Virus record (IMG/VR): IMGVR_UViG_3300043548_000837
Span: 1 to 64,000 of that record
DNA: 64,000 bases
Strand: one strand, 5' to 3'
Source of the DNA: a virus
The position numbers and the translations under genes are program-made. Within the stretch, counting starts at the first letter, position 1, and the number at the start of each line of letters is the position of its first letter. Below are positions 1-64,000 of this stretch, piece by piece. The notes beneath the pieces were generated by a model. That model made no database searches, was not told where the DNA came from, and saw only the letters and a program-made list of their open reading frames with translations.

Positions 1-1
1 G

Positions 2-268
2 CAAGGTACTCAGGGCACTCAGGGCACCCAAGGTGAGCAAGGTACTCAGGGCACTCAGGGCACACAAGGTGAACAGGGAACTCAAGGCCAGCAGGGCACA
101 CAAGGTGAGCAAGGTACTCAGGGCACACAAGGTGAACAGGGAACTCAAGGCCAGCAGGGCACCCAAGGTGAGCAAGGTACTCAGGGCCAGCAAGGCACCC
201 AGGGCACCCAAGGCACTCAAGGCACCCAAGGTGAACAGGGTACTCAAGGGCAACAAGGCGCTCAGGCC
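2..268 (+). repeat. Collagen-like 9-bp tandem repeat tract
   Basis: Degenerate tandem repeat of 9-bp units encoding Gly-Thr-Gln, Gly-Glu-Gln and Gly-Gln-Gln triplets. It lies inside the fibre gene and runs off the left edge. Such tracts commonly change length by recombination or slippage. Confidence 0.85.
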
Positions 269-952
269 ACTATCGTCGGAGGTACAACTCAAAAGATATG
301 GACTACATTAGCGAACACAAAAGAGTATGTAGGTATTACTGGTTATAACGGTAATGACCATAATGGCTATATTGTGAAACTCGGCGGTGTTATTCTTACT
401 GGAGGCCCTGGTAAATCTTACACAATTAGCGATAGTGGTAGTCCAAATGTCGGTAAGATTGTATTGGAAGAATTTCCGACTGCAGGATTTGAGCTCGAGG
501 TGCGCGCCCTCCAAATTGGAGCTAGTGCTGCCCCAACTGCAGGTACTCTTGCGGTACCTTTGATGGAAGTGGTGTCTCTTGGAGACGCTATTGGCGGAAA
601 CGTTGATCTAGACCTCGCTGTGAAGCAAGTGTATCTGTTTAATGCTGACGCTACATCAAACTTCACGCTCAATCTGAGAGCAAACACTTCGTCTAATCCA
701 CTTAACGGAAGACTTGCAGTGGGTAACTCTATATCGACTACGGTAGTTGTGAGAGAGGGAAGCTCTGTGAAAAGTCTGTCAGGTGTGAAGATCGACGAAG
801 AGGAGGTGACTGTGCAGTGGCAAGGCAATAACAGCAGCATGACTGCCAGCAAGTTAAATGTGATCAGTCTCACTGTAATCAAGAAGCAAGACACAGGTAC
901 AGTGAATGAGAAGTATATGGTTCTTGGCAGTGTTGCCACAGTCGGAGCCTAG
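2..952 (+). CDS. Collagen-like tail fibre protein, C-terminal part (5' end outside window)
   Basis: The reading frame is open from the left edge to a TAG at 950-952, so the start lies outside the window. The first ~89 residues are collagen-like G-X-Y triplets dominated by GTQ, GEQ and GQQ. They are followed by a ~225-residue C-terminal region rich in beta-strand-like sequence with no cysteine (TIVGGTTQKIW onward). Collagen-like stalks joined to a globular tip are typical of phage tail fibres and appendages, where the stalk trimerises and the tip binds the host. A hairpin terminator follows directly. The next genes also look like appendages. The fibre role is inferred from architecture; the globular domain was not matched to a named family. 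Confidence 0.8.
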   Translation, partial: QGTQGTQGTQGEQGTQGTQGTQGEQGTQGQQGTQGEQGTQGTQGEQGTQGQQGTQGEQGTQGQQGTQGTQGTQGTQGEQGTQGQQGAQATIVGGTTQKIWTTLANTKEYVGITGYNGNDHNGYIVKLGGVILTGGPGKSYTISDSGSPNVGKIVLEEFPTAGFELEVRALQIGASAAPTAGTLAVPLMEVVSLGDAIGGNVDLDLAVKQVYLFNADATSNFTLNLRANTSSNPLNGRLAVGNSISTTVVVREGSSVKSLSGVKIDEEEVTVQWQGNNSSMTASKLNVISLTVIKKQDTGTVNEKYMVLGSVATVGA

Positions 953-963
953 GCGGTAAAACA

Positions 964-1010
964 AGGTAGGGTATAGCAGTAAATCTATGCCCTACCCAAC
1001 CCTTTTATTT
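964..1010 (+). terminator. Rho-independent terminator after the collagen-like fibre
   Basis: Arms at 965-976 and 985-996 (GGTAGGGTATAG against CTATGCCCTACC, one mismatch) with an 8-nt loop, followed by a T-rich stretch (CCCTTTTATTTTAT). It lies 12 bases after the fibre stop codon and directly before the next gene start. Confidence 0.75.
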
Positions 1011-1013
1011 TAT

Positions 1014-1598
1014 ATGCCATTTCTTTCATCTTTTGGCGGAGCTGCGATTATCGGATTTGGGTTTTCTCGTTCAGGAGAAAGAGTCGCAGCTTACTTTTGG
1101 AATACGAACAACACTGCCTGGAGCAACGCAGGAAGCTGGTATACAGCAGTAGACCATAATACAGCTTCAAACTTTCCTACAGTTACACAAACGGCTTATG
1201 TGCTTACCAACACCAATGTCGTATTAGATAACAGTGTCGTTAACGGAGTGTACACTAATTGGAGGAACTTAGATTATTGGGCTCCTCCTACAGGTATTAC
1301 AGGAGTAGACACAGGGAACGGCAAACCAGACATCACTATAACTAGTAATAGTTTTAAAGATGCTCCTAACCCTATTGCGGTGTTTGCTCCCGGTTCTGGC
1401 AGTTACGCTTTGGGAACTGTTGTAGAATATCCTAGCGGTAGCGATACGTATTACGAAGCAATCGCTCAGGCGAATAATACAAATCTTGTTAACGGGGTAC
1501 CTAATCCAGCTTACTGGGCAGATCAGCCATCGTTACCTTCTAATTATGCTATTACTAATTTTAATCTTGTAACGATTGAGGGAATTATTGTTCCTTAA
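1014..1598 (+). CDS. Putative virion appendage protein with a CBM5/12-like segment
   Basis: A 194-residue protein. I chose the ATG at 1014 because an upstream in-frame ATG at 987 lies inside the terminator hairpin of the previous gene. The N-terminus is a short hydrophobic, glycine-rich stretch. Near the C-terminus the pattern Y-A-L-G-x-V-V-E-Y...Y-Y-E-A...N-P-A-Y-W resembles the aromatic-spaced carbohydrate-binding modules (CBM5/12) found in chitinases and phage tail proteins. It sits between two fibre-like genes, so a surface-glycan-binding appendage role is plausible. The domain match is by eye only; the rest is unrecognised. Confidence 0.55.
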   Translation: MPFLSSFGGAAIIGFGFSRSGERVAAYFWNTNNTAWSNAGSWYTAVDHNTASNFPTVTQTAYVLTNTNVVLDNSVVNGVYTNWRNLDYWAPPTGITGVDTGNGKPDITITSNSFKDAPNPIAVFAPGSGSYALGTVVEYPSGSDTYYEAIAQANNTNLVNGVPNPAYWADQPSLPSNYAITNFNLVTIEGIIVP

Positions 1599-1667
1599 TC
1601 TACATGAATTCTTGTTTTAGATTTTAAATTTTTACATAATAGCCTCAAAGTACCACTTTATTAATTT

Positions 1668-4565
1668 ATGAGCATTATCGCCAACACAGTAATTATCGGA
1701 AAAAGAAGTAAAAACAGCTCCAGCATTACAGCCACAACAGTGACTGTGGCTTCAGGTGGAATAAACGCCGCAACGGGATCAATTTCAGCCCAAAATGTAA
1801 CCATCGCTTCTGGAGGAAAAAACATGGGAGGGGTTACAGTCACAGGCGCTGTAATCCTTGACGGAGGAACTAACACTAGTTCTGCTACAATTACAGGCAA
1901 TCTCACAATTAATAGTGGCAATAGCGCGGCTGCGGTTACTGGGGATGTGCGTATGTCTGGTGGTACTAACACTGGAAATATTACAGGCAATCTTTATGTG
2001 TTGTCGAGCAGCGCAACGAACACAGCAGCTACAGTTACAGGCAATATTGTTTTAGCTAGTTCGGTAAATGCAGCCAGTGTTGTGCCTGCAGCATACACCG
2101 GCAATGTTATTCAAGTTGTCTCAGGAGCATTAAAGACTACAGGATACATGAGTGGAACTGCAGGTACTCCTACTACAGCTCCAGACGGAACATACTATAA
2201 TCTGGAGGGAGATTCTAAAGCTTACTCCTATACTTCAGGTGTTCCTGAATTGTTTGGAGGTACTGCCTATAACTTGCAGGGCGATTCTAAGGCTTACGCA
2301 TACACAGCTGGTGTTGGAGGGCTGTTTACAGGAAGTGCTTACAATCTTACAGGCGACAGCAAGGCATACAGTTGGACTGCTGGTGTCCGTGGGAGCTTGT
2401 TCACTGGTACACTAAACGGGGTTTCTTTCGTAGACGGGCTGGCTCAAGGAGGAGGAAGTACTTATAAAGAATACGACGTCACGTTCGAAGCTTCTACAGG
2501 GAAGCTCTATACAAACAACAATGACGATATTCTTACAGGAACTGTGTATTCTGATGATATATTAAGTATGCCATTTACAGGTGTCTTCCAATACAGCTCG
2601 ACTTGGTATTATGCTGATGCTGGCGTGGTTAATCTTTATAGGGCATGGGCTGTCGGTAATGATACAAACGCAGGAGTATTATACACTGCGGCTGCCGATA
2701 ACCTCGTTACAGGAACAGTTCGTACGAATACTGCATTAGATACTTCATATACTGGAGTGTATAGTTATGATAATGTGAATTATGCCGTCAATAACGGTGC
2801 AGATTATACTGGCGCAGTAGAATTCAGCTCAGAGTGGTTCACCGCAAGCAATCGAGTGATTAGTACAGATAAGGCTACAGGCGTCAGTCAGCCATTAGGC
2901 AGTTCGCTCTACTACAATTTTTTCGGTGACGGTACTGGCTCACTGTTTGACGGAGCAGTTCAAATAGAAAATAATTATATTGCGGTGGTTGCTGGGGTGC
3001 TTGGCGATCCTCAGGCTGACTTTGCTGATGGGGTGCAGTTACTTGCTGGTGACTCGAAGTACTATACTTTTAGCAGCAGTACTCCCTCTGCAGCAACTAT
3101 AGCCGATGGTAATATTTATATAGGTGCACTCAATAGATTCTATGTAATAGATAACGGCGTGAGAGGAAATTTATTTACCGGGGTGTTTAAAATTATCGAC
3201 CAAGAAATATATAGGGATGTTATTGAGGGTGTAACTCAAGAAACTGCGACGGCAGGTATACGTATTTTTGCTGACGATAACCTGTACTACAACTTCCCTG
3301 GGGACCAGTCAAAGCCAGCAAATCCGTTCAACGGCGCAATTCAGGTTGGGGACTACTGGTACTCTGTTACAGCTGGTGTGAGAGAAGCTACACCTACATT
3401 TAACGGAGTTATGAGAGGAGGAGGAGCTAACGCTTTTTATCGGGTAGATAATGGAGTAAATACTGGAATGACCCCTTACGGGATACATATGTTTGCTTAT
3501 GATAGCTTATATTATAACTACAGCGCACCTACCGTAAGTACACTAGTGTCAGCCGGAGCAGTGCAAATTGGATCCAGCTGGTACTCTATTACGGAGGGTG
3601 TTAGGGAAGCAACACCTACATTTACTGGGGTAGCCTTTTTTGTACACCCTGTGACAAACTCCAGCGGATACTGGTACATAACTAATGGCGTATTTGCTGA
3701 CAGTAACATTCCAAATGTACGCATGCTCGCCAGCAACGGACTATACTACAGTTTCCCTGGAAATGGGACTTTACCGACCAGCGTGTTTAATGGTGCGTTC
3801 ATGATAGAAGGCAGCTGGTATTCTGTCGTAGATGGTGTGAAAGAGGGAACAGCCACATTCAACGGGGCACGGTATGACGAATCCCAAGACAAATATTTCA
3901 GCGTCACTAATGGGTTATCTGATAACACCATCAACTATGCATCTGGCGCGCTCATGCTGGCTAGTGACGGACTATACTACAGTTTCCCTGGAAATGGGAA
4001 TCTGGGCACATTGCTTGATGGCGCAGTTCAGATTGGATCTAGCTGGTACTCTGTTACAGAGGGTGTTAGGGAAGCAACAGCCACATTTACTGGAGCTTAT
4101 TTTGACGGAGCTTTTTCTTATTGGAATATCGATGGAGGCCAGGCTTATCAACAAAACGCCTCAGGTGTGCGTAAATTAGCAAACGACGGCAAGTATTACA
4201 CCTTTCCTGGGAACGGTAGCGCCGGTGTACTGTTCACCGGTATTCTATCGACTAATCCTGTTATCAATAATTCTTTTAGCGGAGCACATGTCGGATATAT
4301 GGACGGTGTGGAGCATATATCTCAGGGATATGCGTGGACACAGCAGACAAGCTGCGATGACAATTCACAGAACGTCGTCTTTTTAAGTGAACAAAATCAG
4401 ATCAATATAAATGATAAAATGATAAAGATAGGTTATTTAGCCAACACAACTTTCATTCCAGAGGGAGAAAAAACAGGTTCTGTCTATTTTGGAGACTACC
4501 TGTACCATATTAGTGATGGGGTAATAGCCTCTAGCTCTCCGTGTGATCCATATAATGCAGACTAA
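1668..4565 (+). CDS. Large repetitive fibre/adhesin-like virion protein
   Basis: A 965-residue protein. Residues ~1-150 are rich in G, T, N and S with short V/I-T-x-N-G-type strands (such as VTGNIVL), suggesting a beta-helix or beta-solenoid. The remainder consists of repeats built around a Y-Y-x-F-P-G-x-G...W-Y-S-V-x-x-G-V-R-E-A-T-x-T-F-x-G pattern. Well-preserved copies begin near 3283, 3508, 3739 and 3970, giving a period of about 75-77 residues; shorter variants fill 2150-2420. No catalytic motif was seen. Size, repeats and position after a collagen-like fibre point to a long tail fibre or receptor-binding protein. A strong hairpin terminator follows. Confidence 0.65.
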   Translation: MSIIANTVIIGKRSKNSSSITATTVTVASGGINAATGSISAQNVTIASGGKNMGGVTVTGAVILDGGTNTSSATITGNLTINSGNSAAAVTGDVRMSGGTNTGNITGNLYVLSSSATNTAATVTGNIVLASSVNAASVVPAAYTGNVIQVVSGALKTTGYMSGTAGTPTTAPDGTYYNLEGDSKAYSYTSGVPELFGGTAYNLQGDSKAYAYTAGVGGLFTGSAYNLTGDSKAYSWTAGVRGSLFTGTLNGVSFVDGLAQGGGSTYKEYDVTFEASTGKLYTNNNDDILTGTVYSDDILSMPFTGVFQYSSTWYYADAGVVNLYRAWAVGNDTNAGVLYTAAADNLVTGTVRTNTALDTSYTGVYSYDNVNYAVNNGADYTGAVEFSSEWFTASNRVISTDKATGVSQPLGSSLYYNFFGDGTGSLFDGAVQIENNYIAVVAGVLGDPQADFADGVQLLAGDSKYYTFSSSTPSAATIADGNIYIGALNRFYVIDNGVRGNLFTGVFKIIDQEIYRDVIEGVTQETATAGIRIFADDNLYYNFPGDQSKPANPFNGAIQVGDYWYSVTAGVREATPTFNGVMRGGGANAFYRVDNGVNTGMTPYGIHMFAYDSLYYNYSAPTVSTLVSAGAVQIGSSWYSITEGVREATPTFTGVAFFVHPVTNSSGYWYITNGVFADSNIPNVRMLASNGLYYSFPGNGTLPTSVFNGAFMIEGSWYSVVDGVKEGTATFNGARYDESQDKYFSVTNGLSDNTINYASGALMLASDGLYYSFPGNGNLGTLLDGAVQIGSSWYSVTEGVREATATFTGAYFDGAFSYWNIDGGQAYQQNASGVRKLANDGKYYTFPGNGSAGVLFTGILSTNPVINNSFSGAHVGYMDGVEHISQGYAWTQQTSCDDNSQNVVFLSEQNQININDKMIKIGYLANTTFIPEGEKTGSVYFGDYLYHISDGVIASSSPCDPYNAD
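3283..4215 (+). repeat. Tandem ~230-bp coding repeats in the fibre gene
   Basis: Four recognisable units start near 3283, 3508, 3739 and 3970, with a partial fifth near 4192. Each encodes L-Y-Y-x-F-P-G ... W-Y-S-V-x-x-G-V-x-E-A-T-x-T-F-x-G. Two units share the long identical stretch GGACTATACTACAGTTTCCC at DNA level, which suggests recent duplication. Confidence 0.7.
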
Positions 4566-4586
4566 CAGAGTATATAGTTAAGTCTT

Positions 4587-4630
4587 ATAAATGCTTGCTT
4601 GATATTCTTCAGGCAAGCATTTATGTTTTG
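4587..4630 (+). terminator. Rho-independent terminator after the repetitive fibre gene
   Basis: Perfect 12-bp arms ATAAATGCTTGC / GCAAGCATTTAT around a loop of about 14 nt, followed by GTTTTG. It lies 22 bases after the stop codon. Confidence 0.75.
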
Positions 4631-4640
4631 TAGCTAGAGT

Positions 4641-6854
4641 ATGCGCCTCAGTATCCCTAAAAAAATAAAAGAAGAGCTGCAAAATATCGCAGAGGTTTTT
4701 GTAGAGTATAACGATACTTCTAAGAATTCTGTAGATGTCTTCAGCTTCGGTGTAAGCAAACTCCATTTTGAAAAAATGGATTTTGTTAATATGGCTGACT
4801 CGTCGTGGCAGAACTGTTCGTTTGTCAGGTACAGGTTGAAATATTTAGACGGTAGAGAAGAGGTTTTAAGGTTTGAAAGTAAAGAAAGTGCAAAATACGG
4901 AGCATTAAACGATTTGGGTGTTTTTTTAGATGGGAAAGAAATAAAGGTAGGTTCTTTTTTTGCCCCGTGCGAAGCCTCAAAAGACATAGCTAACAATAAC
5001 TTATTTTCTTTCAAAAGCATTAAAGATATACCAGCTTATGTAATTAATCTAGACTCGGACTACTCCAGGTACCTAGAAGTAGTTCGAGAATTAACTGAGT
5101 TAGGCTTTTCTAATCTACATAGATGGAATGCTGTGGATACGCGCGAAGACGGAGGAATAGCTAGGCTTAAACGTTACGGTGTAGAATCTCTCACAGAATT
5201 TTATAGCTATGGCGCTGCAGGATGTACTGTGTCGCATCTAAATCTTTATGAAGATTTTTTAAAAAGTGAAGATCAATTTAGGTTAGTGTTCGAAGATGAT
5301 GTTACTGCGCACTCTAAATTTCATGAACTTATTAGCAGCGTTAATAATCTTTCTCTAGACAGTTTTGACGTACTTTTTCTGGGTGGTTGGTTCTGGGGTT
5401 TCGGTGAAAAAGACATAATTAAAGATGTAACTAAGGCTCTAGAGCTTGCAGGAGAAACTTGTCTTCTGAGGAATCCTACAAGCTTTGAAACGCATGCAAT
5501 GTTAATCAGTAGAAGATTTGCATTTAAAGCTGTAGATAACTATAGACGATGGATATCAAAGGGAGGCCTAACTATCGACACCTACATTACCCAAAGCAAA
5601 TATTTCGATAAGTGTTTGCTTACGTTTTCTCCTTTCGATTCAGCTAACGTAGATAAGCTGCAGCTAAGAAACATGAATAACTGCGGTTTGTTTTTCCAAA
5701 AAAACATTTACGGAAGCCATCTACAAAAAAAGAGTGTTCAGGGCATAAAAGAAATTAAAAGAGAAGAATCTGGAGGATATTGGCATAAAGTTCTTCCTCA
5801 AGAAGAATACCGCTTTGATAAATTCAATGTGTATGGTGAGAGTGCTTTACTGCAGCCCATAACTATGCCTGAAGTTGGCGTACTCGTACTTGAGGGAGGT
5901 ATCTTATCTTCTTACGGTGTAGTTGGAACCAAAGAAGAAAGATGGGTATCAGACCTTTCATGGTTCGGATCTCCTATCGGCAGAGGTTTAGACGTTTGGG
6001 AGACTATGTTTAAGCAGAAAAAAAAGAATAACTGTTTCTCTGCGGAAAACTTGATCGTTAAAAAAGGTTCTGCGTTGAACCTGTGTGCTGTCTGGAGCCA
6101 ATTTAATCCAGGGCACTTTCAAATGGATTCGTTGGGTATGCTTGCTCTAGCTATCGACGGAGACTTAAAACAGCTAGATGATTTTGACTGGATATGCTTG
6201 CCGCGTATTGAAATTAGAATTAAAAAAGACTTATTAGCTCTAATTGACATAGATCCAAGCAAATTGATTGAACTTCTGCCTGGAGAGTTTTATCAGTTTG
6301 ATGAATTGCATGCTCCTTCACTGTACGGGGCACCTGAGAGATACCGTAGGGGAGCCTTCAGACACATACGTAACCTTTTTAAAACTAAGCCAAAAAAAAG
6401 TTTAAATAAACTTATTTATGTCTCTCGTGAAGAAGCAGGGAGGGACGTTAGTAATTTGACTGAGCTTGAAGAACTGCTACATGATTACGGGTTTCAAAAA
6501 ATATCTTCAAAGAGTTTGAGAAACTATGTAAATATTTTTGCTGAAGCTTTGATTGTTGTGGGTGCGCATGGTGCAGGTTTGTCAAATTGTATGTTTTGCT
6601 CTCCTGCGGCTACTTTGATTGAACTTTTGCCTGAGTTTCACCAAAAACCTTATTATATGAGTTTAGCTGACTCTGTAGGTATGGACTATGTAGGTATATT
6701 GTGTACTGATGCAGGGTTAACTGTACCCACGACCTCTTATGCCGTAAATAAAGAAAAAAGATTTATAGTTAATCTAAATCTACTGGAGGGAACTATTAAT
6801 GGAGTCTTACACAAAAAGCTGCAGAAAACTGCATATAAGTCATGGCTTAGGTGA
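4641..6854 (+). CDS. Bifunctional glycosyltransferase: GT25-like domain fused to GT61-like domain
   Basis: A 737-residue protein. Residues ~130-330 match glycosyltransferase family 25 (LPS-type): an A-Y-V-I-N-L-D start, G-A-A-G-C-T-V-S-H-L in the middle and a V-F-E-D-D-V acidic metal-binding motif. Residues ~450-720 resemble GT61 (DUF563): H-F-Q-M-D, then Y-V-S-R-E-E-A-G-R and the V-G-A-H-G-A-G-L-S-N signature before L-I-E-L-L-P. The first ~125 residues are unassigned. Families GT25 and GT61 transfer sugars from nucleotide donors. Here the likely target is a virion protein or host surface glycan, judging from the adjacent fibre genes. Substrate and linkage cannot be read from sequence. The 3' end overlaps the next gene by 56 bases. 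Confidence 0.8.
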   Translation: MRLSIPKKIKEELQNIAEVFVEYNDTSKNSVDVFSFGVSKLHFEKMDFVNMADSSWQNCSFVRYRLKYLDGREEVLRFESKESAKYGALNDLGVFLDGKEIKVGSFFAPCEASKDIANNNLFSFKSIKDIPAYVINLDSDYSRYLEVVRELTELGFSNLHRWNAVDTREDGGIARLKRYGVESLTEFYSYGAAGCTVSHLNLYEDFLKSEDQFRLVFEDDVTAHSKFHELISSVNNLSLDSFDVLFLGGWFWGFGEKDIIKDVTKALELAGETCLLRNPTSFETHAMLISRRFAFKAVDNYRRWISKGGLTIDTYITQSKYFDKCLLTFSPFDSANVDKLQLRNMNNCGLFFQKNIYGSHLQKKSVQGIKEIKREESGGYWHKVLPQEEYRFDKFNVYGESALLQPITMPEVGVLVLEGGILSSYGVVGTKEERWVSDLSWFGSPIGRGLDVWETMFKQKKKNNCFSAENLIVKKGSALNLCAVWSQFNPGHFQMDSLGMLALAIDGDLKQLDDFDWICLPRIEIRIKKDLLALIDIDPSKLIELLPGEFYQFDELHAPSLYGAPERYRRGAFRHIRNLFKTKPKKSLNKLIYVSREEAGRDVSNLTELEELLHDYGFQKISSKSLRNYVNIFAEALIVVGAHGAGLSNCMFCSPAATLIELLPEFHQKPYYMSLADSVGMDYVGILCTDAGLTVPTTSYAVNKEKRFIVNLNLLEGTINGVLHKKLQKTAYKSWLR

Positions 6855-7650
6855 TTGCTTGCGCAAGTTACTGCTAGACTTTAAAGTTCCTAGCTATAAT
6901 AAAAGTACAGGAGGAACAGTCTATACTTCTTTTGAATTTAGAGACCGTGTTAAACCTGCAGAATGGGAACTTAATAACTCTTCTGTAATTTGCGACTTTA
7001 TAAACAACGTAGCAGGAATAAAATTTATCTCTTGGGAAGAATATATAAAGCTACCCATACCTTTATTGACTTCAGGCGAAACTAGACACCTTGAGATGGC
7101 TCCTTTTTATTTAAAGGCCGACAAACTGCCTATATTGCATCACGAAAGCAAAAAAAACATAGCTATACAATCTAGAGGAGGAGGGTACGATACCTCACCT
7201 AAACAGTTTTCTTATGATATGATTGTCAGCCTCGTAGAGGCACTAGACGCGACAATATACGATATACATATAATAGATATGTCTCGAGGAAGCTATGTTA
7301 GTGAGCTAAAAAATGTATTAAATTGCTACAGTAATGTGTATTTTTACAACCATTCTTTTTTGCAAAACTATGCATTGGTTTCTTTGTGTGATGGACTTAT
7401 CGCTCCAGATTCTTGGTCAAAATATGTACTCAATGCCTCAGGGCAGGACCTTAATAAAATAATCGTATGCACACAGTTAGACTACGTAAGCTGCAAAGAA
7501 CAACTATTAAAGACTTACTTCAAGCAGCTAGTGAATCCACGTACCAGAATTTTAGGGTATGCAGCTAATGGTGAAGCTATACCCAATGTAGCTGCTTTGG
7601 ATATGTGCGATATGCTGGGCGAGTTGACAAAAATGTTGGCTAGTATTTAA
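6799..7650 (+). CDS. Putative GT-B (GT9-like) glycosyltransferase or ADP-heptose-type protein
   Basis: A 283-residue protein. The ATG at 6799 is preceded by a good ribosome-binding site (GGAGG at 6786-6790), so the 56-base overlap with the upstream gene is likely real. Visible features are H-G-L-G-D-C-L-R near the N-terminus, I-A-I-Q-S-R-G-G-G mid-protein and L-C-D-G-L-I-A-P-D-S-W-S-K-Y near residue 205. The last resembles the acceptor-side loop of heptosyltransferase-like GT9 proteins (G-x-D-S-G/W). The family assignment is tentative. Location between GT25-GT61 and a sulfotransferase supports a glycan-related job. Confidence 0.5.
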   Translation: MESYTKSCRKLHISHGLGDCLRKLLLDFKVPSYNKSTGGTVYTSFEFRDRVKPAEWELNNSSVICDFINNVAGIKFISWEEYIKLPIPLLTSGETRHLEMAPFYLKADKLPILHHESKKNIAIQSRGGGYDTSPKQFSYDMIVSLVEALDATIYDIHIIDMSRGSYVSELKNVLNCYSNVYFYNHSFLQNYALVSLCDGLIAPDSWSKYVLNASGQDLNKIIVCTQLDYVSCKEQLLKTYFKQLVNPRTRILGYAANGEAIPNVAALDMCDMLGELTKMLASI

Positions 7651-8245
7651 AACCAAACAGTTCAATATCTGACAGGTATAGTTTATATATTTTGTAAAAA
7701 GTCTTATTATTGTAGTAGTCTCGATAATCTTGAGACTTTCTAGTGCTTGCGTTTACTTTTTTTAGCCCTGGAAAAATCCTTTTAAATTCTCTGTCTGTAG
7801 ATAACTGGGAGCTGTAAAACACACGATCTACTAAGATTTTGTGCTCAGAGTCGCACAAGAAATGCACTTGAGGTTTCCACCCAGGATGCTTTAAAGAAGA
7901 CAAAGATTCAGAAGCTAGATCTACCGCATCTTCAAAAGACATGTTTTTGACTGTTTTGAAGTCAGGGTGCTCGGCATATTTTGTTGTACCGTCACTTGAA
8001 TGCCAATAGCTTTTCTCCATTTTAGCGTACTCAAAGTTAGAGACAAATCTATCCCACGGGTTTCTAACTATAGAATATTTTGAATAGTTTACCCATAACG
8101 CAGGAAAGATACGCCGCATTTCAGATGCTGGACGGTGAGAGCTGTCGCGATCTTCAAAAGCAAAGTCCTCTAAAGAGAGTAAGGATGTGCCTGCGTTTTT
8201 GGGTACGTGAATAAATATTATTTTATGTTTGTGAGAAAACGGCAT
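7640..8245 (-). CDS. Sulfotransferase family 2-like protein
   Basis: A 201-residue protein on the minus strand, converging on the previous gene with an 11-base overlap of 3' ends. I-F-I-H-V-P-K-N-A-G-T-S near the N-terminus is the 5'-phosphosulfate (PAPS) loop, and S-I-V-R-N-P-W-D-R-F-V-S is the 3'-phosphate-binding motif. These are the hallmarks of the Sulfotransfer_2 (carbohydrate sulfotransferase) fold. The C-terminal V-N-A-S...Q-D-Y-R-D-Y-Y-N stretch is also typical of this family in bacteria and phages. It would transfer sulfate from PAPS to a sugar hydroxyl. The target is unknown; the glycosyltransferase neighbours suggest sulfated glycans on virion fibres or host surface. Confidence 0.8.
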   Translation of the reverse strand: MPFSHKHKIIFIHVPKNAGTSLLSLEDFAFEDRDSSHRPASEMRRIFPALWVNYSKYSIVRNPWDRFVSNFEYAKMEKSYWHSSDGTTKYAEHPDFKTVKNMSFEDAVDLASESLSSLKHPGWKPQVHFLCDSEHKILVDRVFYSSQLSTDREFKRIFPGLKKVNASTRKSQDYRDYYNNKTFYKIYKLYLSDIELFGFKY

Positions 8246-8267
8246 ACGTGTTAATCTGAAAATCTCT

Positions 8268-8537
8268 ATGTTTAATTTTAAGTCTAACTCTAGAGAGCAT
8301 CAAGATCTATTTATCCTAACAGTACTGAACAAAAAGGAAAGGGGTACTTATTTGGAAATAGGTGCCGGTTCATATGTTTACGGAAGCAACACTTATCTAT
8401 TTGAAAAAGAGTTTAATTGGACTGGGGTGTCGTTAGACCTTAATGAAGAAGAAAAAGCTAAATTTAAACGAGAAAGAACTAACCCTTATTTGTTGTTTTT
8501 CCACAATTCTGTTGCAGCTACACTGTGTTTTGTGTAG
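8268..8537 (+). pseudogene. FkbM-type methyltransferase, N-terminal remnant
   Basis: An 89-residue ORF. G-T-Y-L-E-I-G-A-G-S...S-N-T-Y-L-F-E-K-E-F-N-W-T-G-V-S-L-D matches the SAM-binding start of FkbM-family methyltransferases. The family normally runs ~200 residues or more, but here it ends soon after R-T-N-P-Y with an unrelated tail, H-N-S-V-A-A-T-L-C-F-V. The catalytic and C-terminal half is absent and was not found downstream. The break coincides with the left arm of a 15-bp inverted repeat (8529-8583), suggesting a deletion or insertion event. Likely non-functional, although a short SAM-binding protein cannot be excluded. Confidence 0.6.
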
Positions 8538-8583
8538 GTTGATAAAGCCTAATAACTAAGGCAATAAAATCAACCTACACAAA
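8529..8583. repeat. Perfect 15-bp inverted repeat at the FkbM truncation point
   Basis: Arms TTTGTGTAGGTTGAT (8529-8543) and ATCAACCTACACAAA (8569-8583) flank a 25-base loop with its own short GCCT/AGGC stem. No T-tract follows on either strand, so it is not a standard terminator. It overlaps the truncated end of the methyltransferase and finishes 3 bases before the next ATG at 8587. It would form a strong RNA hairpin immediately upstream of that start. Confidence 0.75.
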
Positions 8584-8586
8584 CAT

Positions 8587-8820
8587 ATGACCGTACTTCC
8601 AACTCCTTCAACGCCAGCGTATACTAAAGAATATCTCAACATCACTCCTCCTGCAGGTTTGGTGGTTCTTGATAAGACCAAGCGTGTTCTTCCTCCTGCT
8701 GCAACAGAAGGCACAGGACTTCCACCGTCAACGATTACGCCATACTCAGGCATCTACGACAGTAATGGAAAACTGCCTACTGTTCCTGGACCTGGCTCAA
8801 CTTTTATTGCTCACGTTTAA
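8587..8820 (+). CDS. Small proline/threonine-rich protein of unknown function
   Basis: A 77-residue protein with many Pro, Thr and Gly (T-P-P-A-G-L-V-V-L-D, L-P-P-S-T-I-T-P-Y). No cysteine and no recognised family. The composition resembles small virion surface or decoration proteins, but nothing specific supports that. The start is immediately downstream of the 15-bp inverted repeat, so translation may be affected by that hairpin. It is followed 13 bases later by a glycosyltransferase gene. Confidence 0.45.
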   Translation: MTVLPTPSTPAYTKEYLNITPPAGLVVLDKTKRVLPPAATEGTGLPPSTITPYSGIYDSNGKLPTVPGPGSTFIAHV

Positions 8821-8833
8821 GATAAAAATCTAG

Positions 8834-10012
8834 ATGAAGCTATCTCTATTCAGCCCTACCAATAATGTTGAATGGTTAGATATGCCCTATAACTCCATCA
8901 AGAAGCAGATCATCCTCGATCCGCTTCTTGATGTTGAGTGGGTAATCGTACCAAACAATAACGTAGAAATCCCAGCGCATATAGCTAACGAGCCCTGGGT
9001 TAAGATCTATCGTTGCCCTAGCAGTCTGAAAAATATTGGTGCCCTTAAAAGATTTGCATGCGAACGCGCTACAGGAGACGTGTTTATCGAGATGGATCAT
9101 GACGACGAGCTTTTACCGGGCTCATTGCGGCGCATTCATGAAGAAATGAAGGATAAGCCGAACAGTTTTCTTTACTCCGACAAAACTGTAAGAAGGCATG
9201 ATGGTGAAGAGCAATACTATGGCCCTGCCTGGGGATGGGAACATTACATGTGGAATGGTCAGAGAATTAATAAGGGTTTTTTACCAGACGCCAGATCATT
9301 ATGTCAGATTTTCTACGCTCCCGACCATGTGCGTGTTTGGTCTAGACAGGCATATGAACTCAGCGGAGGACATGACCCAAATCTGTTCGTGGCGGACGAT
9401 CATGCGCTAGTCATTAAAACATACCTGGCAGGAAGTGAATTCATCTTCATTGATGAGCCTATGTACAACTACTTCATCCACGGTAACAATTCGTGGCTTT
9501 TGAATTGTGATGAAGTACAAGCCAAACAAAAAGATAATACAGAAAAGCACTTAAGGTCGCTGGTCTTTGAATGGTGTCGGAGAGAGAACCTGCAAATTGT
9601 TAGCTACCCTTCCGAGCAGTTTAACATAGCTGAAGAAAACTCCATAGGTTGTATCATTGCCAACGATACGTTGGCATCTATTCCTGCAGGACAGCCTGTA
9701 ATTGACTTCATGAATCTTGCATACATCAAGCTCGCCCCTCAAGGCTGGCTATTGGTAGATGTTCCCTCGAGTGAGGGTAAGGGAGCGTTCTGCGACCCTA
9801 TGCATCTATCTTTCTGGAACGACTTGAGTTTTAGGTACTATACCGACAAGAACTATTCGAGGTTTATTCCTTCATATAAAGGAAGATTTCAGGAAGTTGT
9901 ACTGAAGACGTACATGCCTAGTGATTGGCATAAAGAAAACAACGTACCTTATGTTCGCTGCGATATGAGTGCTTTAAAAGGGCAGCGTCAGGCTGGCTGG
10001 CAATATATCTAA
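8834..10012 (+). CDS. GT2 glycosyltransferase fused to a degenerate methyltransferase-like domain
   Basis: A 392-residue protein. The N-terminal ~230 residues look like a GT-A family 2 transferase: A-L-K-R-F-A-C-E-R-A-T-G-D-V-F-I-E-M-D-H-D-D-E-L carries the metal-binding D-x-D, and A-D-D-H-A-L-V follows at the catalytic-base position. The C-terminal ~130 residues have the V-I-D-F-M-N-L-A-Y-I-K-L-A-P-Q-G-W and G-A-F-C-D-P-M-H-L-S-F-W-N motifs. These occur in the second half of methyltransferase-11-like proteins, but the glycine-rich SAM-binding loop is not visible. A fused or remnant methyltransferase domain is likely. Spacing to the next gene is one base (TAATATG). Confidence 0.7.
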   Translation: MKLSLFSPTNNVEWLDMPYNSIKKQIILDPLLDVEWVIVPNNNVEIPAHIANEPWVKIYRCPSSLKNIGALKRFACERATGDVFIEMDHDDELLPGSLRRIHEEMKDKPNSFLYSDKTVRRHDGEEQYYGPAWGWEHYMWNGQRINKGFLPDARSLCQIFYAPDHVRVWSRQAYELSGGHDPNLFVADDHALVIKTYLAGSEFIFIDEPMYNYFIHGNNSWLLNCDEVQAKQKDNTEKHLRSLVFEWCRRENLQIVSYPSEQFNIAEENSIGCIIANDTLASIPAGQPVIDFMNLAYIKLAPQGWLLVDVPSSEGKGAFCDPMHLSFWNDLSFRYYTDKNYSRFIPSYKGRFQEVVLKTYMPSDWHKENNVPYVRCDMSALKGQRQAGWQYI

Positions 10013-10013
10013 T

Positions 10014-10631
10014 ATGACACCTAAAGTAGCTGTTATTACGCCCACATATAAAAGAGACAGTAAAACATTACACAGATGCATCAGATCTGTCTTGTGGCAG
10101 TCTTACTGGAACACATCACACTATATTTGTCACGATGGTCCGTGGCTTGAAGATGAAGCTGTGGAACTTCTTCGTGAAGAGTATCATCTTGTGAATTGGA
10201 TGAATACTCCTTCTAGAACAAACTCATATGGGGCAGGAGTGCGTCAGTATGTAATGGATAATCTGCCTGAGGATATTGACTACATCGTGCATCTGGATGA
10301 CGACAATGTGATTTTTCCTGACTTTGTCGAAGAGCATGTGATGTGTCTGGAGAATCATCCTGAAGTGGACTTCTCTATATGTAGGATAACTCACAATGGA
10401 CCTTTACCTGCACACATGGGAGCTGCACCTAAAGTAATTACAGGAGTTCCCCCAGTGTTTAGAAACATTGACACGCTTCAAATAATGGTTAGAACTAAAG
10501 CAATGAAAACCTGCGGCTGGAGTCAATACACTGGACAGCAAGGATACTGCAACGACGGTTACACATATCAAAGACTCGGTGAAATGTTTCGCTGGATCGA
10601 ACTACCTAAACTATTAGCAATACATATTTAA
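10014..10631 (+). CDS. GT2 family glycosyltransferase
   Basis: A 205-residue protein beginning P-K-V-A-V-I-T-P-T-Y-K-R, the nucleotide-sugar-binding start of GT-A family 2 enzymes. D-Y-I-V-H-L-D-D-D-N-V-I supplies the DxD-type metal site near residue 95. It is shorter than most GT2 enzymes but complete enough to be a single catalytic domain. It is the third consecutive glycan enzyme on this strand, with only one base before and after to its neighbours, implying translational coupling. Acceptor unknown. Confidence 0.8.
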   Translation: MTPKVAVITPTYKRDSKTLHRCIRSVLWQSYWNTSHYICHDGPWLEDEAVELLREEYHLVNWMNTPSRTNSYGAGVRQYVMDNLPEDIDYIVHLDDDNVIFPDFVEEHVMCLENHPEVDFSICRITHNGPLPAHMGAAPKVITGVPPVFRNIDTLQIMVRTKAMKTCGWSQYTGQQGYCNDGYTYQRLGEMFRWIELPKLLAIHI

Positions 10632-10632
10632 T

Positions 10633-13600
10633 ATGGAGCATTTTTATAATTTTTTACCTGGAGAAAACTGGTTCGACTACCTGGAACTATATGGGGAGGT
10701 TGTTACCTCTGCTTCAAATGGTGCGCATTTCGTAGAGGTAGGTACCTGGAAAGGTAGAAGTGCATGCTACATGGCCGTAGAGATTGTTAACTCAGGCAAA
10801 CAAATACGTTTTGATTGTGTTGACACCTGGAAGCCTATAATCACAGAAAAGGCTATACCTGTAGAGAGGTACGAAGAGCTATATAGTGCTTTTTTAAAAA
10901 ATATTTCTCCTGTTGCAGCATATATAAATCCTGTGCAAGCCATTTCTTGGGAAGCGGCTGAGCTTTACCCTGACGAAAGTTTAGACTTTGTATTTATTGA
11001 TGCCGCGCATGACTATGAAAGCGTAAAAAAAGACATAGCTGCCTGGTACCCTAAAGTCAAAAGAACAGGAATAATTGCTGGGCACGATTATCACAACAGT
11101 GTTGGCGTAGCTAGCGCAGTGCATGAATTTTTTAAAGGTAGGCACGCAGTGATAGATAAAAATCCCTGCTGGTATGTTTCGCGTAAGGATAGTCTGTTCT
11201 CTGTTGTGGTTCCTACAATGTGGAAAAGTGGAACGACACGTACATTACTTGAGTCTTTGGAAGACTGCACTGCAGTTGGTGAAATATTCATAATTAATAA
11301 TTCTTTAGAGACAGTTCCTGACTATCTTGAAAAGTTGTCAAAAGTAACGCTGTACAGTTCAGAAAAAAACAATTACGTGAACCCTAGCTGGAACATCGGA
11401 GTTAAAAATTGTAAATACGGCTTGGTGGCCTTGTGTAATGATGATATTATATTTAATCCAAATATTTTTAAATATTTGACAATACAGGACGACACACTAA
11501 TTGGACTGGATGCTAGTTGCTATTCACTAGACACTGATTCTGAAAAGCTTCAGATTACATCAGTCAATCACAGAAATTATGGATTTGGTTGTTTGATGTG
11601 TTTCAAGAAGAAAGACTATAAAGCCATACCAGAGCAACTCAAAATATGGTACGGTGACGATTATTTATTCTCAACATTTAAGAACACTTTTGCTTTGTGT
11701 GGGGTGGCTGTAAATACATCAATGAGTACTACATCTAAAAGCTCAGAGTTTACAGCTATTATTGAGCAGGACAAAAGTGTTTATGCTGCGTTGGACAGAA
11801 TCAAACTAATTGATTGCTTTTTGTATAACGGAGAAGCGAGGATGTTAGCGTTTAGGTTAGAAGAACTCTACTCTGTTGTAGACTATTTCGTAATCGTTGA
11901 GTCCTTATACACATTTAAAGGAACACCTAAAGAGCTAAAATTTAATATACAGGATTATCAAAAATTTAGAGATAAGATTATTTTTATACCTTGTGATATT
12001 CCTCCGGTAATGGATGCTTGGCAGAACGAGACGAACCAGAGGCGTCATTTGAAGACAGGCCTCACAAACCTCTCTCTCAAATCTACAGATTTGTTGTTGT
12101 TGTCTGATGTAGATGAAATACCAGACACTCGAGAGCTTCAAAACTATAAATTAAATGGATTAATCCGTGCTGCAGTATTTAATCAAAATTTTTATTATTA
12201 TAACTATAACTGCCGGAATGTTAAGAAGTGGCCTGGCTCCGTACTATTAAACCTAGAGGTGTTTAAAAATGAGTTCTGTAGCGATTTTGAGCTGGTTCGC
12301 AAATCTCGACACGATTTACCTAAAATAGGTAATGATTACAACTCTGGCGGATGGCACTTTTCCTATTTTGGTGACATAGATTACATCGTTAATAAGATAC
12401 AGGAGTTTTCTCATCAGGAGTATAATGACTCGAAATACACAAATAGAGATAGCATTATAAAGTTGATGCTTGCAGGAAAAGACTTGTTTTTGCGACCTGA
12501 CGAAAAATTTGAAAGAGTTGAAAACCAGCAATATCTTCCAAACAGCATAAGTCTTTTATCTGATGAAAAGGCGATTGCCGATAACTTAACCTTTATTGTT
12601 GCTGTGCAATTAGACTGTGCAGACAGGCTTGACAATTTAGATATAACTCTGAATGCTATTAGACAAAAATTTCCATCAAGTCAGACTATTTTACTTGAGG
12701 CAGACCTTTCCGATAAACTGTCAGGTAGATACTCTTGGATTTCTCACTTTTTTATTAAATTAGAGCCTTTTGAACTGTTTAATAAAATGAAACTCTATAA
12801 TCAAGGAGCACAGCTCGCAACCAATAAAGTTCTATGCTTTGTGGATGTAGATGTGCTTCCCGGGGGGAGTGCTGTTTCGCAGGCCTGTAAGCTTATAACA
12901 GAAAATATCTACGATGTAGTATATCCTTATGGTGTATCTGAGGGCTACGATATACCAAAACAATTACACGCAAAAGTGGCTAGCGATGTGGATGTTTTTA
13001 ATTATGATGAAAAAAAACACCCTTGGCTTTTAAAGGAATACAGAATCCCTTACGTGGAAAGTGGTGGACTAATTGTTTGCTCTAGAGCTTCTTATTTTTC
13101 TGTAGGTGGAGGCAATGAAAATTTTACCGGCTGGGGCTGCGAAGATGACGAAATGCTTCATAGGTTTGCTGCATTGGGCTATAGAATAGGGAGGTTGGAT
13201 GAGGCTATACTTCTACATCTAAGACATCGTCGTTGGGCAAATCCTGGGTGGCACGACTTTGCTAAATATGAAGCAGCTAACAGAGAAAGGCTAGCTCACG
13301 TGAAAAGCATGACCAAAGAGCAGCTACTTGAAATGACTCAAGCCTGGAATAATTTTAAAAAGACTGAAAAGGATCTCACGGTCATTATTTCAGGCAGCTA
13401 CCTAGATTCGCATCCTAGCATCACATTCATGCGGGAGGTTGTCGAGTCGTTGGAACTTACAGGTATACCTCACAGCGCTCCATTAATTTTGGCACACGAT
13501 AAAATTAAACCAGGTATCGAAGGTTTTGTAGAAAAAGAAAAAGCCTATCAAGAGTACTTCAATAACCTTGAAGAGTACGCCAAATCTTCAAAGTTCAAAA

Positions 13601-14130
13601 ATATCACAATATCTCAAGCACCAGAATGGGGGCATTTGACAAGAACGCTCAAGCATGCTGTGTCTCAAGTAAAAACCAAGTACATGCTTGTGTTGCAGCA
13701 CGACATTCATATTCGAAGAGAGATTCCTGTAATGAAGATGATCGACTTGATGGAGAAGCACGAACACATCAAACATCTCAGATTTAATGTACGCAGAAAT
13801 CATCCTACCTTTATGTGGTGGGACGGCTATCAAGGAGGTAAAACTCTTTTTAATGAAGAAGAGTACGATGGAGTTAAACTTTGCGTTACTCCTGCATGGA
13901 GCGACCAGAATCATTTGGCGACTAAAGAGTATTACGAAACTGTAGTATTCCCAGACTGCACCAATCCTGACGGTGAGCTTATTTGGGACTTCATGGAGAA
14001 TCGTATGAACGGATTGTGTCACCACAATCATTCTAGGTACGGCACGTATATCTACGGAGAGTATGGAGCACCCAGAACAAGCAGACACTCAGACGGAAGA
14101 AAGAGTTCTCCTGAGCCTGACGAAGACTAG
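10633..14130 (+). CDS. Five-domain protein: methyltransferase plus four glycosyltransferase-like domains
   Basis: A 1165-residue protein. Residues ~25-180 are a class I SAM methyltransferase (F-V-E-V-G-T-W-K-G-R-S, then D-F-V-F-I-D-A-A-H-D-Y). Residues ~195-340 are GT2-like (S-V-V-V-P-T-M, A-L-C-N-D-D-I). Residues ~390-640 match GT17 (L-I-D-C-F-L-Y-N-G-E, L-L-L-S-D-V-D-E-I-P-D). Residues ~650-890 are GT-A with a galactosyltransferase-type C-terminus (F-V-D-V-D-V, G-W-G-C-E-D-D-E-M). Residues ~920-1165 are a further GT-like domain (V-L-Q-H-D-I-H-I). The ORF is uninterrupted. It could assemble several steps of one glycan on a single polypeptide, probably for virion proteins; that role is inferred. 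Domain borders are approximate. Confidence 0.75.
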   Translation: MEHFYNFLPGENWFDYLELYGEVVTSASNGAHFVEVGTWKGRSACYMAVEIVNSGKQIRFDCVDTWKPIITEKAIPVERYEELYSAFLKNISPVAAYINPVQAISWEAAELYPDESLDFVFIDAAHDYESVKKDIAAWYPKVKRTGIIAGHDYHNSVGVASAVHEFFKGRHAVIDKNPCWYVSRKDSLFSVVVPTMWKSGTTRTLLESLEDCTAVGEIFIINNSLETVPDYLEKLSKVTLYSSEKNNYVNPSWNIGVKNCKYGLVALCNDDIIFNPNIFKYLTIQDDTLIGLDASCYSLDTDSEKLQITSVNHRNYGFGCLMCFKKKDYKAIPEQLKIWYGDDYLFSTFKNTFALCGVAVNTSMSTTSKSSEFTAIIEQDKSVYAALDRIKLIDCFLYNGEARMLAFRLEELYSVVDYFVIVESLYTFKGTPKELKFNIQDYQKFRDKIIFIPCDIPPVMDAWQNETNQRRHLKTGLTNLSLKSTDLLLLSDVDEIPDTRELQNYKLNGLIRAAVFNQNFYYYNYNCRNVKKWPGSVLLNLEVFKNEFCSDFELVRKSRHDLPKIGNDYNSGGWHFSYFGDIDYIVNKIQEFSHQEYNDSKYTNRDSIIKLMLAGKDLFLRPDEKFERVENQQYLPNSISLLSDEKAIADNLTFIVAVQLDCADRLDNLDITLNAIRQKFPSSQTILLEADLSDKLSGRYSWISHFFIKLEPFELFNKMKLYNQGAQLATNKVLCFVDVDVLPGGSAVSQACKLITENIYDVVYPYGVSEGYDIPKQLHAKVASDVDVFNYDEKKHPWLLKEYRIPYVESGGLIVCSRASYFSVGGGNENFTGWGCEDDEMLHRFAALGYRIGRLDEAILLHLRHRRWANPGWHDFAKYEAANRERLAHVKSMTKEQLLEMTQAWNNFKKTEKDLTVIISGSYLDSHPSITFMREVVESLELTGIPHSAPLILAHDKIKPGIEGFVEKEKAYQEYFNNLEEYAKSSKFKNITISQAPEWGHLTRTLKHAVSQVKTKYMLVLQHDIHIRREIPVMKMIDLMEKHEHIKHLRFNVRRNHPTFMWWDGYQGGKTLFNEEEYDGVKLCVTPAWSDQNHLATKEYYETVVFPDCTNPDGELIWDFMENRMNGLCHHNHSRYGTYIYGEYGAPRTSRHSDGRKSSPEPDED

Positions 14131-14163
14131 CATATTATTATAGCTAATCTCCAGGATTTGGTT

Positions 14164-14169
14164 TAAAAT
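14164..14169 (+). promoter_or_regulatory. Possible -10 element (TAAAAT) six bases before the ATG at 14176
   Basis: TAAAAT lies six bases upstream of the start codon with no Shine-Dalgarno sequence between. No clear -35 was seen. It fits a pattern found before several genes here, which would give leaderless transcripts. Confidence 0.35.
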
Positions 14170-14175
14170 ATAGTT

Positions 14176-14598
14176 ATGAGTAGAAAATATACACGCGAAG
14201 GACTAGCTTCAGCTATTGGCTCGGCTGCTGCATACAGCAATCAATATTACTACGGAACAGACACAGGATTGTATTACTATTCTGACGGAGCAACCTGGAC
14301 AATTACGACTTTTAGCGAAGGGCGTAGCGTATTTAATCACTCAGGAGTAACACTAAATAATGGCGCTACTAAGCTCGTGATGCCTGCAAACCCAGATAGG
14401 AAATGGTTATTTTTTCAAAATATTTCAAACGCCCACATGCATCTCGGGCTAGGTTACATTCCTACAGATGCTGCAAATGAATCGGGTATCACGGTTCCTG
14501 CTGACGCGATTGTTAAGCTTGAGAACTTCGTAGTCACTGACGCAATATACGTGACATGCGCAAATGCCGATAAAAAGTACGTAGCCTTGGAGGGCTAG
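14176..14598 (+). CDS. Putative small virion (fibre-tip or decoration-like) protein
   Basis: A 140-residue protein. The N-terminal half is rich in Tyr and Gly (Y-Y-Y-G-T-D-T-G-L-Y-Y-Y-S-D-G), resembling fibre or appendage repeats. The C-terminal half (K-W-L-F-F-Q-N-I-S, I-T-V-P-A-D-A-I-V-K-L-E-N) looks like a compact beta-sandwich seen in phage head-associated or tail-associated proteins. No enzymatic motif. It starts 45 bases after the glycosylation island, and the next gene begins one base after its stop (TAGTATG). Function inferred from composition only. Confidence 0.5.
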   Translation: MSRKYTREGLASAIGSAAAYSNQYYYGTDTGLYYYSDGATWTITTFSEGRSVFNHSGVTLNNGATKLVMPANPDRKWLFFQNISNAHMHLGLGYIPTDAANESGITVPADAIVKLENFVVTDAIYVTCANADKKYVALEG

Positions 14599-14599
14599 T

Positions 14600-14869
14600 A
14601 TGCTTGAAGCCTTTCAAAGCTTAGTTAAGCTAGCTAAATCAATAAAGCTGCAAAAGCTTATTGAGGCTAAAAGGCTTTCAGATAAAAATCAGTATGGACA
14701 AAAAAACACCATACTAGCAGAACTTCTTAAGAGTTACCCTAAAGAGTTCAAGGTAGACTCTTCGTTAAACAATAAATACGTAGGTTTAACACATAAGCCT
14801 ACAGGGTTCCGAATACATGCACCTAGGATGTTGGTGCCTGTAGGCATTGAAAACCTCAGCAACAAATAA
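14600..14869 (+). CDS. Small basic protein of unknown function
   Basis: An 89-residue lysine-rich protein. The N-terminal half is helical (repeated K-L-A-K-S-I-K-L-Q-K-L-I-E-A-K-R-L), followed by a short domain with Y-V-G-L-T-H-K-P-T-G-F-R-I-H. It is tightly spaced between the putative virion gene and the MazG-like gene (one base and three bases). Not recognised. Confidence 0.5.
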   Translation: MLEAFQSLVKLAKSIKLQKLIEAKRLSDKNQYGQKNTILAELLKSYPKEFKVDSSLNNKYVGLTHKPTGFRIHAPRMLVPVGIENLSNK

Positions 14870-14872
14870 GCT

Positions 14873-15295
14873 ATGGGTGTCCAACGAAGAGCCTCAGAAG
14901 TGTATAGCGACATACTTGGAGGAAAAGCTCAAAAATGGACGTCCATATTTTCTGAGATAGGAGAGTTTTTAGAGGCCTTGATCAAGCTGGATTTAAAAGA
15001 GGCTAGGTTAGAAGGGCAGCAAGTACTATATGCCCTTCAAATGCAGCTATATCAAATAACAGATATAGACTTTTACCTTCAACACTGTACGGAAGTTGTT
15101 GAAGGTTTTTATTTGCGTAGAGATGTCTGGCTGGAGATATTTAAAGAGTACAACACACCATTTAAAAACGAATATCTAGAGCATGGAAGTAACTACAAGA
15201 GAATACATAAGATTAAAAAAGCGCTTGAACTTGCGGGGGTGCAAGTGAGTACAAAAGAGGCAATAAACACCTATCTAAAGCATCTGGATAAATAA
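14873..15295 (+). CDS. MazG-like (all-alpha NTP pyrophosphohydrolase-like) protein, degenerate
   Basis: A 140-residue mostly helical protein. S-E-I-G-E-F-L-E-A-L-I-K-L-D followed by E-A-R-L-E-G-Q-Q-V-L-Y-A-L resembles the two metal-binding helices of MazG or phage nucleotide pyrophosphohydrolases (E-x-x-E ... E-x-x-D). The second motif has Gln where the family usually has Asp, so activity may be reduced or absent. It sits upstream of phoH and near nucleotide metabolism genes. The fold assignment is tentative. Confidence 0.4.
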   Translation: MGVQRRASEVYSDILGGKAQKWTSIFSEIGEFLEALIKLDLKEARLEGQQVLYALQMQLYQITDIDFYLQHCTEVVEGFYLRRDVWLEIFKEYNTPFKNEYLEHGSNYKRIHKIKKALELAGVQVSTKEAINTYLKHLDK

Positions 15296-15313
15296 AAACT
15301 ATTAGCATATAAT
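15285..15313 (+). promoter_or_regulatory. Sigma70-like promoter for the phoH-like gene
   Basis: TGGATA (15285-15290), a 17-base spacer and a perfect TATAAT (15308-15313). The ATG follows after only five bases, so the predicted mRNA would be leaderless. The -35 overlaps the end of the preceding gene. Confidence 0.55.
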
Positions 15314-15318
15314 CAACC

Positions 15319-16071
15319 ATGGCTAAACCTAAACCAACTAAACCAGATACAAGCCCTAAGGTGTATCAGAGAGAGAAAATCGACTTCGATCTACATATTC
15401 GAGAGCTTCCTTGGACAGAAAAGCAACAGGCGCTTATTGAATTGGGTTCGGATAAAGATACACGTATAGTTTTTCTTTCTGGTCCTGCAGGATCTAGTAA
15501 AACGCTTACAGCTGTAAGGATAGGCCTTGAAATGCTGAACAAGCGTAAAGCTTCAGACCTTGTATTTGTTCGTGCGGCTGTTGAGTCTGCAGACTCTAAG
15601 CTCGGGTATCTACCTGGAGATATTAACGGTAAGTATGAGCCTTATATGGGTCCGTTTGAAGATAAGCTTGAAGAGCTTTTGCCTGCTGGAGAAGTTAAAC
15701 GTCTGAAGGGTGAGAACAGAGTCATTTATCAGCCTATTAACTTCGTCCGAGGAGCTAGCTGGACTGCGAGATTTGTTATCGTTGACGAATGTCAGAATCT
15801 TACTATTAATGAGATTCAAACCCTGATGACTAGGTTAGGTAAATTTACTAAAATGATACTATGCGCAGACAGCGCTCAATCTGACCTACCTAAAGCGAAA
15901 CAGGGAGGCTTCGAAAAGTGCTCGTACATGTTCAATACTGTCGATGCTGAGAAGTATGGAATCTACAGTATTGCATTCAACAACGACGATATTATGCGCA
16001 GCGAGCTGTGTAAGTTTATCGTCAAAACGTTTGAAGAGAATGCAGCTATTTTACAACCTGCCTCCAAGTAG
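15319..16071 (+). CDS. phoH: PhoH-like P-loop ATPase
   Basis: A 250-residue protein. F-L-S-G-P-A-G-S-S-K-T-L-T is the Walker A loop (around residue 55) and F-V-I-V-D-E-C-Q-N the Walker B. S-A-Q-S-D is in the sensor position and V-R-A-A-V-E is an arginine-containing strand. This is the core of PhoH/YlaK helicase-like ATPases, common in large marine and freshwater phages. The cellular family is linked to RNA metabolism, but the role in phages is unsettled. The 3' end overlaps the convergent membrane gene by 26 bases. Confidence 0.9.
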   Translation: MAKPKPTKPDTSPKVYQREKIDFDLHIRELPWTEKQQALIELGSDKDTRIVFLSGPAGSSKTLTAVRIGLEMLNKRKASDLVFVRAAVESADSKLGYLPGDINGKYEPYMGPFEDKLEELLPAGEVKRLKGENRVIYQPINFVRGASWTARFVIVDECQNLTINEIQTLMTRLGKFTKMILCADSAQSDLPKAKQGGFEKCSYMFNTVDAEKYGIYSIAFNNDDIMRSELCKFIVKTFEENAAILQPASK

Positions 16072-17227
16072 TTTTAATCTCGTTAGAGACTCCAGTACGT
16101 TTTATAGCGGCTAGCTCTAATTGTCTCTTGGCTTCTGGAGAAAGCTCGGCAAGAGAAACAGGTACATTAGATACAGGGTCAAGCGCAGGCATAAATTCTG
16201 TGCTTGGAGCTAATACTGGGGCTGCTGGGTTTTCGGAAATCTCTACGCAAGCTTGCTGAGCCTCTCGAAGAGCTTCTGGCTCTTCTACAGGAGCAGGCAT
16301 AGATTCAATTACAGCTGCAGGCTCAACCGCGACCACAGCCTCGGCAACAGGTGTAGGTTCAGGAGGAACTACAACGACTGAAACAGGCTTTTCTTCAACA
16401 ATAATCGGTATTTCTGTATCATACTCTTTAGATATAGAGTTAAGATAACTTTCATATTCAGCTGACTCTTGCTCTTTCCTAGCTGCACGAGCCTCGATAA
16501 GATTATTTAAAGCAAGTACAAGAGTTACAGCTAAAGGATCAAAAACAAATATTAGGGCGAATATAAAGTAGCGCACCGCAGTATCGACATCTGTGTTTAA
16601 TGCAGACGCTAGAAATTTAAAAGACCCTATATCTGTGGTTGTATCTAGAGATATCTTGAGCTCACTTATTTCTTTATCTAGCTCTACTGCTCTTTGTCTT
16701 GCAGAAGACACCTCAATCTCTTTCTTTTGGATTTCTTCGTTGGCCTCAGCGATAGACTTGTAGGCCTGCTCTCTAGGGGCTTTAAGATTGCCTGCTGACT
16801 GTATGCGCTGCTCTTGTAACTGCCTGAGGTCGGCCAATGCTTTGATTCTGTCTGTACGCTCAAGTATGGCTTGATCTACTCCGCTTTTTTCAAGCGTGAG
16901 CGCTGCAATTTTAGTATCGAAAGTATTTACTCGTGTAGAGTGCTCTTTGTATGCGCCTGTAAGGAAACCGAAGATGCCTAGACTGGTAATACACATGAGA
17001 ACAAATACAGCCAGGCATAAGTAAAGGCGTAACAGCCTGCTGGTTCCCCTCCAATATGTATGAAGAAAACTAGCAGCCACCAGTTTCCCAAGTTCAAGGC
17101 TGCTGGCCATGATGCCTACAGCAAGAGCACTTCCAGAAAAAAGAACGATGAGTCCTTTTATACTGAAGAAGGCTGCACAACCAGCAACAAATAATGCAGA
17201 AAAAGCTACAAGAAGTATAAATGCCAT
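16046..17227 (-). CDS. Multi-pass membrane protein with coiled coil
   Basis: A 393-residue protein. Predicted transmembrane segments lie near residues 1-22, 25-48, 66-92 and 215-240. Between the third and fourth is a ~110-residue charged coiled coil (roughly 100-210). The C-terminal ~130 residues are Pro/Glu/Val-rich and probably disordered. The motif S-L-E-L-G-K-L-V-A-A-S-F-L near residue 45 also occurs in inner-membrane-type proteins of large phages such as T4-like marine phages, as I recall. Function unknown; a host envelope role is possible. TAAAAT lies seven bases before the ATG. The upstream cobalamin gene ends in a terminator. Confidence 0.65.
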   Translation of the reverse strand: MAFILLVAFSALFVAGCAAFFSIKGLIVLFSGSALAVGIMASSLELGKLVAASFLHTYWRGTSRLLRLYLCLAVFVLMCITSLGIFGFLTGAYKEHSTRVNTFDTKIAALTLEKSGVDQAILERTDRIKALADLRQLQEQRIQSAGNLKAPREQAYKSIAEANEEIQKKEIEVSSARQRAVELDKEISELKISLDTTTDIGSFKFLASALNTDVDTAVRYFIFALIFVFDPLAVTLVLALNNLIEARAARKEQESAEYESYLNSISKEYDTEIPIIVEEKPVSVVVVPPEPTPVAEAVVAVEPAAVIESMPAPVEEPEALREAQQACVEISENPAAPVLAPSTEFMPALDPVSNVPVSLAELSPEAKRQLELAAIKRTGVSNEIKTTWRQVVK

Positions 17228-17234
17228 ACTTTTA

Positions 17235-17240
17235 ATTTTA
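17235..17240 (-). promoter_or_regulatory. Possible -10 element (TAAAAT) before the membrane protein gene
   Basis: TAAAAT on the minus strand, seven bases before the ATG at 17227, just after the terminator of the upstream gene. No Shine-Dalgarno sequence and no clear -35. Confidence 0.35.
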
Positions 17241-17253
17241 ACTTATTAAGCTA

Positions 17254-17296
17254 AAAAAAACCAGCCTATAATCCCGAAGGACCATAGGCTGGCTGC
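17254..17296 (-). terminator. Rho-independent terminator after the cobalamin adenosyltransferase gene
   Basis: On the minus strand CCAGCCTAT and ATAGGCTGG form a 9-bp stem around a loop containing CCTTCGGG, followed by eight T residues. It separates the adenosyltransferase gene from the membrane-protein gene downstream. Confidence 0.85.
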
Positions 17297-17317
17297 TCGT
17301 TCGCAATGAGTTTAAAG

Positions 17318-17857
17318 CTACTTTGTGTAGCAGTCGAAGTATCTGGCAAGCAAATGAAGGAAGTCGCTGAGCCTGTTGATGTATTTCAAGAGCACAGGTC
17401 TAGCCTCAGTATTCTCAGCAGCCATTGCAGATAAAAAAGCTCTCTCTGAGCGCCTGCATACTTTAGCTGCGAAATCTGAGAGAGAGCCTAGCTTTGTTTC
17501 TCCATACAATACCCAGCCTTGTTGATCTAGGTCAGGGTTGTCTTGAAGCTCGTCTACTTTAGTATCTAACGTTTCCAAATCGGCGTCCTTGATATGGTCA
17601 TATTTTTCAACATACTCAGTGCGCTTGTCTGCCTCAGCGGCAATCTCTCCCATGAATAGCGTCAGCTTGTGTTGAATTTCAGCAATGAAGCCTCTGTAGG
17701 CTTTATATTTAACTAGCTCGGCCTTGAGTAGGCCTAGAGCCGCGTTGAGCTCATCAATGTCGCCCACAGCGTTTATTATGGCTGTATACTTGAATTCTCT
17801 TGTACCGAAGAGTCTGCCTGTTTTTCCTTTGTCTCCTGACTTTGTGGCTATTTTCAT
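17318..17857 (-). CDS. ATP:cob(I)alamin adenosyltransferase, PduO type
   Basis: A 179-residue protein. I chose the ATG at 17857, preceded by GAGAGG, over an in-frame TTG at 17878. T-K-S-G-D-K-G-K-T-G-R-L-F-G at the N-terminus is the ATP-binding loop of PduO-type adenosyltransferases. D-E-L-N-A-A-L-G and the C-terminal C-R-R-S-E-R...Y-I-N-R-L-S-D-F-L-H-L-L-A-R are the other family signatures. The enzyme transfers adenosyl from ATP to cob(I)alamin, making coenzyme B12. A B12-dependent ribonucleotide reductase lies 1.2 kb away, so it probably secures the cofactor for phage dNTP synthesis. Confidence 0.9.
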   Translation of the reverse strand: MKIATKSGDKGKTGRLFGTREFKYTAIINAVGDIDELNAALGLLKAELVKYKAYRGFIAEIQHKLTLFMGEIAAEADKRTEYVEKYDHIKDADLETLDTKVDELQDNPDLDQQGWVLYGETKLGSLSDFAAKVCRRSERAFLSAMAAENTEARPVLLKYINRLSDFLHLLARYFDCYTK

Positions 17858-17913
17858 ACTCACATAACTACCTCTCAAACCTTTGGTGGTTAGAGATTCT
17901 TTAAGTTAATTGG

Positions 17914-17919
17914 TATAAT
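17914..17919 (+). promoter_or_regulatory. -10 element (TATAAT) six bases before the MYG1-like gene
   Basis: A consensus TATAAT six bases upstream of the ATG at 17926, with no ribosome-binding site. The best -35 (TTAGAG, 18-base spacer) is weak. Confidence 0.45.
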
Positions 17920-17925
17920 ATATTG

Positions 17926-18963
17926 ATGGAAGCTAACAGCTATTCCACGACAAAGCCTGTCTCACAGGTAACCAGCGGAGTTGAATCCGCTAAAATTAGC
18001 CGCATCATCACACATAGTGGTCCCTTCCACTGTGACGATGTCTTTGCGGTAGCTTGTTTTAAGTTACTGGATCCTGGTGTTGAGGTGGTGCGTACGCGGG
18101 ACCAGGGTTTGCTGGCTGCAGGAAACCTTGACCCGCAAACGGCGTTGGTAGACGTGGGCGGTGAGTTCAACCCTGCCAACCTGGCATTTGACCACCACTT
18201 TGTGGGGTCTCCAGTCAGGGAGAACGGCGTGCCTTACGCGGCTTTCGGGATGGTAGCGGAGTATCTGTACCCGGAGCAGCTACGTAATTCAGAGGGCTTT
18301 TATCAGCTGGTCACTGCAATTGATTGCTCAGACAATGGAGTCAAACAACCAGGGTGGTCGCTGTCTAAGACAGTGCATAAGTGCAATCCAGTCAACAGCC
18401 ATGCGTTCGATGACCGGTTTAAATCGCTGGTCGAGATCGCTAGACAGATCATTCAAGGAGTATTTGAGCAAGAGTACTCTCTTGAGTTTGCTGCCGGGAG
18501 GCTGGAATCTCATCCCTTGGTGGTAGACTGGGTCGAAGAGCATGACGAAGCATTAAAAGCTTCGGAAACTAGAGTACGCACTGCTTTTGAGCAGGAGGGT
18601 CCATTGCTACTGCTAGAGCAGTATGAGCCTGCGTTGATGGATACCGCTGATGAAGCGCCTATCGACAAACTGTTCTCCATCTATCCTTCTCCGTCAGGGG
18701 AGTGGATGGTGCAACAGATCCCTGCTTCAAAGGGCTCGTTTGAGGGAAGAAAAAAGCTGCCTGCTCACTGGGCAGGTAAGAGAGGTGAAGATCTCAACGC
18801 TCTCTCACTGGTAGAGGGATGCGTGTTCTGCCACCCTGGTCGGTTTATCTGCGGCAACAAAACACGCGAAGGAGCTGTAGAGATGGCCAAACTCGCGGTG
18901 TTCTTTGCCACCCTTCCCTCTAACAATGAGCACGTCCCTTCGTCAGGGCAAGTGTGCGCTTAA
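17926..18963 (+). CDS. MYG1-family (UPF0160) DHH-type phosphoesterase/exonuclease
   Basis: A 345-residue protein. I chose the ATG at 17926 over the adjacent TTG. I-I-T-H-S-G-P-F-H-C-D-D-V-F-A, A-L-V-D-V-G-G and L-A-F-D-H-H-F are the metal-binding motifs of the MYG1/UPF0160 family, a branch of the DHH phosphoesterases. In eukaryotes MYG1 is a 3'-5' RNA exonuclease. Length matches the full family, and the C-terminal region with C-V-F-C-H-P-G-R-F-I-C-G also fits. In the phage it could degrade RNA or recycle nucleotides; the substrate is inferred, not shown. Flanked by the two B12-related genes on the opposite strand, with a bidirectional terminator at its end. Confidence 0.85.
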   Translation: MEANSYSTTKPVSQVTSGVESAKISRIITHSGPFHCDDVFAVACFKLLDPGVEVVRTRDQGLLAAGNLDPQTALVDVGGEFNPANLAFDHHFVGSPVRENGVPYAAFGMVAEYLYPEQLRNSEGFYQLVTAIDCSDNGVKQPGWSLSKTVHKCNPVNSHAFDDRFKSLVEIARQIIQGVFEQEYSLEFAAGRLESHPLVVDWVEEHDEALKASETRVRTAFEQEGPLLLLEQYEPALMDTADEAPIDKLFSIYPSPSGEWMVQQIPASKGSFEGRKKLPAHWAGKRGEDLNALSLVEGCVFCHPGRFICGNKTREGAVEMAKLAVFFATLPSNNEHVPSSGQVCA

Positions 18964-18980
18964 ACTTTAAATAGCGACGG

Positions 18981-19032
18981 AAAAAGAGAGTAGCTGAGAG
19001 GGTTGATCGCCTCTCAAGTCTACTCTCTTTTT
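18981..19032. terminator. Bidirectional terminator between the convergent MYG1-like and nrdJ genes
   Basis: Outer arms AAAAAGAGAGTAG / CTACTCTCTTTTT (13 bp) enclose an inner stem TGAGAGG/CCTCTCA. Poly-A on one side and poly-T on the other allow termination in both directions. Confidence 0.85.
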
Positions 19033-19066
19033 TAGCTATCAGCTATTCCCGTCGAATCTGACGGGT

Positions 19067-20917
19067 TTAGATTTCTAGGCTGCATGCACCACCAGCGCAA
19101 GCAACTTCACCTTTGAAATCTGTATTATCTTTTCTCTCCTTGATATCTTCGAACCTATAGTCTTCAGCAATTAGGTTGAAGGCTTTTTCCAGAACTTCAA
19201 AGACCTCAGGATGCGGCGGCTGACTATAAGGCAGGTATTTATAATCACCCCCATCATATGGAATGAGACTAATACCATAATAAGAATCTCTGTTTTCCAG
19301 CATCCAGCGCTTGATGCTTTCTTTTTCGTGCTCATGGTAGTTGATTGTGAGACTGATGTTGTGCGTGTTTGGTCCTTCGAGGTGGCCAGGAACAATCCAG
19401 CTATCGTACAAATCTTTCACACGCTCCAGGCACTGTACAGCTGTTTCTTGGCTGCGTAGCAATGTGGTATCGTAAAGCTTGATAGGTACCTGCATAATCA
19501 TATCGTTGTTGTTAAACGGATCGTCTACAACGAAGGCGGGGAACTTTTTAGCTAGAGACTTGGCGAGCGCACTATGCTTATCCATACGCACTCTACGAAC
19601 ATAGCGCACTTCGTGCCCTGCATGAACTCCTGCAGTTGTACCTAACCAAGAGCTGCTGGTACCTGAGGGTTTGGTTGTAGTAATCCTTCGAGCTGGACGA
19701 ATACCCAACTTGGCTGCCCAGACCTTGTTTACTTCTACTGCAGTAATTGCTCCTTCTTTAAGGTTTTCAGGAGTCAATATTGCTTGGGCTTCTGCTTGGC
19801 CAGTAATACTGACACCAAGCAAAGCTTCTTCATCCGCATTCTTTTTCCACTCAGGTTGAACATACTGGAAGTCTGTATATGTGGCCTGAAGCGTTCCGAT
19901 AATGGTGGCACTGATGACTGCTTTGAGCCAATCGTCTTTACTGAAGCACTGAGCAGCATTGATCTCGGTGAGATTGCACACACCCATACTCTTGAGCGCA
20001 ATCTCATGGCACGGGTTGAAGCCCATCTCGTCATCGTTAGTTAAAGATAGCCCTGGCTCTGCTTGCCCTCCAGCAAAGCAAGCATCAATAATCTTTGCGC
20101 CTACCTGATTGAAGTTAGGGTCGTCTTTGCGCAGCACGGCAGAGTTGTTTGCTCTGGCTAGCTCGGGATACTTCTCCCACCATGCTCCAGCCTTGCAGTT
20201 CAAGAGTTCTTCATCGTCGGCGTCAAACAAGCTGATTAATGCTCCGCGACGTACACCACCAACAACAACACAGTCAGCGATCAAACAGGAAATTCTGTGA
20301 CACTCGAACGGTGTAAGCTGTCTGCTGCTAGCTTTACGCAGAATAGCTCTAACGTTAGCATGCATCTTTACAAGAGCTTTAGGTCCGCTAGCTGTTCCTC
20401 CTGTAGACAACGGAGCACCCATTGGGCGAATCTGAGTATAGTCGAACTGCAAATCAGGATTTGCAAAAAGGGCGAGCAAACTATCACACCAACCTTCCGC
20501 AGAGTCGTTGATGATATATGGAGCTTCTACAGAGCCTTCAGGAATAGTTGGAAGCTGCCCAATGTGCCTCTTCTTAACACTGAAGCCTACACCCACACCA
20601 CTCATACTCATATAGAACAGGTCGGCAAAGTCTTTGAACTTTGTGATGTTGATGAAGCTGCAGTTGAACATTCTGTTGTTTCTGCGCTCGATAGCTTCAC
20701 CAGCGAACTGGAAACTTCTCATCGAAGGAACTACACGACCAGCAAACACTTGTTCATACGCTTTTTCAATAGCCTCTGCATGATTAGGAAACTTACGAAT
20801 ATGCATGTCCATATTCCTTTTAATTGTTTCCTCTCTAGTCTCTCTACGAAGCTCTTCAGGAAGATACTTTGCGTAAGTTCTGTAGTGTACTAGTTTACTT
20901 AGGAATTCTTTACTCAT
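19067..20917 (-). CDS. nrdJ: Adenosylcobalamin-dependent ribonucleoside-triphosphate reductase (class II)
   Basis: A 616-residue protein. V-V-P-S-M-R-S-F-Q-F-A-G and N-R-M-F-N-C-S-F near the N-terminus, G-F-N-P-C-H-E-I-A-L (active-site cysteine near residue 300), and K-P-S-G-T-S-S-S-W-L-G are signatures of the monomeric class II enzyme typified by Lactobacillus leichmannii RTPR. The C-terminal C-A-G-G-A-C-S-L-E-I supplies the redox-active cysteine pair. It converts NTPs to dNTPs using an adenosylcobalamin-generated thiyl radical and works with or without oxygen. It is a convergent neighbour of the MYG1-like gene; dCMP deaminase lies upstream, forming a nucleotide module. Confidence 0.93.
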   Translation of the reverse strand: MSKEFLSKLVHYRTYAKYLPEELRRETREETIKRNMDMHIRKFPNHAEAIEKAYEQVFAGRVVPSMRSFQFAGEAIERRNNRMFNCSFINITKFKDFADLFYMSMSGVGVGFSVKKRHIGQLPTIPEGSVEAPYIINDSAEGWCDSLLALFANPDLQFDYTQIRPMGAPLSTGGTASGPKALVKMHANVRAILRKASSRQLTPFECHRISCLIADCVVVGGVRRGALISLFDADDEELLNCKAGAWWEKYPELARANNSAVLRKDDPNFNQVGAKIIDACFAGGQAEPGLSLTNDDEMGFNPCHEIALKSMGVCNLTEINAAQCFSKDDWLKAVISATIIGTLQATYTDFQYVQPEWKKNADEEALLGVSITGQAEAQAILTPENLKEGAITAVEVNKVWAAKLGIRPARRITTTKPSGTSSSWLGTTAGVHAGHEVRYVRRVRMDKHSALAKSLAKKFPAFVVDDPFNNNDMIMQVPIKLYDTTLLRSQETAVQCLERVKDLYDSWIVPGHLEGPNTHNISLTINYHEHEKESIKRWMLENRDSYYGISLIPYDGGDYKYLPYSQPPHPEVFEVLEKAFNLIAEDYRFEDIKERKDNTDFKGEVACAGGACSLEI

Positions 20918-21012
20918 ATTTTCTTATTGTTGGCTAACTGGTCTTTTATACTAGCTAATTTACGCTCTAGGGTACAGAGAATTAATTTTTGGAGGCTAAA
21001 TATAAACTCTTG

Positions 21013-21462
21013 CTAAATTAAAAAGCTGTGATCCTCAGCTAAATTAGGCTCAAATTTACGCAAAGCTATGTTAAACTTTTTTGCATTGTTCAGCGCCTCC
21101 TGATCTCTGATGTAGAGATCTGCATAAACGATTTCTTTGACTCCGTAAGCAGCGCAGAGCACAAGACAATTTGTGCAAGGTAAAAGAGTCACATACAGAT
21201 AGTATGGCTCGCCTGGCTTTGTGTATTTCAAGCAATTGCACTCAGCATGGATCACGTAAGGTCTGCGAGCGTCTCTGTCTCTCCAGTCTATTTCAATTCC
21301 TGGAGGAGCTCCGTTATATCCTGTGCTTATGATCGAGTGATCTTCTCTAAAGGCTGCGGCTCCCACAATAACATAAGGGTCGGGGGATCTTTGTGCTGCA
21401 GCTTTAGCTATAAGCATTCCATACTCGTCCCAGTTTGGGCGAGGTCTTTCTGTACTGTTCAT
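21013..21462 (-). CDS. Deoxycytidylate (dCMP) deaminase
   Basis: A 149-residue protein from the ATG at 21462; a TTG 36 bases upstream (21498) overlaps the preceding gene and is less likely. H-A-E-C-N-C-L gives the zinc-binding His and catalytic Glu, and L-P-C-T-N-C-L gives the two zinc cysteines of the cytidine/deoxycytidylate deaminase fold. G-Y-N-G-A-P-P-G is typical of dCMP deaminases (Y-N-G-x-P). The enzyme makes dUMP for thymidylate synthesis. It sits upstream of nrdJ on the same strand. Confidence 0.92.
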   Translation of the reverse strand: MNSTERPRPNWDEYGMLIAKAAAQRSPDPYVIVGAAAFREDHSIISTGYNGAPPGIEIDWRDRDARRPYVIHAECNCLKYTKPGEPYYLYVTLLPCTNCLVLCAAYGVKEIVYADLYIRDQEALNNAKKFNIALRKFEPNLAEDHSFLI

Positions 21463-21467
21463 GCGCG

Positions 21468-21656
21468 CTAACCTAGCGCATGGAACATCGACCTGCAAAG
21501 GTTTTTTAGCGCTAGTTCGACAAGCTCATCATCAAGGCGGTCGAAGTTTGTGAAGGTTATGTCTGTGCCGTCGTAACCCGCATAAAGCGTAAACGCCCCA
21601 TCATAGATGATGGTTATTTGGTCTGTCTCTATATCATAATCAAACTCGAAGCTCAT
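21468..21656 (-). CDS. Small acidic protein of unknown function
   Basis: A 62-residue acidic protein (about 14 Asp/Glu, many aromatics) starting F-E-F-D-Y-D-I-E-T-D-Q-I-T-I-I-Y. It is five bases upstream of the dCMP deaminase start, implying an operon. Not recognised; possibly a small regulator or inhibitor. Confidence 0.45.
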   Translation of the reverse strand: MSFEFDYDIETDQITIIYDGAFTLYAGYDGTDITFTNFDRLDDELVELALKNLCRSMFHALG

Positions 21657-21690
21657 TTGTCCTATTGTTTTTTATCTCAATACCTACTAG

Positions 21691-21696
21691 TATATT
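21691..21696 (+). promoter_or_regulatory. Possible -10 element (TATATT) before the RNA polymerase beta-middle gene
   Basis: TATATT five bases before the ATG at 21702, without a ribosome-binding site. The -35 region is only a T-run. Confidence 0.35.
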
Positions 21697-21701
21697 TAAG
21701 T

Positions 21702-22394
21702 ATGCATGTAAGTAAACAAGAAAAAATAACTAAGCTTAAAGAGATTCTAAAGGCCATGAAGCTAGACGCTGGTGTCATGGGTAGAACATTGTCTAGTAAT
21801 TCAGGTAACGTTACTCCTCAAGTGATGTTGGCTGCGTCTGAAAAGCTCATCGCTGTATTTAGCCGACAGACTCCTCCAGACGATCGAGATAACGTGGTGT
21901 TTTCAAAGTTTCTTGGTACTGAAGATTATATTAAAGAGCATATCGAGCACGATGCAGGCAAGGTGCAGCTTAAGGCTAAAAACAAACTAAGACAGAAAAG
22001 AAATCTTAGCTGGCTGCATGCAGGCTTTTTTACACCTCAGATTAAAAGTGTTTTTGTAGGCAACGCGCTAGCTCAGAATATCGAGGGTGTTAATCCTATG
22101 GAGCAGTACATGCTTGCACACAAAGTTACCAAAATGGGTGAAGGCGGTATCGGCAGTACTGAGGCAATTCCAGATAGTTCTCGTGAAGTTAATGAAAGTC
22201 AGTTTGGCTTGATGGACCCTATCCAAACGGTAGAAGCTACCACCATCGGTGTTGTTAACTTCTTTGCACACAACACGAGAAAAGGGTTAGATGGTAAGCT
22301 GTACAGGCAGGTGATTAACAACGCTACAGGTAAGCCTGTATGGATTGACCATCAAGAGTTCTTGAGCTCTACAATTGATGTTCCTGAGCATTAA
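21702..22394 (+). CDS. RNA polymerase beta subunit, middle segment (lobe/Rif region)
   Basis: A 230-residue protein from the ATG at 21702; no cellular beta is this short. P-P-D-D-R-D-N-V-V-F-S-K-F-L-G aligns with the D-D-I-D-H-L-G-N-R motif. F-V-G-N-A-L-A-Q-N-I-E-G-V-N-P-M-E matches S-S-Q-L-S-Q-F-M-D-Q-x-N-P-L. F-G-L-M-D-P-I-Q-T-V-E-A-T-T-I-G matches the P-I-E-T-P-E-G-P-N-I-G strand of the rifampicin pocket, with Glu changed to Gln. It ends where the fusion protein at 36636 resumes the beta alignment (S-P-V-T-N-L-I-P), and it continues from the N-terminal piece at 28114-28776 (minus). It stands alone between minus-strand genes. Confidence 0.85.
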   Translation: MHVSKQEKITKLKEILKAMKLDAGVMGRTLSSNSGNVTPQVMLAASEKLIAVFSRQTPPDDRDNVVFSKFLGTEDYIKEHIEHDAGKVQLKAKNKLRQKRNLSWLHAGFFTPQIKSVFVGNALAQNIEGVNPMEQYMLAHKVTKMGEGGIGSTEAIPDSSREVNESQFGLMDPIQTVEATTIGVVNFFAHNTRKGLDGKLYRQVINNATGKPVWIDHQEFLSSTIDVPEH

Positions 22395-22395
22395 G

Positions 22396-23238
22396 TTATT
22401 CGGTAGTAGTTACGTAAGACTCAACAATATTGCAGGTCTTAGTCGTTTCATCATATTTTGCCAAAAAGTAAGCTCTGCCGTCTTGTGCAAGAGTTACGGT
22501 GGGGTAGCCTTTGGTTTCGTCGCAAGGCAGAGTTATAATATAGTAGTCTACACCATCTTCAGGAGTAAAACTAAAGTTGTATGAAAATTTGCACGGAGAA
22601 CCTGGTTGATTTTTTTCGAATTCGTTTAATTCAACTTCACCGATCTGATCAAAATCAATATATTCGTCAGTATATGAGGAAGTGAAAGTACCCAGTAGAA
22701 TACCTGAAGACATTGCAGATATGCTTGCGCTTGCGGTAGATGCGCTCTGTTGAGCGTTATTAGGATCATTAGGATCTGGAGGGGGTCCTGCTAGCGCTGG
22801 AACGCCCGCAGACACAGTGTACTCTACGCCATTATACGTTATATTTCCATCAAGCGGTGTTCCACTTCCTGAGCCTTCATCATAATAAGAATAAAGCAGT
22901 ACAGTTGAAAGGTCAGTAGAGGCGCAAGGTATTGAGTATACTGACGTCCCGAAATCGGTAACTAGATAGCAGCCAGCACCTCCTCCTCCACTTCCACCAC
23001 CAGCTCTATAAATTTCGCCTTCGCCGGTGCACACACTGAAGCGGTATTCAAATGATACTCCTGGGCAGCCGTAGGTGCTGTTGTAGCAATCTATTTCCTG
23101 TTGCGTAGCTTCAGAAGTCCAAGAAACATCAGCGCGAGTGTTGTTGTCGTATTTCCTCAGTACGAAGTTACAATTACTCGTAACTGGTTCACATCCTCCA
23201 CCACAACCGCATCCACAAGATCCTAGTATTGAAGCCAT
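22396..23238 (-). CDS. Cysteine/glycine-rich virion-like protein
   Basis: A 280-residue protein. The N-terminus is unusually rich in Cys and Gly (G-S-C-G-C-G-C-G-G-G-C), with a further Gly-rich patch near residue 80. A central segment, D-G-N-I-T-Y-N-G-V-E-Y-T-V-S-A-G-V-P-A-L, resembles the repeat of the large fibre at 1668-4565. The C-terminal ~100 residues look like a beta-sandwich. Six bases after the following minus gene start on the same strand, so probably one transcript with the 909-residue protein. An appendage or baseplate-decoration role is inferred. Confidence 0.5.
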   Translation of the reverse strand: MASILGSCGCGCGGGCEPVTSNCNFVLRKYDNNTRADVSWTSEATQQEIDCYNSTYGCPGVSFEYRFSVCTGEGEIYRAGGGSGGGGAGCYLVTDFGTSVYSIPCASTDLSTVLLYSYYDEGSGSGTPLDGNITYNGVEYTVSAGVPALAGPPPDPNDPNNAQQSASTASASISAMSSGILLGTFTSSYTDEYIDFDQIGEVELNEFEKNQPGSPCKFSYNFSFTPEDGVDYYIITLPCDETKGYPTVTLAQDGRAYFLAKYDETTKTCNIVESYVTTTE

Positions 23239-23243
23239 ATGAG

Positions 23244-25973
23244 TTATTCTGTAGTGTCTGAGCTAGCTTGCGTTGCTGTACCTGACGAGTCTTGAGGGTC
23301 ACTCATCAAAACCCAAGCTTTTTTAGTTTTCCCATCCACACAAATATCTATTTGTTGGAAATAGATGTAGGTATTAGCTGGAAGCCCGTTAGGGTCTATT
23401 TTAACCGTGGTACCTGTATTTGTAGTAGATAGGGTGATTGCACCGTCCTCTACGACCATTTTGGCGGAATCTCCTGTAGACTCTATGGTTCCTGGATATA
23501 TGTATGTGTTGAGAGGATTTCCTGGCTCTACTTCCTGAGTAATGGTAGCTCCATTGATTGTGGTAGTGGTATTATCCATACCAGTTACAGTGATAGTACC
23601 TTTATCTATATGGGTATTGTCGTAACCAGTATCTGCTTCTGAATTATTACCGCAAGTTATCGCTCCATTATATATTCGTACAGTTCCGTCAGTTCCCGCG
23701 ATATTAACATCGTCTTTACATATTTCTGTATAATTGTTTGCTCCGCCTGAGTTAGTGCCGCTTCCTGTATCTGTTCCTATAAATGTAATCTTTCCTGGAC
23801 TAATTTCTGTCCTACCGCAACCCTGTCCTCCGGTACTCTCGGTAGGATACAGCTTAATATAGCCCCCACTGATCTCTCCTTTATTTTGACCTACCTTATC
23901 TGTAAAAAATGCGTAGTAATCTCGCATTTCTATCGAACCAAGCTCTCCGTTATCGATTGTAAGTCCGGACCCAGCCAAAGATACGCTCCGGTCACCTGTG
24001 ACGTGTGTCAGCTCCTTACTGTCTATATAGGTATACCCGTCAGCACCGTTCAGGTTAATAGTGCTGCTACATAAATCTATTGAGCTTCCGCTGCCGCCGT
24101 TTGATGCGCCTCCAATACCTTCACAACAGTCTCTGGGTACATAGGTATCAGCCTGAACTTGACTGAAATTGATGACTCCCTCACACATGTTTATGAAATG
24201 CTGACAATTGTTTGTGCAGCAGGGTTCTTGTGTCTGATGTATGTGTGTGACCTCTAGAACATCTACGTTCAGCTGGTGGATACAAGGAGTGTTTTTGTCG
24301 CAGTTATAGCAGCAGCATCCACCACCTCCTCCACCTCCTCCACCTCCTCCACCTCCTCCACCTCCTCCACCTCCACTACCACCTCCACCACCTCCACTAC
24401 CACCTCCACCTCCACTACCTCCACTACCATCTCCACCTCCAGTTCCTCCTCCTCCTGTACCTGTACCAATGACACTGCCTCCTTGTACAGGCAAGAACAC
24501 TGAAGCATTACCCATAGTAAAAGACACCTTACTAACACAAGGGTCTTTTTTATCTTTAACTACGGTTAGTGTAGGCTTTAGGTCTATGGTGCCTATAGGA
24601 AGATTATTTATATTATAAAGAGTTATCTTCCCTCCACCTTTATTCTCCACATCAAGCGTAGGCTCTTTGCAGGCTTCAATTTCTATCTCGCCTGATAAGG
24701 TAACCCCGCAGTTTGGCTGTCCGCTAGCCTGCAGCATTAGCGGTTTTTTAATTTTAACAGGTTTTCCTTTTATTACGAGCGAAGACTGCGCTTGAAAATC
24801 TACACAGGCGTCTACATTAATCTCTCCTTCTAGAGCCAGCTCACAATTATTGTAAGATACAAGCCTTAATGTACTTGGGACTGTTTCTGTTATCACTTCG
24901 TCGCTCTCACCAGGCTGCGGACCTTCAGCGCCTTTTTTAACCCTTTCTTCTGGAGGAAGCTTATTTAATTCGGTGTAGTACTCGGGAGTTTTAGGTGGAG
25001 GAGGTTTAGCAGTAATATACTCGTCATAGACTATGACTGTTTTACCGTTGAAGTCCGTATATCTTGTTATTTCTTTAGCTCCTGGAGCAGGAAGCTGTGC
25101 TCCAATTTTTGCAAATTTTTTAATGGTTCTTGATGTAGCAGAACCATTAAATCTAACTGATGAACCTACGTTTACTTCTTTACAGGCGTCTACAGCTATA
25201 ACGCCTGCCATGACAATTCCACAAGTTTCACCGTCAGAATAAGGCTGGAAGTACAAAGAGCTTCTTTCTACAGGCTCACCATAAAATATGATACCGTTAT
25301 GTACTTCAAGTTGTCGACATACCTCAAGAGTTGCAATATTTCCATATATCGTAAGTCCACAATCAGGAGCTGATGTTGTTTCCGCCCAAATATTCCCGTG
25401 CGTCGCACCAGAGAATGTAATGTCTGCGGTGGCTGTAAAATTTTCGCAAGCGGTTACATTTATATCGCCTAGAAGGGAAATTCCGCAGTCAGGCTGACTG
25501 TTAGCGGTTACGTTAAAGCTACTATTTTTAGCTGCGCCGCTGAAGGTGACTTTGTTCTCGGCAGTAAAAGATTCACAAGCCTCAACACAGATAGACCCTT
25601 CTAAAGTTATTCCGCATTCTGATGGAATTCCTTCTTCTGCTCTTTCAGGTCCGGTGGATGTAAGAGCTAGATAGCTGTTTCGTGTAGACGGACAGGTCTT
25701 TACTTTCGCAGAAGTAGTAAGTACTTCGCAGGAAGGAAAATTTACCGGAGGAGGAGGTACGTATACTGGAGGTACAGGAATTACCGGAGGAAACTGAAAC
25801 TCACAAGATGGGTCTAGTTCAAGTAGAGGCTTTTGAGTTAAAACTAAAGGCACCTCAGGCGGTAATTCGCACTGAGGTGGCTGCGCTGACTTGGGGATTG
25901 CGAGATACTCTGTGTAGTATTCTGGAACTATTCCGCCAAGGTGAATTTTAGATGCATCTATTTTAGGAGCCAT
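23244..25973 (-). CDS. Large repetitive virion protein with poly-glycine hinge
   Basis: A 909-residue protein. The N-terminal ~80 residues are Pro-rich. Residues ~90-440 hold about six repeats of a C-G-I/L-x-L/I-x-G-x-I-x-V-x-A-C pattern, each with two cysteines. Residues ~495-555 are a Gly/Ser-rich hinge with 19 consecutive glycines followed by C-C-C-Y-N-C. The C-terminal half has H-x-N-x-C and D-G-x-I-T-type short repeats suggesting a beta-helix, ending in D-I-C-V-D-G-K-T-K-K-A-W-V-L-M-S-D-P. This resembles a baseplate spike, fibre or wedge-associated structural protein. No enzymatic domain is visible. Confidence 0.55.
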   Translation of the reverse strand: MAPKIDASKIHLGGIVPEYYTEYLAIPKSAQPPQCELPPEVPLVLTQKPLLELDPSCEFQFPPVIPVPPVYVPPPPVNFPSCEVLTTSAKVKTCPSTRNSYLALTSTGPERAEEGIPSECGITLEGSICVEACESFTAENKVTFSGAAKNSSFNVTANSQPDCGISLLGDINVTACENFTATADITFSGATHGNIWAETTSAPDCGLTIYGNIATLEVCRQLEVHNGIIFYGEPVERSSLYFQPYSDGETCGIVMAGVIAVDACKEVNVGSSVRFNGSATSRTIKKFAKIGAQLPAPGAKEITRYTDFNGKTVIVYDEYITAKPPPPKTPEYYTELNKLPPEERVKKGAEGPQPGESDEVITETVPSTLRLVSYNNCELALEGEINVDACVDFQAQSSLVIKGKPVKIKKPLMLQASGQPNCGVTLSGEIEIEACKEPTLDVENKGGGKITLYNINNLPIGTIDLKPTLTVVKDKKDPCVSKVSFTMGNASVFLPVQGGSVIGTGTGGGGTGGGDGSGGSGGGGGSGGGGGGSGGGGGGGGGGGGGGGGGGGCCCYNCDKNTPCIHQLNVDVLEVTHIHQTQEPCCTNNCQHFINMCEGVINFSQVQADTYVPRDCCEGIGGASNGGSGSSIDLCSSTINLNGADGYTYIDSKELTHVTGDRSVSLAGSGLTIDNGELGSIEMRDYYAFFTDKVGQNKGEISGGYIKLYPTESTGGQGCGRTEISPGKITFIGTDTGSGTNSGGANNYTEICKDDVNIAGTDGTVRIYNGAITCGNNSEADTGYDNTHIDKGTITVTGMDNTTTTINGATITQEVEPGNPLNTYIYPGTIESTGDSAKMVVEDGAITLSTTNTGTTVKIDPNGLPANTYIYFQQIDICVDGKTKKAWVLMSDPQDSSGTATQASSDTTE
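24318..24470 (-). repeat. Gly-codon microsatellite (GGTGGAGGA-type) coding a glycine hinge
   Basis: A run of GGA/GGT codons in the 909-residue gene, including 19 consecutive glycine codons at 24318-24374, then glycine stretches broken by serine. Period-9 and period-3 structure makes it prone to slippage. Confidence 0.8.
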
Positions 25974-26305
25974 TAAAGTAGCTTATTAAATACGAGATAA
26001 AAAAACAATGTCAAAGGAGCGATAATAACTCCTGAAGTCATTCCCAGATAAATCGAAGAAGACACACCTAACCAAAAGCTTAAGCAAACAGGACAAGAAA
26101 CAAGGCGCACAAAAAAGCAGTCATTATAATACTCGACTAAAAAGTCTACATAACTGCCTCCATAACCCTCATCGTGAATCTTATAGTATTCCGAAAGCTT
26201 AAGAAGATTTACACGAAACAGTCTCATATACTCTGCGAATGCGTTGGTCCTCAACCATACGAGAAGCAGAAAAGAAAGACTTAGAGCTATGGAGGCAGTT
26301 TGCAT
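25973..26305 (-). CDS. Small membrane protein, DUF1360-like
   Basis: A 110-residue protein overlapping the next gene by one base. There is an N-terminal transmembrane segment (residues ~4-20) and two C-terminal hydrophobic segments (~78-90 and ~92-107). The motif V-S-C-P-V-C-L-S-F-W-L-G-V resembles the C-x-x-C-x-x-F-W-x-G of DUF1360, small integral membrane proteins common in phages and Bacillus. Function unknown. Confidence 0.5.
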   Translation of the reverse strand: MQTASIALSLSFLLLVWLRTNAFAEYMRLFRVNLLKLSEYYKIHDEGYGGSYVDFLVEYYNDCFFVRLVSCPVCLSFWLGVSSSIYLGMTSGVIIAPLTLFFYLVFNKLL

Positions 26306-26307
26306 AG

Positions 26308-26565
26308 TTATTCTGCTGTGGCTTCTGAACTTTCGAGCTCGTTGATACGCTTCTCAAGCTCAGTCAAGAGGTTCTTCTGCGCGATGGTAGCTATGCGCAT
26401 ACTCTGCAAGTTAGACACTTGCTCTGAGAACTTCCTGATATTGCTTTCTTGCTCTGCGAGATTTTTTTCAGCTTGTCTCAGTCCGTCAGCAATAAGCAGT
26501 AGTGACACATGCTTTTTTTCAGGCTCAGATTCTGTAACGATGGGTAGTTCTACACGATCACTCAT
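26308..26565 (-). CDS. Small coiled-coil protein
   Basis: An 85-residue charged helical protein; residues ~25-80 form a probable coiled coil (N-L-A-E-Q-E-S-N-I-R-K-F). It lies two bases upstream of the membrane gene and is followed by it. Not recognised. Similar small coiled-coil proteins accompany tail or membrane proteins in many phages. Confidence 0.5.
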   Translation of the reverse strand: MSDRVELPIVTESEPEKKHVSLLLIADGLRQAEKNLAEQESNIRKFSEQVSNLQSMRIATIAQKNLLTELEKRINELESSEATAE

Positions 26566-26578
26566 ATATGGTACTGGT

Positions 26579-26752
26579 TTAGTTTTCGACTGCGTTGTTT
26601 TCTGTTAACAGCTCTTTGATTTCAGCTTGAATCCTTTTTATATCTTCGTTGTAAGCTTTGACAAGATCTTTTTTGTTCTGCTTGGCTACTTCTAGTTCTA
26701 CTACGAGGTTGTAGACTTTTTCTTCTGTGGTGGTTTGCGTTGTGTTACTCAT
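26579..26752 (-). CDS. Small coiled-coil protein of unknown function
   Basis: A 57-residue ORF beginning M-S-N-T-T-Q-T-T-T-E-E-K-V, rich in Lys and Glu, almost wholly helical from residue 10 on. It sits 13 bases upstream of another small coiled-coil gene, in the same direction, with no overlap, and fills a gap otherwise left empty. Not recognised; short but well placed. Confidence 0.45.
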   Translation of the reverse strand: MSNTTQTTTEEKVYNLVVELEVAKQNKKDLVKAYNEDIKRIQAEIKELLTENNAVEN

Positions 26753-26800
26753 GAGCTGCTAAACTAGTGGATGGCTGGGGTTAAGACAAGAGATTTCGAC

Positions 26801-26834
26801 AAAAAAAGACGTACTGGCGAACCAGTACGTCTCT
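26801..26834 (-). terminator. Rho-independent terminator after the 238-residue virion protein gene
   Basis: On the minus strand AGACGTACTGG / CCAGTACGTCT (11 bp) with a TTCG loop, then seven T residues. It isolates the upstream gene as a monocistronic unit. Confidence 0.9.
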
Positions 26835-26852
26835 TGTTGCTGTGAGCTAAAT

Positions 26853-27569
26853 TTAGCTGTTGATTGCGGCAAGCTGCTCGTTGGTCAGGTTGTCCTTTTG
26901 TACTTGAGTGAACTCGAGTTTTTGCTCGTCTGTGAAAGACGCCAATTGCGCTGGCGAAAGCGCTGCAAGCTGCGCTGCAGTAATTTGCTGTAGGTCGACG
27001 ATCTCGAAAGCCTGGAGCTGCTGCGCTGACAAAGCAGCAAAGTCTTCCGGCTCGATTTCTGGGATCTGTGCTATGGTGAGATCTTCGATCTGGGTTTCGG
27101 TCAATCCTGCAAAAGTAGCTGTGTTCAAGTCGGCGATAGCTTGTGGGTCTAGCTTTGAGATATCTCCGATAGCCACCTGCAGCAAATCTCCTTCACCAGA
27201 TTCAAGCGCTTGTCCTGAGCCATAAGCGTCAGTGCCATAACCTTCAGGTCCAACGCGGCCAGTACCGCGAACGTATTCGATGATATAGCTAATCTTGGCA
27301 GGCTCTGGGATGTCGAGCGTAAGAGGAGCAGACACATCTGTACCTGGGTAGACCTCAAGAGAAACAACAGGATCTGTATGCGCAATGATAGAGGCCTTGA
27401 TAATATCGCGGGCTGGAACATCAGCGAACACAAGAGTGTCGAGGAAAGCATAGCTCGAGGCTTCGATAGATCCGTAGCTCACCTGAAGCTTTTCATATCT
27501 AGAGCTCTTAAGACCTCCGATATCTGTTGTTGTGTTTACTGCAACTTTTTTGATTTTTTTGGATGCCAT
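26853..27569 (-). CDS. Putative abundant virion protein with short L-x-x-Q-L repeats
   Basis: A 238-residue protein. The N-terminal ~120 residues look like a beta-rich domain (L-Q-V-S-Y-G-S-I-E-A-S-S-Y-A-F-L, then V-Y-P-G-T-D-V). The C-terminal ~100 residues consist of short repeats of the type L-x-x-x-Q-L-x-A-L/F (for example A-A-L-S-P-A-Q-L-A-S-F) similar to fibrous or spacer modules in virion proteins. It has its own promoter (27681-27709), a structured 5' leader and a terminator, so it is transcribed alone, as expected for a high-copy protein. The role is inferred from expression architecture. Confidence 0.55.
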   Translation of the reverse strand: MASKKIKKVAVNTTTDIGGLKSSRYEKLQVSYGSIEASSYAFLDTLVFADVPARDIIKASIIAHTDPVVSLEVYPGTDVSAPLTLDIPEPAKISYIIEYVRGTGRVGPEGYGTDAYGSGQALESGEGDLLQVAIGDISKLDPQAIADLNTATFAGLTETQIEDLTIAQIPEIEPEDFAALSAQQLQAFEIVDLQQITAAQLAALSPAQLASFTDEQKLEFTQVQKDNLTNEQLAAINS

Positions 27570-27674
27570 ATTTGGTTTTGGTTGTTTGTTTTGTTGTTAG
27601 ATAGCAACAAGATTCTCAGAGGCAACAGAAGCTTTTAGTAAGCTTCCAGAGGATCGCTGATCTACTCCATTGCT
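27570..27674 (-). promoter_or_regulatory. Structured, CA-rich 5' leader of the 238-residue protein gene
   Basis: Going 5' to 3' on the minus strand: a hairpin GAAGCTT-ACTAA-AAGCTTC at 27628-27646, possible outer stem arms near 27670-27678 and 27599-27607, then AACAACAAAACAAACAA at 27582-27598 and further CA-rich sequence to the ATG. There is no Shine-Dalgarno sequence. The same 17-base CA motif occurs before the head gene at 56021. Confidence 0.5.
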
Positions 27675-27680
27675 ATCTTT

Positions 27681-27709
27681 ATTATCTAGCATATCTTATC
27701 TTTAAGCAA
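27681..27709 (-). promoter_or_regulatory. Sigma70-like promoter for the 238-residue protein gene
   Basis: Minus strand TTGCTT (27704-27709), 17-base spacer, GATAAT (27681-27686). Predicted start near 27674, giving a ~105-base leader. It lies just beyond the SET gene's 3' end. Confidence 0.6.
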
Positions 27710-27715
27710 GACATA

Positions 27716-28117
27716 TCATACCCATTCTGGGCAAGATACTCCACTTGGTCTGGGTTCAAGCCTATAGTCAATAAATAGCTCTTCATCTTTAGGTATATCT
27801 TTGTTGGCTACAATCTTATGTATATTTAATATCCATTCGCAATTAGGAGTGCGGGAGTGGTTTATGTAACTAAACTTACTATACTTGTCGCTGGTGATGC
27901 ATTCTTCGCTATTTAGCATTACATACCAGTTTTTACTTTGCTGCTCTATAGAGAGCTCAGCGTATCGGAGTTTTTTCCAATCTCTAGGAAACAGTCTATA
28001 ATCTATTACTAAGTCACCTCGAGCGATATTCTTAGCAGCAAAAAGCCCATAACCTTCCGTAAGACTTTTTTTTACGTAAGTGAAAGGCGCATCATCGTTA
28101 TCTATAATGATGCTCAT
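27716..28117 (-). CDS. SET-domain protein (putative protein lysine methyltransferase)
   Basis: A 133-residue protein essentially consisting of one SET domain: Y-G-L-F-A-A-K-N-I-A-R-G-D near residue 23, Y-I-N-H-S-R-T-P-N-C near residue 85 (the N-H-S motif that binds S-adenosylmethionine), and E-E-L-F-I-D-Y-R near residue 117 (the catalytic-tyrosine region). SET enzymes methylate lysines of proteins. Short SET-only proteins occur in large phages and giant viruses. The start overlaps the stop of the RNA polymerase beta-N gene (ATGA), so the two are translationally coupled. Target unknown; polymerase pieces or host proteins are guesses. Confidence 0.85.
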   Translation of the reverse strand: MSIIIDNDDAPFTYVKKSLTEGYGLFAAKNIARGDLVIDYRLFPRDWKKLRYAELSIEQQSKNWYVMLNSEECITSDKYSKFSYINHSRTPNCEWILNIHKIVANKDIPKDEELFIDYRLEPRPSGVSCPEWV

Positions 28118-28776
28118 CTGACAAGAAGGCTGTATAGCTTGTCTATCTCTGACCCGGTATACGTCATTCTATTAGCGTTATAGATTTTTTCACCCCAGGC
28201 AGTTTTCATCGCCCCGTCAGTGACGCCTAGGTCTTTGAGTATCCCAAATAACTTAATCTGAGAGTTCTTGATCATTAATACAAAAACTTGCTGATCAGGC
28301 AAAAACAAAATGCGCGCAGACTGACCTGTACGGGCTTCTGGGTTGATGTGCGCTTCAGGAATTCCGTCTTGCCTAATTCTTGAATAGACTCCAGGCAAAA
28401 GCCTTTGCTGGTTTACACTCTCATACTCAGAGCCGTTGTAGATTGCTGTGTTGTGGTTCGTGATGTACGGAAGCTGAGCTATGGTTGTATGTTTGCTTTC
28501 AACCACCTTGCCTGAAGCTTTGTGTACCAGGTCAATTGTACCTTTAAGAGGAACAGTGAGATCTTTTTTCTCAAGTACAGCCTTCTTCTTGTGTGAGCTA
28601 GAGATGTGTTCAAAAGGATCTACTTTCAGATTCCTAGCTTGAAGCTTGAAGTCTTGGGTCTCGATAGCGTTGAGCTTTTTTTGAAAAGCGTCCGTTGCTG
28701 TTTGGAATACAGCATGTCGCAGATTTACAGGATCGAAAAAAGCCCGAGTGTTTTTAGGAGGAGTTGCCTTTTGCAT
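28114..28776 (-). CDS. RNA polymerase beta subunit, N-terminal segment
   Basis: A 220-residue protein. G-T-I-D-L-V-H-K-A-S-G-K-V, I-A-Q-L-P-Y-I-T, A-I-Y-N-G-S-E-Y and Q-Q-R-L-L-P-G-V-Y align in order with the bacterial beta sequence around the G-D-I-P-L-M-T ... F-I-I-N-G-x-E-R-V ... L-H-R-S-P-G-V-F strand block. L-F-G-I-L-K-D-L-G-V-T-D-G matches the L-L-R-x-L-G-x-x-x-D-E-E helix. It stops where beta-middle (21702-22394) would resume. It is on the opposite strand from every other polymerase piece and is coupled to the SET gene. A polymerase-specific alignment would confirm it. Confidence 0.8.
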   Translation of the reverse strand: MQKATPPKNTRAFFDPVNLRHAVFQTATDAFQKKLNAIETQDFKLQARNLKVDPFEHISSSHKKKAVLEKKDLTVPLKGTIDLVHKASGKVVESKHTTIAQLPYITNHNTAIYNGSEYESVNQQRLLPGVYSRIRQDGIPEAHINPEARTGQSARILFLPDQQVFVLMIKNSQIKLFGILKDLGVTDGAMKTAWGEKIYNANRMTYTGSEIDKLYSLLVR

Positions 28777-28984
28777 TTTTACTTAGTTTAGTTTTAACTG
28801 CCCGCGTAAGAGCAATCCAGACTGTATGATAATCTTCTAGGTTTTGAAAATCTTCAATATCTAGCTCAACGTCAAAAAATCCTCCAGGATACACGACCCT
28901 GTCTTTTTCGGCTCCTACCTCTTCAACATAGTAGCCTTTAATGCTGATTGAGGGTATGTAAATTTGTTTTGAACTCTCTGCCAT
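28754..28984 (-). CDS. Small protein of unknown function upstream of the beta N-terminal segment
   Basis: A 76-residue protein overlapping the start of the beta-N gene by 23 bases, which suggests coupled translation. It contains Y-I-P-S-I-S-I-K-G-Y-Y-V-E-E-V-G-A, V-Y-P-G-G-F-F-D-V-E-L-D and a short basic C-terminus. No family recognised. Position suggests a partner of the beta N-terminal piece or merely a neighbour. Confidence 0.5.
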   Translation of the reverse strand: MAESSKQIYIPSISIKGYYVEEVGAEKDRVVYPGGFFDVELDIEDFQNLEDYHTVWIALTRAVKTKLSKNAKGNSS

Positions 28985-29032
28985 AATCTAAAGAAACTAC
29001 CTATTACGCTAGATTAACGCAAGCAATTATCT

Positions 29033-29740
29033 CTAGTGATTGAGAAGTCTGTTTAAATACGCGCGGTTTTGTTCATCTTCTAATAACTTAGCCATCTCAG
29101 GATATTTGGTGACTACCTCGAGCTCTTCTGCTTTGAGCTCGTGCTGATTTTCTTGAGGAGCAGCTACTGTATCTAAAACTCTGTTGGCCATTCTACGTTT
29201 TGCTGCGTCAGCCAGTGCTTTAGTAATCACATCGGCCTTTTTGTCTGCCAGCTCCCCAATTTTGTTAAAAGGGTCATTAAGCGAGGTTACGCCTGCTCTG
29301 GGAGTTAGAGCGTTGGGCTTAGGACCCATATAGTTATTAACAACCACAGGCTGACCTGTGCCTCCTCCTCCTCCTCCTTGCTGACCCTTATTCATGAGAG
29401 AGGGTAGCATCATAGCTCCTATAGCCAAAGGGGCCACCTTGCCTACGTTATCGACAATTTTGGGGATGTTGTCGACCAGCTTATTAAACCCTGAAAAGCC
29501 TCCACCTACAGCTTTTGCTGCTGTGTTGGCTGCTGTACCTCCAGAGTATAATAAGTTGTCTGGATTTTGGCTCCAGCGCCTGTGGGTCTCTGGAGCTATT
29601 TTACTCATAAGCCAAGGCACTCCTGTTGTAGCTACGGCAGTAGCGCCAGCGAGCAGCGGTACCCATGCCTTTTTTTCTATAGCGCTAGCCTTAAGCTCTT
29701 CTGAAATTCCTTCGTCTAGTTTGCTCCAGTCTATGTTCAT
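29033..29740 (-). CDS. Glycine-rich, membrane-prone virion-type protein
   Basis: A 235-residue protein. I start it at the ATG at 29740, one base after the preceding stop (TAATATG), rather than at an upstream TTG at 29764. Residues ~25-45 form a hydrophobic small-residue segment (P-L-L-A-G-A-T-A-V-A-T-T-G-V-P-W-L), and ~100-120 another (V-A-P-L-A-I-G-A-M-M-L-P-S-L). A poly-Gly patch follows (G-G-G-G-G-G). The C-terminus is charged and helical. Member of a run of similar proteins in this operon; probably structural or ejected, but unrecognised. Confidence 0.55.
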   Translation of the reverse strand: MNIDWSKLDEGISEELKASAIEKKAWVPLLAGATAVATTGVPWLMSKIAPETHRRWSQNPDNLLYSGGTAANTAAKAVGGGFSGFNKLVDNIPKIVDNVGKVAPLAIGAMMLPSLMNKGQQGGGGGGTGQPVVVNNYMGPKPNALTPRAGVTSLNDPFNKIGELADKKADVITKALADAAKRRMANRVLDTVAAPQENQHELKAEELEVVTKYPEMAKLLEDEQNRAYLNRLLNH

Positions 29741-29741
29741 A

Positions 29742-30467
29742 TTAAGCGTAGGGCTGAAGTTCAACTCGGGTAGGCAACTTGTCTCTCATATAGGCATCAG
29801 GCTCTTCGCGCATCTTCTTTCTCAAAAGATACGTTAGATACGCTGCACCCGACCCGGTATTCAAAAGCCCTGTAGCTGCAAGGTCAATAGCGGGGTCGAA
29901 CGGTTTTTTAGCCACACTCACAGCCTCACCTAAAAGTCTTCGAACAGATCCCTCCTCAATAGGTACATCCTCGTGAAAGGCCTCTTTCTCAAAAACGGCC
30001 TCATAAGCAATACCGTTGCAAAAAGAGTCTACATGCGGTGTCTCTTCGTGAGCCCCTGTTTTAATTTTAGTCAGCAGGTCAATGTACTCTTTTTGAGCGC
30101 TTGCGAGCTCAGACTGAATTCGTTGCTTTTCTTGAAGGAAGTAATCTTTCTTGGCATCTCTAAAACCTTCCTGGCCTCCCATAACCATACGCAAAGGATG
30201 GCTTTGATTTCTCAAGGCGCGGCTAAGTACAGAATTGTCACCATAGGCTGCTGTTTTTTGAGGGTGAGGCATCAGGTGTTCTGGAATAGGGATACGTAAC
30301 ACGCTCTCGTCTTCAAGGTCAGTATTTCCGAACATCTCTTCCTGTCGACGAGCTTCTCTTGCTCTTGCGAGCTGCAGGGCGCTAAAAAGACTTCTTCCGA
30401 AGTTTGTAGACGCTTCGTACTGTTCTTCTGGAGATAAAGGTAAATCTGTGAGAGCTTGTTTTTGCAT
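29742..30467 (-). CDS. Unknown operon protein, helical
   Basis: A 241-residue protein. N-terminal motif Q-A-L-T-D-L-P-L-S-P-E-E-Q-Y; a charged helical middle (K-R-Q-R-I-Q-S-E-L-A-S-A-Q-K-like); then an A-A-T-G-L-L-N-T-G-S-G-A-A-Y-L hydrophobic stretch near residue 205 and a basic end. No family recognised. It lies 12 bases downstream of the preceding gene in an eight-gene minus-strand run of virion-type proteins. Confidence 0.5.
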   Translation of the reverse strand: MQKQALTDLPLSPEEQYEASTNFGRSLFSALQLARAREARRQEEMFGNTDLEDESVLRIPIPEHLMPHPQKTAAYGDNSVLSRALRNQSHPLRMVMGGQEGFRDAKKDYFLQEKQRIQSELASAQKEYIDLLTKIKTGAHEETPHVDSFCNGIAYEAVFEKEAFHEDVPIEEGSVRRLLGEAVSVAKKPFDPAIDLAATGLLNTGSGAAYLTYLLRKKMREEPDAYMRDKLPTRVELQPYA

Positions 30468-30479
30468 AACCTATTTGGT

Positions 30480-30863
30480 TTATTCTTTTTTACTTCCGTA
30501 TATGATAAATACTCGAAATGTTCCTTGAGGAGTCCATGTGTCTTTCCAGGACACAATCATGTACTTTTTATTGTTCATGAGCTCGTTGAGCATGTCCTGA
30601 TCTTTTTGCTGCTCAGGGTCCAGAATGATGTTTTTGAACGTATAGCTGCTCATGTCATGAGCCCTAGGCTTTTTGCGAATGCCTTTAGCCTGTTCATAAG
30701 CGTCAATTACAGCTTCAGGATCAAATCCTTTGTTCTGCACTTCGTTGCGCACATTCCTTTTCTTAGAGTAGTCTGACGACTGCTCGTATGAGCTGGAACC
30801 AAAGTCAAAATGCTCTGTGGCTCTGACTTCTCCAGGAAGATCAGTAATTTTAATAGACTCCAT
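30480..30863 (-). CDS. Unknown small operon protein
   Basis: A 127-residue, charged protein ending in a beta-rich segment (K-Y-M-I-V-S-W-K-D-T-W-T-P-Q-G-T-F-R-V-F-I-I-Y-G). The first ~50 residues look disordered. It overlaps the preceding gene by 14 bases, suggesting translational coupling. Not recognised. Confidence 0.5.
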   Translation of the reverse strand: MESIKITDLPGEVRATEHFDFGSSSYEQSSDYSKKRNVRNEVQNKGFDPEAVIDAYEQAKGIRKKPRAHDMSSYTFKNIILDPEQQKDQDMLNELMNNKKYMIVSWKDTWTPQGTFRVFIIYGSKKE

Positions 30864-31233
30864 GTTCTCTACGTAGGTTTTCTGTTACTCTGCGCACAAG
30901 GCTTACTTTCTCTCTCTCTTTAGCTAGTGCGCGTTCAAGAGAATCAACACTTTGATCCATTTCGTCAAGAGTAAAGCCAGCCATCGCTCCTCCTGCGAGC
31001 GAGCCTTTGAGTGCCATTTCTGGGAATCCTCCAAGGCCTCCTAGTGCCGAGTCGACGCCTTTGTTCATATATTTGGGTAGCATATCCATCCCCATCTGAG
31101 CCACTTTTAAAACTCCTTCTCCAGTGTCCAGCCTCTTGAGTGCTTGTTCAAATTCGTGCAGAGAAGAACCTCGCTTGCTGAGCTCAAGAGCAAGCTCGGC
31201 TTTTACTGCTTGTGCGTATTTTGACATTTCCAT
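30850..31233 (-). CDS. Small protein with a glycine/alanine-rich hydrophobic segment
   Basis: A 127-residue protein. Helical N-terminus (A-Q-A-V-K-A-E-L-A-L-E-L-S-K-R), then L-G-G-F-P-E-M-A-L-K-G-S-L-A-G-G-A-M-A-G-F as a small-residue hydrophobic segment, then a charged coiled coil. The stop is one base before the next gene on the other side, so the genes are tightly packed. Unrecognised; belongs to the group of Gly-rich membrane-prone proteins. Confidence 0.5.
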   Translation of the reverse strand: MEMSKYAQAVKAELALELSKRGSSLHEFEQALKRLDTGEGVLKVAQMGMDMLPKYMNKGVDSALGGLGGFPEMALKGSLAGGAMAGFTLDEMDQSVDSLERALAKEREKVSLVRRVTENLRREHGVY

Positions 31234-31234
31234 A

Positions 31235-31579
31235 TTAGAGAAGTATTCGAGATTTGCCTGTATGTGGATCGAACGAGGTGTGTTTTCGCTGACTCACATG
31301 GTTGTATATTATATTACCCAGACCAAACCCAGCCAAGCTTAATAGTGTTTTTGCTGGGCTCGACAGCTTGCTATAGTTTGCTGCTGCCCTGGCAATGATC
31401 ATTCCAGCTGCTCCTGCCATGAGATGGTCAAAAGCCTCTGGAGAGTTTAGCATCTCGAGCAAAGACTTTTTTTTGTGCTCTGGAATTCCGTTGTCTTGTT
31501 TGATGAGGCGTATAAGCGTGGCCGCCTGTGTAGGTACAACAGGACCCATCTCTACGGGAAGTATTGACAGATTATGCAT
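31235..31579 (-). CDS. Small hydrophobic-segment protein
   Basis: A 114-residue protein with two small-residue hydrophobic stretches, residues ~54-70 (M-A-G-A-A-G-M-I-I-A-R-A-A-A-N) and ~75-92 (A-K-T-L-L-S-L-A-G-F-G-L-G-N-I-I). One base separates it from both neighbours in the operon. Function unknown; likely membrane-associated at some stage. Confidence 0.5.
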   Translation of the reverse strand: MHNLSILPVEMGPVVPTQAATLIRLIKQDNGIPEHKKKSLLEMLNSPEAFDHLMAGAAGMIIARAAANYSKLSSPAKTLLSLAGFGLGNIIYNHVSQRKHTSFDPHTGKSRILL

Positions 31580-31580
31580 G

Positions 31581-32852
31581 TTACGTAGCTATTGCAGCTC
31601 CTCCTATGGTTGGTATCGCTGCGGCTGCGAGATTGGCTAATATTTGATTTCTCTTTTTGCTTGGATCTAGCTCACGCTCGATCTTTCGCTCAGGATTGAT
31701 CATGTCTCGCAAAGAGGACACGCCTGACGCGAGTCCGTATAGTGCAGTGCCTGTGGCGAGGGGATGCTCTCTGGCTGTGTTTGTGAATCCGGTACCTACA
31801 GCTGAGGCTCCGTAGCCTAGAGTCTTTATGAGGTTGCTCAAATCTGTCGAGTCTAGGCTCAGCGTAGGATGCGAGGGGTCGAAAGCTTGTTTGCAGAAGT
31901 CTTCGGCACCCTTCAGGAGGCTCTCAGGGTCTAGAAGCAGAGCATTCTCATACTCTACAGGAGCTTCTTTTGACGCTTCCTGGCTTGCAGGCGCTGTCTT
32001 GCTTTTGATTGCTTGCAGCTTTGCTAGAAACTTTTTACTCGGGCTGTACCTCCAGTTCTGTCCTTCTTCATGCTGCAGCATGAACGTAGGATTGTCTCCT
32101 CCGTCAGCTAGAGTCATGTATATGTTGTCTGGACTGCTTCTGTGTACTTGAGCTGTACCTTTACCTATCGAGTCTTTTTCAAAATCTAGAATGTTGTCGT
32201 CTTTGAGCCTATTTACTCGCAGATCCTCAGCAGGAAAGCTTTCAGGAAATCCTCCAAATGTATACACCAGATTCCCGTCACTTAGGCGAAGTCCGTCTTT
32301 TGTTCTAGCGTACTTCCACTTTGATTGTGCGCTGATGTTCGGAAGTATGTTTTCGTTTACGGGCATGCTCGAGACATCGAAGGCCATCTTATTACCAATC
32401 ATTGGCGTGGTGTCCTGATTCTGCACGCCTCGAAAAGCTGCAGGGTTTTTATTGATAACTTTCAGCAAGGTGTCGTCAGAGGTAGACTGGATCTTGTTTC
32501 TTACTTCGTCAGGTGTGCTTTTGTTCAGGAAGTTCTGAATCAGCGAATTTCCTCCTGGTACACCTACACGCCACTCGTGCGCTTTAGCGTTGTCTATGAA
32601 CTTTGGAAGGTTGAATTTGTTTTGTCTTACTCTTGAAAGAAACTGAGCTGGGTTTTCGTTCGGTACGCTTGTCTGCAGCTGTGGTACAGGAGCTTCTGCT
32701 TTTTTTACCCTAGTCTTCTTTTTAGGTCTGCAGCTGTCTTCGCTATACGCTTCTTTGCCTGGAACAGGCTCGTAGCCTTCCCAGCAACGAGCAAATTTCT
32801 CGAGCTCCTCAGACACACCCAAATAGAAAGCTGGTAGATTGACAGTTAGCAT
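31581..32852 (-). CDS. Virion-type protein with a C-x-G-Y-E motif and membrane-prone C-terminus
   Basis: A 423-residue protein. Near residue 23 it carries C-W-E-G-Y-E-P-V-P-G-K-E-A-Y-S...S-C-R-P, a short cysteine-containing motif found in many proteins of large phages and giant viruses, by my recollection. The middle (~80-300) contains beta-rich stretches such as L-V-Y-T-F-G-G-F-P. The C-terminal ~85 residues include G-Y-G-A-S-A-V-G-T-G-F, T-A-L-Y-G-L-A-S-G-V and A-A-A-A-I-P-T-I-G-G-A-A-I-A, hydrophobic and Gly/Ala-rich. Function unknown. Confidence 0.5.
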   Translation of the reverse strand: MLTVNLPAFYLGVSEELEKFARCWEGYEPVPGKEAYSEDSCRPKKKTRVKKAEAPVPQLQTSVPNENPAQFLSRVRQNKFNLPKFIDNAKAHEWRVGVPGGNSLIQNFLNKSTPDEVRNKIQSTSDDTLLKVINKNPAAFRGVQNQDTTPMIGNKMAFDVSSMPVNENILPNISAQSKWKYARTKDGLRLSDGNLVYTFGGFPESFPAEDLRVNRLKDDNILDFEKDSIGKGTAQVHRSSPDNIYMTLADGGDNPTFMLQHEEGQNWRYSPSKKFLAKLQAIKSKTAPASQEASKEAPVEYENALLLDPESLLKGAEDFCKQAFDPSHPTLSLDSTDLSNLIKTLGYGASAVGTGFTNTAREHPLATGTALYGLASGVSSLRDMINPERKIERELDPSKKRNQILANLAAAAIPTIGGAAIAT

Positions 32853-32858
32853 TTCCTT

Positions 32859-35800
32859 TTACTGTTGAGCTAGAGGAGTGATTAGAGGGTTCTGCTGATT
32901 TGCGGCTGCAGCTCCTGGAGATATTGCTCGGGTGCCTGTACCTGGAGCGTCTTTCCACATATTTATCAGCTTTGGAAGATAGTGATATCCTGCTGCTCCT
33001 CCAAGCAGAGGAAGCAGCCACGCTGCAGGCCCCTGGAGACCCATCTGACCTCCTAGAAGTGCGCTCAGCAATGCTCCTCCAGCTGCACCCATATATTGAT
33101 TGCCCACCCCTGGAATGATCTGATTTCGGTCGTCTTCTGGGGTGAGCGAACTTGTGAGGTTCTTGAATGCGTCTTTTCCTTTTTGCGCTAGCCCTGACAC
33201 GCTTTCGCGCAGCTGATCTGCTGCCGGAGAGAGCTGTTCTTTTGTTTTGTTGAATGTGTCCTGCGCGCTTTCGGCTATTCCTGCTCCTGTATTTTTAAGA
33301 GTGTTTCCTATCTCAGAGGCAGCGTTGCTTATGTTGCTTGCTACTTCGCCTCCGCTGTTCTTGAGAGTTTCACCTGCGCTAGCTAGTCCAGCTCCTCCCT
33401 TTTCTTTTGCAGCGTTGAATACGCTCTTTAGACCCTCTCCGACAGTACTGGCCACATCTCCTAGCCCTTGAGGCTGAGAGGTACCAAGAACGCTGCTGAG
33501 CTCTTCTGCTGTTTTGAGTACTCCTTTCAAAAAATCCTCGTCCTGTCCTTCTTTGAGCATTTCGCTAGAGAAGCCTTCCCAGAAAAAACTGGCTTCGAGC
33601 TCTGCTGCTTTTTGAAAGCTTCCTAGGTCTTCGGTAATGTTTGTTATTTGCTCTGGAGAGTAAATGCAGGCTTCTCCTAGAATTCCAGCAGCTTTGAAGA
33701 GCTCTTCTCTGATATAGTTTAGAAATCTACCTTCGCTAGAGGCTGCTCTCTTTTCTTTCGAGAGCTCGTGCATGGCTTGTTCGACAGAGAGCTCTGACAT
33801 TCCAAGAAGGCTGGCAGTCTTTCTGAAAGCTGTTTGTTGCTGAGGATTGCTCAGATTTACGCTGCCTGTTTTTTCTGGAGTCATAGTAGGAACTTTAGGT
33901 GGTTGGGAAACCATAGAATTCATCTTGGACCTGTCTAGTTTAGAGTTCGGGTCAAAAGCTCCTCCGTGAGCTTTTCTGAAAGCGTTCATATGATCTTGAC
34001 TATAGGACGGCTTTACAGGTTTGGACGCAACGACAGGCTTCGGAGCTGGTGCAGGGCTGTTGAGTAGTGGGTTTTGCGACTGGTCGCTGCTTGCTTGAGC
34101 TGGTGACGGTTCGGAAGTAGGTGCAGCACCTGTATCCATTTGAATAGGTGGAGCGGCAGGGTCTGCTTGAGGCGCACTCTCTAGAACTGGTTCTGCTTGC
34201 GCTGGAGGAGCTGGTGCAGGAGCTGGGGTGGGTTCTGCTGCTGCCGGTACAGGAGCAGGCGTTGGAGCAGCGCTAGGGCTTGGGTTCAAACTCTCGTTGG
34301 CCTGCTGGGCGAGTGAGAATATTCTGTCAGGACTCTTTCTGAGGGCTTCTGCACCTCCTTGAGATTTGACTATGTCTAGGAAAGCCTTGTTCATAGGACT
34401 TCCTGCTCTTCCTAGTTCAGGAAATCTGTCGGTAGCGTCTTGTTGGGCTTTTAGATATGGATCGTTGTTTGTTCTGATCTGGTTCTGAACGATCTTGTCG
34501 TTTTCTCTTTCAGAGTTGCTCAAGGCTCCTCTGAGCACAGGAGCTTGAGCCTTTTGTGGTTCTTGTCTGGAATATCTGAACCCTGGCTGCGTTGAAGCTC
34601 GACCAAACTGGTCTCTTCTAGCCTGCATGTCGTTCATCTCTTGATCGAATGCATTTCTGCGAGCTGTATCAGCGTCTATTGCATTTTGCTGTGCACCTCG
34701 CATCTGCTTGATAGCGTCTCCTGAGTTCATTCCTCCAGCCACCAGATCGTTGTACTGCTTTGTGTACTGGTCTTGAATCTGCTGCTGAAACTGAGCGTTG
34801 TCTCTGGCTTCTGCTCGTGCGCGAGCGCCGAACAATGCTTTCTTGAGTAGATCTTTGTTGAGAGATACAGGCTTCATTTCTTCTTTGGAGGCTTTTCTGG
34901 ATTTTTTAATTGTATTTGACTTTTTCTTTTTTTGCAACAGCGGATGTAGATAGTCTTGAGACTCTGTTTTTTTAGGAATCATGCTAGAGTTGAACCTGCG
35001 AACAGGGCGATAGTCTAGCCCCTCCTCGTTCTTGAACAGATTCACGAGGTTTCTGTAGCACTCTACAGTTTTGATGTTGAGCTCGCGCACGTTAGTTTCT
35101 CTGATCTCGCGCAGATAGGTGTTAGCGAGAGAATAGCAGTTGTGCAGATAGCTGTAGACCTTTTCTACCTCTTCATACTTCGTAGCGCGCCTAGGAACCA
35201 TAGCTCCGTCTACTTCTTTCCTCAGTAGGCTGAAAGATCTGTCTTCGAAGATAGAGTTGAACTCTTTTTCAAGCTCTAGAGCTTTTTCGTCGAGAGAGTA
35301 GAGAGTGTCGTTTTCTCTAGGAATGTAGAAGATCAAGTGAGTGTGAGGGCGATATTCTTCTTTTAGGATAGAGTCTACACTTACTTCATGGCTGTAGGCG
35401 TAGGAATAGATCTTCCGTGCTTTCAGCCAGCGCGCAAAGATCTCTGAGTTGCTCTTAAAGAACTTGTGATAGTCTTCTTTGGCTTCGTTGAAGTTTGATA
35501 GCTTTCTGTAGGCAACACCGCTGGTAATCACCGCTTGGTAGCACACAAAGCCGTGTTCTGATAGGGTCTGAGGAGAGAAGCTGTTGTTCCACTTCCTGTA
35601 GGCTCTGAGGCATGTCTTAGCGTCTACAGCACGATTGTCGACACACTCACGACTATACACACTATAGGCATCACTAGGGCTTTTTAGGTTAGAGACAATA
35701 CTGCAACGACCATTGTTAATGATGTTGTTCATGTCGCAGCCAATACTCAGCAATAGGTGAGTTTCGAGATTTTTAGCTTTAAGCCCATACCTGTTAGAGT

Positions 35801-36140
35801 TCGATACGATATCACTAGAGATGAGCTTGTGTAAGAGAGTCTGGTCGTCGCCAGATAGGAGATTCCAGTTAGTGAGATAGTCCTCTGGAGAGCACCAGTT
35901 AATGTCATGCTTGTCGCGAACAACAGTGCTCCGAACGTTACAAGAGTTAGTGAGGAATGCTTCGCTAGCGCTAGTGAATAGAGCGAGCTTCTCAGCTGAT
36001 GGCTTTCCGTACGTAGCCCTATAGTCCCAGAGATTCTCCTCAACAGCTTCCGCGCTGTACTGAGAGTAAGAGGAGTCTTCACCTAGACGCTCTTCACTCA
36101 TCCGGATGAATTCCTGTAGTGAGATGCTTACGCCTTCCAT
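32859..36140 (-). CDS. 1093-residue protein: possible HUH endonuclease-like N-terminus, virion-like C-terminus
   Basis: Residues ~190-340 contain Y-R-P-H-T-H-L-I-F-Y-I-P, with His266 and His268 in an H-x-H flanked by hydrophobic strand residues, as in HUH Rep/relaxase motif 2. V-Y-S-Y-L-H-N-C-Y near 329-336 offers candidate catalytic tyrosines, and Y-Q-A-V-I-T-S near 205 could be motif 1. Rep_1-type proteins have this order, but the match is by eye. Residues ~430-760 are Gln/Ala/Pro-rich and disordered. Residues ~770-1093 hold helical A/G-rich segments, including M-G-A-A-G-G-A-L-L-S-A-L-L-G-G and L-L-P-L-L-G-G-A-A-G-Y. First gene of the minus-strand operon. Confidence 0.5.
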   Translation of the reverse strand: MEGVSISLQEFIRMSEERLGEDSSYSQYSAEAVEENLWDYRATYGKPSAEKLALFTSASEAFLTNSCNVRSTVVRDKHDINWCSPEDYLTNWNLLSGDDQTLLHKLISSDIVSNSNRYGLKAKNLETHLLLSIGCDMNNIINNGRCSIVSNLKSPSDAYSVYSRECVDNRAVDAKTCLRAYRKWNNSFSPQTLSEHGFVCYQAVITSGVAYRKLSNFNEAKEDYHKFFKSNSEIFARWLKARKIYSYAYSHEVSVDSILKEEYRPHTHLIFYIPRENDTLYSLDEKALELEKEFNSIFEDRSFSLLRKEVDGAMVPRRATKYEEVEKVYSYLHNCYSLANTYLREIRETNVRELNIKTVECYRNLVNLFKNEEGLDYRPVRRFNSSMIPKKTESQDYLHPLLQKKKKSNTIKKSRKASKEEMKPVSLNKDLLKKALFGARARAEARDNAQFQQQIQDQYTKQYNDLVAGGMNSGDAIKQMRGAQQNAIDADTARRNAFDQEMNDMQARRDQFGRASTQPGFRYSRQEPQKAQAPVLRGALSNSERENDKIVQNQIRTNNDPYLKAQQDATDRFPELGRAGSPMNKAFLDIVKSQGGAEALRKSPDRIFSLAQQANESLNPSPSAAPTPAPVPAAAEPTPAPAPAPPAQAEPVLESAPQADPAAPPIQMDTGAAPTSEPSPAQASSDQSQNPLLNSPAPAPKPVVASKPVKPSYSQDHMNAFRKAHGGAFDPNSKLDRSKMNSMVSQPPKVPTMTPEKTGSVNLSNPQQQTAFRKTASLLGMSELSVEQAMHELSKEKRAASSEGRFLNYIREELFKAAGILGEACIYSPEQITNITEDLGSFQKAAELEASFFWEGFSSEMLKEGQDEDFLKGVLKTAEELSSVLGTSQPQGLGDVASTVGEGLKSVFNAAKEKGGAGLASAGETLKNSGGEVASNISNAASEIGNTLKNTGAGIAESAQDTFNKTKEQLSPAADQLRESVSGLAQKGKDAFKNLTSSLTPEDDRNQIIPGVGNQYMGAAGGALLSALLGGQMGLQGPAAWLLPLLGGAAGYHYLPKLINMWKDAPGTGTRAISPGAAAANQQNPLITPLAQQ

Positions 36141-36293
36141 GTGTAGACAATGACCTCTGCGTGGATGTGATCTTAGCTAGTGTGGATGAGGTGATATAGT
36201 ACACCTATCATCTATATACTGTGGCTAGCCTTTTCCAGATTGCTGGTAAGGGAGCTTTCTTGTATACTGAAGCCAACCCTGGGGTGCCTGGCT
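36141..36293. promoter_or_regulatory. Divergent intergenic region with inverted repeat
   Basis: The 153-base gap between the minus-strand operon and the plus-strand polymerase block. It holds an imperfect inverted repeat at 36185-36212 (GATGAGGTG / CACCTATCATC, 2-base bulge, centre ATATAGTA) and TATACT-like -10 candidates. It is the natural place for divergent promoters or an operator, but no clear -35/-10 pair was seen. Confidence 0.4.
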
Positions 36294-36611
36294 ATGCGAG
36301 CTATTGAAAAAATAAAGAAAATTACCATTTGCGGGAAGTCGTACAATTTTTCCGTGAAGAGGCTTCGCAATGCTCGGGGACTTACAGAGCATCCAGATAC
36401 CAAGCGAAAAACAGTCTACATAGACTCTCGAGAAAAAGGCAAGCAGCTGCTTGCTACGCTAATCGACGAGTTTATTCACTGCGCCATCTGGGAAATTCGA
36501 AATGATGTGGTCGACCAGATCTCGGACGACATCGCCAACGCTCTTTGGCGCTGCGGGCTCAGGTTCGAGGACGAGCAGAACGACAACGAATCAGAAAAAG
36601 TTGATAAATAG
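36294..36611 (+). CDS. Zincin-like small protein with altered metal motif
   Basis: A 105-residue protein from the ATG at 36294, preceded by GGGGTG; an upstream in-frame TTG at 36240 is less likely. The segment L-A-T-L-I-D-E-F-I-H-C-A-I-W ... D-D-I-A-N-A-L-W-R-C-G-L-R resembles a family of small phage proteins with L-I-H-E-x-x-H...A-L-x-x-L-G, of metallopeptidase-like appearance. Here the first His of HExxH is Asp, so zinc binding by the usual mode is unlikely. It precedes the polymerase fusion gene by 24 bases. Confidence 0.5.
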   Translation: MRAIEKIKKITICGKSYNFSVKRLRNARGLTEHPDTKRKTVYIDSREKGKQLLATLIDEFIHCAIWEIRNDVVDQISDDIANALWRCGLRFEDEQNDNESEKVDK

Positions 36612-36635
36612 TATATTCGCAGCTATCTTCAGTGT

Positions 36636-39635
36636 ATGACCCAGAAAAATCACAAGTTTATTCTAGATAATGGTAAACTCAAAAAGGTACCAAAAACATT
36701 TAAGGCAAAATATAGCATTAAAGACCCTTCAGAGTTTTTCAGTCCTGTTACCAATCTAATTCCAGGTTTGAGCTCTGTGTCTGGTGCTCGTGTACTGATC
36801 GGGGACAAGTCTTCGTTACAGGCGATGACTCTTACGAACAGACAGGCTCCTCTCGTGCAGGCCGCACCCAAAGATGAGAAGGTTAATAGCTTTGTTAAGC
36901 AGTTCGGCAAACTGACCACAGTCAACGCGTCTACCAGCGGTACGGTTACCAAGATAGACGAAGATAAGATAGTTATCAAAGATGCTTCAGGAAAAGAACA
37001 CACTCACGACAAGCACAGCAATTATATTATCGGTAGAGAAAGTTTCATTCATCACGATCCTACCGTTAAAGTCGGCGACAAAGTGAAGTCAGGGGATCTG
37101 CTTGCGGCCTCTAACTACTCGGACAAAGAAGGACAGCTGGCGCTAGGTATGAATCTGAAGACTGCGATCATGCCATTCAGGTCATTAAACTTTGAAGACG
37201 CTTTAGCTATATCTGAATCAGCAGCTCAGAAACTTGAAGGAGAGCAACTGATTCCTGTTCGCATGGAGTTAGGCAAAGGATTATCTACCGATAAAGACAA
37301 GTATGTTTCTCTATTTCCAAATAAATTCTATAATGACCAGTTATCGTCGATAGACAGTCGCGGAGTTGTTAAAAAAGGCACCGTGCTGCATCACGGCGAT
37401 CCTGTGATTCTCGCTTTCCAGCCGAAGACTTTGAAATCGCTAGATATTCAGCTAGGTAAATTATCTAGCGCCATTAAAAACGCTTTTTCTGACGTCTCGA
37501 TGATTTGGGAATATGAATATCCTGGCGAAGTAGCCGACGCATCTTTTAGTGGAGGCCTTGTAGCTGTAACCGTGAAGACCAAGCGTCCCATGTCTCACGG
37601 AGATAAACTCAACATGCCATTCGGAGCCAAAGGCGTAGTACACATCGTCCCAGATACACAGATGCCCCAAGGCGAAGACGGAAAGCCTGTCGATGTATTG
37701 CTTAATACCATGAGTATTACATCTCGTGTGGCTCCAGGGCTTGTAAATACGATGGCTCTAGGCAAAGTGGCCGAAAAAACAGGCAAACCTGTGATGTCTC
37801 CTGGATTTACTGAGAAGTCCTCGGTGCAGCAGGCTATTGATCTCTTAAGTTCTCATGGAATTAAAGATACTGAGAAGCTGTACGATCCACTTTCTGGCAA
37901 ACATATTGATGTCATGACAGGACCTATTTACTTTAATAGGCTTCACCATATCGCAGAAGACAAAGTTTCCACCAGATCAGCAGCTACTACATACGATATT
38001 AATATGCAGCCTTCCAAAGCAGGCTCGCATGAGAAAGCCAAAAGGCTAGGCAACCTTGCAACCACTGTAGCGTTATCTAATGATGCCAAAGCCGTATTGC
38101 GCGATATTGCGACAGTCAGAGCCACAAAAAATGACGAATTTTGGACAGCTCTTAAGTTGGGGCACAATCCACCTCCTCCAAAAGTTCCTTTTATTTTTAA
38201 TAAATTTATAAGTCACCTTCAAGGAGCGGGAGTCAATGTGCAGCAGGACGGGTCTAAATTTCACATATTGCCTCAGACCGACAAAGATGTGGTAGCGTTG
38301 TCTAGTGGCGAGATCAAAGAACCTTTAAGCTACAAGCTAAAGAAAGACGCGCTTGTTGCTGAGGATGAAGGTTTGTTTGACCCAACTTTGGTAGGACTTC
38401 GTGGAGACAATTATAACCATATAGCTTTAAATCATAAAATTCCGAATCCGATGGCTGAAGAGCACATAAGAAAGCTCTTAAATATGACAAAAGTCGCCTA
38501 TGAGGAAGCCATTGCTTCTGGAGAACTTGAGAAGAAGCTTAAAAATATTGACCTGGATAAAAAGCTGGAAGAGCTGAAATCTTTCATAAGCTCGAAAAGA
38601 AAATCAGGCCGAGATGAGGCGGTGAAAGCGTATAGCTTTCTGACCATGCTGAAGCAGAACGATCTTAAGCCTGAGGACATGCTTTTGAGTAAAATTCCTG
38701 TAATTCCTGCACAATACCGTCCAGTTATGTTGCAAGGCGACCAGGTTTTAACTGCAGACATTAACGAGCTGTATAAAGATCTCATGCTTGTTAATAACTC
38801 TTATGGTGAAGCAAAAGATCTAGAATACGTGGACCCTGAGCATCTACATACAGCAAAAAAGCATATTTACGATGGTGTAAAAGCTATTTACGGACTAGGT
38901 GACCCGGTTAAGCAAAAGAGTGTTGAGAAAGGCTATAAAGGGTTACTCGCTTCTGCGCTAGGCCTTCAAGGAGGATCAGCTAAGGAGAGTATGTTTCAAG
39001 CCAAGGTGGTTAATAAGCCTATCGACCTCGTTGGTCGCGCAGTGCTGTTACCTGACTCCAAGCTTGATATGAACCAGGCTAGTATTCCTCAGCAAATTGC
39101 CTGGAGTATTTACGCCCCGTTTATTATCCGTAGACTGGTTCGCCAAGGCATTCCTGCAACCAAAGCTAAAGAATACCTTGAGAATAAGCACCCGTTAGCT
39201 CTTTCAGCGTTACATGAGGAGATGCAGGATAGGCCAGGAATTGTCACTAGAGATCCCCAGCTATCTAAGTATAATTTTCAAGGGATGTATCTTAAGATGA
39301 ATCCTGACCCTAAAGACTTCAGTCTTAAGCTTAATCCACTAGTTTTTAAAGGTTACGGCGGAGATTCTGATGGTGACCAGTTAAATATACAGCTGCCCGC
39401 ATCCGACGACGCTAAAGAAGAGGTTAAGGAAAAGCTATTACCGGAAAAAAATCTGATATACCACAGAACATTCAGTCCAATATATACTCCATCGAACGAA
39501 GCGGCCACTGGGCTGTTTGCCGCCAGTTTCGAAGACAAAAAGAACCCACCGCATAAGTATGCGTCAGCTCAGGAGGTGGTGAGGGACTTTTTGGCAGGCA
39601 AGCTGGATATTGGTGACCGAGTAGACATCGACTAA
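36636..39635 (+). CDS. RNA polymerase fusion: beta C-terminal part joined to beta' N-terminal part
   Basis: A 999-residue protein. Residues ~35-530 follow bacterial beta: T-N-L-I-P-G-L-S ... R-Q-A-P-L, G-Q-L-A-L-G-M-N, N-F-E-D-A-L-A-I-S-E, H-G-D-K-L-N-M-P-F-G-A-K-G (both catalytic-region Lys kept), S-R-V-A-P-G, and L-H-H-I-A-E-D-K. Residues ~550-999 follow beta': G-E-I-K-E-P-L, A-Q-Y-R-P-V, D-L-V-G-R-A-V, and Y-G-G-D-S-D-G-D-Q at the N-A-D-F-D-G-D-Q site (Asp910, 912 and 914 kept; Phe to Ser). The N-terminal beta' zinc finger is absent. The junction is a short linker. It ends at E-V-V-R-D-F-L-A-G-K-L-D-I-G-D-R-V just before the beta' C-terminal piece. Confidence 0.93.
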   Translation: MTQKNHKFILDNGKLKKVPKTFKAKYSIKDPSEFFSPVTNLIPGLSSVSGARVLIGDKSSLQAMTLTNRQAPLVQAAPKDEKVNSFVKQFGKLTTVNASTSGTVTKIDEDKIVIKDASGKEHTHDKHSNYIIGRESFIHHDPTVKVGDKVKSGDLLAASNYSDKEGQLALGMNLKTAIMPFRSLNFEDALAISESAAQKLEGEQLIPVRMELGKGLSTDKDKYVSLFPNKFYNDQLSSIDSRGVVKKGTVLHHGDPVILAFQPKTLKSLDIQLGKLSSAIKNAFSDVSMIWEYEYPGEVADASFSGGLVAVTVKTKRPMSHGDKLNMPFGAKGVVHIVPDTQMPQGEDGKPVDVLLNTMSITSRVAPGLVNTMALGKVAEKTGKPVMSPGFTEKSSVQQAIDLLSSHGIKDTEKLYDPLSGKHIDVMTGPIYFNRLHHIAEDKVSTRSAATTYDINMQPSKAGSHEKAKRLGNLATTVALSNDAKAVLRDIATVRATKNDEFWTALKLGHNPPPPKVPFIFNKFISHLQGAGVNVQQDGSKFHILPQTDKDVVALSSGEIKEPLSYKLKKDALVAEDEGLFDPTLVGLRGDNYNHIALNHKIPNPMAEEHIRKLLNMTKVAYEEAIASGELEKKLKNIDLDKKLEELKSFISSKRKSGRDEAVKAYSFLTMLKQNDLKPEDMLLSKIPVIPAQYRPVMLQGDQVLTADINELYKDLMLVNNSYGEAKDLEYVDPEHLHTAKKHIYDGVKAIYGLGDPVKQKSVEKGYKGLLASALGLQGGSAKESMFQAKVVNKPIDLVGRAVLLPDSKLDMNQASIPQQIAWSIYAPFIIRRLVRQGIPATKAKEYLENKHPLALSALHEEMQDRPGIVTRDPQLSKYNFQGMYLKMNPDPKDFSLKLNPLVFKGYGGDSDGDQLNIQLPASDDAKEEVKEKLLPEKNLIYHRTFSPIYTPSNEAATGLFAASFEDKKNPPHKYASAQEVVRDFLAGKLDIGDRVDID

Positions 39636-39733
39636 TCGTTTAGTCTTGTAAGCTCTTGCTTAAAGGCAATAGATGTGCAATTCTTAGTTATAACCCTTTT
39701 TAAATATTCTTTATTTTTAATCTTCTCTAGACT

Positions 39734-39934
39734 ATGCTTGATGAAAACATATGGCTCCAGCTATCTGATGATGATAAAATAATAGAAATTAAAAATTATT
39801 TAACAATCTATTTATCTATTGAGTCTGGCCAGCATGAGTTGTATCTTCAACCAGACCAGGGCAAGCTACCCAGCATTAAAAAAGAACTTGAGTCTAAAAT
39901 ATTTAAAATATTAGAAATAGAGAACTTATCATGA
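39734..39934 (+). CDS. Small unknown protein inside the beta' break
   Basis: A 66-residue protein, helical and acidic, beginning M-L-D-E-N-I-W-L-Q-L-S-D-D-D-K-I-I-E-I-K. Its stop codon overlaps the next start (TCATGA). It follows the polymerase fusion by 98 bases. Not recognised; first of three ORFs lying between the two halves of beta'. Confidence 0.5.
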   Translation: MLDENIWLQLSDDDKIIEIKNYLTIYLSIESGQHELYLQPDQGKLPSIKKELESKIFKILEIENLS

Positions 39935-40764
39935 AAATCTCAGAACTACTTGAAGAATACGACAAAGTAACCAACTTAGGGGTACACAAAAAGGCTGCGC
40001 TATCCTCAGATTACTGGACAGAAAAGAGAGCTTTTGTACCCAACCCTCAGGCAGCTCAACCTCAGCAACCTCAACCTCAGCAACCTCAACCTCAGCAACC
40101 TCAACCTCAGCAAGGACAACCCCAGCAAGGACAACCCCAGCAAAATCCACTGATGGACCAGGTCATGCAGCTGGTACAGCAACTACCTCCTCAAGTACAG
40201 CAGCAAGTTGGTCCTCTTTTGCAGCAAATCCAAAGCCTACCTCCCGAGCAGCAACAGCAGCAATTACAGCAGTTATTGCAGCAGCTCTCTGCAATGCAGC
40301 AAGGACAACCTCAGCAAGGACAACCTCAGCAAGGACAACCTCAACAAGGACAACCTCAGGAGCAGGGCATGGTAGCGCAAGCTTCTTTTGAAGAAGAGTT
40401 ATTTGCAGCTATGCAGCAAGGAGGAGGTCAGCCTCAGCAAGATCAGGGACAGCCACAACAACAGCAACCCCAGCCTGGAGCTGAATCTCAAGAAGCAGCG
40501 GCAGCGGCAGAAGAGACAAAAAACGAGCTAGATAATGTGCGTGTTTCTCTAACTGTACGCGAGTTGTTAGACCTTGTAGGTAAAGGCACAGCTTCCGCAT
40601 CTCTATTCAAAGTCAAACAGCTTGCAGACCTGCACAAGCAAAAAATGGACCAGGCAAAGCAGAAAGCAGACGCCGATCAGCAGGCGCAAGCCCAGAAAGC
40701 CCAAGAGTCTCAGCAAGGCATGATGGGTGGAGGCATATACCCTACACCTATGGGAGGAATGTAG
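39931..40764 (+). CDS. Glutamine/proline-rich low-complexity protein inside the beta' break
   Basis: A 277-residue protein. Residues ~1-30 are an ordinary helical start (M-K-I-S-E-L-L-E-E-Y-D-K-V). Residues ~33-180 are nearly all Gln, Pro, Gly and Leu, with tandem P-Q-Q-P-Q and G-Q-P-Q-Q repeats. The C-terminal ~90 residues are charged helical (V-R-V-S-L-T-V-R-E-L-L-D-L-V-G-K-G-T), ending in Met/Gly. Low-complexity Gln-rich sequence suggests a flexible or phase-separating virion protein. It sits between the two halves of beta', on the same strand. Function unknown. Confidence 0.6.
   Translation: MKISELLEEYDKVTNLGVHKKAALSSDYWTEKRAFVPNPQAAQPQQPQPQQPQPQQPQPQQGQPQQGQPQQNPLMDQVMQLVQQLPPQVQQQVGPLLQQIQSLPPEQQQQQLQQLLQQLSAMQQGQPQQGQPQQGQPQQGQPQEQGMVAQASFEEELFAAMQQGGGQPQQDQGQPQQQQPQPGAESQEAAAAAEETKNELDNVRVSLTVRELLDLVGKGTASASLFKVKQLADLHKQKMDQAKQKADADQQAQAQKAQESQQGMMGGGIYPTPMGGM
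40049..40146 (+). repeat. Gln/Pro-coding tandem repeats (CAACCTCAG units)
   Basis: Direct repeats of a CAACCTCAGCAACCTCAG-type unit followed by CAGCAAGGACAACC units; a related array of GGACAACCTCAGCAA occurs at about 40304-40362. Both lie in the Q-rich gene. Confidence 0.7.
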
Positions 40765-40771
40765 TACCGTT

Positions 40772-41182
40772 ATGGCAGACTTCACAAAATTAGCAGCCTT
40801 CTTGGACTCGTTCAGCAAAGACGATCTGAACTACGACGCTGCATGCTATATTAAAGCCAAGATTGCTGAAGATCTACAAGACAGAGACACTGTGAATAAT
40901 GGCGACTCTGACGACCTGCAAGACAATGAAGTCACTATGGCTACTCCAGATCAGCAATCTGGAGAAAACCTGGAAGGAGGGATTATGTCTTCAGCCTTTA
41001 AAGAGCTTGACGCGTTGAACCAGCTTGATGAGGAAAAAGAAAAAGTTGAGCTGGTAGACAATAATGAGCCATCTACGAGCAAGGACCTCTTATCTTCCTC
41101 TGCAGAGGCTTTCGGAGACAACGCGCAAAATCGCAAAGAAGCTTCTTTGTTTTCAATATTACAACAAAAATTTAAAAAATAA
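40772..41182 (+). CDS. Acidic unknown protein immediately before the beta' C-terminal gene
   Basis: A 136-residue acidic protein. I start at the ATG at 40772, eight bases after the preceding stop, rather than an in-frame ATG at 40727 inside the Q-rich gene. It begins M-A-D-F-T-K-L-A-A-F-L-D-S-F and ends A-S-L-F-S-I-L-Q-Q-K-F-K-K; the middle is Glu/Asp/Asn-rich and probably disordered. Its last base overlaps the start of the beta' C-terminal gene (TAATGG), implying coupling. Not recognised. Confidence 0.55.
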   Translation: MADFTKLAAFLDSFSKDDLNYDAACYIKAKIAEDLQDRDTVNNGDSDDLQDNEVTMATPDQQSGENLEGGIMSSAFKELDALNQLDEEKEKVELVDNNEPSTSKDLLSSSAEAFGDNAQNRKEASLFSILQQKFKK

Positions 41183-43032
41183 TGGCTACCACTACTGTAG
41201 GGCAGGTATTATTAAAATTTTTTATCCCTAGCCAATTCCATAGCTTAGTAGAAGGTATTATCCTTGATAAGAAAGGTATAGGAAAGCTCTTCGCTGACCT
41301 GGCAGAGAAAGCTCCAGACCAGTATAGTAAGATAGTCTCAGACCTAACTAGGCTAGGGTTTGAAATTGCGACAAGACAAGGCACATCGATCACTCTAAAG
41401 GACCTCGTTTCCCCTGTAGATAAAGATAAACTCTGGAATGACTTTGAAAAGTTTACAGAAAAAGTTGAAAAGACAAATGATTCTAGAGCTGTAAAAGATA
41501 AAAAAATTTTTGATCATTACAACTCAATGATGTCAGATATCGAAAAAGATATTCTGGTTAAAGGGTTATCAGACAATCGTTCTCTAGCAAAAATTATTTT
41601 AGCCGGGTCCAGAGGTACACCAGCGCAATACAGAGGGACTATTAGCACTCAGGGTTTTGTTGTAGACGCTGAAGGCAAACCTAAAATGGATATTCCGATT
41701 AAGAGCTCCTACGCGGAGGGGCTTTCTCTGCCTGAGTATTTGACTACGTCTTTCGGTACGAGAACTGGAGAAGTTTTAAAAAAGATTTCAGTAGCCCAGG
41801 GAGGGTACGGATCAAAACAGTTTGCGCGTGCGCTAATGCCATTACAGGTTGTAGAGGCTGATTGTGAAACAACCAACGGTATAGATGTGCCGATTAACGA
41901 CCGTGAGTCTGTTGGAGCCTTTTTAGCTAAAGGGGTAGCTGGATACAATAGGAACAACCCTATTACATCTAATATGCTCGGAGATTTAAAGAGTCAAAAT
42001 ATTACCAGCATAACTATTCGTTCTCCGATGACCTGCCAGTCCAACAAAAAGCATCACTCTGGAGGCTTGTGTCAGATGTGTGTAGGTAAGAGAGAAAAAG
42101 GAATGGCTGCTATGGATAGCTATGTTGGTCTTGTGGCAGGAACTGCCGTTGCAGAACCACTGACTGAGAGCGCTATGAAAGCTCGACACAGTGGAGGCGC
42201 AGCCACAAGTCTAGGAGGTCAGCAGGGGTTTAAGCTAATTAACCAGCTAGCCAACATACCGAAAACCTTTGTAGGTAAAGCTCCTCTAGCTCAAGAGGAC
42301 GGCATAATTACAAATTTAGAACCTGCGTCTGCAGGTGGTTATTTTATTGAGGTTAACGGCAACGAGCACTACATAGGTCCAGACCAAGAACCCAAATTCA
42401 AAAAAGGCGATCGTGTAGAGCAGGGAGAAGCTTTGAGTTCAGGTCTTGTAGACCCTCGCGAGGTTGTACAGTACAGAGGTATAGGTGATGGCAGGAAGTA
42501 TTATATGGAAGCCATGAAAAAAGCTTTCGATGATAGCGGTCTGCCTGTTAATCGTAGAAACTTTGAGCTTATAGCCAAAGCTGCCATAGACCACGTTAAG
42601 ATTACTGACCCTGACGGGCTAGGAGACTATCTTCCTGACCAAGTAGTGGCTTATTCAGCTATTGAAAAGGATTATGTCCCTAGACCTGAATCTAAGCAGC
42701 TGAGGCTTGATCTTGCTTACGGAAAGTACCTAGAAAAACCTGAGCTTCACTACACGATAGGCACAAAAGTGACTACAGCAGTAATAAAGCATCTAAAAGA
42801 GCACGGCGTTGAATCCGTTATGGTGCATGAAGCTCCTCCAAACTTTGAACCTACTATGGTACGCCTCGTAGATGTACCTGAGCACCACGATGACTGGATG
42901 CATGTCTTGAATAGTACCAACTTAGCTAAAAGATTTGTAAACCTAGTCAATAAAGGCGCAACTTCGGACACCAAAGGCGCAAGTCCTATTCCAGGCCTAG
43001 CTTATGGTGTTGGTTTCGGTGAAAAGTCTTAA
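41182..43032 (+). CDS. RNA polymerase beta' subunit, C-terminal segment
   Basis: A 616-residue protein. It opens with T-T-V-G-Q-V-L-L-K-F-F-I-P, matching the T-x-G-R-V-L-L-N-E-x-x-P site of cellular beta'. L-G-F-E-I-A-T-R-Q-G-T-S-I follows, then the trigger-loop region E-G-L-S-L-P-E-Y-L-T-T-S-F-G-T-R-T-G, in which the usual catalytic His is Phe. The second zinc site is present (D-C-E-T-T, M-T-C-Q-S, G-G-L-C-Q-M-C-V). V-A-G-T-A-V-A-E-P-L-T-E-S-A-M-K-A-R-H-S-G-G matches A-A-Q-S-I-G-E-P-G-T-Q-L-T-x-R-T-F-H-x-G-G. The fold is complete to the C-terminus; G-A-S-P-I-P-G-L-A-Y-G follows the last recognised block. Confidence 0.93.
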   Translation: MATTTVGQVLLKFFIPSQFHSLVEGIILDKKGIGKLFADLAEKAPDQYSKIVSDLTRLGFEIATRQGTSITLKDLVSPVDKDKLWNDFEKFTEKVEKTNDSRAVKDKKIFDHYNSMMSDIEKDILVKGLSDNRSLAKIILAGSRGTPAQYRGTISTQGFVVDAEGKPKMDIPIKSSYAEGLSLPEYLTTSFGTRTGEVLKKISVAQGGYGSKQFARALMPLQVVEADCETTNGIDVPINDRESVGAFLAKGVAGYNRNNPITSNMLGDLKSQNITSITIRSPMTCQSNKKHHSGGLCQMCVGKREKGMAAMDSYVGLVAGTAVAEPLTESAMKARHSGGAATSLGGQQGFKLINQLANIPKTFVGKAPLAQEDGIITNLEPASAGGYFIEVNGNEHYIGPDQEPKFKKGDRVEQGEALSSGLVDPREVVQYRGIGDGRKYYMEAMKKAFDDSGLPVNRRNFELIAKAAIDHVKITDPDGLGDYLPDQVVAYSAIEKDYVPRPESKQLRLDLAYGKYLEKPELHYTIGTKVTTAVIKHLKEHGVESVMVHEAPPNFEPTMVRLVDVPEHHDDWMHVLNSTNLAKRFVNLVNKGATSDTKGASPIPGLAYGVGFGEKS

Positions 43033-43046
43033 TTTTTAGTTGGTTC

Positions 43047-43075
43047 TTGATATACAAGGAAAAAATTTATAAAAT
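43047..43075 (+). promoter_or_regulatory. Sigma70-like promoter before the 750-residue protein gene
   Basis: TTGATA (43047-43052), 17-base spacer, TAAAAT (43070-43075). The ATG at 43098 is 22 bases downstream, giving a short leader. It lies in the 65-base gap after the beta' C-terminal gene. Confidence 0.6.
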
Positions 43076-43097
43076 GAAGGGATTATAGACTATTCAT

Positions 43098-45350
43098 ATG
43101 CGAAATACCGCTTTATCTAAAACTGCAGCAGACGACCAAATTGAAGGAGCCTTCTTTCAGCTAGCCTATCAGAGGCTGCAGGACACCCTTAAAAATCTAA
43201 TTCCTTTTCTTGTAGGGTTTGAAATAGTTAAAAAGAACGAGGACAATACGAAGGCTCTTGGAGTCTTTGGTTTTCGCTCTGAAAGCGGTCAGGTCCTTTT
43301 TGTTCCTGCTTTTTTTGTTAATGGTAAGGTAAAGCCTCTCGACCTGCTTTATAGTAAAAACAACGAGCAATTTTACCCGCTTAATGAAGATTTCGCTGAA
43401 ATGTTTATTAAAGAGGACTTGCTAGGCCTTGGAGAAGACTCCAGAGAGAATAGGTCTGATATCATGCGAGACGCTACTCAGGGCGACTATAGGCAGATGA
43501 GTGTTCCTCCAAGAACAGGAAGATACGCTATTGCTTCTGTGCTTGATTACGTTAAAGACTCAGACAATCAGACAAAAGAAGCTTTTACAGACCTTATCGA
43601 GAAAGACGCTGAATTTTGTGAGTCTCTTTTACGCTTCTATCCGCTAGAGAAGGTTGCTGAAGCTATCAAGCTTGAAGATGGCGACAAGTATCGCAAAGGC
43701 GATAAGGCCTCTAAAAAAATTGACCTGGTTAAGGTTGTTAAGCCCTCAGATAAAGAAGAAGTCAAAAAGCTTACAGACCACGACAAGCAGACCTTAATGA
43801 CTCAAGGGTATGTCATCGTAGATGACCGTGCAGAAAGTCAAAAGTCTTCTTACGGAGCTGTAGACTATATTAAGAAATTTACTAACCCTACAGATTCCGG
43901 GTTCTACTCTTATGTTACTAAGCTCGGAGGACTTCGTTACGGATTGCTTATTGTACGCCCGAAGCAATTGCAGCAAGATTTTGCTACAGACGACACCCTG
44001 GTTATTGACCTAGATAGTAAGGAAGGGAACACCTATGTCCGAGACCATAAACAGGTCTTTATTAAGGATCAGATCAGAGTCCAAGATTACTCGATGGTGC
44101 ATAAGATGATGGTTGACCCTGCTGAAGCCAAGCCAGGGTACTCAAACGTTTATATTTTAATTAACGAAAACCTCAAGGCCACACAACCCTTCCGGATTAA
44201 CGCTAACTTTAAAGATGCCTCAGGTATCCGCCGTATCAGTGTAGAACCATATACTGAATATTACGAATGCTATCCTGAACGCTCAGGACCTAAAGACCGC
44301 CCAGGTAGCGTTCATGCACTTCCCAGAGGTAACTTCTATGAGCATCCAAAGAGAGCTGACGAGATCATGCTTGTGATGACGAAGAAGCAGGGTGATCGCT
44401 TCGAATATAAAGATAAGATGCTTTATGTCCCAGGAGGCTTTAAATTACTTAAAATCAATCCTGCAAACCAGTCGCATGATAGTAGCTTTTACGCTTATCC
44501 AGCCCTCGGGATGTCTAAAAAAGACAAAGAAGATCAAGACAAACGCAAGAAAGAGCAGGAGGCTGAAAAAGAAAAGTATTTGAGGGGTGAGCCTGGATCT
44601 CCTAGCACACTACACGGTCTCCTTCGCGACAAAAATATCTTCCCGATGACTGTGCATACAAACGGTAGTGAGTATTTTGTAGATATTAATGGAGCCAAGA
44701 AAAAATATGAAGATCCTTTAGCCGCCAAGATAGCTATGGTTGTAGATTTAGGAATGGACCAGAAGGTGGCTTCGGAGCTTCTTGATTCATTGGTTCCAGG
44801 GTTTACAAAGAAAGGACATATCAAGCTAGCTTTTACTGGTGATGTTTATCCTCAACCATTTGAAGAACAGCCTTACACTAACGAATTCGGTCAACAGACC
44901 TACGTTGGTGTCGGTCAAGAAAACACATTGCCTACCATGGACAGCTACACAGGCAATCCTACCCAAAAAGATCTAGGCACTATGCCAGAGATTAAGGGTA
45001 TTGATCCTCGCCTTGTCCAACAAGCCACACAAATGGCTCAAAACGGGCAAAAAGAAATTTTTGACACTCAGATGATTGGAGCCTTGGCTAAATACGTTAG
45101 TGTAGGAGACAAGATTTCTGAATACCTACCATCAATGATCGAGGCCATGGATAGACTAGGGCGCATCCTGTTCCTGCTGCATTGGGATACGGACAAGTTC
45201 AAAGAAATGTACGGACGCGGAGATTTACCTGAACTGCTAGAGCTTGTAACCAGTGTTTTCAAAAACGTAGGTGAGCTTATCGTGTTCTTAAAGAGAAAGT
45301 CTCCTGAGCTCTCGATCAACATGTCTAAAGCTGATGGCTTTGAAGCTTAA
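43098..45350 (+). CDS. Large protein of unknown function (750 residues)
   Basis: A 750-residue, mostly hydrophilic protein. It opens with a helical region (F-F-Q-L-A-Y-Q-R-L-Q-D-T-L-K-N-L-I-P-F-L). A beta-rich part follows (A-L-G-V-F-G-F-R-S-E-S-G-Q-V-L-F-V-P-A-F-F-V), then a Lys-rich linker near residues 470-500 and a helical C-terminus. No cysteine motif, no Walker motif, no known enzyme pattern. It begins a run of five genes of similar unknown, virion-like type and has its own promoter-like element. Possibly a head-internal or ejection-associated protein. Confidence 0.55.
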   Translation: MRNTALSKTAADDQIEGAFFQLAYQRLQDTLKNLIPFLVGFEIVKKNEDNTKALGVFGFRSESGQVLFVPAFFVNGKVKPLDLLYSKNNEQFYPLNEDFAEMFIKEDLLGLGEDSRENRSDIMRDATQGDYRQMSVPPRTGRYAIASVLDYVKDSDNQTKEAFTDLIEKDAEFCESLLRFYPLEKVAEAIKLEDGDKYRKGDKASKKIDLVKVVKPSDKEEVKKLTDHDKQTLMTQGYVIVDDRAESQKSSYGAVDYIKKFTNPTDSGFYSYVTKLGGLRYGLLIVRPKQLQQDFATDDTLVIDLDSKEGNTYVRDHKQVFIKDQIRVQDYSMVHKMMVDPAEAKPGYSNVYILINENLKATQPFRINANFKDASGIRRISVEPYTEYYECYPERSGPKDRPGSVHALPRGNFYEHPKRADEIMLVMTKKQGDRFEYKDKMLYVPGGFKLLKINPANQSHDSSFYAYPALGMSKKDKEDQDKRKKEQEAEKEKYLRGEPGSPSTLHGLLRDKNIFPMTVHTNGSEYFVDINGAKKKYEDPLAAKIAMVVDLGMDQKVASELLDSLVPGFTKKGHIKLAFTGDVYPQPFEEQPYTNEFGQQTYVGVGQENTLPTMDSYTGNPTQKDLGTMPEIKGIDPRLVQQATQMAQNGQKEIFDTQMIGALAKYVSVGDKISEYLPSMIEAMDRLGRILFLLHWDTDKFKEMYGRGDLPELLELVTSVFKNVGELIVFLKRKSPELSINMSKADGFEA

Positions 45351-45359
45351 TCTCAGCAT

Positions 45360-46334
45360 ATGCCAGATTCTGAGAAGCCGAGTACTTACGCTGAGAGGCT
45401 AGCTGCATTAAACTTGCTTCGTGAGAACTTGTTTTATGCTAACCCTGGGAGGTATTCCGCCTCTGATGTTGCAGAGGATTTACCAGGGTCAGCCAGAACA
45501 CTGGCACCTATCGTTAAAAATGTACTACCGTCAGCTTCAATCATTTCTTCGGATCCGGAAGAAAGGAAAAAGCAGATTATAGAAGCACTGAAAAGAATCA
45601 AGCGTTCTGGAGGAGCGCACAGCTCGCTAGGCAAAGAGATTCTAAATAATGTAACCTCTATGGGCGGAGGGGCGCTGACTGCAGGATTTATTTTAAGCTC
45701 TGCGGTTAGGTTGCTCGGGTGGAAAGGACTGACCAAGCTAGACGCTACAGGCAAAAAGGTTTTTCAAAACCCATTTCAACTCGGCAGGAATCTAGACCGG
45801 CTGTCTGCCAGGAAAAATTATGCAAATGCACTATTACGTAGAAGTGGTTACGACGCCTTGACTGGTGCAGGTTTGGCAGCCGCCGCAGGAACAGCCTACC
45901 CATTATACGAGCATTATAACCCATCAAAGAACCAAGCACTCATCGAGGCTGCGGATATAATTCAAAGACAACCCTATTTGACCAGCATACCTGGCAGCGA
46001 GATGGTTAGCGCTCTAAGGGCTGACGACGAGGACTCAGCTTTAATGACTAAACTCAAAAATACAGGAGTAGGCTCTCTTTTAGGTGGAGCTGCCGGAGTT
46101 TTTACTGCGACACATCCTCCAATAATTACAGCCCTAGGAAGAAGTATAGGTAACGCTGCTAGATATGCTAAAGGCAAACCTTTACTTACTGTAACTCCGA
46201 GGCTCATCAATGAACTAGGTCACGAGCTGCCAAAAGCGTTAGCCTGGGGAGCTGGTATCGGTGGGGTAGCTGGAGCTTTAACAGACAGAATGCCTAGAGA
46301 TGAACGAAAAAAAATTAGCCCCAATACGCCTTAA
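45360..46334 (+). CDS. Membrane-prone glycine-rich virion-type protein
   Basis: A 324-residue protein with four small-residue hydrophobic segments: ~99-118 (G-G-G-A-L-T-A-G-F-I-L-S-S-A-V), ~165-182 (L-T-G-A-G-L-A-A-A-A-G-T-A-Y), ~233-250 (V-G-S-L-L-G-G-A-A-G-V-F) and ~297-310 (G-A-G-I-G-G-V-A-G-A-L-T). Between them are charged helices. It resembles phage internal proteins that enter the membrane during DNA ejection, but there is no homology evidence. It overlaps the next gene by 35 bases in a different frame. Confidence 0.55.
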   Translation: MPDSEKPSTYAERLAALNLLRENLFYANPGRYSASDVAEDLPGSARTLAPIVKNVLPSASIISSDPEERKKQIIEALKRIKRSGGAHSSLGKEILNNVTSMGGGALTAGFILSSAVRLLGWKGLTKLDATGKKVFQNPFQLGRNLDRLSARKNYANALLRRSGYDALTGAGLAAAAGTAYPLYEHYNPSKNQALIEAADIIQRQPYLTSIPGSEMVSALRADDEDSALMTKLKNTGVGSLLGGAAGVFTATHPPIITALGRSIGNAARYAKGKPLLTVTPRLINELGHELPKALAWGAGIGGVAGALTDRMPRDERKKISPNTP

Positions 46335-47391
46335 CCAGATAGGCTCATTTTACAACTTCCCAAATTGGAGGTACTTAATTTATTTAGATCCCTCTAGAGC
46401 CAACCTAGCGTATTGCCGAAGAAAGCCGCAGGACGGAGCGGCCTGTCTTAGGAGATACTTACACAGCCATAAAGATCTTAAAGAGCGCTCTGTAGTATCC
46501 CTTTCGCTGTCTCCTTTCATTCACAAGCTTGTATCTAGTCTCTCTGACGAGCAGAAGTCTACGTTTTACAAGCTATTCAATAAAAAGCTTAAACTAGACG
46601 GCGACAAAAAAGTTTTCGTCCCTAGCTATAGAGAAGAAAATGTAGAGCTCTGGAGCATCAAACATATTGAGCTTATCACAGACACACCACTACGCAATTT
46701 TTTACTTCACGTAAGTAATGTAAAATTCTCTAGCAACTACGACTTCGCAGTCAAATACAAGCTATCTAAAGAGCATCAGAGAAATTTTTGCGTTATCGGT
46801 TACTGTATATATGCAGGGCTATCGGATGCGGTGATAGCTTACAGGTACAAACTTTTACCAGGGCAAGTAAAAGCCATTAGAGAACTCTTTTTTGACTTCA
46901 CTAACGCGCCTACAGAGGTGGTAGCTAGAGCTGCTTATTTTACTCAGTTAACCGACAACCAAGTGATTAGTGACATGGATCGTAGGTATTTTAAGATCAT
47001 AGGTTCGTTAGGAGAACTTGGGTTGAAAGCCGAAGCCGATCCTTCCAGTTTAACCACTGAAGAGAAAGAAAGACTCAACAGCTATTTAGCCGATTCCATG
47101 CTGGATAACGTAACTTCTCTGTATTTTTCTATCGAAGATAAAAAAGATGCTCTGGCATATAATACAGTGATTAATAATCTTGCCTCTTTCTTCATCAAGA
47201 AAGAAGAAATTAATTACTTTAGGTCTAAGGTCAGGAACCTGGACGCAAGCACCAATAGGATAGTGAACCAAAGAACCGACTTTGATTCGAGCATGCAGGA
47301 TGAGGATGTTCTAGCTATAGAGATGATCTCTAAATTGGCCCTCAAAGAGAATACCCTTCCAGAATATAAAGTGATTACTGAATTGAATTAA
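46300..47391 (+). CDS. Protein of unknown function (363 residues)
   Basis: A 363-residue, soluble, lysine-rich and largely helical protein starting at the ATG at 46300 inside the previous gene. Visible features are F-Y-N-F-P-N-W-R-Y-L-I-Y-L-D near residue 20, C-R-R-K-P-Q-D-G-A-A-C-L-R near 39 and I-G-Y-C-I-Y-A-G-L-S-D-A-V-I near 170. No known family. The weak ribosome-binding site and overlap suggest coupled translation. Confidence 0.55.
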   Translation: MNEKKLAPIRLNQIGSFYNFPNWRYLIYLDPSRANLAYCRRKPQDGAACLRRYLHSHKDLKERSVVSLSLSPFIHKLVSSLSDEQKSTFYKLFNKKLKLDGDKKVFVPSYREENVELWSIKHIELITDTPLRNFLLHVSNVKFSSNYDFAVKYKLSKEHQRNFCVIGYCIYAGLSDAVIAYRYKLLPGQVKAIRELFFDFTNAPTEVVARAAYFTQLTDNQVISDMDRRYFKIIGSLGELGLKAEADPSSLTTEEKERLNSYLADSMLDNVTSLYFSIEDKKDALAYNTVINNLASFFIKKEEINYFRSKVRNLDASTNRIVNQRTDFDSSMQDEDVLAIEMISKLALKENTLPEYKVITELN

Positions 47392-47427
47392 TTTTTGCTC
47401 CGTGATATAACTATAGAGATTAAACAT

Positions 47428-48882
47428 ATGGAAGAGCCAAATATTCTCATTAAAACTGCGCTGCACGACGCGGTACAAAAAGTTAACGAAGGTATGTCTC
47501 CAACCAAAGCACTTCAAAAGGTGGCTTTGGACCTCGACTTGAACCCTAACTTTATTCAAAGAACAGGCGAAGCCTTAAACGTAGCGCTCCACTACAAGCA
47601 TTTTAAAACAGCCAGTGACAGATCTGCTGATTTTGAAATAGCCGACATTCCTCATGCCGTGCAGCACGCTTTTACCCGCAATGAAAAGACTGCGGCAGAA
47701 TACTCTGCAGATATGTTTTCAGGAGCCGCGCAGAACGATACTGTATTTAATTACACAAGAATTCTTAATAACCCTCAATATAAACGCGCTTTTTTAGAAA
47801 TATCTGAAGCTCCAGAAAAGCACGAAGCTTTTCCTACAACACTAAACACTTTACTGGACAAGTCTGCCAATTACGTACAGCGATTAAATAAAGATCTTGA
47901 AGCTGCTGAAGTAGCTAAAGTTGCTTCTGAAATTGCACTGAACGACTCGTTTTCTTCGCTTTGTGACGAATTCAAGAAAGACGCAGCCTACCGCACTTCT
48001 TTTGACGAATTCGAGTCACAGGTTTTTGCAAAACACGGTGAAGCAGCTGTGCCTTACGTAAATTTAATTTATAAAGCTGCAGGACTCGCAGAAGATAGAG
48101 GCGTGCACGACTCAAGCTATATGATGTTTAATCCCTGCAAGGAAGCCCGCCTGTTCGACTCTATGATGATGGCTGGGCAACAGCTTGTAGTAGCAGAGAA
48201 ACAAGCTTCTGAGCTTGCTGAAAACTACAGTTTTGAGTCTTCATTCTTAAAAGAATGCAACCACGTATTAGGGAAAAAGGCAGCCAAGCAAGAAGAAGAA
48301 ACCTCTGAGAAGGAAGAAACCTCTGAGAAGGAAGAGTCTTCGGAAGAAGACCCTGTGCTTGCTGAGATTAAAAAAAAAGCCTCAGATAAAAGCTATAGCG
48401 TAGCAAAAGCCTATGCAGAGGATCCAGTACTTGCAGAGGCTATGCAAAAAGAGGCTTTTTTCGGAGGGTTGATGGGTCTAGGTAAATTTATGGCGGGACC
48501 CGTACACGACCTAGCTCACGAGCAGGCGGCACATGCCTTTTCTTCAGGATTCAAGCACGGACCTACAGCAGCTAAACCAAATCTAACATTAGAAAATATG
48601 CAGAGGAAGTTATTGCTTCAAGAGCTGATGTTGACTGACACAATCCTTTCTAAAGTTAATCCTGTTAAAGTTGCCAGAGCTTTTGAGCAGCTCATGAGGC
48701 TTTCCCCCGAAATTTCAAAAGAAAAAGAAGTTGTGCGTGCAGAGTTAAGAGCCATGGTTGCTTCGCAGGCATTGAGCAAATACGACGCAGATTTGATGAC
48801 CAAGCTCGACACAGGAATGCTTAAGCGCCGAGTAGCTACCCACCAATTTAACGCAGGTAACACAGAAAACTTTAGATTTTAA
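47428..48882 (+). CDS. Virion-type protein with acidic repeat and hydrophobic tail segment
   Basis: A 484-residue protein from the ATG at 47428 (an in-frame TTG at 47395 is less likely). It is Ala/Glu-rich and helical throughout. Around residues 290-310 a tandem acidic repeat (E-E-T-S-E-K) encodes a flexible linker. Near 345-370 comes A-F-F-G-G-L-M-G-L-G-K-F-M-A-G-P-V-H-D-L-A-H-E, a small-residue hydrophobic patch. The C-terminal ~110 residues are regular helices. Unrecognised; probably head-internal. Confidence 0.5.
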   Translation: MEEPNILIKTALHDAVQKVNEGMSPTKALQKVALDLDLNPNFIQRTGEALNVALHYKHFKTASDRSADFEIADIPHAVQHAFTRNEKTAAEYSADMFSGAAQNDTVFNYTRILNNPQYKRAFLEISEAPEKHEAFPTTLNTLLDKSANYVQRLNKDLEAAEVAKVASEIALNDSFSSLCDEFKKDAAYRTSFDEFESQVFAKHGEAAVPYVNLIYKAAGLAEDRGVHDSSYMMFNPCKEARLFDSMMMAGQQLVVAEKQASELAENYSFESSFLKECNHVLGKKAAKQEEETSEKEETSEKEESSEEDPVLAEIKKKASDKSYSVAKAYAEDPVLAEAMQKEAFFGGLMGLGKFMAGPVHDLAHEQAAHAFSSGFKHGPTAAKPNLTLENMQRKLLLQELMLTDTILSKVNPVKVARAFEQLMRLSPEISKEKEVVRAELRAMVASQALSKYDADLMTKLDTGMLKRRVATHQFNAGNTENFRF

Positions 48883-48886
48883 TACT

Positions 48887-49261
48887 ATGCCCGCACTGCT
48901 TAAAATAAGAAGATTCATCGACAACGATGTTTTTAAAATTACTTTTTCGTTAGACTCTGAAAAACTTCCTGAAAGCGATAAAGAGTTACTTAGAAAGTTT
49001 GGTGAGCCGTCAATAGATATCGGTGGAACCTATACTCCCGACGTAGGTGATGCGTACACTCTTCCAGTAAAGTATATTCGAATTAAATCAGACTTACCGT
49101 ATACACAGGAGTTCGACAGCAAATCTGAAGCTTATAAAGATGATACAGAAGCTAAAGCTCTCAAGTTTCAGGAAACTTTTATCACGAATTACTCGGAGGC
49201 ATTTGACACGTTAAGAGCGAAGTCAGACACATTCACAGGTGAACAAGTAGAGAACATCTAG
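48887..49261 (+). CDS. Small unknown protein
   Basis: A 124-residue acidic protein starting M-P-A-L-L-K-I-R-R-F-I-D-N-D-V-F-K-I-T-F and ending T-F-T-G-E-Q-V-E-N-I. Beta-rich first half, helical second half. One base separates its stop from the next ATG (TAGTATG). Unrecognised; packed between virion-type genes. Confidence 0.5.
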   Translation: MPALLKIRRFIDNDVFKITFSLDSEKLPESDKELLRKFGEPSIDIGGTYTPDVGDAYTLPVKYIRIKSDLPYTQEFDSKSEAYKDDTEAKALKFQETFITNYSEAFDTLRAKSDTFTGEQVENI

Positions 49262-49262
49262 T

Positions 49263-50906
49263 ATGCAATACTTAAGAAAAACCTCAGGCCTATTAACACA
49301 CGCCGCAGGGAAAGCATTGCCTGTTTTGGGTGGAGCTGTGTCTGCGTATGATATGGCTAAAGATATCGGTAAAGGGGACATGGTAGGTTTGGGTATAGAT
49401 GCAGGCTCTGCAGCACTCTCACTGTCAGGAGCGATCAATCCGCTCTTTTCAATACCTGCAGGTATGGCTCTTGATATATACAACCAAAAACGAAAAGCTG
49501 CCCGTGACGCCAGACTGCAGAGCAAGCAGATGGCTGACAGATATCAGCAAGCCTCAAAAATAATGCGCAGTAACCAAAAATACGCAGCTTCCAACTTTTC
49601 TAGAGATTTAGAGGACCCTCGAGCAGGGCTAGACTCGGATCTTTATCAGGCAATTTCTCCTATAATTGGCAGAAGTGACGCAGAGAACCTTTCTCCTGAG
49701 GAGGCAGTAAAAGACAGGCTTTTACGTGAGCAGGTAAGAAAAGGCCTCGTGGGTCTCGAGTACATGACAGGTCTCAAGAAAAATACAGGGAATACGTACT
49801 ACGACGAACATCCTGTTGCAGCTGTAGGCACAGATATCCTAGGTAACTCAGGCAAGTTGGGGCTCGGGGCAGGCGCTTTAGGTGCTGCATCTAATTTACG
49901 CAACAAATATAGAAACCTTAAGATGACTCGTCCTTCAGAGGACGCACGTAAAGGTAATTATGGTGTAGACCCTGCACACCCAAGGAATTTATTAAATCCG
50001 AAAGAAGGACCTGTGCGGGCAGACATCTCTCGTGTTTTCGGAGATTTTACAACTGACCCAGAAACAAGGCTTGCACTCATTGACGAGCTCAATGCTTCTG
50101 GAGGAAAAGCTTCAGATTACGCCTCAAAATACCAAGAGCTAGTAGCGCGAGGCGAAGATCCTAAAAAACTATTCGCTGAAGCCAACAGGACCAATGGCGC
50201 TGCAATGCTTGAAGACTATGCCAATTTTCATGAATCTACACAAAGAGCGAAAGCTTCTGGAGGACTCAAGAAATATTGGGGAGAAGATATGCACACTGCT
50301 CCAGGAGCAGGTACCGCGAGCGAAGGCGTATTACACAAGTTCACTAGAGAAAATCTAGCCCCTTCGCACATGCAGGGGTTTACAGATTTAGCCGAAGCCT
50401 CTAATTTTACCAAAGCTAATCCGCACTACAATAGGAACATTTTGAAGCGAATTGCTGAAGAATATTCCCCAGGTGCAGGGGCAAAAGCTTTTGCTGAAAC
50501 AGGATTGCGAGATCTTGAAAACATACCATTTCAAAACGCAGGACTGAGTAGGTTACTGAAGCGCACAAAGCTTCCGTTAGCTGCAGGAGCTGCAGCTGCC
50601 GCTGGAGGAACAGGGCTTTACGCACTGGTTAAAGCGTTACAAAATCAAACTCACTCAAAGCAAAAAATGGATGAGTGGAGAAAAACGCTACTGCAAGCCA
50701 GAGGAGACTTCGACCGCGCGAGTCAGTACGGACCACAACAGCAATTCCAGAGACATCAACCTCAACTCGAGGAGAGCTCTCCTGAAATTCCGCTCGAAGT
50801 TCCTCCTGAGCCTCCAAGAGATGAAGAACCTCCAGCAGTCAGACCTCAACCTATAAGCCATCCTACAGATATTGATTGGAGTGAGGCTTTAAACTCGGTT
50901 AGATAA
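49263..50906 (+). CDS. Large glycine/alanine-rich virion-type protein
   Basis: A 547-residue protein. N-terminal residues ~12-75 contain alternating hydrophobic small-residue segments (A-L-P-V-L-G-G-A-V-S-A-Y, G-L-G-I-D-A-G-S-A-A-L-S-L). A second segment occurs near residues 437-460 (L-P-L-A-A-G-A-A-A-A-A-G-G-T-G-L-Y). The last ~80 residues are Pro/Glu/Gln-rich and disordered. The middle is charged and helical. It precedes the prohead protease gene by four bases, so it belongs to the morphogenesis operon; a head-internal protein is a reasonable guess. Confidence 0.5.
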   Translation: MQYLRKTSGLLTHAAGKALPVLGGAVSAYDMAKDIGKGDMVGLGIDAGSAALSLSGAINPLFSIPAGMALDIYNQKRKAARDARLQSKQMADRYQQASKIMRSNQKYAASNFSRDLEDPRAGLDSDLYQAISPIIGRSDAENLSPEEAVKDRLLREQVRKGLVGLEYMTGLKKNTGNTYYDEHPVAAVGTDILGNSGKLGLGAGALGAASNLRNKYRNLKMTRPSEDARKGNYGVDPAHPRNLLNPKEGPVRADISRVFGDFTTDPETRLALIDELNASGGKASDYASKYQELVARGEDPKKLFAEANRTNGAAMLEDYANFHESTQRAKASGGLKKYWGEDMHTAPGAGTASEGVLHKFTRENLAPSHMQGFTDLAEASNFTKANPHYNRNILKRIAEEYSPGAGAKAFAETGLRDLENIPFQNAGLSRLLKRTKLPLAAGAAAAAGGTGLYALVKALQNQTHSKQKMDEWRKTLLQARGDFDRASQYGPQQQFQRHQPQLEESSPEIPLEVPPEPPRDEEPPAVRPQPISHPTDIDWSEALNSVR

Positions 50907-50910
50907 TCTT

Positions 50911-52344
50911 ATGCACAAAGGACTGATAAAATTTAGCGCTACTCAAGACTGGAACTGGGATGTAGACCCTGTGCAGCTTATACATAATGTTAATACGTTG
51001 ACTAAAGCCGGGGCAGACAACTCAGAACTCCGGGTTGAAAAAACAGCAGGGCAAACAGATGCTCTTGTGATTGCTCTGGGAGCGTACGAAGGTACAGGAG
51101 CTAACCGCAACGGAGACATCTTTAAAGAAGCTGAATGTCTTAAAAATTATCAGACCTTTGTTAAATCAGGCAGTAAAAAAAGAGATGGTTCTTATGATGG
51201 TAGAGCTCTAAATAGACATCATAAAAATAAACCTGAGGACCCTAAATACGGGAATATTAAAGCCGCTTCTTATAACAATAAGATGAAGCGTATTGAGCTG
51301 GTTATTGGCTTAGATAATGACAAGTGTGCTGAAGAAATTCAAAAATTGGCAGAAGGTAAGCAAATTAATGTAAGTATGGCCGCAAAGGTGGCTTACGATA
51401 AATGCACTTGGTGTGGATATGAAGCTAAAGACGACCGACATAGGTGTAAGCACATCCCAAAAGAGCTTGGTGAAATCAACAAGCGTGGAGAGATGTGCAG
51501 TATGGATAATATTAAGCCAAAATGGTTTGAGCTCTCTATAGTTGGCAGGCCTGCAGACCGCATTGGTATGAGCCTCAAATTAGCTTCAGACAATAACTAT
51601 ATTAAGACCGCTTTTGATTACAAAGCGATCTATCCAGGATTTGTAGCCCCTCCGGATGATTATCTCGAAATCAGTAAATATGCATCTGAAAAGCGAGAAT
51701 TACTCAAGAAGCTATCTGCGCTAGAAAAGCACGTAGACGCTGTAATGACAAACAAACCTAAAGACAGTAAAGATAGGTTTATTGCAGAACATAAGGCCAA
51801 ATTAAAGCATTCTGACAGTATTTCGGAAAATACTATAGAGGAACTCAGAAAATATTCTCCAGCCAAACTTTTAAAAGCTCTAGCAGATCAAGGCATCATT
51901 TTTTCTCCAGAAGACTTTATTAAGTATGTTTTTGGAGCTGGTAAGCTGGGTAATGCTTCTAACCTTTTCGCCAAGGTTAAGAGTCATCTTCCATCCATTT
52001 TTTCAAAACTAGACGATGACGGAGACGATGTTGTCAACAATGACAAATATGAACCTTCTGAAACCGTAGGGTTACCTAAAGACCTTTTAAATATGGTTAG
52101 TCGCCTGTTTGACGATCACTCATTATTTGAAGCTCCAGCGCATAATAGAATTATGCGTATTACAATCGTTAAAAAAATACCTACAGACAAACAGGAGCAA
52201 AAACAGCAACCCTCAAAAGAAGCCTCTGTTAAAGAACTCGCAGAGCAATATGCCGCTTACAAGCTAGCCGCCTTACGCTATCTGGACGAATGTAACAAAC
52301 TTGACGAGGACGTAATGCTGAACGCTTTAATACAAAACAGATAA
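50911..52344 (+). CDS. Prohead (capsid maturation) protease, S78/T4 gp21-like
   Basis: A 477-residue protein. T-G-A-N-R-N-G-D-I-F near residue 62-71, R-A-L-N-R-H-H-K-N-K with His103/His104, and Q-I-N-V-S-M-A-A-K with Ser155, followed by W-F-E-L-S-I-V-G-R-P-A-D, are the ordered motifs of herpesvirus/T4/HK97-type prohead proteases. His and Ser form the catalytic pair. A C-T-W-C-G-Y...C cluster near residue 165 could bind zinc. The C-terminal ~200 residues are charged and probably cleaved or scaffold-like. It is upstream of the scaffold-like and capsid genes, as in many tailed phages. Confidence 0.85.
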   Translation: MHKGLIKFSATQDWNWDVDPVQLIHNVNTLTKAGADNSELRVEKTAGQTDALVIALGAYEGTGANRNGDIFKEAECLKNYQTFVKSGSKKRDGSYDGRALNRHHKNKPEDPKYGNIKAASYNNKMKRIELVIGLDNDKCAEEIQKLAEGKQINVSMAAKVAYDKCTWCGYEAKDDRHRCKHIPKELGEINKRGEMCSMDNIKPKWFELSIVGRPADRIGMSLKLASDNNYIKTAFDYKAIYPGFVAPPDDYLEISKYASEKRELLKKLSALEKHVDAVMTNKPKDSKDRFIAEHKAKLKHSDSISENTIEELRKYSPAKLLKALADQGIIFSPEDFIKYVFGAGKLGNASNLFAKVKSHLPSIFSKLDDDGDDVVNNDKYEPSETVGLPKDLLNMVSRLFDDHSLFEAPAHNRIMRITIVKKIPTDKQEQKQQPSKEASVKELAEQYAAYKLAALRYLDECNKLDEDVMLNALIQNR

Positions 52345-52388
52345 AATTTCTTGGAGTAATTCAAGAATTCATATAAGATTAAAAAGAT

Positions 52389-54200
52389 ATGCCAAAAATT
52401 CCTAAAATTAAATTAGCTGCTGAGTACCTGCTTAAGCTTGCGGAGACTGCAGAAATGGAGATGTCTCCAGCAGATGAGCAGGCTCATGAGCAGTTAGAAA
52501 CTCCTGAAGAGGAACTTTTAGAGCACCAAGATACAGCCAGTGAAGACCCTAACCTTGAGCAGCATCCTTTAGAAGAAGAAGCTTTAGCTCCTGCCGAAGA
52601 GCCAGAGCACGAGCAATTAGAAGCTCCTGAAGCCGAAGCTATTGAGCACCCTGAGGAGCAAGTCCATGACGACTTGGCTGTGGAGCAGTTACTTTCTCAA
52701 CTTACCCCTGAGCAAATTGAACAGTTAGCTACAGAGCTGTCCGAGGACATTCAAACTCCAGGAGAAGAAGACTCAGGCAACACAGCAGCTCTGGCACAAG
52801 CGATTCAAGAGCATTTAACACAAAACCCTGACGCTACCGTACCAGAGGCTTCTCCAGAAAAACTCGCAGCTTTGGAAATATTTAAAACTGCTGAGTATAT
52901 TGAAGGATTCTTATCTCAAGCTACATCAGAAGGCGTCACAATCAAGAAGGCTGTAGACTTATACGACCGTGTATTAATTAATGTTTTAGAGCTGGTTAAA
53001 GACGCAGAAGCTAAAAAAAAACATGAAGAGTCTGAAACCCCTGAAGAAGAAAAGCTAGAGCATGAAAAAGGTGAAGAACCTTTAGATGAAGTCAAGAAAG
53101 CTGCCTATTATCAGGGGTTTATTGACAGTGCACACGAATATGGACTTACACTAGACCAGGCGTTAGACTTCGCTAAGCAAGCAGGTCTTCGTGACGCGGC
53201 TAAGAACCTTGGCAGGTTTCTTAAAGAAACAAAACCTGTGAGGGCTGTTAAAGACGTAGTCGAAAAAGCTAAAAACACTATCACTGTACCTGCTGAGAAA
53301 GCTAAAGACTTATTTAAAGAATTAGGTACAAGTAAAAATAAACCCAAGCGTAGTGTTTTTGAACCCAAAACTACAGGAAAGGGTATTCACTATGATGAGT
53401 CTGGAGGTAAAGCTTTTCTTAAAAAGCAGTCTTCGTTAGTTGAAAATTACGTAGGACTATCTCCTGAGGATTCGGCAGCTTTGAAACTAGCAGACTTAAT
53501 TAAAGACGCAGGAGTCAGATCTCGACTTATAAATAAGGCCGTGTCTTCAGGAAGCAAAGCTAAAGGAGCATTCACTAGGACTAAAGTACCCAGATCTGGC
53601 AAAGCTCCGTCTGCGTATGAGGCAGCCAGCGCGAGATATCCAAAAGACATCCCACCGCCTACCGCAGCACCTAAAGTCACACCTAACCCTGCAGCTTCTG
53701 CAGCCCAGGCAAGCGAAGCCCCTAAAGGGGCAGGCAAGGCAAAAGCTTCTACTTTTTCTTCTATTGAAGAAGAGCTGATGTATGAAGAAGCTCGCAGAAG
53801 ACCATCGCACCATCGTAGCCCTGCAGAGCAGGAGTTAATCAATCGAGTAGAGAGAGAAGCGGCAGAGCGAGTACATGCAAGTAACAGAAGCAGAGCTACA
53901 CCTCCACCAAACGCAGAGTCAAAAAAGCAAAAAGATTTACGACAAAAAGCAGTAGAGATGGCAGACCCTTCGCAGGCTACATCTTTTGAAAACACACTTA
54001 ATCATTCTTTAGACACACCTATAGGTCCTCTCCCTCCAGGACTAAAGCACAGACTCGCGGCCCAGCTAGGTGCTGCAGGCCGATTTGCGTCAGAAAATCC
54101 ACTTAGCGCAGCTCTTGTCACGGGGGTTGGTGGTGCAGGGCTATATGCAGGGTTACAGGACCACCCAGAAAATCCTCAGCAATATCCATACTACCGCTAA
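52389..54200 (+). CDS. Large acidic scaffold- or core-like virion protein with GF-x-x-A motifs
   Basis: A 603-residue protein. The first ~110 residues are extremely acidic (repeated H-E-Q-L-E-x-P-E). Two copies of a short helical motif occur: Y-I-E-G-F-L-S-Q-A-T-S-E-G-V-T near residue 172 and Y-Y-Q-G-F-I-D-S-A-H-E-Y-G-L-T near 240. These resemble motifs in the small proteins at 55710 and 63159. The middle is basic and disordered. The last ~45 residues contain P-L-S-A-A-L-V-T-G-V-G-G-A-G-L-Y-A-G-L. Directly after the protease gene, so a cleavable core or scaffold component is likely. Confidence 0.5.
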   Translation: MPKIPKIKLAAEYLLKLAETAEMEMSPADEQAHEQLETPEEELLEHQDTASEDPNLEQHPLEEEALAPAEEPEHEQLEAPEAEAIEHPEEQVHDDLAVEQLLSQLTPEQIEQLATELSEDIQTPGEEDSGNTAALAQAIQEHLTQNPDATVPEASPEKLAALEIFKTAEYIEGFLSQATSEGVTIKKAVDLYDRVLINVLELVKDAEAKKKHEESETPEEEKLEHEKGEEPLDEVKKAAYYQGFIDSAHEYGLTLDQALDFAKQAGLRDAAKNLGRFLKETKPVRAVKDVVEKAKNTITVPAEKAKDLFKELGTSKNKPKRSVFEPKTTGKGIHYDESGGKAFLKKQSSLVENYVGLSPEDSAALKLADLIKDAGVRSRLINKAVSSGSKAKGAFTRTKVPRSGKAPSAYEAASARYPKDIPPPTAAPKVTPNPAASAAQASEAPKGAGKAKASTFSSIEEELMYEEARRRPSHHRSPAEQELINRVEREAAERVHASNRSRATPPPNAESKKQKDLRQKAVEMADPSQATSFENTLNHSLDTPIGPLPPGLKHRLAAQLGAAGRFASENPLSAALVTGVGGAGLYAGLQDHPENPQQYPYYR

Positions 54201-54263
54201 ATAATTATTTACATTAGTGTAAAACCTAAATAAAATCAAAACAATCAGTAACCACTAAAACAT

Positions 54264-55163
54264 ATGGCCAAACTAACTAAACACGCAGAAGTTCTTGAAC
54301 AGCTCCACTCTATGGTGAAGAAGCAAGCTGAAGAAGCTCAAAAAAATATCTCAGGTAAACCAGGCGGAGATGTTAAGAGTGTTAGTGTCGGTAGTGAACA
54401 CGACACAACTAACAAAAACTCTGTAGGACCTGAAAACGTCGCTCAAGGATATCATCAAAAACCTTCTGAAGATTCTGCGGAACCCCTCGCCGGGTCCAAG
54501 ACAGCCAACGACCTCGGTACTGAAATTCTCGATATCATCCGTAAGCAGGCTGAAGCTCAAGATACCGTCACAGGCAAACCTGGAGACGTTAAATCTGAAA
54601 GTACAGACGAGCACAAGACTGACAAGAACAAGGTTAAGCCTGAAAGCAATTCTCAGGACTATGAGCAAAAGCCTTCGACTGACAGCTCTAAGCCCCTTGC
54701 GTCTGCAAAGAAAGCTGAAGTTGAGGAATTAGCAGCAAAAGTTGCTTCTTATGAGCTCGGACGCCAATTTTGTGCTGCCCTGCTCAAGACTGCTGCAGAG
54801 CAGCAAGCTCCTGACGAGCTTGAGCTCATGAAAGAAGCAGGTCGTCGCGACTTCGACCTTATGATTGCTGAAGCTGCCGAAAACCTTGAAGCTGCAGAAG
54901 CTCAAGAAAAGCAGGCAGAGTTTCAGGGTGCTGAAGACTTCGACAATTTAATGAAGCAGGCCGCTTATAACGAAGCTATGCAGCAAAACCAGCAACTCCA
55001 GGCTAAGCTCGCCGAATATGAAGCCTACATCAAGCAAGCTGAAGAAACTCAGTATGCCCAATTTGTGGAAGCTCAAGCTCAGGAGCAGCAAGTCAAGCTA
55101 GCCGAGTCTGTGGCAGAAATGGTACTCAGCAAGCTTAAGTCTGAGATCGTTCCTGCCGTTTAA
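54264..55163 (+). CDS. Scaffold-like coiled-coil protein
   Basis: A 299-residue protein. The N-terminal half has two related segments, each with G-K-P-G-(G)-D-V-K-S and Q-K-P-S-x-D-S, separated by K-Q-A-E-A-like stretches, indicating an internal duplication. The C-terminal half (~155-299) is an Ala/Glu/Gln-rich coiled coil ending V-A-E-M-V-L-S-K-L-K-S-E-I-V-P-A-V. Position between the protease and capsid genes and this composition match scaffolding or core proteins. No family recognised. Confidence 0.6.
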   Translation: MAKLTKHAEVLEQLHSMVKKQAEEAQKNISGKPGGDVKSVSVGSEHDTTNKNSVGPENVAQGYHQKPSEDSAEPLAGSKTANDLGTEILDIIRKQAEAQDTVTGKPGDVKSESTDEHKTDKNKVKPESNSQDYEQKPSTDSSKPLASAKKAEVEELAAKVASYELGRQFCAALLKTAAEQQAPDELELMKEAGRRDFDLMIAEAAENLEAAEAQEKQAEFQGAEDFDNLMKQAAYNEAMQQNQQLQAKLAEYEAYIKQAEETQYAQFVEAQAQEQQVKLAESVAEMVLSKLKSEIVPAV

Positions 55164-55174
55164 TTGGTTTCATT

Positions 55175-55333
55175 ATGCCTGCTCCTCTCGAAGAAGCTAA
55201 ATCCCCTGTAGAGGAGCAGGCTATCCACGCACTAAACCATTTAAGCGATAAAGATAAAGAAAAAGTACTCAAGTACATCGCAAGTCTTTTAACCCTCGAG
55301 CAAATAAATCATGACGAAGCAAGCGCTACATAA
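55175..55333 (+). CDS. Small unknown protein
   Basis: A 52-residue ORF starting M-P-A-P-L-E-E-A-K-S-P-V-E-E-Q with a helical middle (H-L-S-D-K-D-K-E-K-V-L-K-Y-I-A-S-L-L). It starts 11 bases after the scaffold-like gene and overlaps the next gene by 23 bases. Not recognised. Confidence 0.45.
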   Translation: MPAPLEEAKSPVEEQAIHALNHLSDKDKEKVLKYIASLLTLEQINHDEASAT

Positions 55334-55700
55334 GATTGAACAGTTTGTAAAAGTTGCCCTTGCCGAAATCGCCGAGCTCAAGCAGCAACTACAAGCAGAG
55401 CAAGTTAAAAAGGCAGCTGTTCAGGTACAGCATAGTGAGTTTGAGGCTGCCCTAAAAAAGGCTGCACAAGCGATGTATAACTCAGACTTTATTAACGACG
55501 AGGAAGAAAAAGCGCTCTTCGTCAAAAAGGCTCAAGAAGATGTTAAGTACCTCGCTAAGGTTGTAGAAAAAGTTTGCGTGGCTGCAGACGTTTCATACAT
55601 GGGCAAGGTAGCTTCAGTTAAAACAGCCCCACAAACAGATGACCCAGTCATGCGTAGGGCTTTTGGATACAGCAGTTACGACAACTTACTCGACGACTAG
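55311..55700 (+). CDS. Small helical unknown protein near the capsid genes
   Basis: A 129-residue Ala/Lys/Glu-rich helical protein, with an N-terminal coiled coil (I-A-E-L-K-Q-Q-L-Q-A-E-Q-V) and an end M-R-R-A-F-G-Y-S-S-Y-D-N-L-L-D-D. Its start overlaps the preceding small gene. Probably a head-assembly accessory protein by position. Not recognised. Confidence 0.5.
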   Translation: MTKQALHKIEQFVKVALAEIAELKQQLQAEQVKKAAVQVQHSEFEAALKKAAQAMYNSDFINDEEEKALFVKKAQEDVKYLAKVVEKVCVAADVSYMGKVASVKTAPQTDDPVMRRAFGYSSYDNLLDD

Positions 55701-55709
55701 AATAAACTT

Positions 55710-55865
55710 ATGACTGAATCTGAACTGGTGGCCTATATTGAAGGATTTATTAAAGCAGCCTCAGACGAAGGGTTGTCACAGCCCGAAGCTCTTGAGCTAA
55801 TGATGAAGTTGGCTGCGGACACTTCGATAGATTTCCCAGAAGATCAAATGGTTGATGTAGATTAA
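55710..55865 (+). CDS. Small GF-x-x-A motif protein
   Basis: A 51-residue protein with Y-I-E-G-F-I-K-A-A-S-D-E-G-L-S-Q-P-E-A-L-E-L, the same short helical motif as in the 603-residue protein (52389) and the 83-residue protein (63159). An acidic tail ends in D-V-D. Not recognised as a family, but the repetition of the motif across virion genes is notable. Confidence 0.5.
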   Translation: MTESELVAYIEGFIKAASDEGLSQPEALELMMKLAADTSIDFPEDQMVDVD

Positions 55866-55882
55866 AATATTTAAATATCTAG

Positions 55883-55908
55883 TTGACCTCGCTATTATTT
55901 TTTATAAT
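55883..55908 (+). promoter_or_regulatory. Possible promoter upstream of the head gene operon
   Basis: TTGACC at 55883-55888 and TATAAT at 55903-55908 are both near-consensus, but the spacer is only 14 bases, shorter than usual. A long leader to 56021 follows. Confidence 0.4.
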
Positions 55909-56020
55909 AATTGCATATAACTTTCGATAGACACATTGCTGAAAAAGCCTTGATCGGCGTTCGGGGTGTAAATGCGAAGAGACAACAAACAAACAACAAA
56001 ACAAACAAAAGGAGAACATT
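55909..56020 (+). promoter_or_regulatory. Structured, CA-rich 5' leader of the head decoration-like gene
   Basis: Short potential stems (ACAC with GTGT, GCC with GGC) precede a 30-base CA-rich stretch containing AACAACAAAACAAACAA (55992-56008), then AAAGGAGAACATT and the ATG. The same 17-base CA-rich motif precedes the minus-strand gene at 27569. Here a real Shine-Dalgarno (GGAG) is present. Confidence 0.5.
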
Positions 56021-56524
56021 ATGATTAATTTCAAAAAAGGTCCTGCTCTGAGCTTACACCAAGTTAACTACGTTGGTAAGCCTGCTGCAGGTCAAGGTAT
56101 CGTTGCCGGTATGGTGGTGCGTTTCGACACCGCTTTTGGTACATGGAAGAAAGGCGCTTCCGCAAATCCAGCCCCAATCAATGCGGAGTATGGATTCGCC
56201 ATCAACAGTCAAGACGCTGGAGATGTTATCGAAGCAGGAGCCATTGGAGTTTACGCTCTCGATGGTATGTCTGTTATCGAAACTGACCAGTTCACAGGCG
56301 TTATTGGAGATTACGCTGTAGGTGCCCCTGTTTCCGTTGGAACAGATGGCAAGATCAAACCTCTCACAGTTACAAACAACGCTGTAGCTACATCCGACAA
56401 GGTTATCGGATATGTTGAAGGGTCTCGCGAACTACCCGGACGCGCTGCTTCCACCGATATTGCTGGGCGTACATTCACATATCCTACTAACACCACTGTG
56501 TTGGGAATTAAGCTCGCTGTCTAA
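56021..56524 (+). CDS. Putative capsid decoration or head protein
   Basis: A 167-residue beta-rich protein with many Val, Gly and Ala. It has a strong ribosome-binding site and a CA-rich leader, suggesting high expression. G-Q-G-I-V-A-G-M-V-V-R-F-D and G-D-Y-A-V-G-A-P-V-S-V-G-T-D-G-K-I-K resemble head decoration or stabilisation proteins encoded just before the major capsid gene. No signature of a known family was confirmed. It is 24 bases upstream of the capsid gene. Confidence 0.6.
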   Translation: MINFKKGPALSLHQVNYVGKPAAGQGIVAGMVVRFDTAFGTWKKGASANPAPINAEYGFAINSQDAGDVIEAGAIGVYALDGMSVIETDQFTGVIGDYAVGAPVSVGTDGKIKPLTVTNNAVATSDKVIGYVEGSRELPGRAASTDIAGRTFTYPTNTTVLGIKLAV

Positions 56525-56548
56525 TTAAACCAGTAACAAAATAACTAT

Positions 56549-57508
56549 ATGGAAAAAATCGCAAACCAAAAAGTGTTCAACGACACCTTCCTTGAGATGG
56601 TGAAGGCTGGTGAAGAAAAGAAGGCAGCTGTCAGTATGCAGTCTTTTACTCGTAACAAGCTTCGTGAAGAAAGCTTCACAGAAAAGATCATTACCCCTAT
56701 CGACATCAGCAATGATGACCTCGACAAGGCCGAGAATCCTGAGTTACTTGTTAAGTGGAACGACCGTGAACCTGATACTGCTCCTGCTGTCACAATCCCT
56801 CTCGGAGTTGTGCCTGACATGTTCCAGTTCGCTGGTACTCGTTATCCTTCCTACTTCACTCGTATCACGAGCCCTAAGTACAACAAGGACATCGACCAGC
56901 TTCGTGGGTATGATTACGACATTCGTGCAATCATGCTCGAGTTGTCTACAAAGGACATTGCTACTGAAATCGACACACGTTTCATGACTCGTGTCGATAG
57001 CATCATCGGAGCTGTTAATACAGCTAACCCATTGAATGGCCTTGGGCTTCCACAGAATGTCACTATTTCTGGAGGTATCACTCGTGAAAACATGGCTGAA
57101 GCGTTTAAGGTTATTAAGCGTCTCCGTGTTCCTTTCGGTCCTTCTCAGCCTGATGGTGGAGAAACCAAAGGAGTGATGTTGATGAACAATGTTACAGCAG
57201 ACGACTTCGTCAAGATGAGCCGCTCTGAAGTTGGTGGCGACCTCGCACAGGATATGTTCGTTAATGGCCTTCCTTCCAAGACTCTCTTGGGTGTGAAGCC
57301 TATCTACACAATCAAGCGTGACCTCGTCCCTGACGGCGTTATCTATCTGTTCTCTTCCGAAGAGTTCTTCGGCAAGTACTACAGACTACAGCCTCTCACA
57401 GTGTTCATGAAGAACGAAGCTTACTTCCTTGAGTACTTCCAGTACATGAACCTCTCGCTTGCCATCGGCAACGTGAAGGGTGTTGTGAAAGTCGACTTCA
57501 ACGGTTAA
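56549..57508 (+). CDS. Major capsid protein (HK97-fold type)
   Basis: A 319-residue protein. The N-terminal ~45 residues are charged helical (E-K-K-A-A-V-S-M-Q-S), then R-E-E-S-F-T-E-K-I-I-T-P-I-D-I, followed by a domain with K-W-N-D-R-E-P-D-T-A-P-A-V-T. The C-terminal part contains L-G-V-K-P-I-Y-T-I-K-R-D-L-V-P-D and F-L-E-Y-F-Q-Y-M-N-L-S-L-A-I-G-N. Length, position after protease and scaffold-like genes, and the strong terminator downstream fit a major capsid protein. Most abundant virion protein expected; assembled into the icosahedral head. Confidence 0.8.
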   Translation: MEKIANQKVFNDTFLEMVKAGEEKKAAVSMQSFTRNKLREESFTEKIITPIDISNDDLDKAENPELLVKWNDREPDTAPAVTIPLGVVPDMFQFAGTRYPSYFTRITSPKYNKDIDQLRGYDYDIRAIMLELSTKDIATEIDTRFMTRVDSIIGAVNTANPLNGLGLPQNVTISGGITRENMAEAFKVIKRLRVPFGPSQPDGGETKGVMLMNNVTADDFVKMSRSEVGGDLAQDMFVNGLPSKTLLGVKPIYTIKRDLVPDGVIYLFSSEEFFGKYYRLQPLTVFMKNEAYFLEYFQYMNLSLAIGNVKGVVKVDFNG

Positions 57509-57532
57509 TACACCAACAATTAGCGTAGCGTT

Positions 57533-57566
57533 AGAAAAAGGGACCTTCGGGTCCCTTTTTTGTTTT
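57533..57566 (+). terminator. Rho-independent terminator after the capsid gene
   Basis: AAAAAGGGACC-TTCG-GGTCCCTTTTTT: an 11-bp stem with a tetraloop and a long T tract; the A tract upstream allows bidirectional use. Confidence 0.92.
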
Positions 57567-57577
57567 CTATATGTCTC

Positions 57578-57605
57578 TTGATATAGTCAATAAATACGGT
57601 ATAAT
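57578..57605 (+). promoter_or_regulatory. Sigma70-like promoter for the 91-residue protein gene
   Basis: TTGATA (57578-57583), 16-base spacer, TATAAT (57600-57605). The ATG at 57612 is six bases further, so the predicted mRNA is leaderless. The strongest canonical promoter in the window. Confidence 0.7.
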
Positions 57606-57611
57606 TTATCT

Positions 57612-57887
57612 ATGAATAACTTCGAAAATATTCTTAGTGAGTTCGCAGCTTTTATTGAAAAGTCTGCGGTCGCTATGAACGCTCCTCACACAGGGTTGAC
57701 TACAGGCGAGTCTACAGAACAGTCGGGACAAGTTAGCTCTGCTCCAGCGGCAGGACAGCCAGTAGCTAGAGTAAACGAAACAAATGCTATCAGTACGCAG
57801 GCTGCACCTCAAATGTCTCAGCCCTTAAGCAAGGTCCCTACGTCTAATGCGTCACCTAAAAAAATGACTTTTAACTCTTTCAAATAA
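57612..57887 (+). CDS. Small unknown head-region protein
   Basis: A 91-residue protein: short N-terminal helix (F-E-N-I-L-S-E-F-A-A-F-I-E-K-S-A-V), then a low-complexity Ser/Thr/Ala/Gln region, ending K-K-M-T-F-N-S-F-K. It follows the capsid terminator with its own promoter and precedes the connector genes by four bases. Not recognised. Confidence 0.5.
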   Translation: MNNFENILSEFAAFIEKSAVAMNAPHTGLTTGESTEQSGQVSSAPAAGQPVARVNETNAISTQAAPQMSQPLSKVPTSNASPKKMTFNSFK

Positions 57888-57891
57888 CCTT

Positions 57892-58338
57892 ATGGCTGCC
57901 CCAATTTTAACAAGCGAAGAAGTTAGGCTCTTCCTTCAGGATAGAGAAGAACTCAACCCTCTTTTGCTAGGAATCAGATTTACGCCTGAGATGATCGAGC
58001 AGGCAATGATCAATACGGTAGATTACTACAACCTGATGAACCCTCCTACAGGTATCATGTACTCTATCGAGTCATTTCCGTACAGATCTCTACTCTTACT
58101 AGGCACAGCTGCTTATCTGCTTAGGTCAGGAGCTATTAATGAGGCAGCCAACCAGTTAACATATTCTGCTGACGGTATACAGGTTAACGATAAAGACAAG
58201 GCCCAGATATTTATGTCGCTTGCCCAAAACCTACAGCAAGACTTCAAAGAGTTAGGGCAGCAGATAAAGATGAATCAGAATATTTCACAAATTTACGGAG
58301 TTAAACACTCTGAATATATTTACAGACGTAGATACTAA
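57892..58338 (+). CDS. Head-tail connector (adaptor) protein
   Basis: A 148-residue helical protein. E-V-R-L-F-L-Q-D-R-E-E-L-N-P-L-L-L, E-M-I-E-Q-A-M-I-N-T-V-D-Y-Y-N, S-F-P-Y-R-S-L-L-L-L-G-T-A-A-Y-L-L-R-S-G and the C-terminal K-M-N-Q-N-I-S-Q-I-Y-G match a pattern of phage adaptor proteins that attach to the portal underside. One-base stop/start overlap with the next gene (TAATGG). The assignment rests on pattern and gene order. Confidence 0.65.
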   Translation: MAAPILTSEEVRLFLQDREELNPLLLGIRFTPEMIEQAMINTVDYYNLMNPPTGIMYSIESFPYRSLLLLGTAAYLLRSGAINEAANQLTYSADGIQVNDKDKAQIFMSLAQNLQQDFKELGQQIKMNQNISQIYGVKHSEYIYRRRY

Positions 58339-58676
58339 TGGAAGAATCTGGATTACAACAGTCAGCTGGAGGTGTAATAGATGCCATCAGAGTCTTGAAA
58401 GTTAATAAATCAGGACTTAGGAAAATACGCGCACGCCTAGCTCAGAAAAAGCCTGTTAAAAGCATCCATGGTTTTGATGAACCCGCCAAAATAACCAAGT
58501 CTAGCCAACCTGATGAAGGCTATGGCATCTTCAAGGGATTAGCACAGCACACTCATGCTTTTGGTGAGATGCCTATAAATATTATGGTTCACGACGCTAG
58601 GTCTATTCATAATGGGCATACTATGCTATACGTACCAGGTGCGGCACAAACTAACCCTGAGTATCATAATTTTTAG
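58338..58676 (+). CDS. Small unknown neck-region protein
   Basis: A 112-residue basic protein. R-V-L-K-V-N-K-S-G-L-R-K-I-R-A-R-L, then H-A-F-G-E-M-P-I-N-I-M-V-H-D-A-R-S. No family recognised. Located between the adaptor and a neck-like gene, so a completion or connector role is possible. Confidence 0.5.
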   Translation: MEESGLQQSAGGVIDAIRVLKVNKSGLRKIRARLAQKKPVKSIHGFDEPAKITKSSQPDEGYGIFKGLAQHTHAFGEMPINIMVHDARSIHNGHTMLYVPGAAQTNPEYHNF

Positions 58677-58681
58677 CCTTT

Positions 58682-59506
58682 ATGATCGGCGAAGCTAATA
58701 AGGTTTTTAGAAAAATAAATGTTATCCCTGACTGGGTTAACGGCCATTTTATTCAATGGGAGCTAGACCCTTTTTTTAAAGGTACTAGACCATACAATTT
58801 CAGTCTAGAGATTTCTGAGGCTATAGACTTTTCAGAAGTGGCCGCAAGCAAACTTAATCTTGGTGAAGTATTCTTTGCTGTGGACGACTTCAAGATCCGC
58901 CAGTCGTGGTCACCCTATTATGCCTATAGAATCACTTTGCAGACCGCAGATAACAGAATGTATAGGTCACTTCCAACACTTTTTAGCGCTACACGACAAG
59001 AGCACCGTAAATACGCAATGGCTGCTGAAGTGATCAGAAAAGAGATCACTGTTTGTCGCTACGCAGGCAATGAGGCCTGGCTACTTAAGCGTAAAATCTT
59101 CGGCTCTAAAACTAAAACAGTAGCTTACCAAAACGTAGACCCTGTAAGTGGTGTACCTATAACAGACACGGCCCATGAGGATTATGGTGTAGGTATTGAC
59201 GAAGGGTTTTATGCTCCTGTTCCCTGCACGTATTATATAGAGAGCTCACAACAAGACAAACAGCTCGACCCTCAAGGAGTCGGCGTAAAAGAGACATTTA
59301 CAACGATAGTGAGACTTCCAGGGTATCCAATTGTTGAGGTCAGAGACGTGATTTGCTCTGCCAAAGACGGTGCGCGCTATAGCATACAGTCAAAAGGAGC
59401 AAAGCAGTTCCCAGGTACGAATATCACTCTGACTCAGAAAGCTTCAATGAACCTAATTCCCTCTACTGACACGGTATACTCTATAGCTATCCCTGTCGCT
59501 CTCTAG
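58682..59506 (+). CDS. Putative neck protein, zinc-knuckle remnant
   Basis: A 274-residue protein. W-L-L-K-R-K-I-F-G-S-K-T-K-T-V ... V-D-P-V-S-G-V-P ... Y-G-V-G-I-D-E-G-F-Y-A-P-V follows the pattern of phage neck-region proteins in which Cys pairs flank the same spacing. Those cysteines are absent here, so the zinc knuckle appears lost. N-terminal beta-rich domain with W-E-L-D-P-F-F-K-G. Position next to the adaptor and tail terminator genes supports a neck role. Confidence in the family is moderate. Confidence 0.5.
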   Translation: MIGEANKVFRKINVIPDWVNGHFIQWELDPFFKGTRPYNFSLEISEAIDFSEVAASKLNLGEVFFAVDDFKIRQSWSPYYAYRITLQTADNRMYRSLPTLFSATRQEHRKYAMAAEVIRKEITVCRYAGNEAWLLKRKIFGSKTKTVAYQNVDPVSGVPITDTAHEDYGVGIDEGFYAPVPCTYYIESSQQDKQLDPQGVGVKETFTTIVRLPGYPIVEVRDVICSAKDGARYSIQSKGAKQFPGTNITLTQKASMNLIPSTDTVYSIAIPVAL

Positions 59507-59508
59507 TT

Positions 59509-60192
59509 ATGCACGAAAGCGAAAGCAAACCTCCAGTTGTTTACGTTTCTCCTTATGTCCGTGAGACAGAAGAGAAAGACGTTAAAGAAATTATTCTTAC
59601 CCCATGGACAGTGCAAAATATTTGCTATGAGGTAATTAAAAATTACATGACTGAAAACTCTCCACAGAAAGAGGGTTACAGATTCACGCAAACGTATGAC
59701 CCAGACGAACTCAAGACAGGCATAGCTCTTGAAATTGCTTATCACTATAAAGACGTAGTCGTACAGAAAAGACCTGCGATATTTGTATCTAGAGGCGAAA
59801 TTAATTTTAAGTTCCCGACCATTAATCAGGTCACTGCGTTAAATCCTAGAGATTCTGAAAAGACTAGGTTTGCGATGCTAGATATGCCTATAATATTGAC
59901 TGTGGTCGCTACTAACGTAGGATTCACAGAGCAATTAGCCGAGTACATATTCAAAATATTTCTCAGGTATCAGGAAGTCATTAAAAACGACTTTTGCTTA
60001 AGACAATTTAAACTTGTAGGTATGACGCCTCCTTCGCTATACTTAGAAAGCAAAGACCACTTTGCTGTACAGATACAGTTACTAGCTACTTTCGACATGG
60101 GAGCAACAATTAAGCGCGACGACTTGAGACTAAAAACTGTAGCCTACACAGTGTACACTAATTTTGCAGAACAACCTTTAGAACAACAATAA
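59509..60192 (+). CDS. Putative tail terminator / tail completion protein
   Basis: A 227-residue protein, alpha/beta. R-P-A-I-F-V-S-R-G-E-I-N-F and P-I-I-L-T-V-V-A-T-N-V-G-F-T-E-Q-L-A-E-Y-I-F-K-I-F-L-R resemble tail-end proteins that cap the tail tube and join it to the head. It immediately precedes the tail sheath gene by 72 bases. Assignment rests on gene order plus weak sequence resemblance. Confidence 0.5.
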   Translation: MHESESKPPVVYVSPYVRETEEKDVKEIILTPWTVQNICYEVIKNYMTENSPQKEGYRFTQTYDPDELKTGIALEIAYHYKDVVVQKRPAIFVSRGEINFKFPTINQVTALNPRDSEKTRFAMLDMPIILTVVATNVGFTEQLAEYIFKIFLRYQEVIKNDFCLRQFKLVGMTPPSLYLESKDHFAVQIQLLATFDMGATIKRDDLRLKTVAYTVYTNFAEQPLEQQ

Positions 60193-60264
60193 AAAGTGTT
60201 GCTCCGGTAGGTATTTTAAATTAATATTGTTAAATATAGCTCAGCAATCTACACCACAAACATT

Positions 60265-63156
60265 ATGGCATACATCACACCTAGAGTTAAGATTCAGCAG
60301 GAATTTTTACAGCTCCCTGTATATAGAGAATATCCGTTACCTGCGTTCATTATCGGACCTAACTACGCACTAACCAGATACAGTGTAGACGCTGAAAGAC
60401 CGTTCACGGCCCTAGGAACCTACAATGGTGGAGCCTTAGCCACTGGTAACGCGTATATCTCCGATGCAGACACAACGTACGACTTCCCTAACGTCCCTGC
60501 AGGTGGAAACGTAGACCATAGTTACACTAAAGTTTATGCTGAAGCTGTTGAGGCTCAGTATTTCCCGAATGCTGAGTTAAACAGTAACTTACCTACACAA
60601 AATGACGTCGCATTGGTGCCGACTGAGTCAGGAGAGAATAGCACGAACCAAGTCCGCTTTAAGAATGCTATACTCAAGACAGGTAATGGCGAGTCTCGCT
60701 CAAATTTTTTCTCTAATCGTGATGTTACTGTCGGCGACATCATCGAAGTTTCTACCTCAGGTGCTAACCCCGTTTCCGTTAAAGCCAAAGTTAAAGCAAT
60801 TCTGCCTGAAAATAGTTTGATTTCAAATGACTACGCTTCAGTTGTGGATGACGCCACAGCCGACAGCTCCAACCCTGCACCGACCAACGAATACTACGCA
60901 GCTACTCCTGTACCATCTGGAGCGTCTGGGTCTACAGTGATTGTGACCAATGAGTCTACCGCATACAAAGGGCATTCGTCTTTAGGTATTTTTAGTGACA
61001 CATATACCGTTACATCCACTAGAGCAGGTCACGACCCTGAAGACTGGGAATTCTCCATTTCTTCAGCCAGTTCAGCTTTCACTACAAAGACCGGAGTAAA
61101 GTTCACCCTTCCTTCTACAGGTACAGTCTACACTTTAGTTATCGACGACGAAGATGGTTGTGAAGTTAAACTTGAGTTCGATACTGACAGCGCTGCTCTT
61201 GTAGTCGGAACTATCTGGACGATACCAAATTTCAGGGCACCCATTTCGGCGGCGCTACCAGATACAGACGGCGACTATACAGGTTCAGTCAGTCAAACTT
61301 ATACGATTACCGTTACTCGCGGAGGATTGTTCTACGATCCTGCACAGAATAATGCAGACACCTGTGCAAAACTGCTTATTAAAGCCTCAGACATAGACAC
61401 CTCCTCGATTATCCTGCCTAAGAAAAATGAATATTTTAACTTAGGCAGCCTTGGAGCTAAGGCAAGGTTCACTGCAGGTGTGTCAGGAGATTATCTTATC
61501 GCTGGAAATACCTACTACGTTCCTGTAGTCGCAGAATCCTTCGGACCTTATAGTATTGTAGAACTTTCTGAATCTCTGCCGACAGCGATGTTTGACCCTT
61601 TAGTAGAGCTTAATGCTTCTCTATCTCTTACCCAGAAGTCTATCCAGATTCCTGCCATTAAAGATATATCCACAGACGCCAGGAATTGGACACAAGAAGA
61701 CGCGCATATCACTATTAACAGCGATATAACCACATATAATAACAGCCTCCTTGCTTCTTCCTCAGAACCAGCGAGACTTCCTGTTTTAGCCGCCAAGTTA
61801 TTCGTTGAGCATAGAGATCTCTTGCAAGGCACAAGCAGCGCAATCGATTCAGTTAGAGATTTAGCCTCGATAACAGAGAAACTCGGAACAGTACACCCAG
61901 ACAATCCTCTCGCTCAAGGAGTTTATGACGCTGTATTAAACGCGCAAAACATGCAAGTTTACTTTATCGGTGTGCAGACAGATGACCTCGCTGGATACGC
62001 GGAAGCTATTCAAATTTCAGAGAAGAGCGATAAAGTGTACAGTTTTGTACCTCTAACATTTGACCGCACAATTCAAGATGCTGTAGTGGCTCATGTTAAT
62101 GCTTACAGCACTCCTGATGTTGGCCGCTGGAGAATTGCCTGGCTCTCTGTTCCAGATCAGAAGACCAAGCTCATGTATGACCTCGACGAAAATGGAGATT
62201 CTTACTACGCAACAATTACAGACAACACTGCAGTTAGCGGAACTCAGATTAACTTAGTTACTGTTGAAGGAGCTAAGTTTATTGACGATGGTATCCGTCC
62301 CAACGACACAATCAGAATTAATTTTAGACTTAATGCTGATGGTGAGCATGTTTATGACGAATATGTTGTAGACCGTGTACGTACAAACACTCAGTTACTG
62401 ATCACTACCAAACTTAGCAGAGAAATCCCTGCAGCGGCTAAGACTAAGATTCAGGTTGTTAGGAACTACACAAGGTCTGAAAGAGCCGCAAACATTGCAG
62501 CTATTGGCGGAAATTACAACAACCGTCGCGTGCGTGTTGTTTTCCCTGATACCTACAAGTACGGTAACGCAGCCTTGGGCGAAGTCTCTGTGACTAAGCA
62601 AGGTTATATTGCTGCGGCAGGACTTGCAGGGCTTAGATCTGGAGTTGTCCCTCACCAAGGATTAACAAACTCAGAATTCCTGGGAGCTACAGACTTGAGT
62701 AAGGTTGTTCTTGAATTCTCTCAGAGCGAGCTAGACTTAATGGCTGAGAAAGGTATCTGGCTTATCACTCAGGAAGTGGTTGGCGCTACCCCTTATGTCA
62801 GACATCAGCTCACAACTGATGAACGTAGCTTGAACACCTCGGAAGACTCTATCACTACTAACGTAGATTCTATCAGCTACGCGCTAAAAGACGTACTTGC
62901 TCCGTTCATCGGTAGGTACAACGTCAACCCTGAGAACATCCTCGAAATCCGCTATGCTATCGCAGCTCAACTTAGGTTTAGAGCTAACGATACGTATGTC
63001 GCTCGCGCAGGTAATCAGCTGGTTAGCTTCGTAGAGAAGGATGACATCGTCAGAATTGAACAAAACGCCACCTACAAAGATAGAGTGGATGTTGAAGTCA
63101 GACTGCATGTGCCGTATCCGTTGAACTACATCAATCTCAGATTGCTTGTAGGCTAG
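60265..63156 (+). CDS. Contractile tail sheath protein
   Basis: A 963-residue protein. The start Y-I-T-P-R-V-K-I-Q-Q-E-F and the C-terminal ~200 residues (A-A-A-G-L-A-G-L-R-S-G-V-V-P-H-Q, L-A-P-F-I-G-R-Y-N-V-N-P-E-N, V-R-L-H-V-P-Y-P-L-N-Y-I-N-L) match the conserved core of phage and type VI-like sheaths. The middle (~150-480) is a long beta-rich insertion with repeated T-V-T-x-T-like strands, making it larger than most sheaths. The sheath contracts to drive the tube through the host envelope. It proves a myovirus. Confidence 0.9.
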   Translation: MAYITPRVKIQQEFLQLPVYREYPLPAFIIGPNYALTRYSVDAERPFTALGTYNGGALATGNAYISDADTTYDFPNVPAGGNVDHSYTKVYAEAVEAQYFPNAELNSNLPTQNDVALVPTESGENSTNQVRFKNAILKTGNGESRSNFFSNRDVTVGDIIEVSTSGANPVSVKAKVKAILPENSLISNDYASVVDDATADSSNPAPTNEYYAATPVPSGASGSTVIVTNESTAYKGHSSLGIFSDTYTVTSTRAGHDPEDWEFSISSASSAFTTKTGVKFTLPSTGTVYTLVIDDEDGCEVKLEFDTDSAALVVGTIWTIPNFRAPISAALPDTDGDYTGSVSQTYTITVTRGGLFYDPAQNNADTCAKLLIKASDIDTSSIILPKKNEYFNLGSLGAKARFTAGVSGDYLIAGNTYYVPVVAESFGPYSIVELSESLPTAMFDPLVELNASLSLTQKSIQIPAIKDISTDARNWTQEDAHITINSDITTYNNSLLASSSEPARLPVLAAKLFVEHRDLLQGTSSAIDSVRDLASITEKLGTVHPDNPLAQGVYDAVLNAQNMQVYFIGVQTDDLAGYAEAIQISEKSDKVYSFVPLTFDRTIQDAVVAHVNAYSTPDVGRWRIAWLSVPDQKTKLMYDLDENGDSYYATITDNTAVSGTQINLVTVEGAKFIDDGIRPNDTIRINFRLNADGEHVYDEYVVDRVRTNTQLLITTKLSREIPAAAKTKIQVVRNYTRSERAANIAAIGGNYNNRRVRVVFPDTYKYGNAALGEVSVTKQGYIAAAGLAGLRSGVVPHQGLTNSEFLGATDLSKVVLEFSQSELDLMAEKGIWLITQEVVGATPYVRHQLTTDERSLNTSEDSITTNVDSISYALKDVLAPFIGRYNVNPENILEIRYAIAAQLRFRANDTYVARAGNQLVSFVEKDDIVRIEQNATYKDRVDVEVRLHVPYPLNYINLRLLVG

Positions 63157-63158
63157 AT

Positions 63159-63410
63159 ATGACTGGCTTTGAATTAGGGTTCTTATCTGCTGCTCAGGAA
63201 TACGGGATGACTGCACAAGAAGCGTCCCGTATCCTGAAAAGCGCATATTTGCAGGATCACGAGCACCAGTTGTTTAAGCGTTTACCAGATTCAGAAGAAA
63301 ACGAAGACGAGCAAGTTTTGCCCGCAGACCTAGAAGCCTTAAAAGAAATGCTAAAACAAGACTTCATAGATAAGCACATGAGTGCCGCCAAACATAGAAT
63401 TCAATTATAA
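63159..63410 (+). CDS. Small GF-x-x-A motif protein after the sheath
   Basis: An 83-residue protein. F-E-L-G-F-L-S-A-A-Q-E-Y-G-M-T-A-Q-E-A-S-R-I-L near the N-terminus is another copy of the short helical motif seen in the 51-residue and 603-residue proteins. The rest is acidic helical. It sits between sheath and tube genes. Not recognised. Confidence 0.5.
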   Translation: MTGFELGFLSAAQEYGMTAQEASRILKSAYLQDHEHQLFKRLPDSEENEDEQVLPADLEALKEMLKQDFIDKHMSAAKHRIQL

Positions 63411-63412
63411 CT

Positions 63413-63616
63413 ATGCGTGTTGTTGTTGTAGGTGATTTTAGAGAGCCTGTATTACTGTCGACAGATAAAGCTACCGCACTACTAATTTACTCGGACGACG
63501 GAAAACCTAACGTGATATATCGAATGATTGCTGAAGGCAAAGGTTGGGTGAGATATACGAAGGGAGAAGATACTAATTTTGAAGATGTTGCTAGAGCGCT
63601 AGGTTTATTAAAGTAA
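63413..63616 (+). CDS. Small unknown protein before the tube gene
   Basis: A 67-residue protein beginning M-R-V-V-V-V-G-D-F-R-E-P-V-L-L-S-T-D-K-A-T-A-L, probably a compact alpha/beta fold. Two bases after the preceding gene. Function unknown. Confidence 0.5.
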   Translation: MRVVVVGDFREPVLLSTDKATALLIYSDDGKPNVIYRMIAEGKGWVRYTKGEDTNFEDVARALGLLK

Positions 63617-63693
63617 ATTTTATTGTATTTCTTCGTTCGGTAAGGTAAAATTAAAGATAGATAACAAGATAAACAACTAACCATTATAACACT

Positions 63694-64000
63694 ATGTCAG
63701 ATATTTATGGATTTAGCTCAAATGTAAGTACGCCAGCAACAGCCGATAAGAGTACTATTGGCTGGGGAGGTAGTGTTGCTGGGGCCGTACAGGTAAGTAT
63801 TAGTTACAACCAGCAAATTAACAAGCGCCGCTCCATGGGTAATGGTGGAGCTATCGTATGGGCCAGCCAACCCACAGGACAGATCAATATCCAGAAGTTG
63901 GTTATTGGCAGTCTTGTGAAGGGCGCTGCAGGCTTTCAGGCTTGTACACCAACTACAATAACATTTAATGCAGGTAGCTGCGCTTCTGGTGGCGGAGGAG
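63694..64000 (+). CDS. Putative tail tube protein, 5' part (runs off window)
   Basis: Open from the ATG at 63694 to the right edge, 102 codons. M-S-D-I-Y-G-F-S-S-N-V, then W-G-G-S-V-A-G-A-V-Q-V-S-I-S-Y-N-Q-Q-I, and I-N-I-Q-K-L-V-I-G-S-L-V, a beta-sandwich-like start. Position one gene cluster after the sheath is where myoviruses place the tube protein. The 3' end and full family evidence lie outside the window. Confidence 0.55.
   Translation, partial: MSDIYGFSSNVSTPATADKSTIGWGGSVAGAVQVSISYNQQINKRRSMGNGGAIVWASQPTGQINIQKLVIGSLVKGAAGFQACTPTTITFNAGSCASGGGG

Follow-up and report, generated by a model that had tools for sequence, protein, structure and literature searches.

A five-domain methyltransferase and glycosyltransferase chain in a tailed phage, probably joined from separate glycan-cluster genes

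Introduction

Can a phage build and methylate a glycan with a single polypeptide? This question is raised by a long gene on the virus record IMGVR_UViG_3300043548_000837, of which positions 1 to 64,000 were analysed here (the window). The initial annotation had described a protein carrying a methyltransferase and several glycosyltransferase-like domains that resembled an assembly line for one glycan, and this description is backed by domain matches, by conserved motifs and by the occurrence of most modules as free enzymes in similar clusters. We consider it probable that the gene encodes a soluble single-chain enzyme, joined from whole genes, that puts together a short glycan and O-methylates it, with a virion protein as the likeliest acceptor. 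The sequences show the fused frame, four family assignments, conserved motifs and relatives that are separate or reordered; what each module does, in which order they act, which sugar is methylated and what the target is are inferred.

The open frame and the record that carries it

10633 to 14130, plus strand: five-domain methyltransferase/glycosyltransferase chain of 1165 residues (open frame; Pfam and PHROG matches)

The gene is a single open frame without an internal stop, and it is equally uninterrupted in the full 87,059-bp virus record, so that the coordinates, the length of 1165 residues and the continuity given in the initial annotation all hold, both by translation and on the whole record. 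An assembly artefact is an unlikely source of such a frame, and a chance open reading frame was dropped as an explanation because of the family matches described below. No hydrophobic segment of membrane-span length was found along the chain, which fits a cytosolic enzyme, although its product may instead lie on the host surface or be free.

The record encodes homologues of tail sheath and tape-measure proteins and of the RNA polymerase beta subunit, and so belongs to a tailed phage that carries RNA polymerase genes itself. The 87-kb record is a fragment. It starts within a collagen-like gene (window positions 2-952), and its other end cuts a large protein of 1451 residues or more, in which repeated immunoglobulin-like sequence can be seen by eye (L005:6705-11057). 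Further along the window, a cobalamin adenosyltransferase gene (17318-17878, minus strand; Pfam E 7e-37) lies about 1.2 kb from what appears by eye to be a ribonucleotide reductase gene (19067-20917, minus strand), and together they perhaps represent a B12-dependent nucleotide pathway of the phage. A MYG1/UPF0160 family protein, unexpected in a phage, is encoded at 17923-18963 on the plus strand (Pfam E 1e-49).

Domains of the chain

10633 to 11190, plus strand: domain 1, Methyltransf_24 SAM-dependent methyltransferase, residues 1-186 (Pfam)
11191 to 11796, plus strand: domain 2, GT2-like, residues 187-388, NDD at 269-271 (Pfam)
11797 to 12570, plus strand: domain 3, GT17, residues 389-646, SDVDEIPD at 491-498 and GGWHFSYFG at 572-580 (Pfam)
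12571 to 13377, plus strand: domain 4, Glyco_transf_7C/galactosyltransferase-like, residues 647-915, DVDV at 738-741 and GWGCEDDE at 833-840 (Pfam, PHROG and PDB)
13375 to 14127, plus strand: domain 5, without an assigned family and weakly indicated as GT-A-like, residues 915-1165, QHD at 1022-1024 (relatives in L006 and L047/L208; partial fold match)

A methyltransferase and four glycosyltransferase-like domains had been proposed, with a domain search of each segment as the check. Judged against the gathering cut-offs of Pfam, that search assigned four of the five domains, namely Methyltransf_24, GT2, GT17 and Glyco_transf_7C (GT7C), while the fifth (residues ~915-1165) matched no Pfam family. 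The motifs FVEVGTWKGRS, NDDI, SDVDEIPD, GGWHFSYFG, DVDV, GWGCEDDE and LHLRH are present, as would be expected of active enzymes.

The Methyltransf_24 match covers residues 34-153 (E 9e-18, 65.5 bits against a cut-off of 26.3) and includes the SAM-binding motif FVEVGTWKGRS at residues 33-43. Domain 1 is 43-51% identical to free-standing phage proteins, and its neighbours in the PDB are the O-methyltransferases 6g7d (E 4e-6), which we take to be a mycobacterial methylmannoside O-methyltransferase, 2hnk and, weakly, NovP (2wk1). These nearest structures and the cluster context suggest a sugar as the methyl acceptor. Domain 2 matches GT2 (PF00535) over residues 190-277 (E 5e-10, 39.9 bits against 23.3) and shares 31-37% identity with free-standing phage proteins, in which NDDI is invariant.

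The proposed GT17-like segment is matched by Pfam GT17 (PF04724) over residues 391-621, with E 3e-26 and 92.8 bits against a cut-off of 26. Its D-x-D-E and GWHFS motifs, SDVDEIPD and GGWHFSYFG, line up across 17 phage sequences related to GT17; such relatives were found at 39 loci in IMG/VR, and six turned up when bacterial and archaeal genomes were scanned. The animal member of GT17 has GlcNAc-transferase activity. Domain 4 matches Glyco_transf_7C (PF02709) over residues 802-865 (E 7e-14, 51.6 bits against 23), is widened by phrog_15655 to residues 651-915 (E 2e-29) and matches beta-1,4-galactosyltransferase 1 in the PDB (E 2e-6). Both GT7-type motifs, DVD and WGxEDD, occur in it as DVDV and GWGCEDDE. 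The latter had been placed at the end of the protein; as it lies at residues 833-840 of 1165, the galactosyltransferase-type motif is not terminal.

The glycan cluster and the likely target

2 to 952, plus strand: collagen-like protein, candidate acceptor (inferred role), cut by the record start (Gly-X-Y triplets)
1668 to 4565, plus strand: repetitive fibre-like protein of 965 residues, candidate acceptor (inferred role; repeats in translation)
4641 to 6854, plus strand: GT25-GT61 fused glycosyltransferase gene (Pfam GT61 E 3e-17, GT25 E 3e-11)
6799 to 7650, plus strand: cluster gene of 283 residues (no family above cut-off)
7640 to 8245, minus strand: sulfotransferase family gene (Pfam Sulfotransfer_2 E 7e-12; phrog_3347)
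8834 to 10012, plus strand: GT2 gene, perhaps with a methyltransferase part at its C terminus (Pfam GT2 E 3e-7; Methyltransf_23 E 0.16)
10014 to 10631, plus strand: GT2 gene ending one base before the chain (Pfam E 9e-9)

The chain is separated by one base from the GT2 gene before it, and that gene by one base from its own upstream neighbour. Most of the cluster described in the initial annotation was recovered: Pfam matched both families of the GT25-GT61 gene and the GT2 gene at 10014-10631, and the sulfotransferase family was confirmed, on the opposite strand. For the proposed GT2-methyltransferase the GT2 part stood and the methyltransferase part was weak (E 0.16), whereas the label 'GT-B-like' for 6799-7650 was backed by neither Pfam nor PHROG. 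To the eye, an 89-residue frame at 8268-8537 on the plus strand opens as a methyltransferase gene would (TYLEIGAGSYVYGSNTYLFEKEFNWTGVSLD) before it meets stop codons; it has no Pfam match and is possibly a gene remnant within the cluster. Among the proteins scanned, a subset of the genes of this fragment record, no nucleotide-sugar synthesis gene was recognised. The protein at 2-952 has 29 Gly-X-Y triplets at 5-265, mostly GTQ and GEQ, and the 965-residue repetitive protein matched no Pfam or PHROG family.

In the proposed mechanism, the chain would stay in the host cytoplasm, where its glycosyltransferase modules would add sugars in series from nucleotide-sugars. The modules would be an O-methyltransferase, a GT2 enzyme, a GT17 enzyme, a GT7C/galactosyltransferase-like enzyme and a divergent GT-A-like transferase, with the methyltransferase methylating one sugar, perhaps as a cap. 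The glycan would most likely be attached to a virion protein, for which the neighbouring collagen-like protein, rich in Thr, and the repetitive fibre protein are candidates. What points to a virion target, perhaps the Gly-Thr-Gln collagen-like fibre, is a single observation, the nearness of fibre and collagen-like genes; a literature search on phage virion glycosylation returned nothing decisive. Sulfation of such a glycan, suggested as a possibility in the initial annotation, is conjectural.

Gly-X-Thr arrays occurred in 8 of 41 GT17-bearing records and in 3 of 50 records chosen by the methyltransferase or GT2, a difference that is not significant (P 0.06, or 0.17 with near-duplicates removed) and whose comparison set is not a neutral control, as it includes a few records that have GT17-related genes of their own or lie in glycan clusters. 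Moreover, the collagen-like array of the window places Thr at another triplet position. The link between GT17 and collagen-like proteins is suggestive at most. In several phages, collagen-like Gly-X-Y proteins, with up to 56 triplets per run, were also seen no more than about 10 kb from GT17 genes (L034:3277-7044, and in L016, L019, L024 and L027).

The main competing explanation, which we regard as unlikely, is that the chain alters a surface polysaccharide of the host (O-antigen or capsule), for example to block other phages. Such a role has been put forward for the glycosyltransferase clusters of jumbo cyanophages (PMC7824862), and cyanophage proteins in the phage collection include relatives of domain 4. 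Furthermore, in the 735-kb phage LR756501 the methyltransferase lies beside GDP-mannose dehydratase, aminotransferase and formyltransferase genes. However, no lipid-carrier transferase, flippase or membrane glycosyltransferase was recognised in the cluster, the chain itself has no membrane-span-like segment, and the cluster adjoins fibre-like genes.

Probable origin by gene fusion

As part of the same explanation, the gene probably arose by head-to-tail joining of complete glycan-cluster genes. The first three modules are each known elsewhere as separate proteins of comparable length, mostly about 181-209 residues for the methyltransferase, 201-238 for GT2 and 249-283 for GT17, and the junctions of the chain coincide with the starts and stops of such stand-alone proteins. 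Free methyltransferases stop close to CWVFVKK, which corresponds to CWYVSRK-DSL-FSVVVPT in the chain; free GT17 proteins start M-KIIDCF, where the chain has IKLIDCF. At the GT7C junction the chain reads IADNLTF, without a start codon, and the corresponding protein of the syntenic relative L006 starts MINGITF. That 522-residue protein consists only of the half of the chain made up of GT7C and the C-terminal domain, is preceded by a separate GT25 gene and is followed by genes that match those of the window up to PhoH and beyond.

Other arrangements are found among other phages. Tandem gene pairs were counted as GT17 then GT2 (nine), methyltransferase then GT2 (six) and methyltransferase then GT17 (four), some of these loci being near-duplicates. 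The same families are also fused in other order and content, as in a 1096-residue phage protein (L137:3301-6588; GT17-GT2/GT7C-GT25-MT24), a 1070-residue protein (L030; GT17-MT24-GTB-MT24) and the shorter combinations MT24-GT17 (L015), GT2...GT17 (L033) and GT17-GTB (L034, L035 and L044). Across the phage collection and 205 gathered loci, the five-domain order was found in the window only. Similarly, a whole-protein scan of IMG/VR returned no relative, no record of the phage collection covered 80% of the chain in one place, and tblastn against phages covered at most 26% of it among the matches listed.

The C-terminal domain and the activity of the modules

Identity between the window and L006 is 86-87% in the C-terminal domain, 57% in GT7C, 81% in PhoH and 48-61% in the remaining flanking genes, a comparison of two sequences only. 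With synonymous sites at or close to saturation, so high an identity in the C-terminal domain reflects constraint more than recent transfer.

No relative of domain 5 was found in the bacterial and archaeal genomes scanned. A search profile built from these two sequences matched free-standing proteins of 261 residues in two other phage records (L047/L208), weakly (E 5e-4 and 6e-4 per record; 1.5e-5 and 3.3e-5 among local ORFs). Domain 5 is collinear with these relatives over most of its length (VLQHDIHIRREI against IFWEHDWILKREI), and NTP-transferase and methyltransferase genes lie close to one of the two. A weak match to phrog_3692 'glycosyltransferase' was also obtained (E 0.008). The AlphaFold model of domain 5, from a four-row alignment, has an overall pLDDT of 50.8, with the first ~110 residues at roughly 50-80 in beta-alpha-beta order and poor values beyond; a model of GT7C plus the C-terminal domain from two rows reached 34. 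Foldseek matched the domain 5 model to RmlT, ppGalNAc-T1 and GtrB over ~110-150 residues (probability 0.95-1.00, E 0.005-0.014), with sugar nucleotidyltransferases ranked above them. Our best guess from this low-confidence fold match and weak homology is that domain 5 may be GT-A-like.

It is rather improbable that some modules are inactive or merely bind the acceptor, the fusion mainly keeping one or two activities together or reflecting a recent, nearly neutral joining. The far greater divergence of GT7C than of domain 5 between relatives (57% against 86%), a fusion known from one genome and the lack of a family for domain 5 would suit such a history, but each of the four assigned domains has retained motifs of the catalytic type and the same families have been fused repeatedly in several phages. 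Finally, modification of phage DNA by base glycosylation or methylation, suggested by the PHROGs name 'DNA methyltransferase' for the methyltransferase family, is highly improbable, and the DNA-methylase reading was rejected, since domain 1 lacks a D/N-P-P-Y/W motif and matches O-methyltransferase structures, its free-standing copies are located in glycan clusters, and GT17 and GT7C are not known to be DNA glycosyltransferases.

Comparison with known multi-domain enzymes

The closest functional parallels to a serially acting chain come from chloroviruses. PBCV-1 A064R, of 638 residues, combines two rhamnosyltransferases with an O-2 methyltransferase (PMC7826918). Like A064R, the present protein is a viral single chain in which glycosyltransferase domains and a sugar O-methyltransferase are predicted to act serially on one glycan, and at least two glycosyltransferase domains are joined to a methyltransferase in both; A064R differs in coming from an algal virus and in having three domains, the methyltransferase last. 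Among the PDB sequence matches of the chain with E up to 1, there was no PBCV-1 protein. A111/114R of the same virus has three glycosyltransferase domains (PMC7826918) and is likewise a virus-encoded multi-glycosyltransferase chain, serving the capsid glycan, but it has no methyltransferase domain and acts on algal-virus N-glycans.

In domain layout the chain also resembles Geobacillus WsaE, in which an N-terminal methyltransferase precedes two glycosyltransferase domains (PMC2943079). Both are soluble, the present chain by prediction, whereas WsaE works on a lipid carrier, in the S-layer pathway of a bacterium, and its two glycosyltransferases are rhamnosyltransferases. An analogy for the proposed target is offered by SgtA/BclA3 of C. 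difficile, where the product of an adjacent glycosyltransferase gene glycosylates Thr of a collagen-like protein (PMC7157674). There too a glycosyltransferase gene lies beside a collagen-like gene, but a single glycosyltransferase, a spore protein and Gly-Pro-Thr repeats are involved.

Conclusions

The gene is a real, well-delimited and unusual fusion. The families of four of its modules are already known, as are multi-domain viral glycosyltransferase/methyltransferase enzymes, from chloroviruses; a limited literature search found no comparable multi-domain chain in bacteriophages. As a tentative extension, doubtful at present, the five-step chain might make and methylate a whole oligosaccharide on Thr-rich collagen-like virion fibres, with the C-terminal domain as a new glycosyltransferase family performing a strongly constrained step. 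That domain is of interest as an unclassified domain conserved more strongly than its neighbours. If the chain works as proposed, phages, like chloroviruses, would assemble a methylated oligosaccharide by means of a single polypeptide, and the stand-alone, tandem and fused forms in different phages would show directly how phage glycans diversify.
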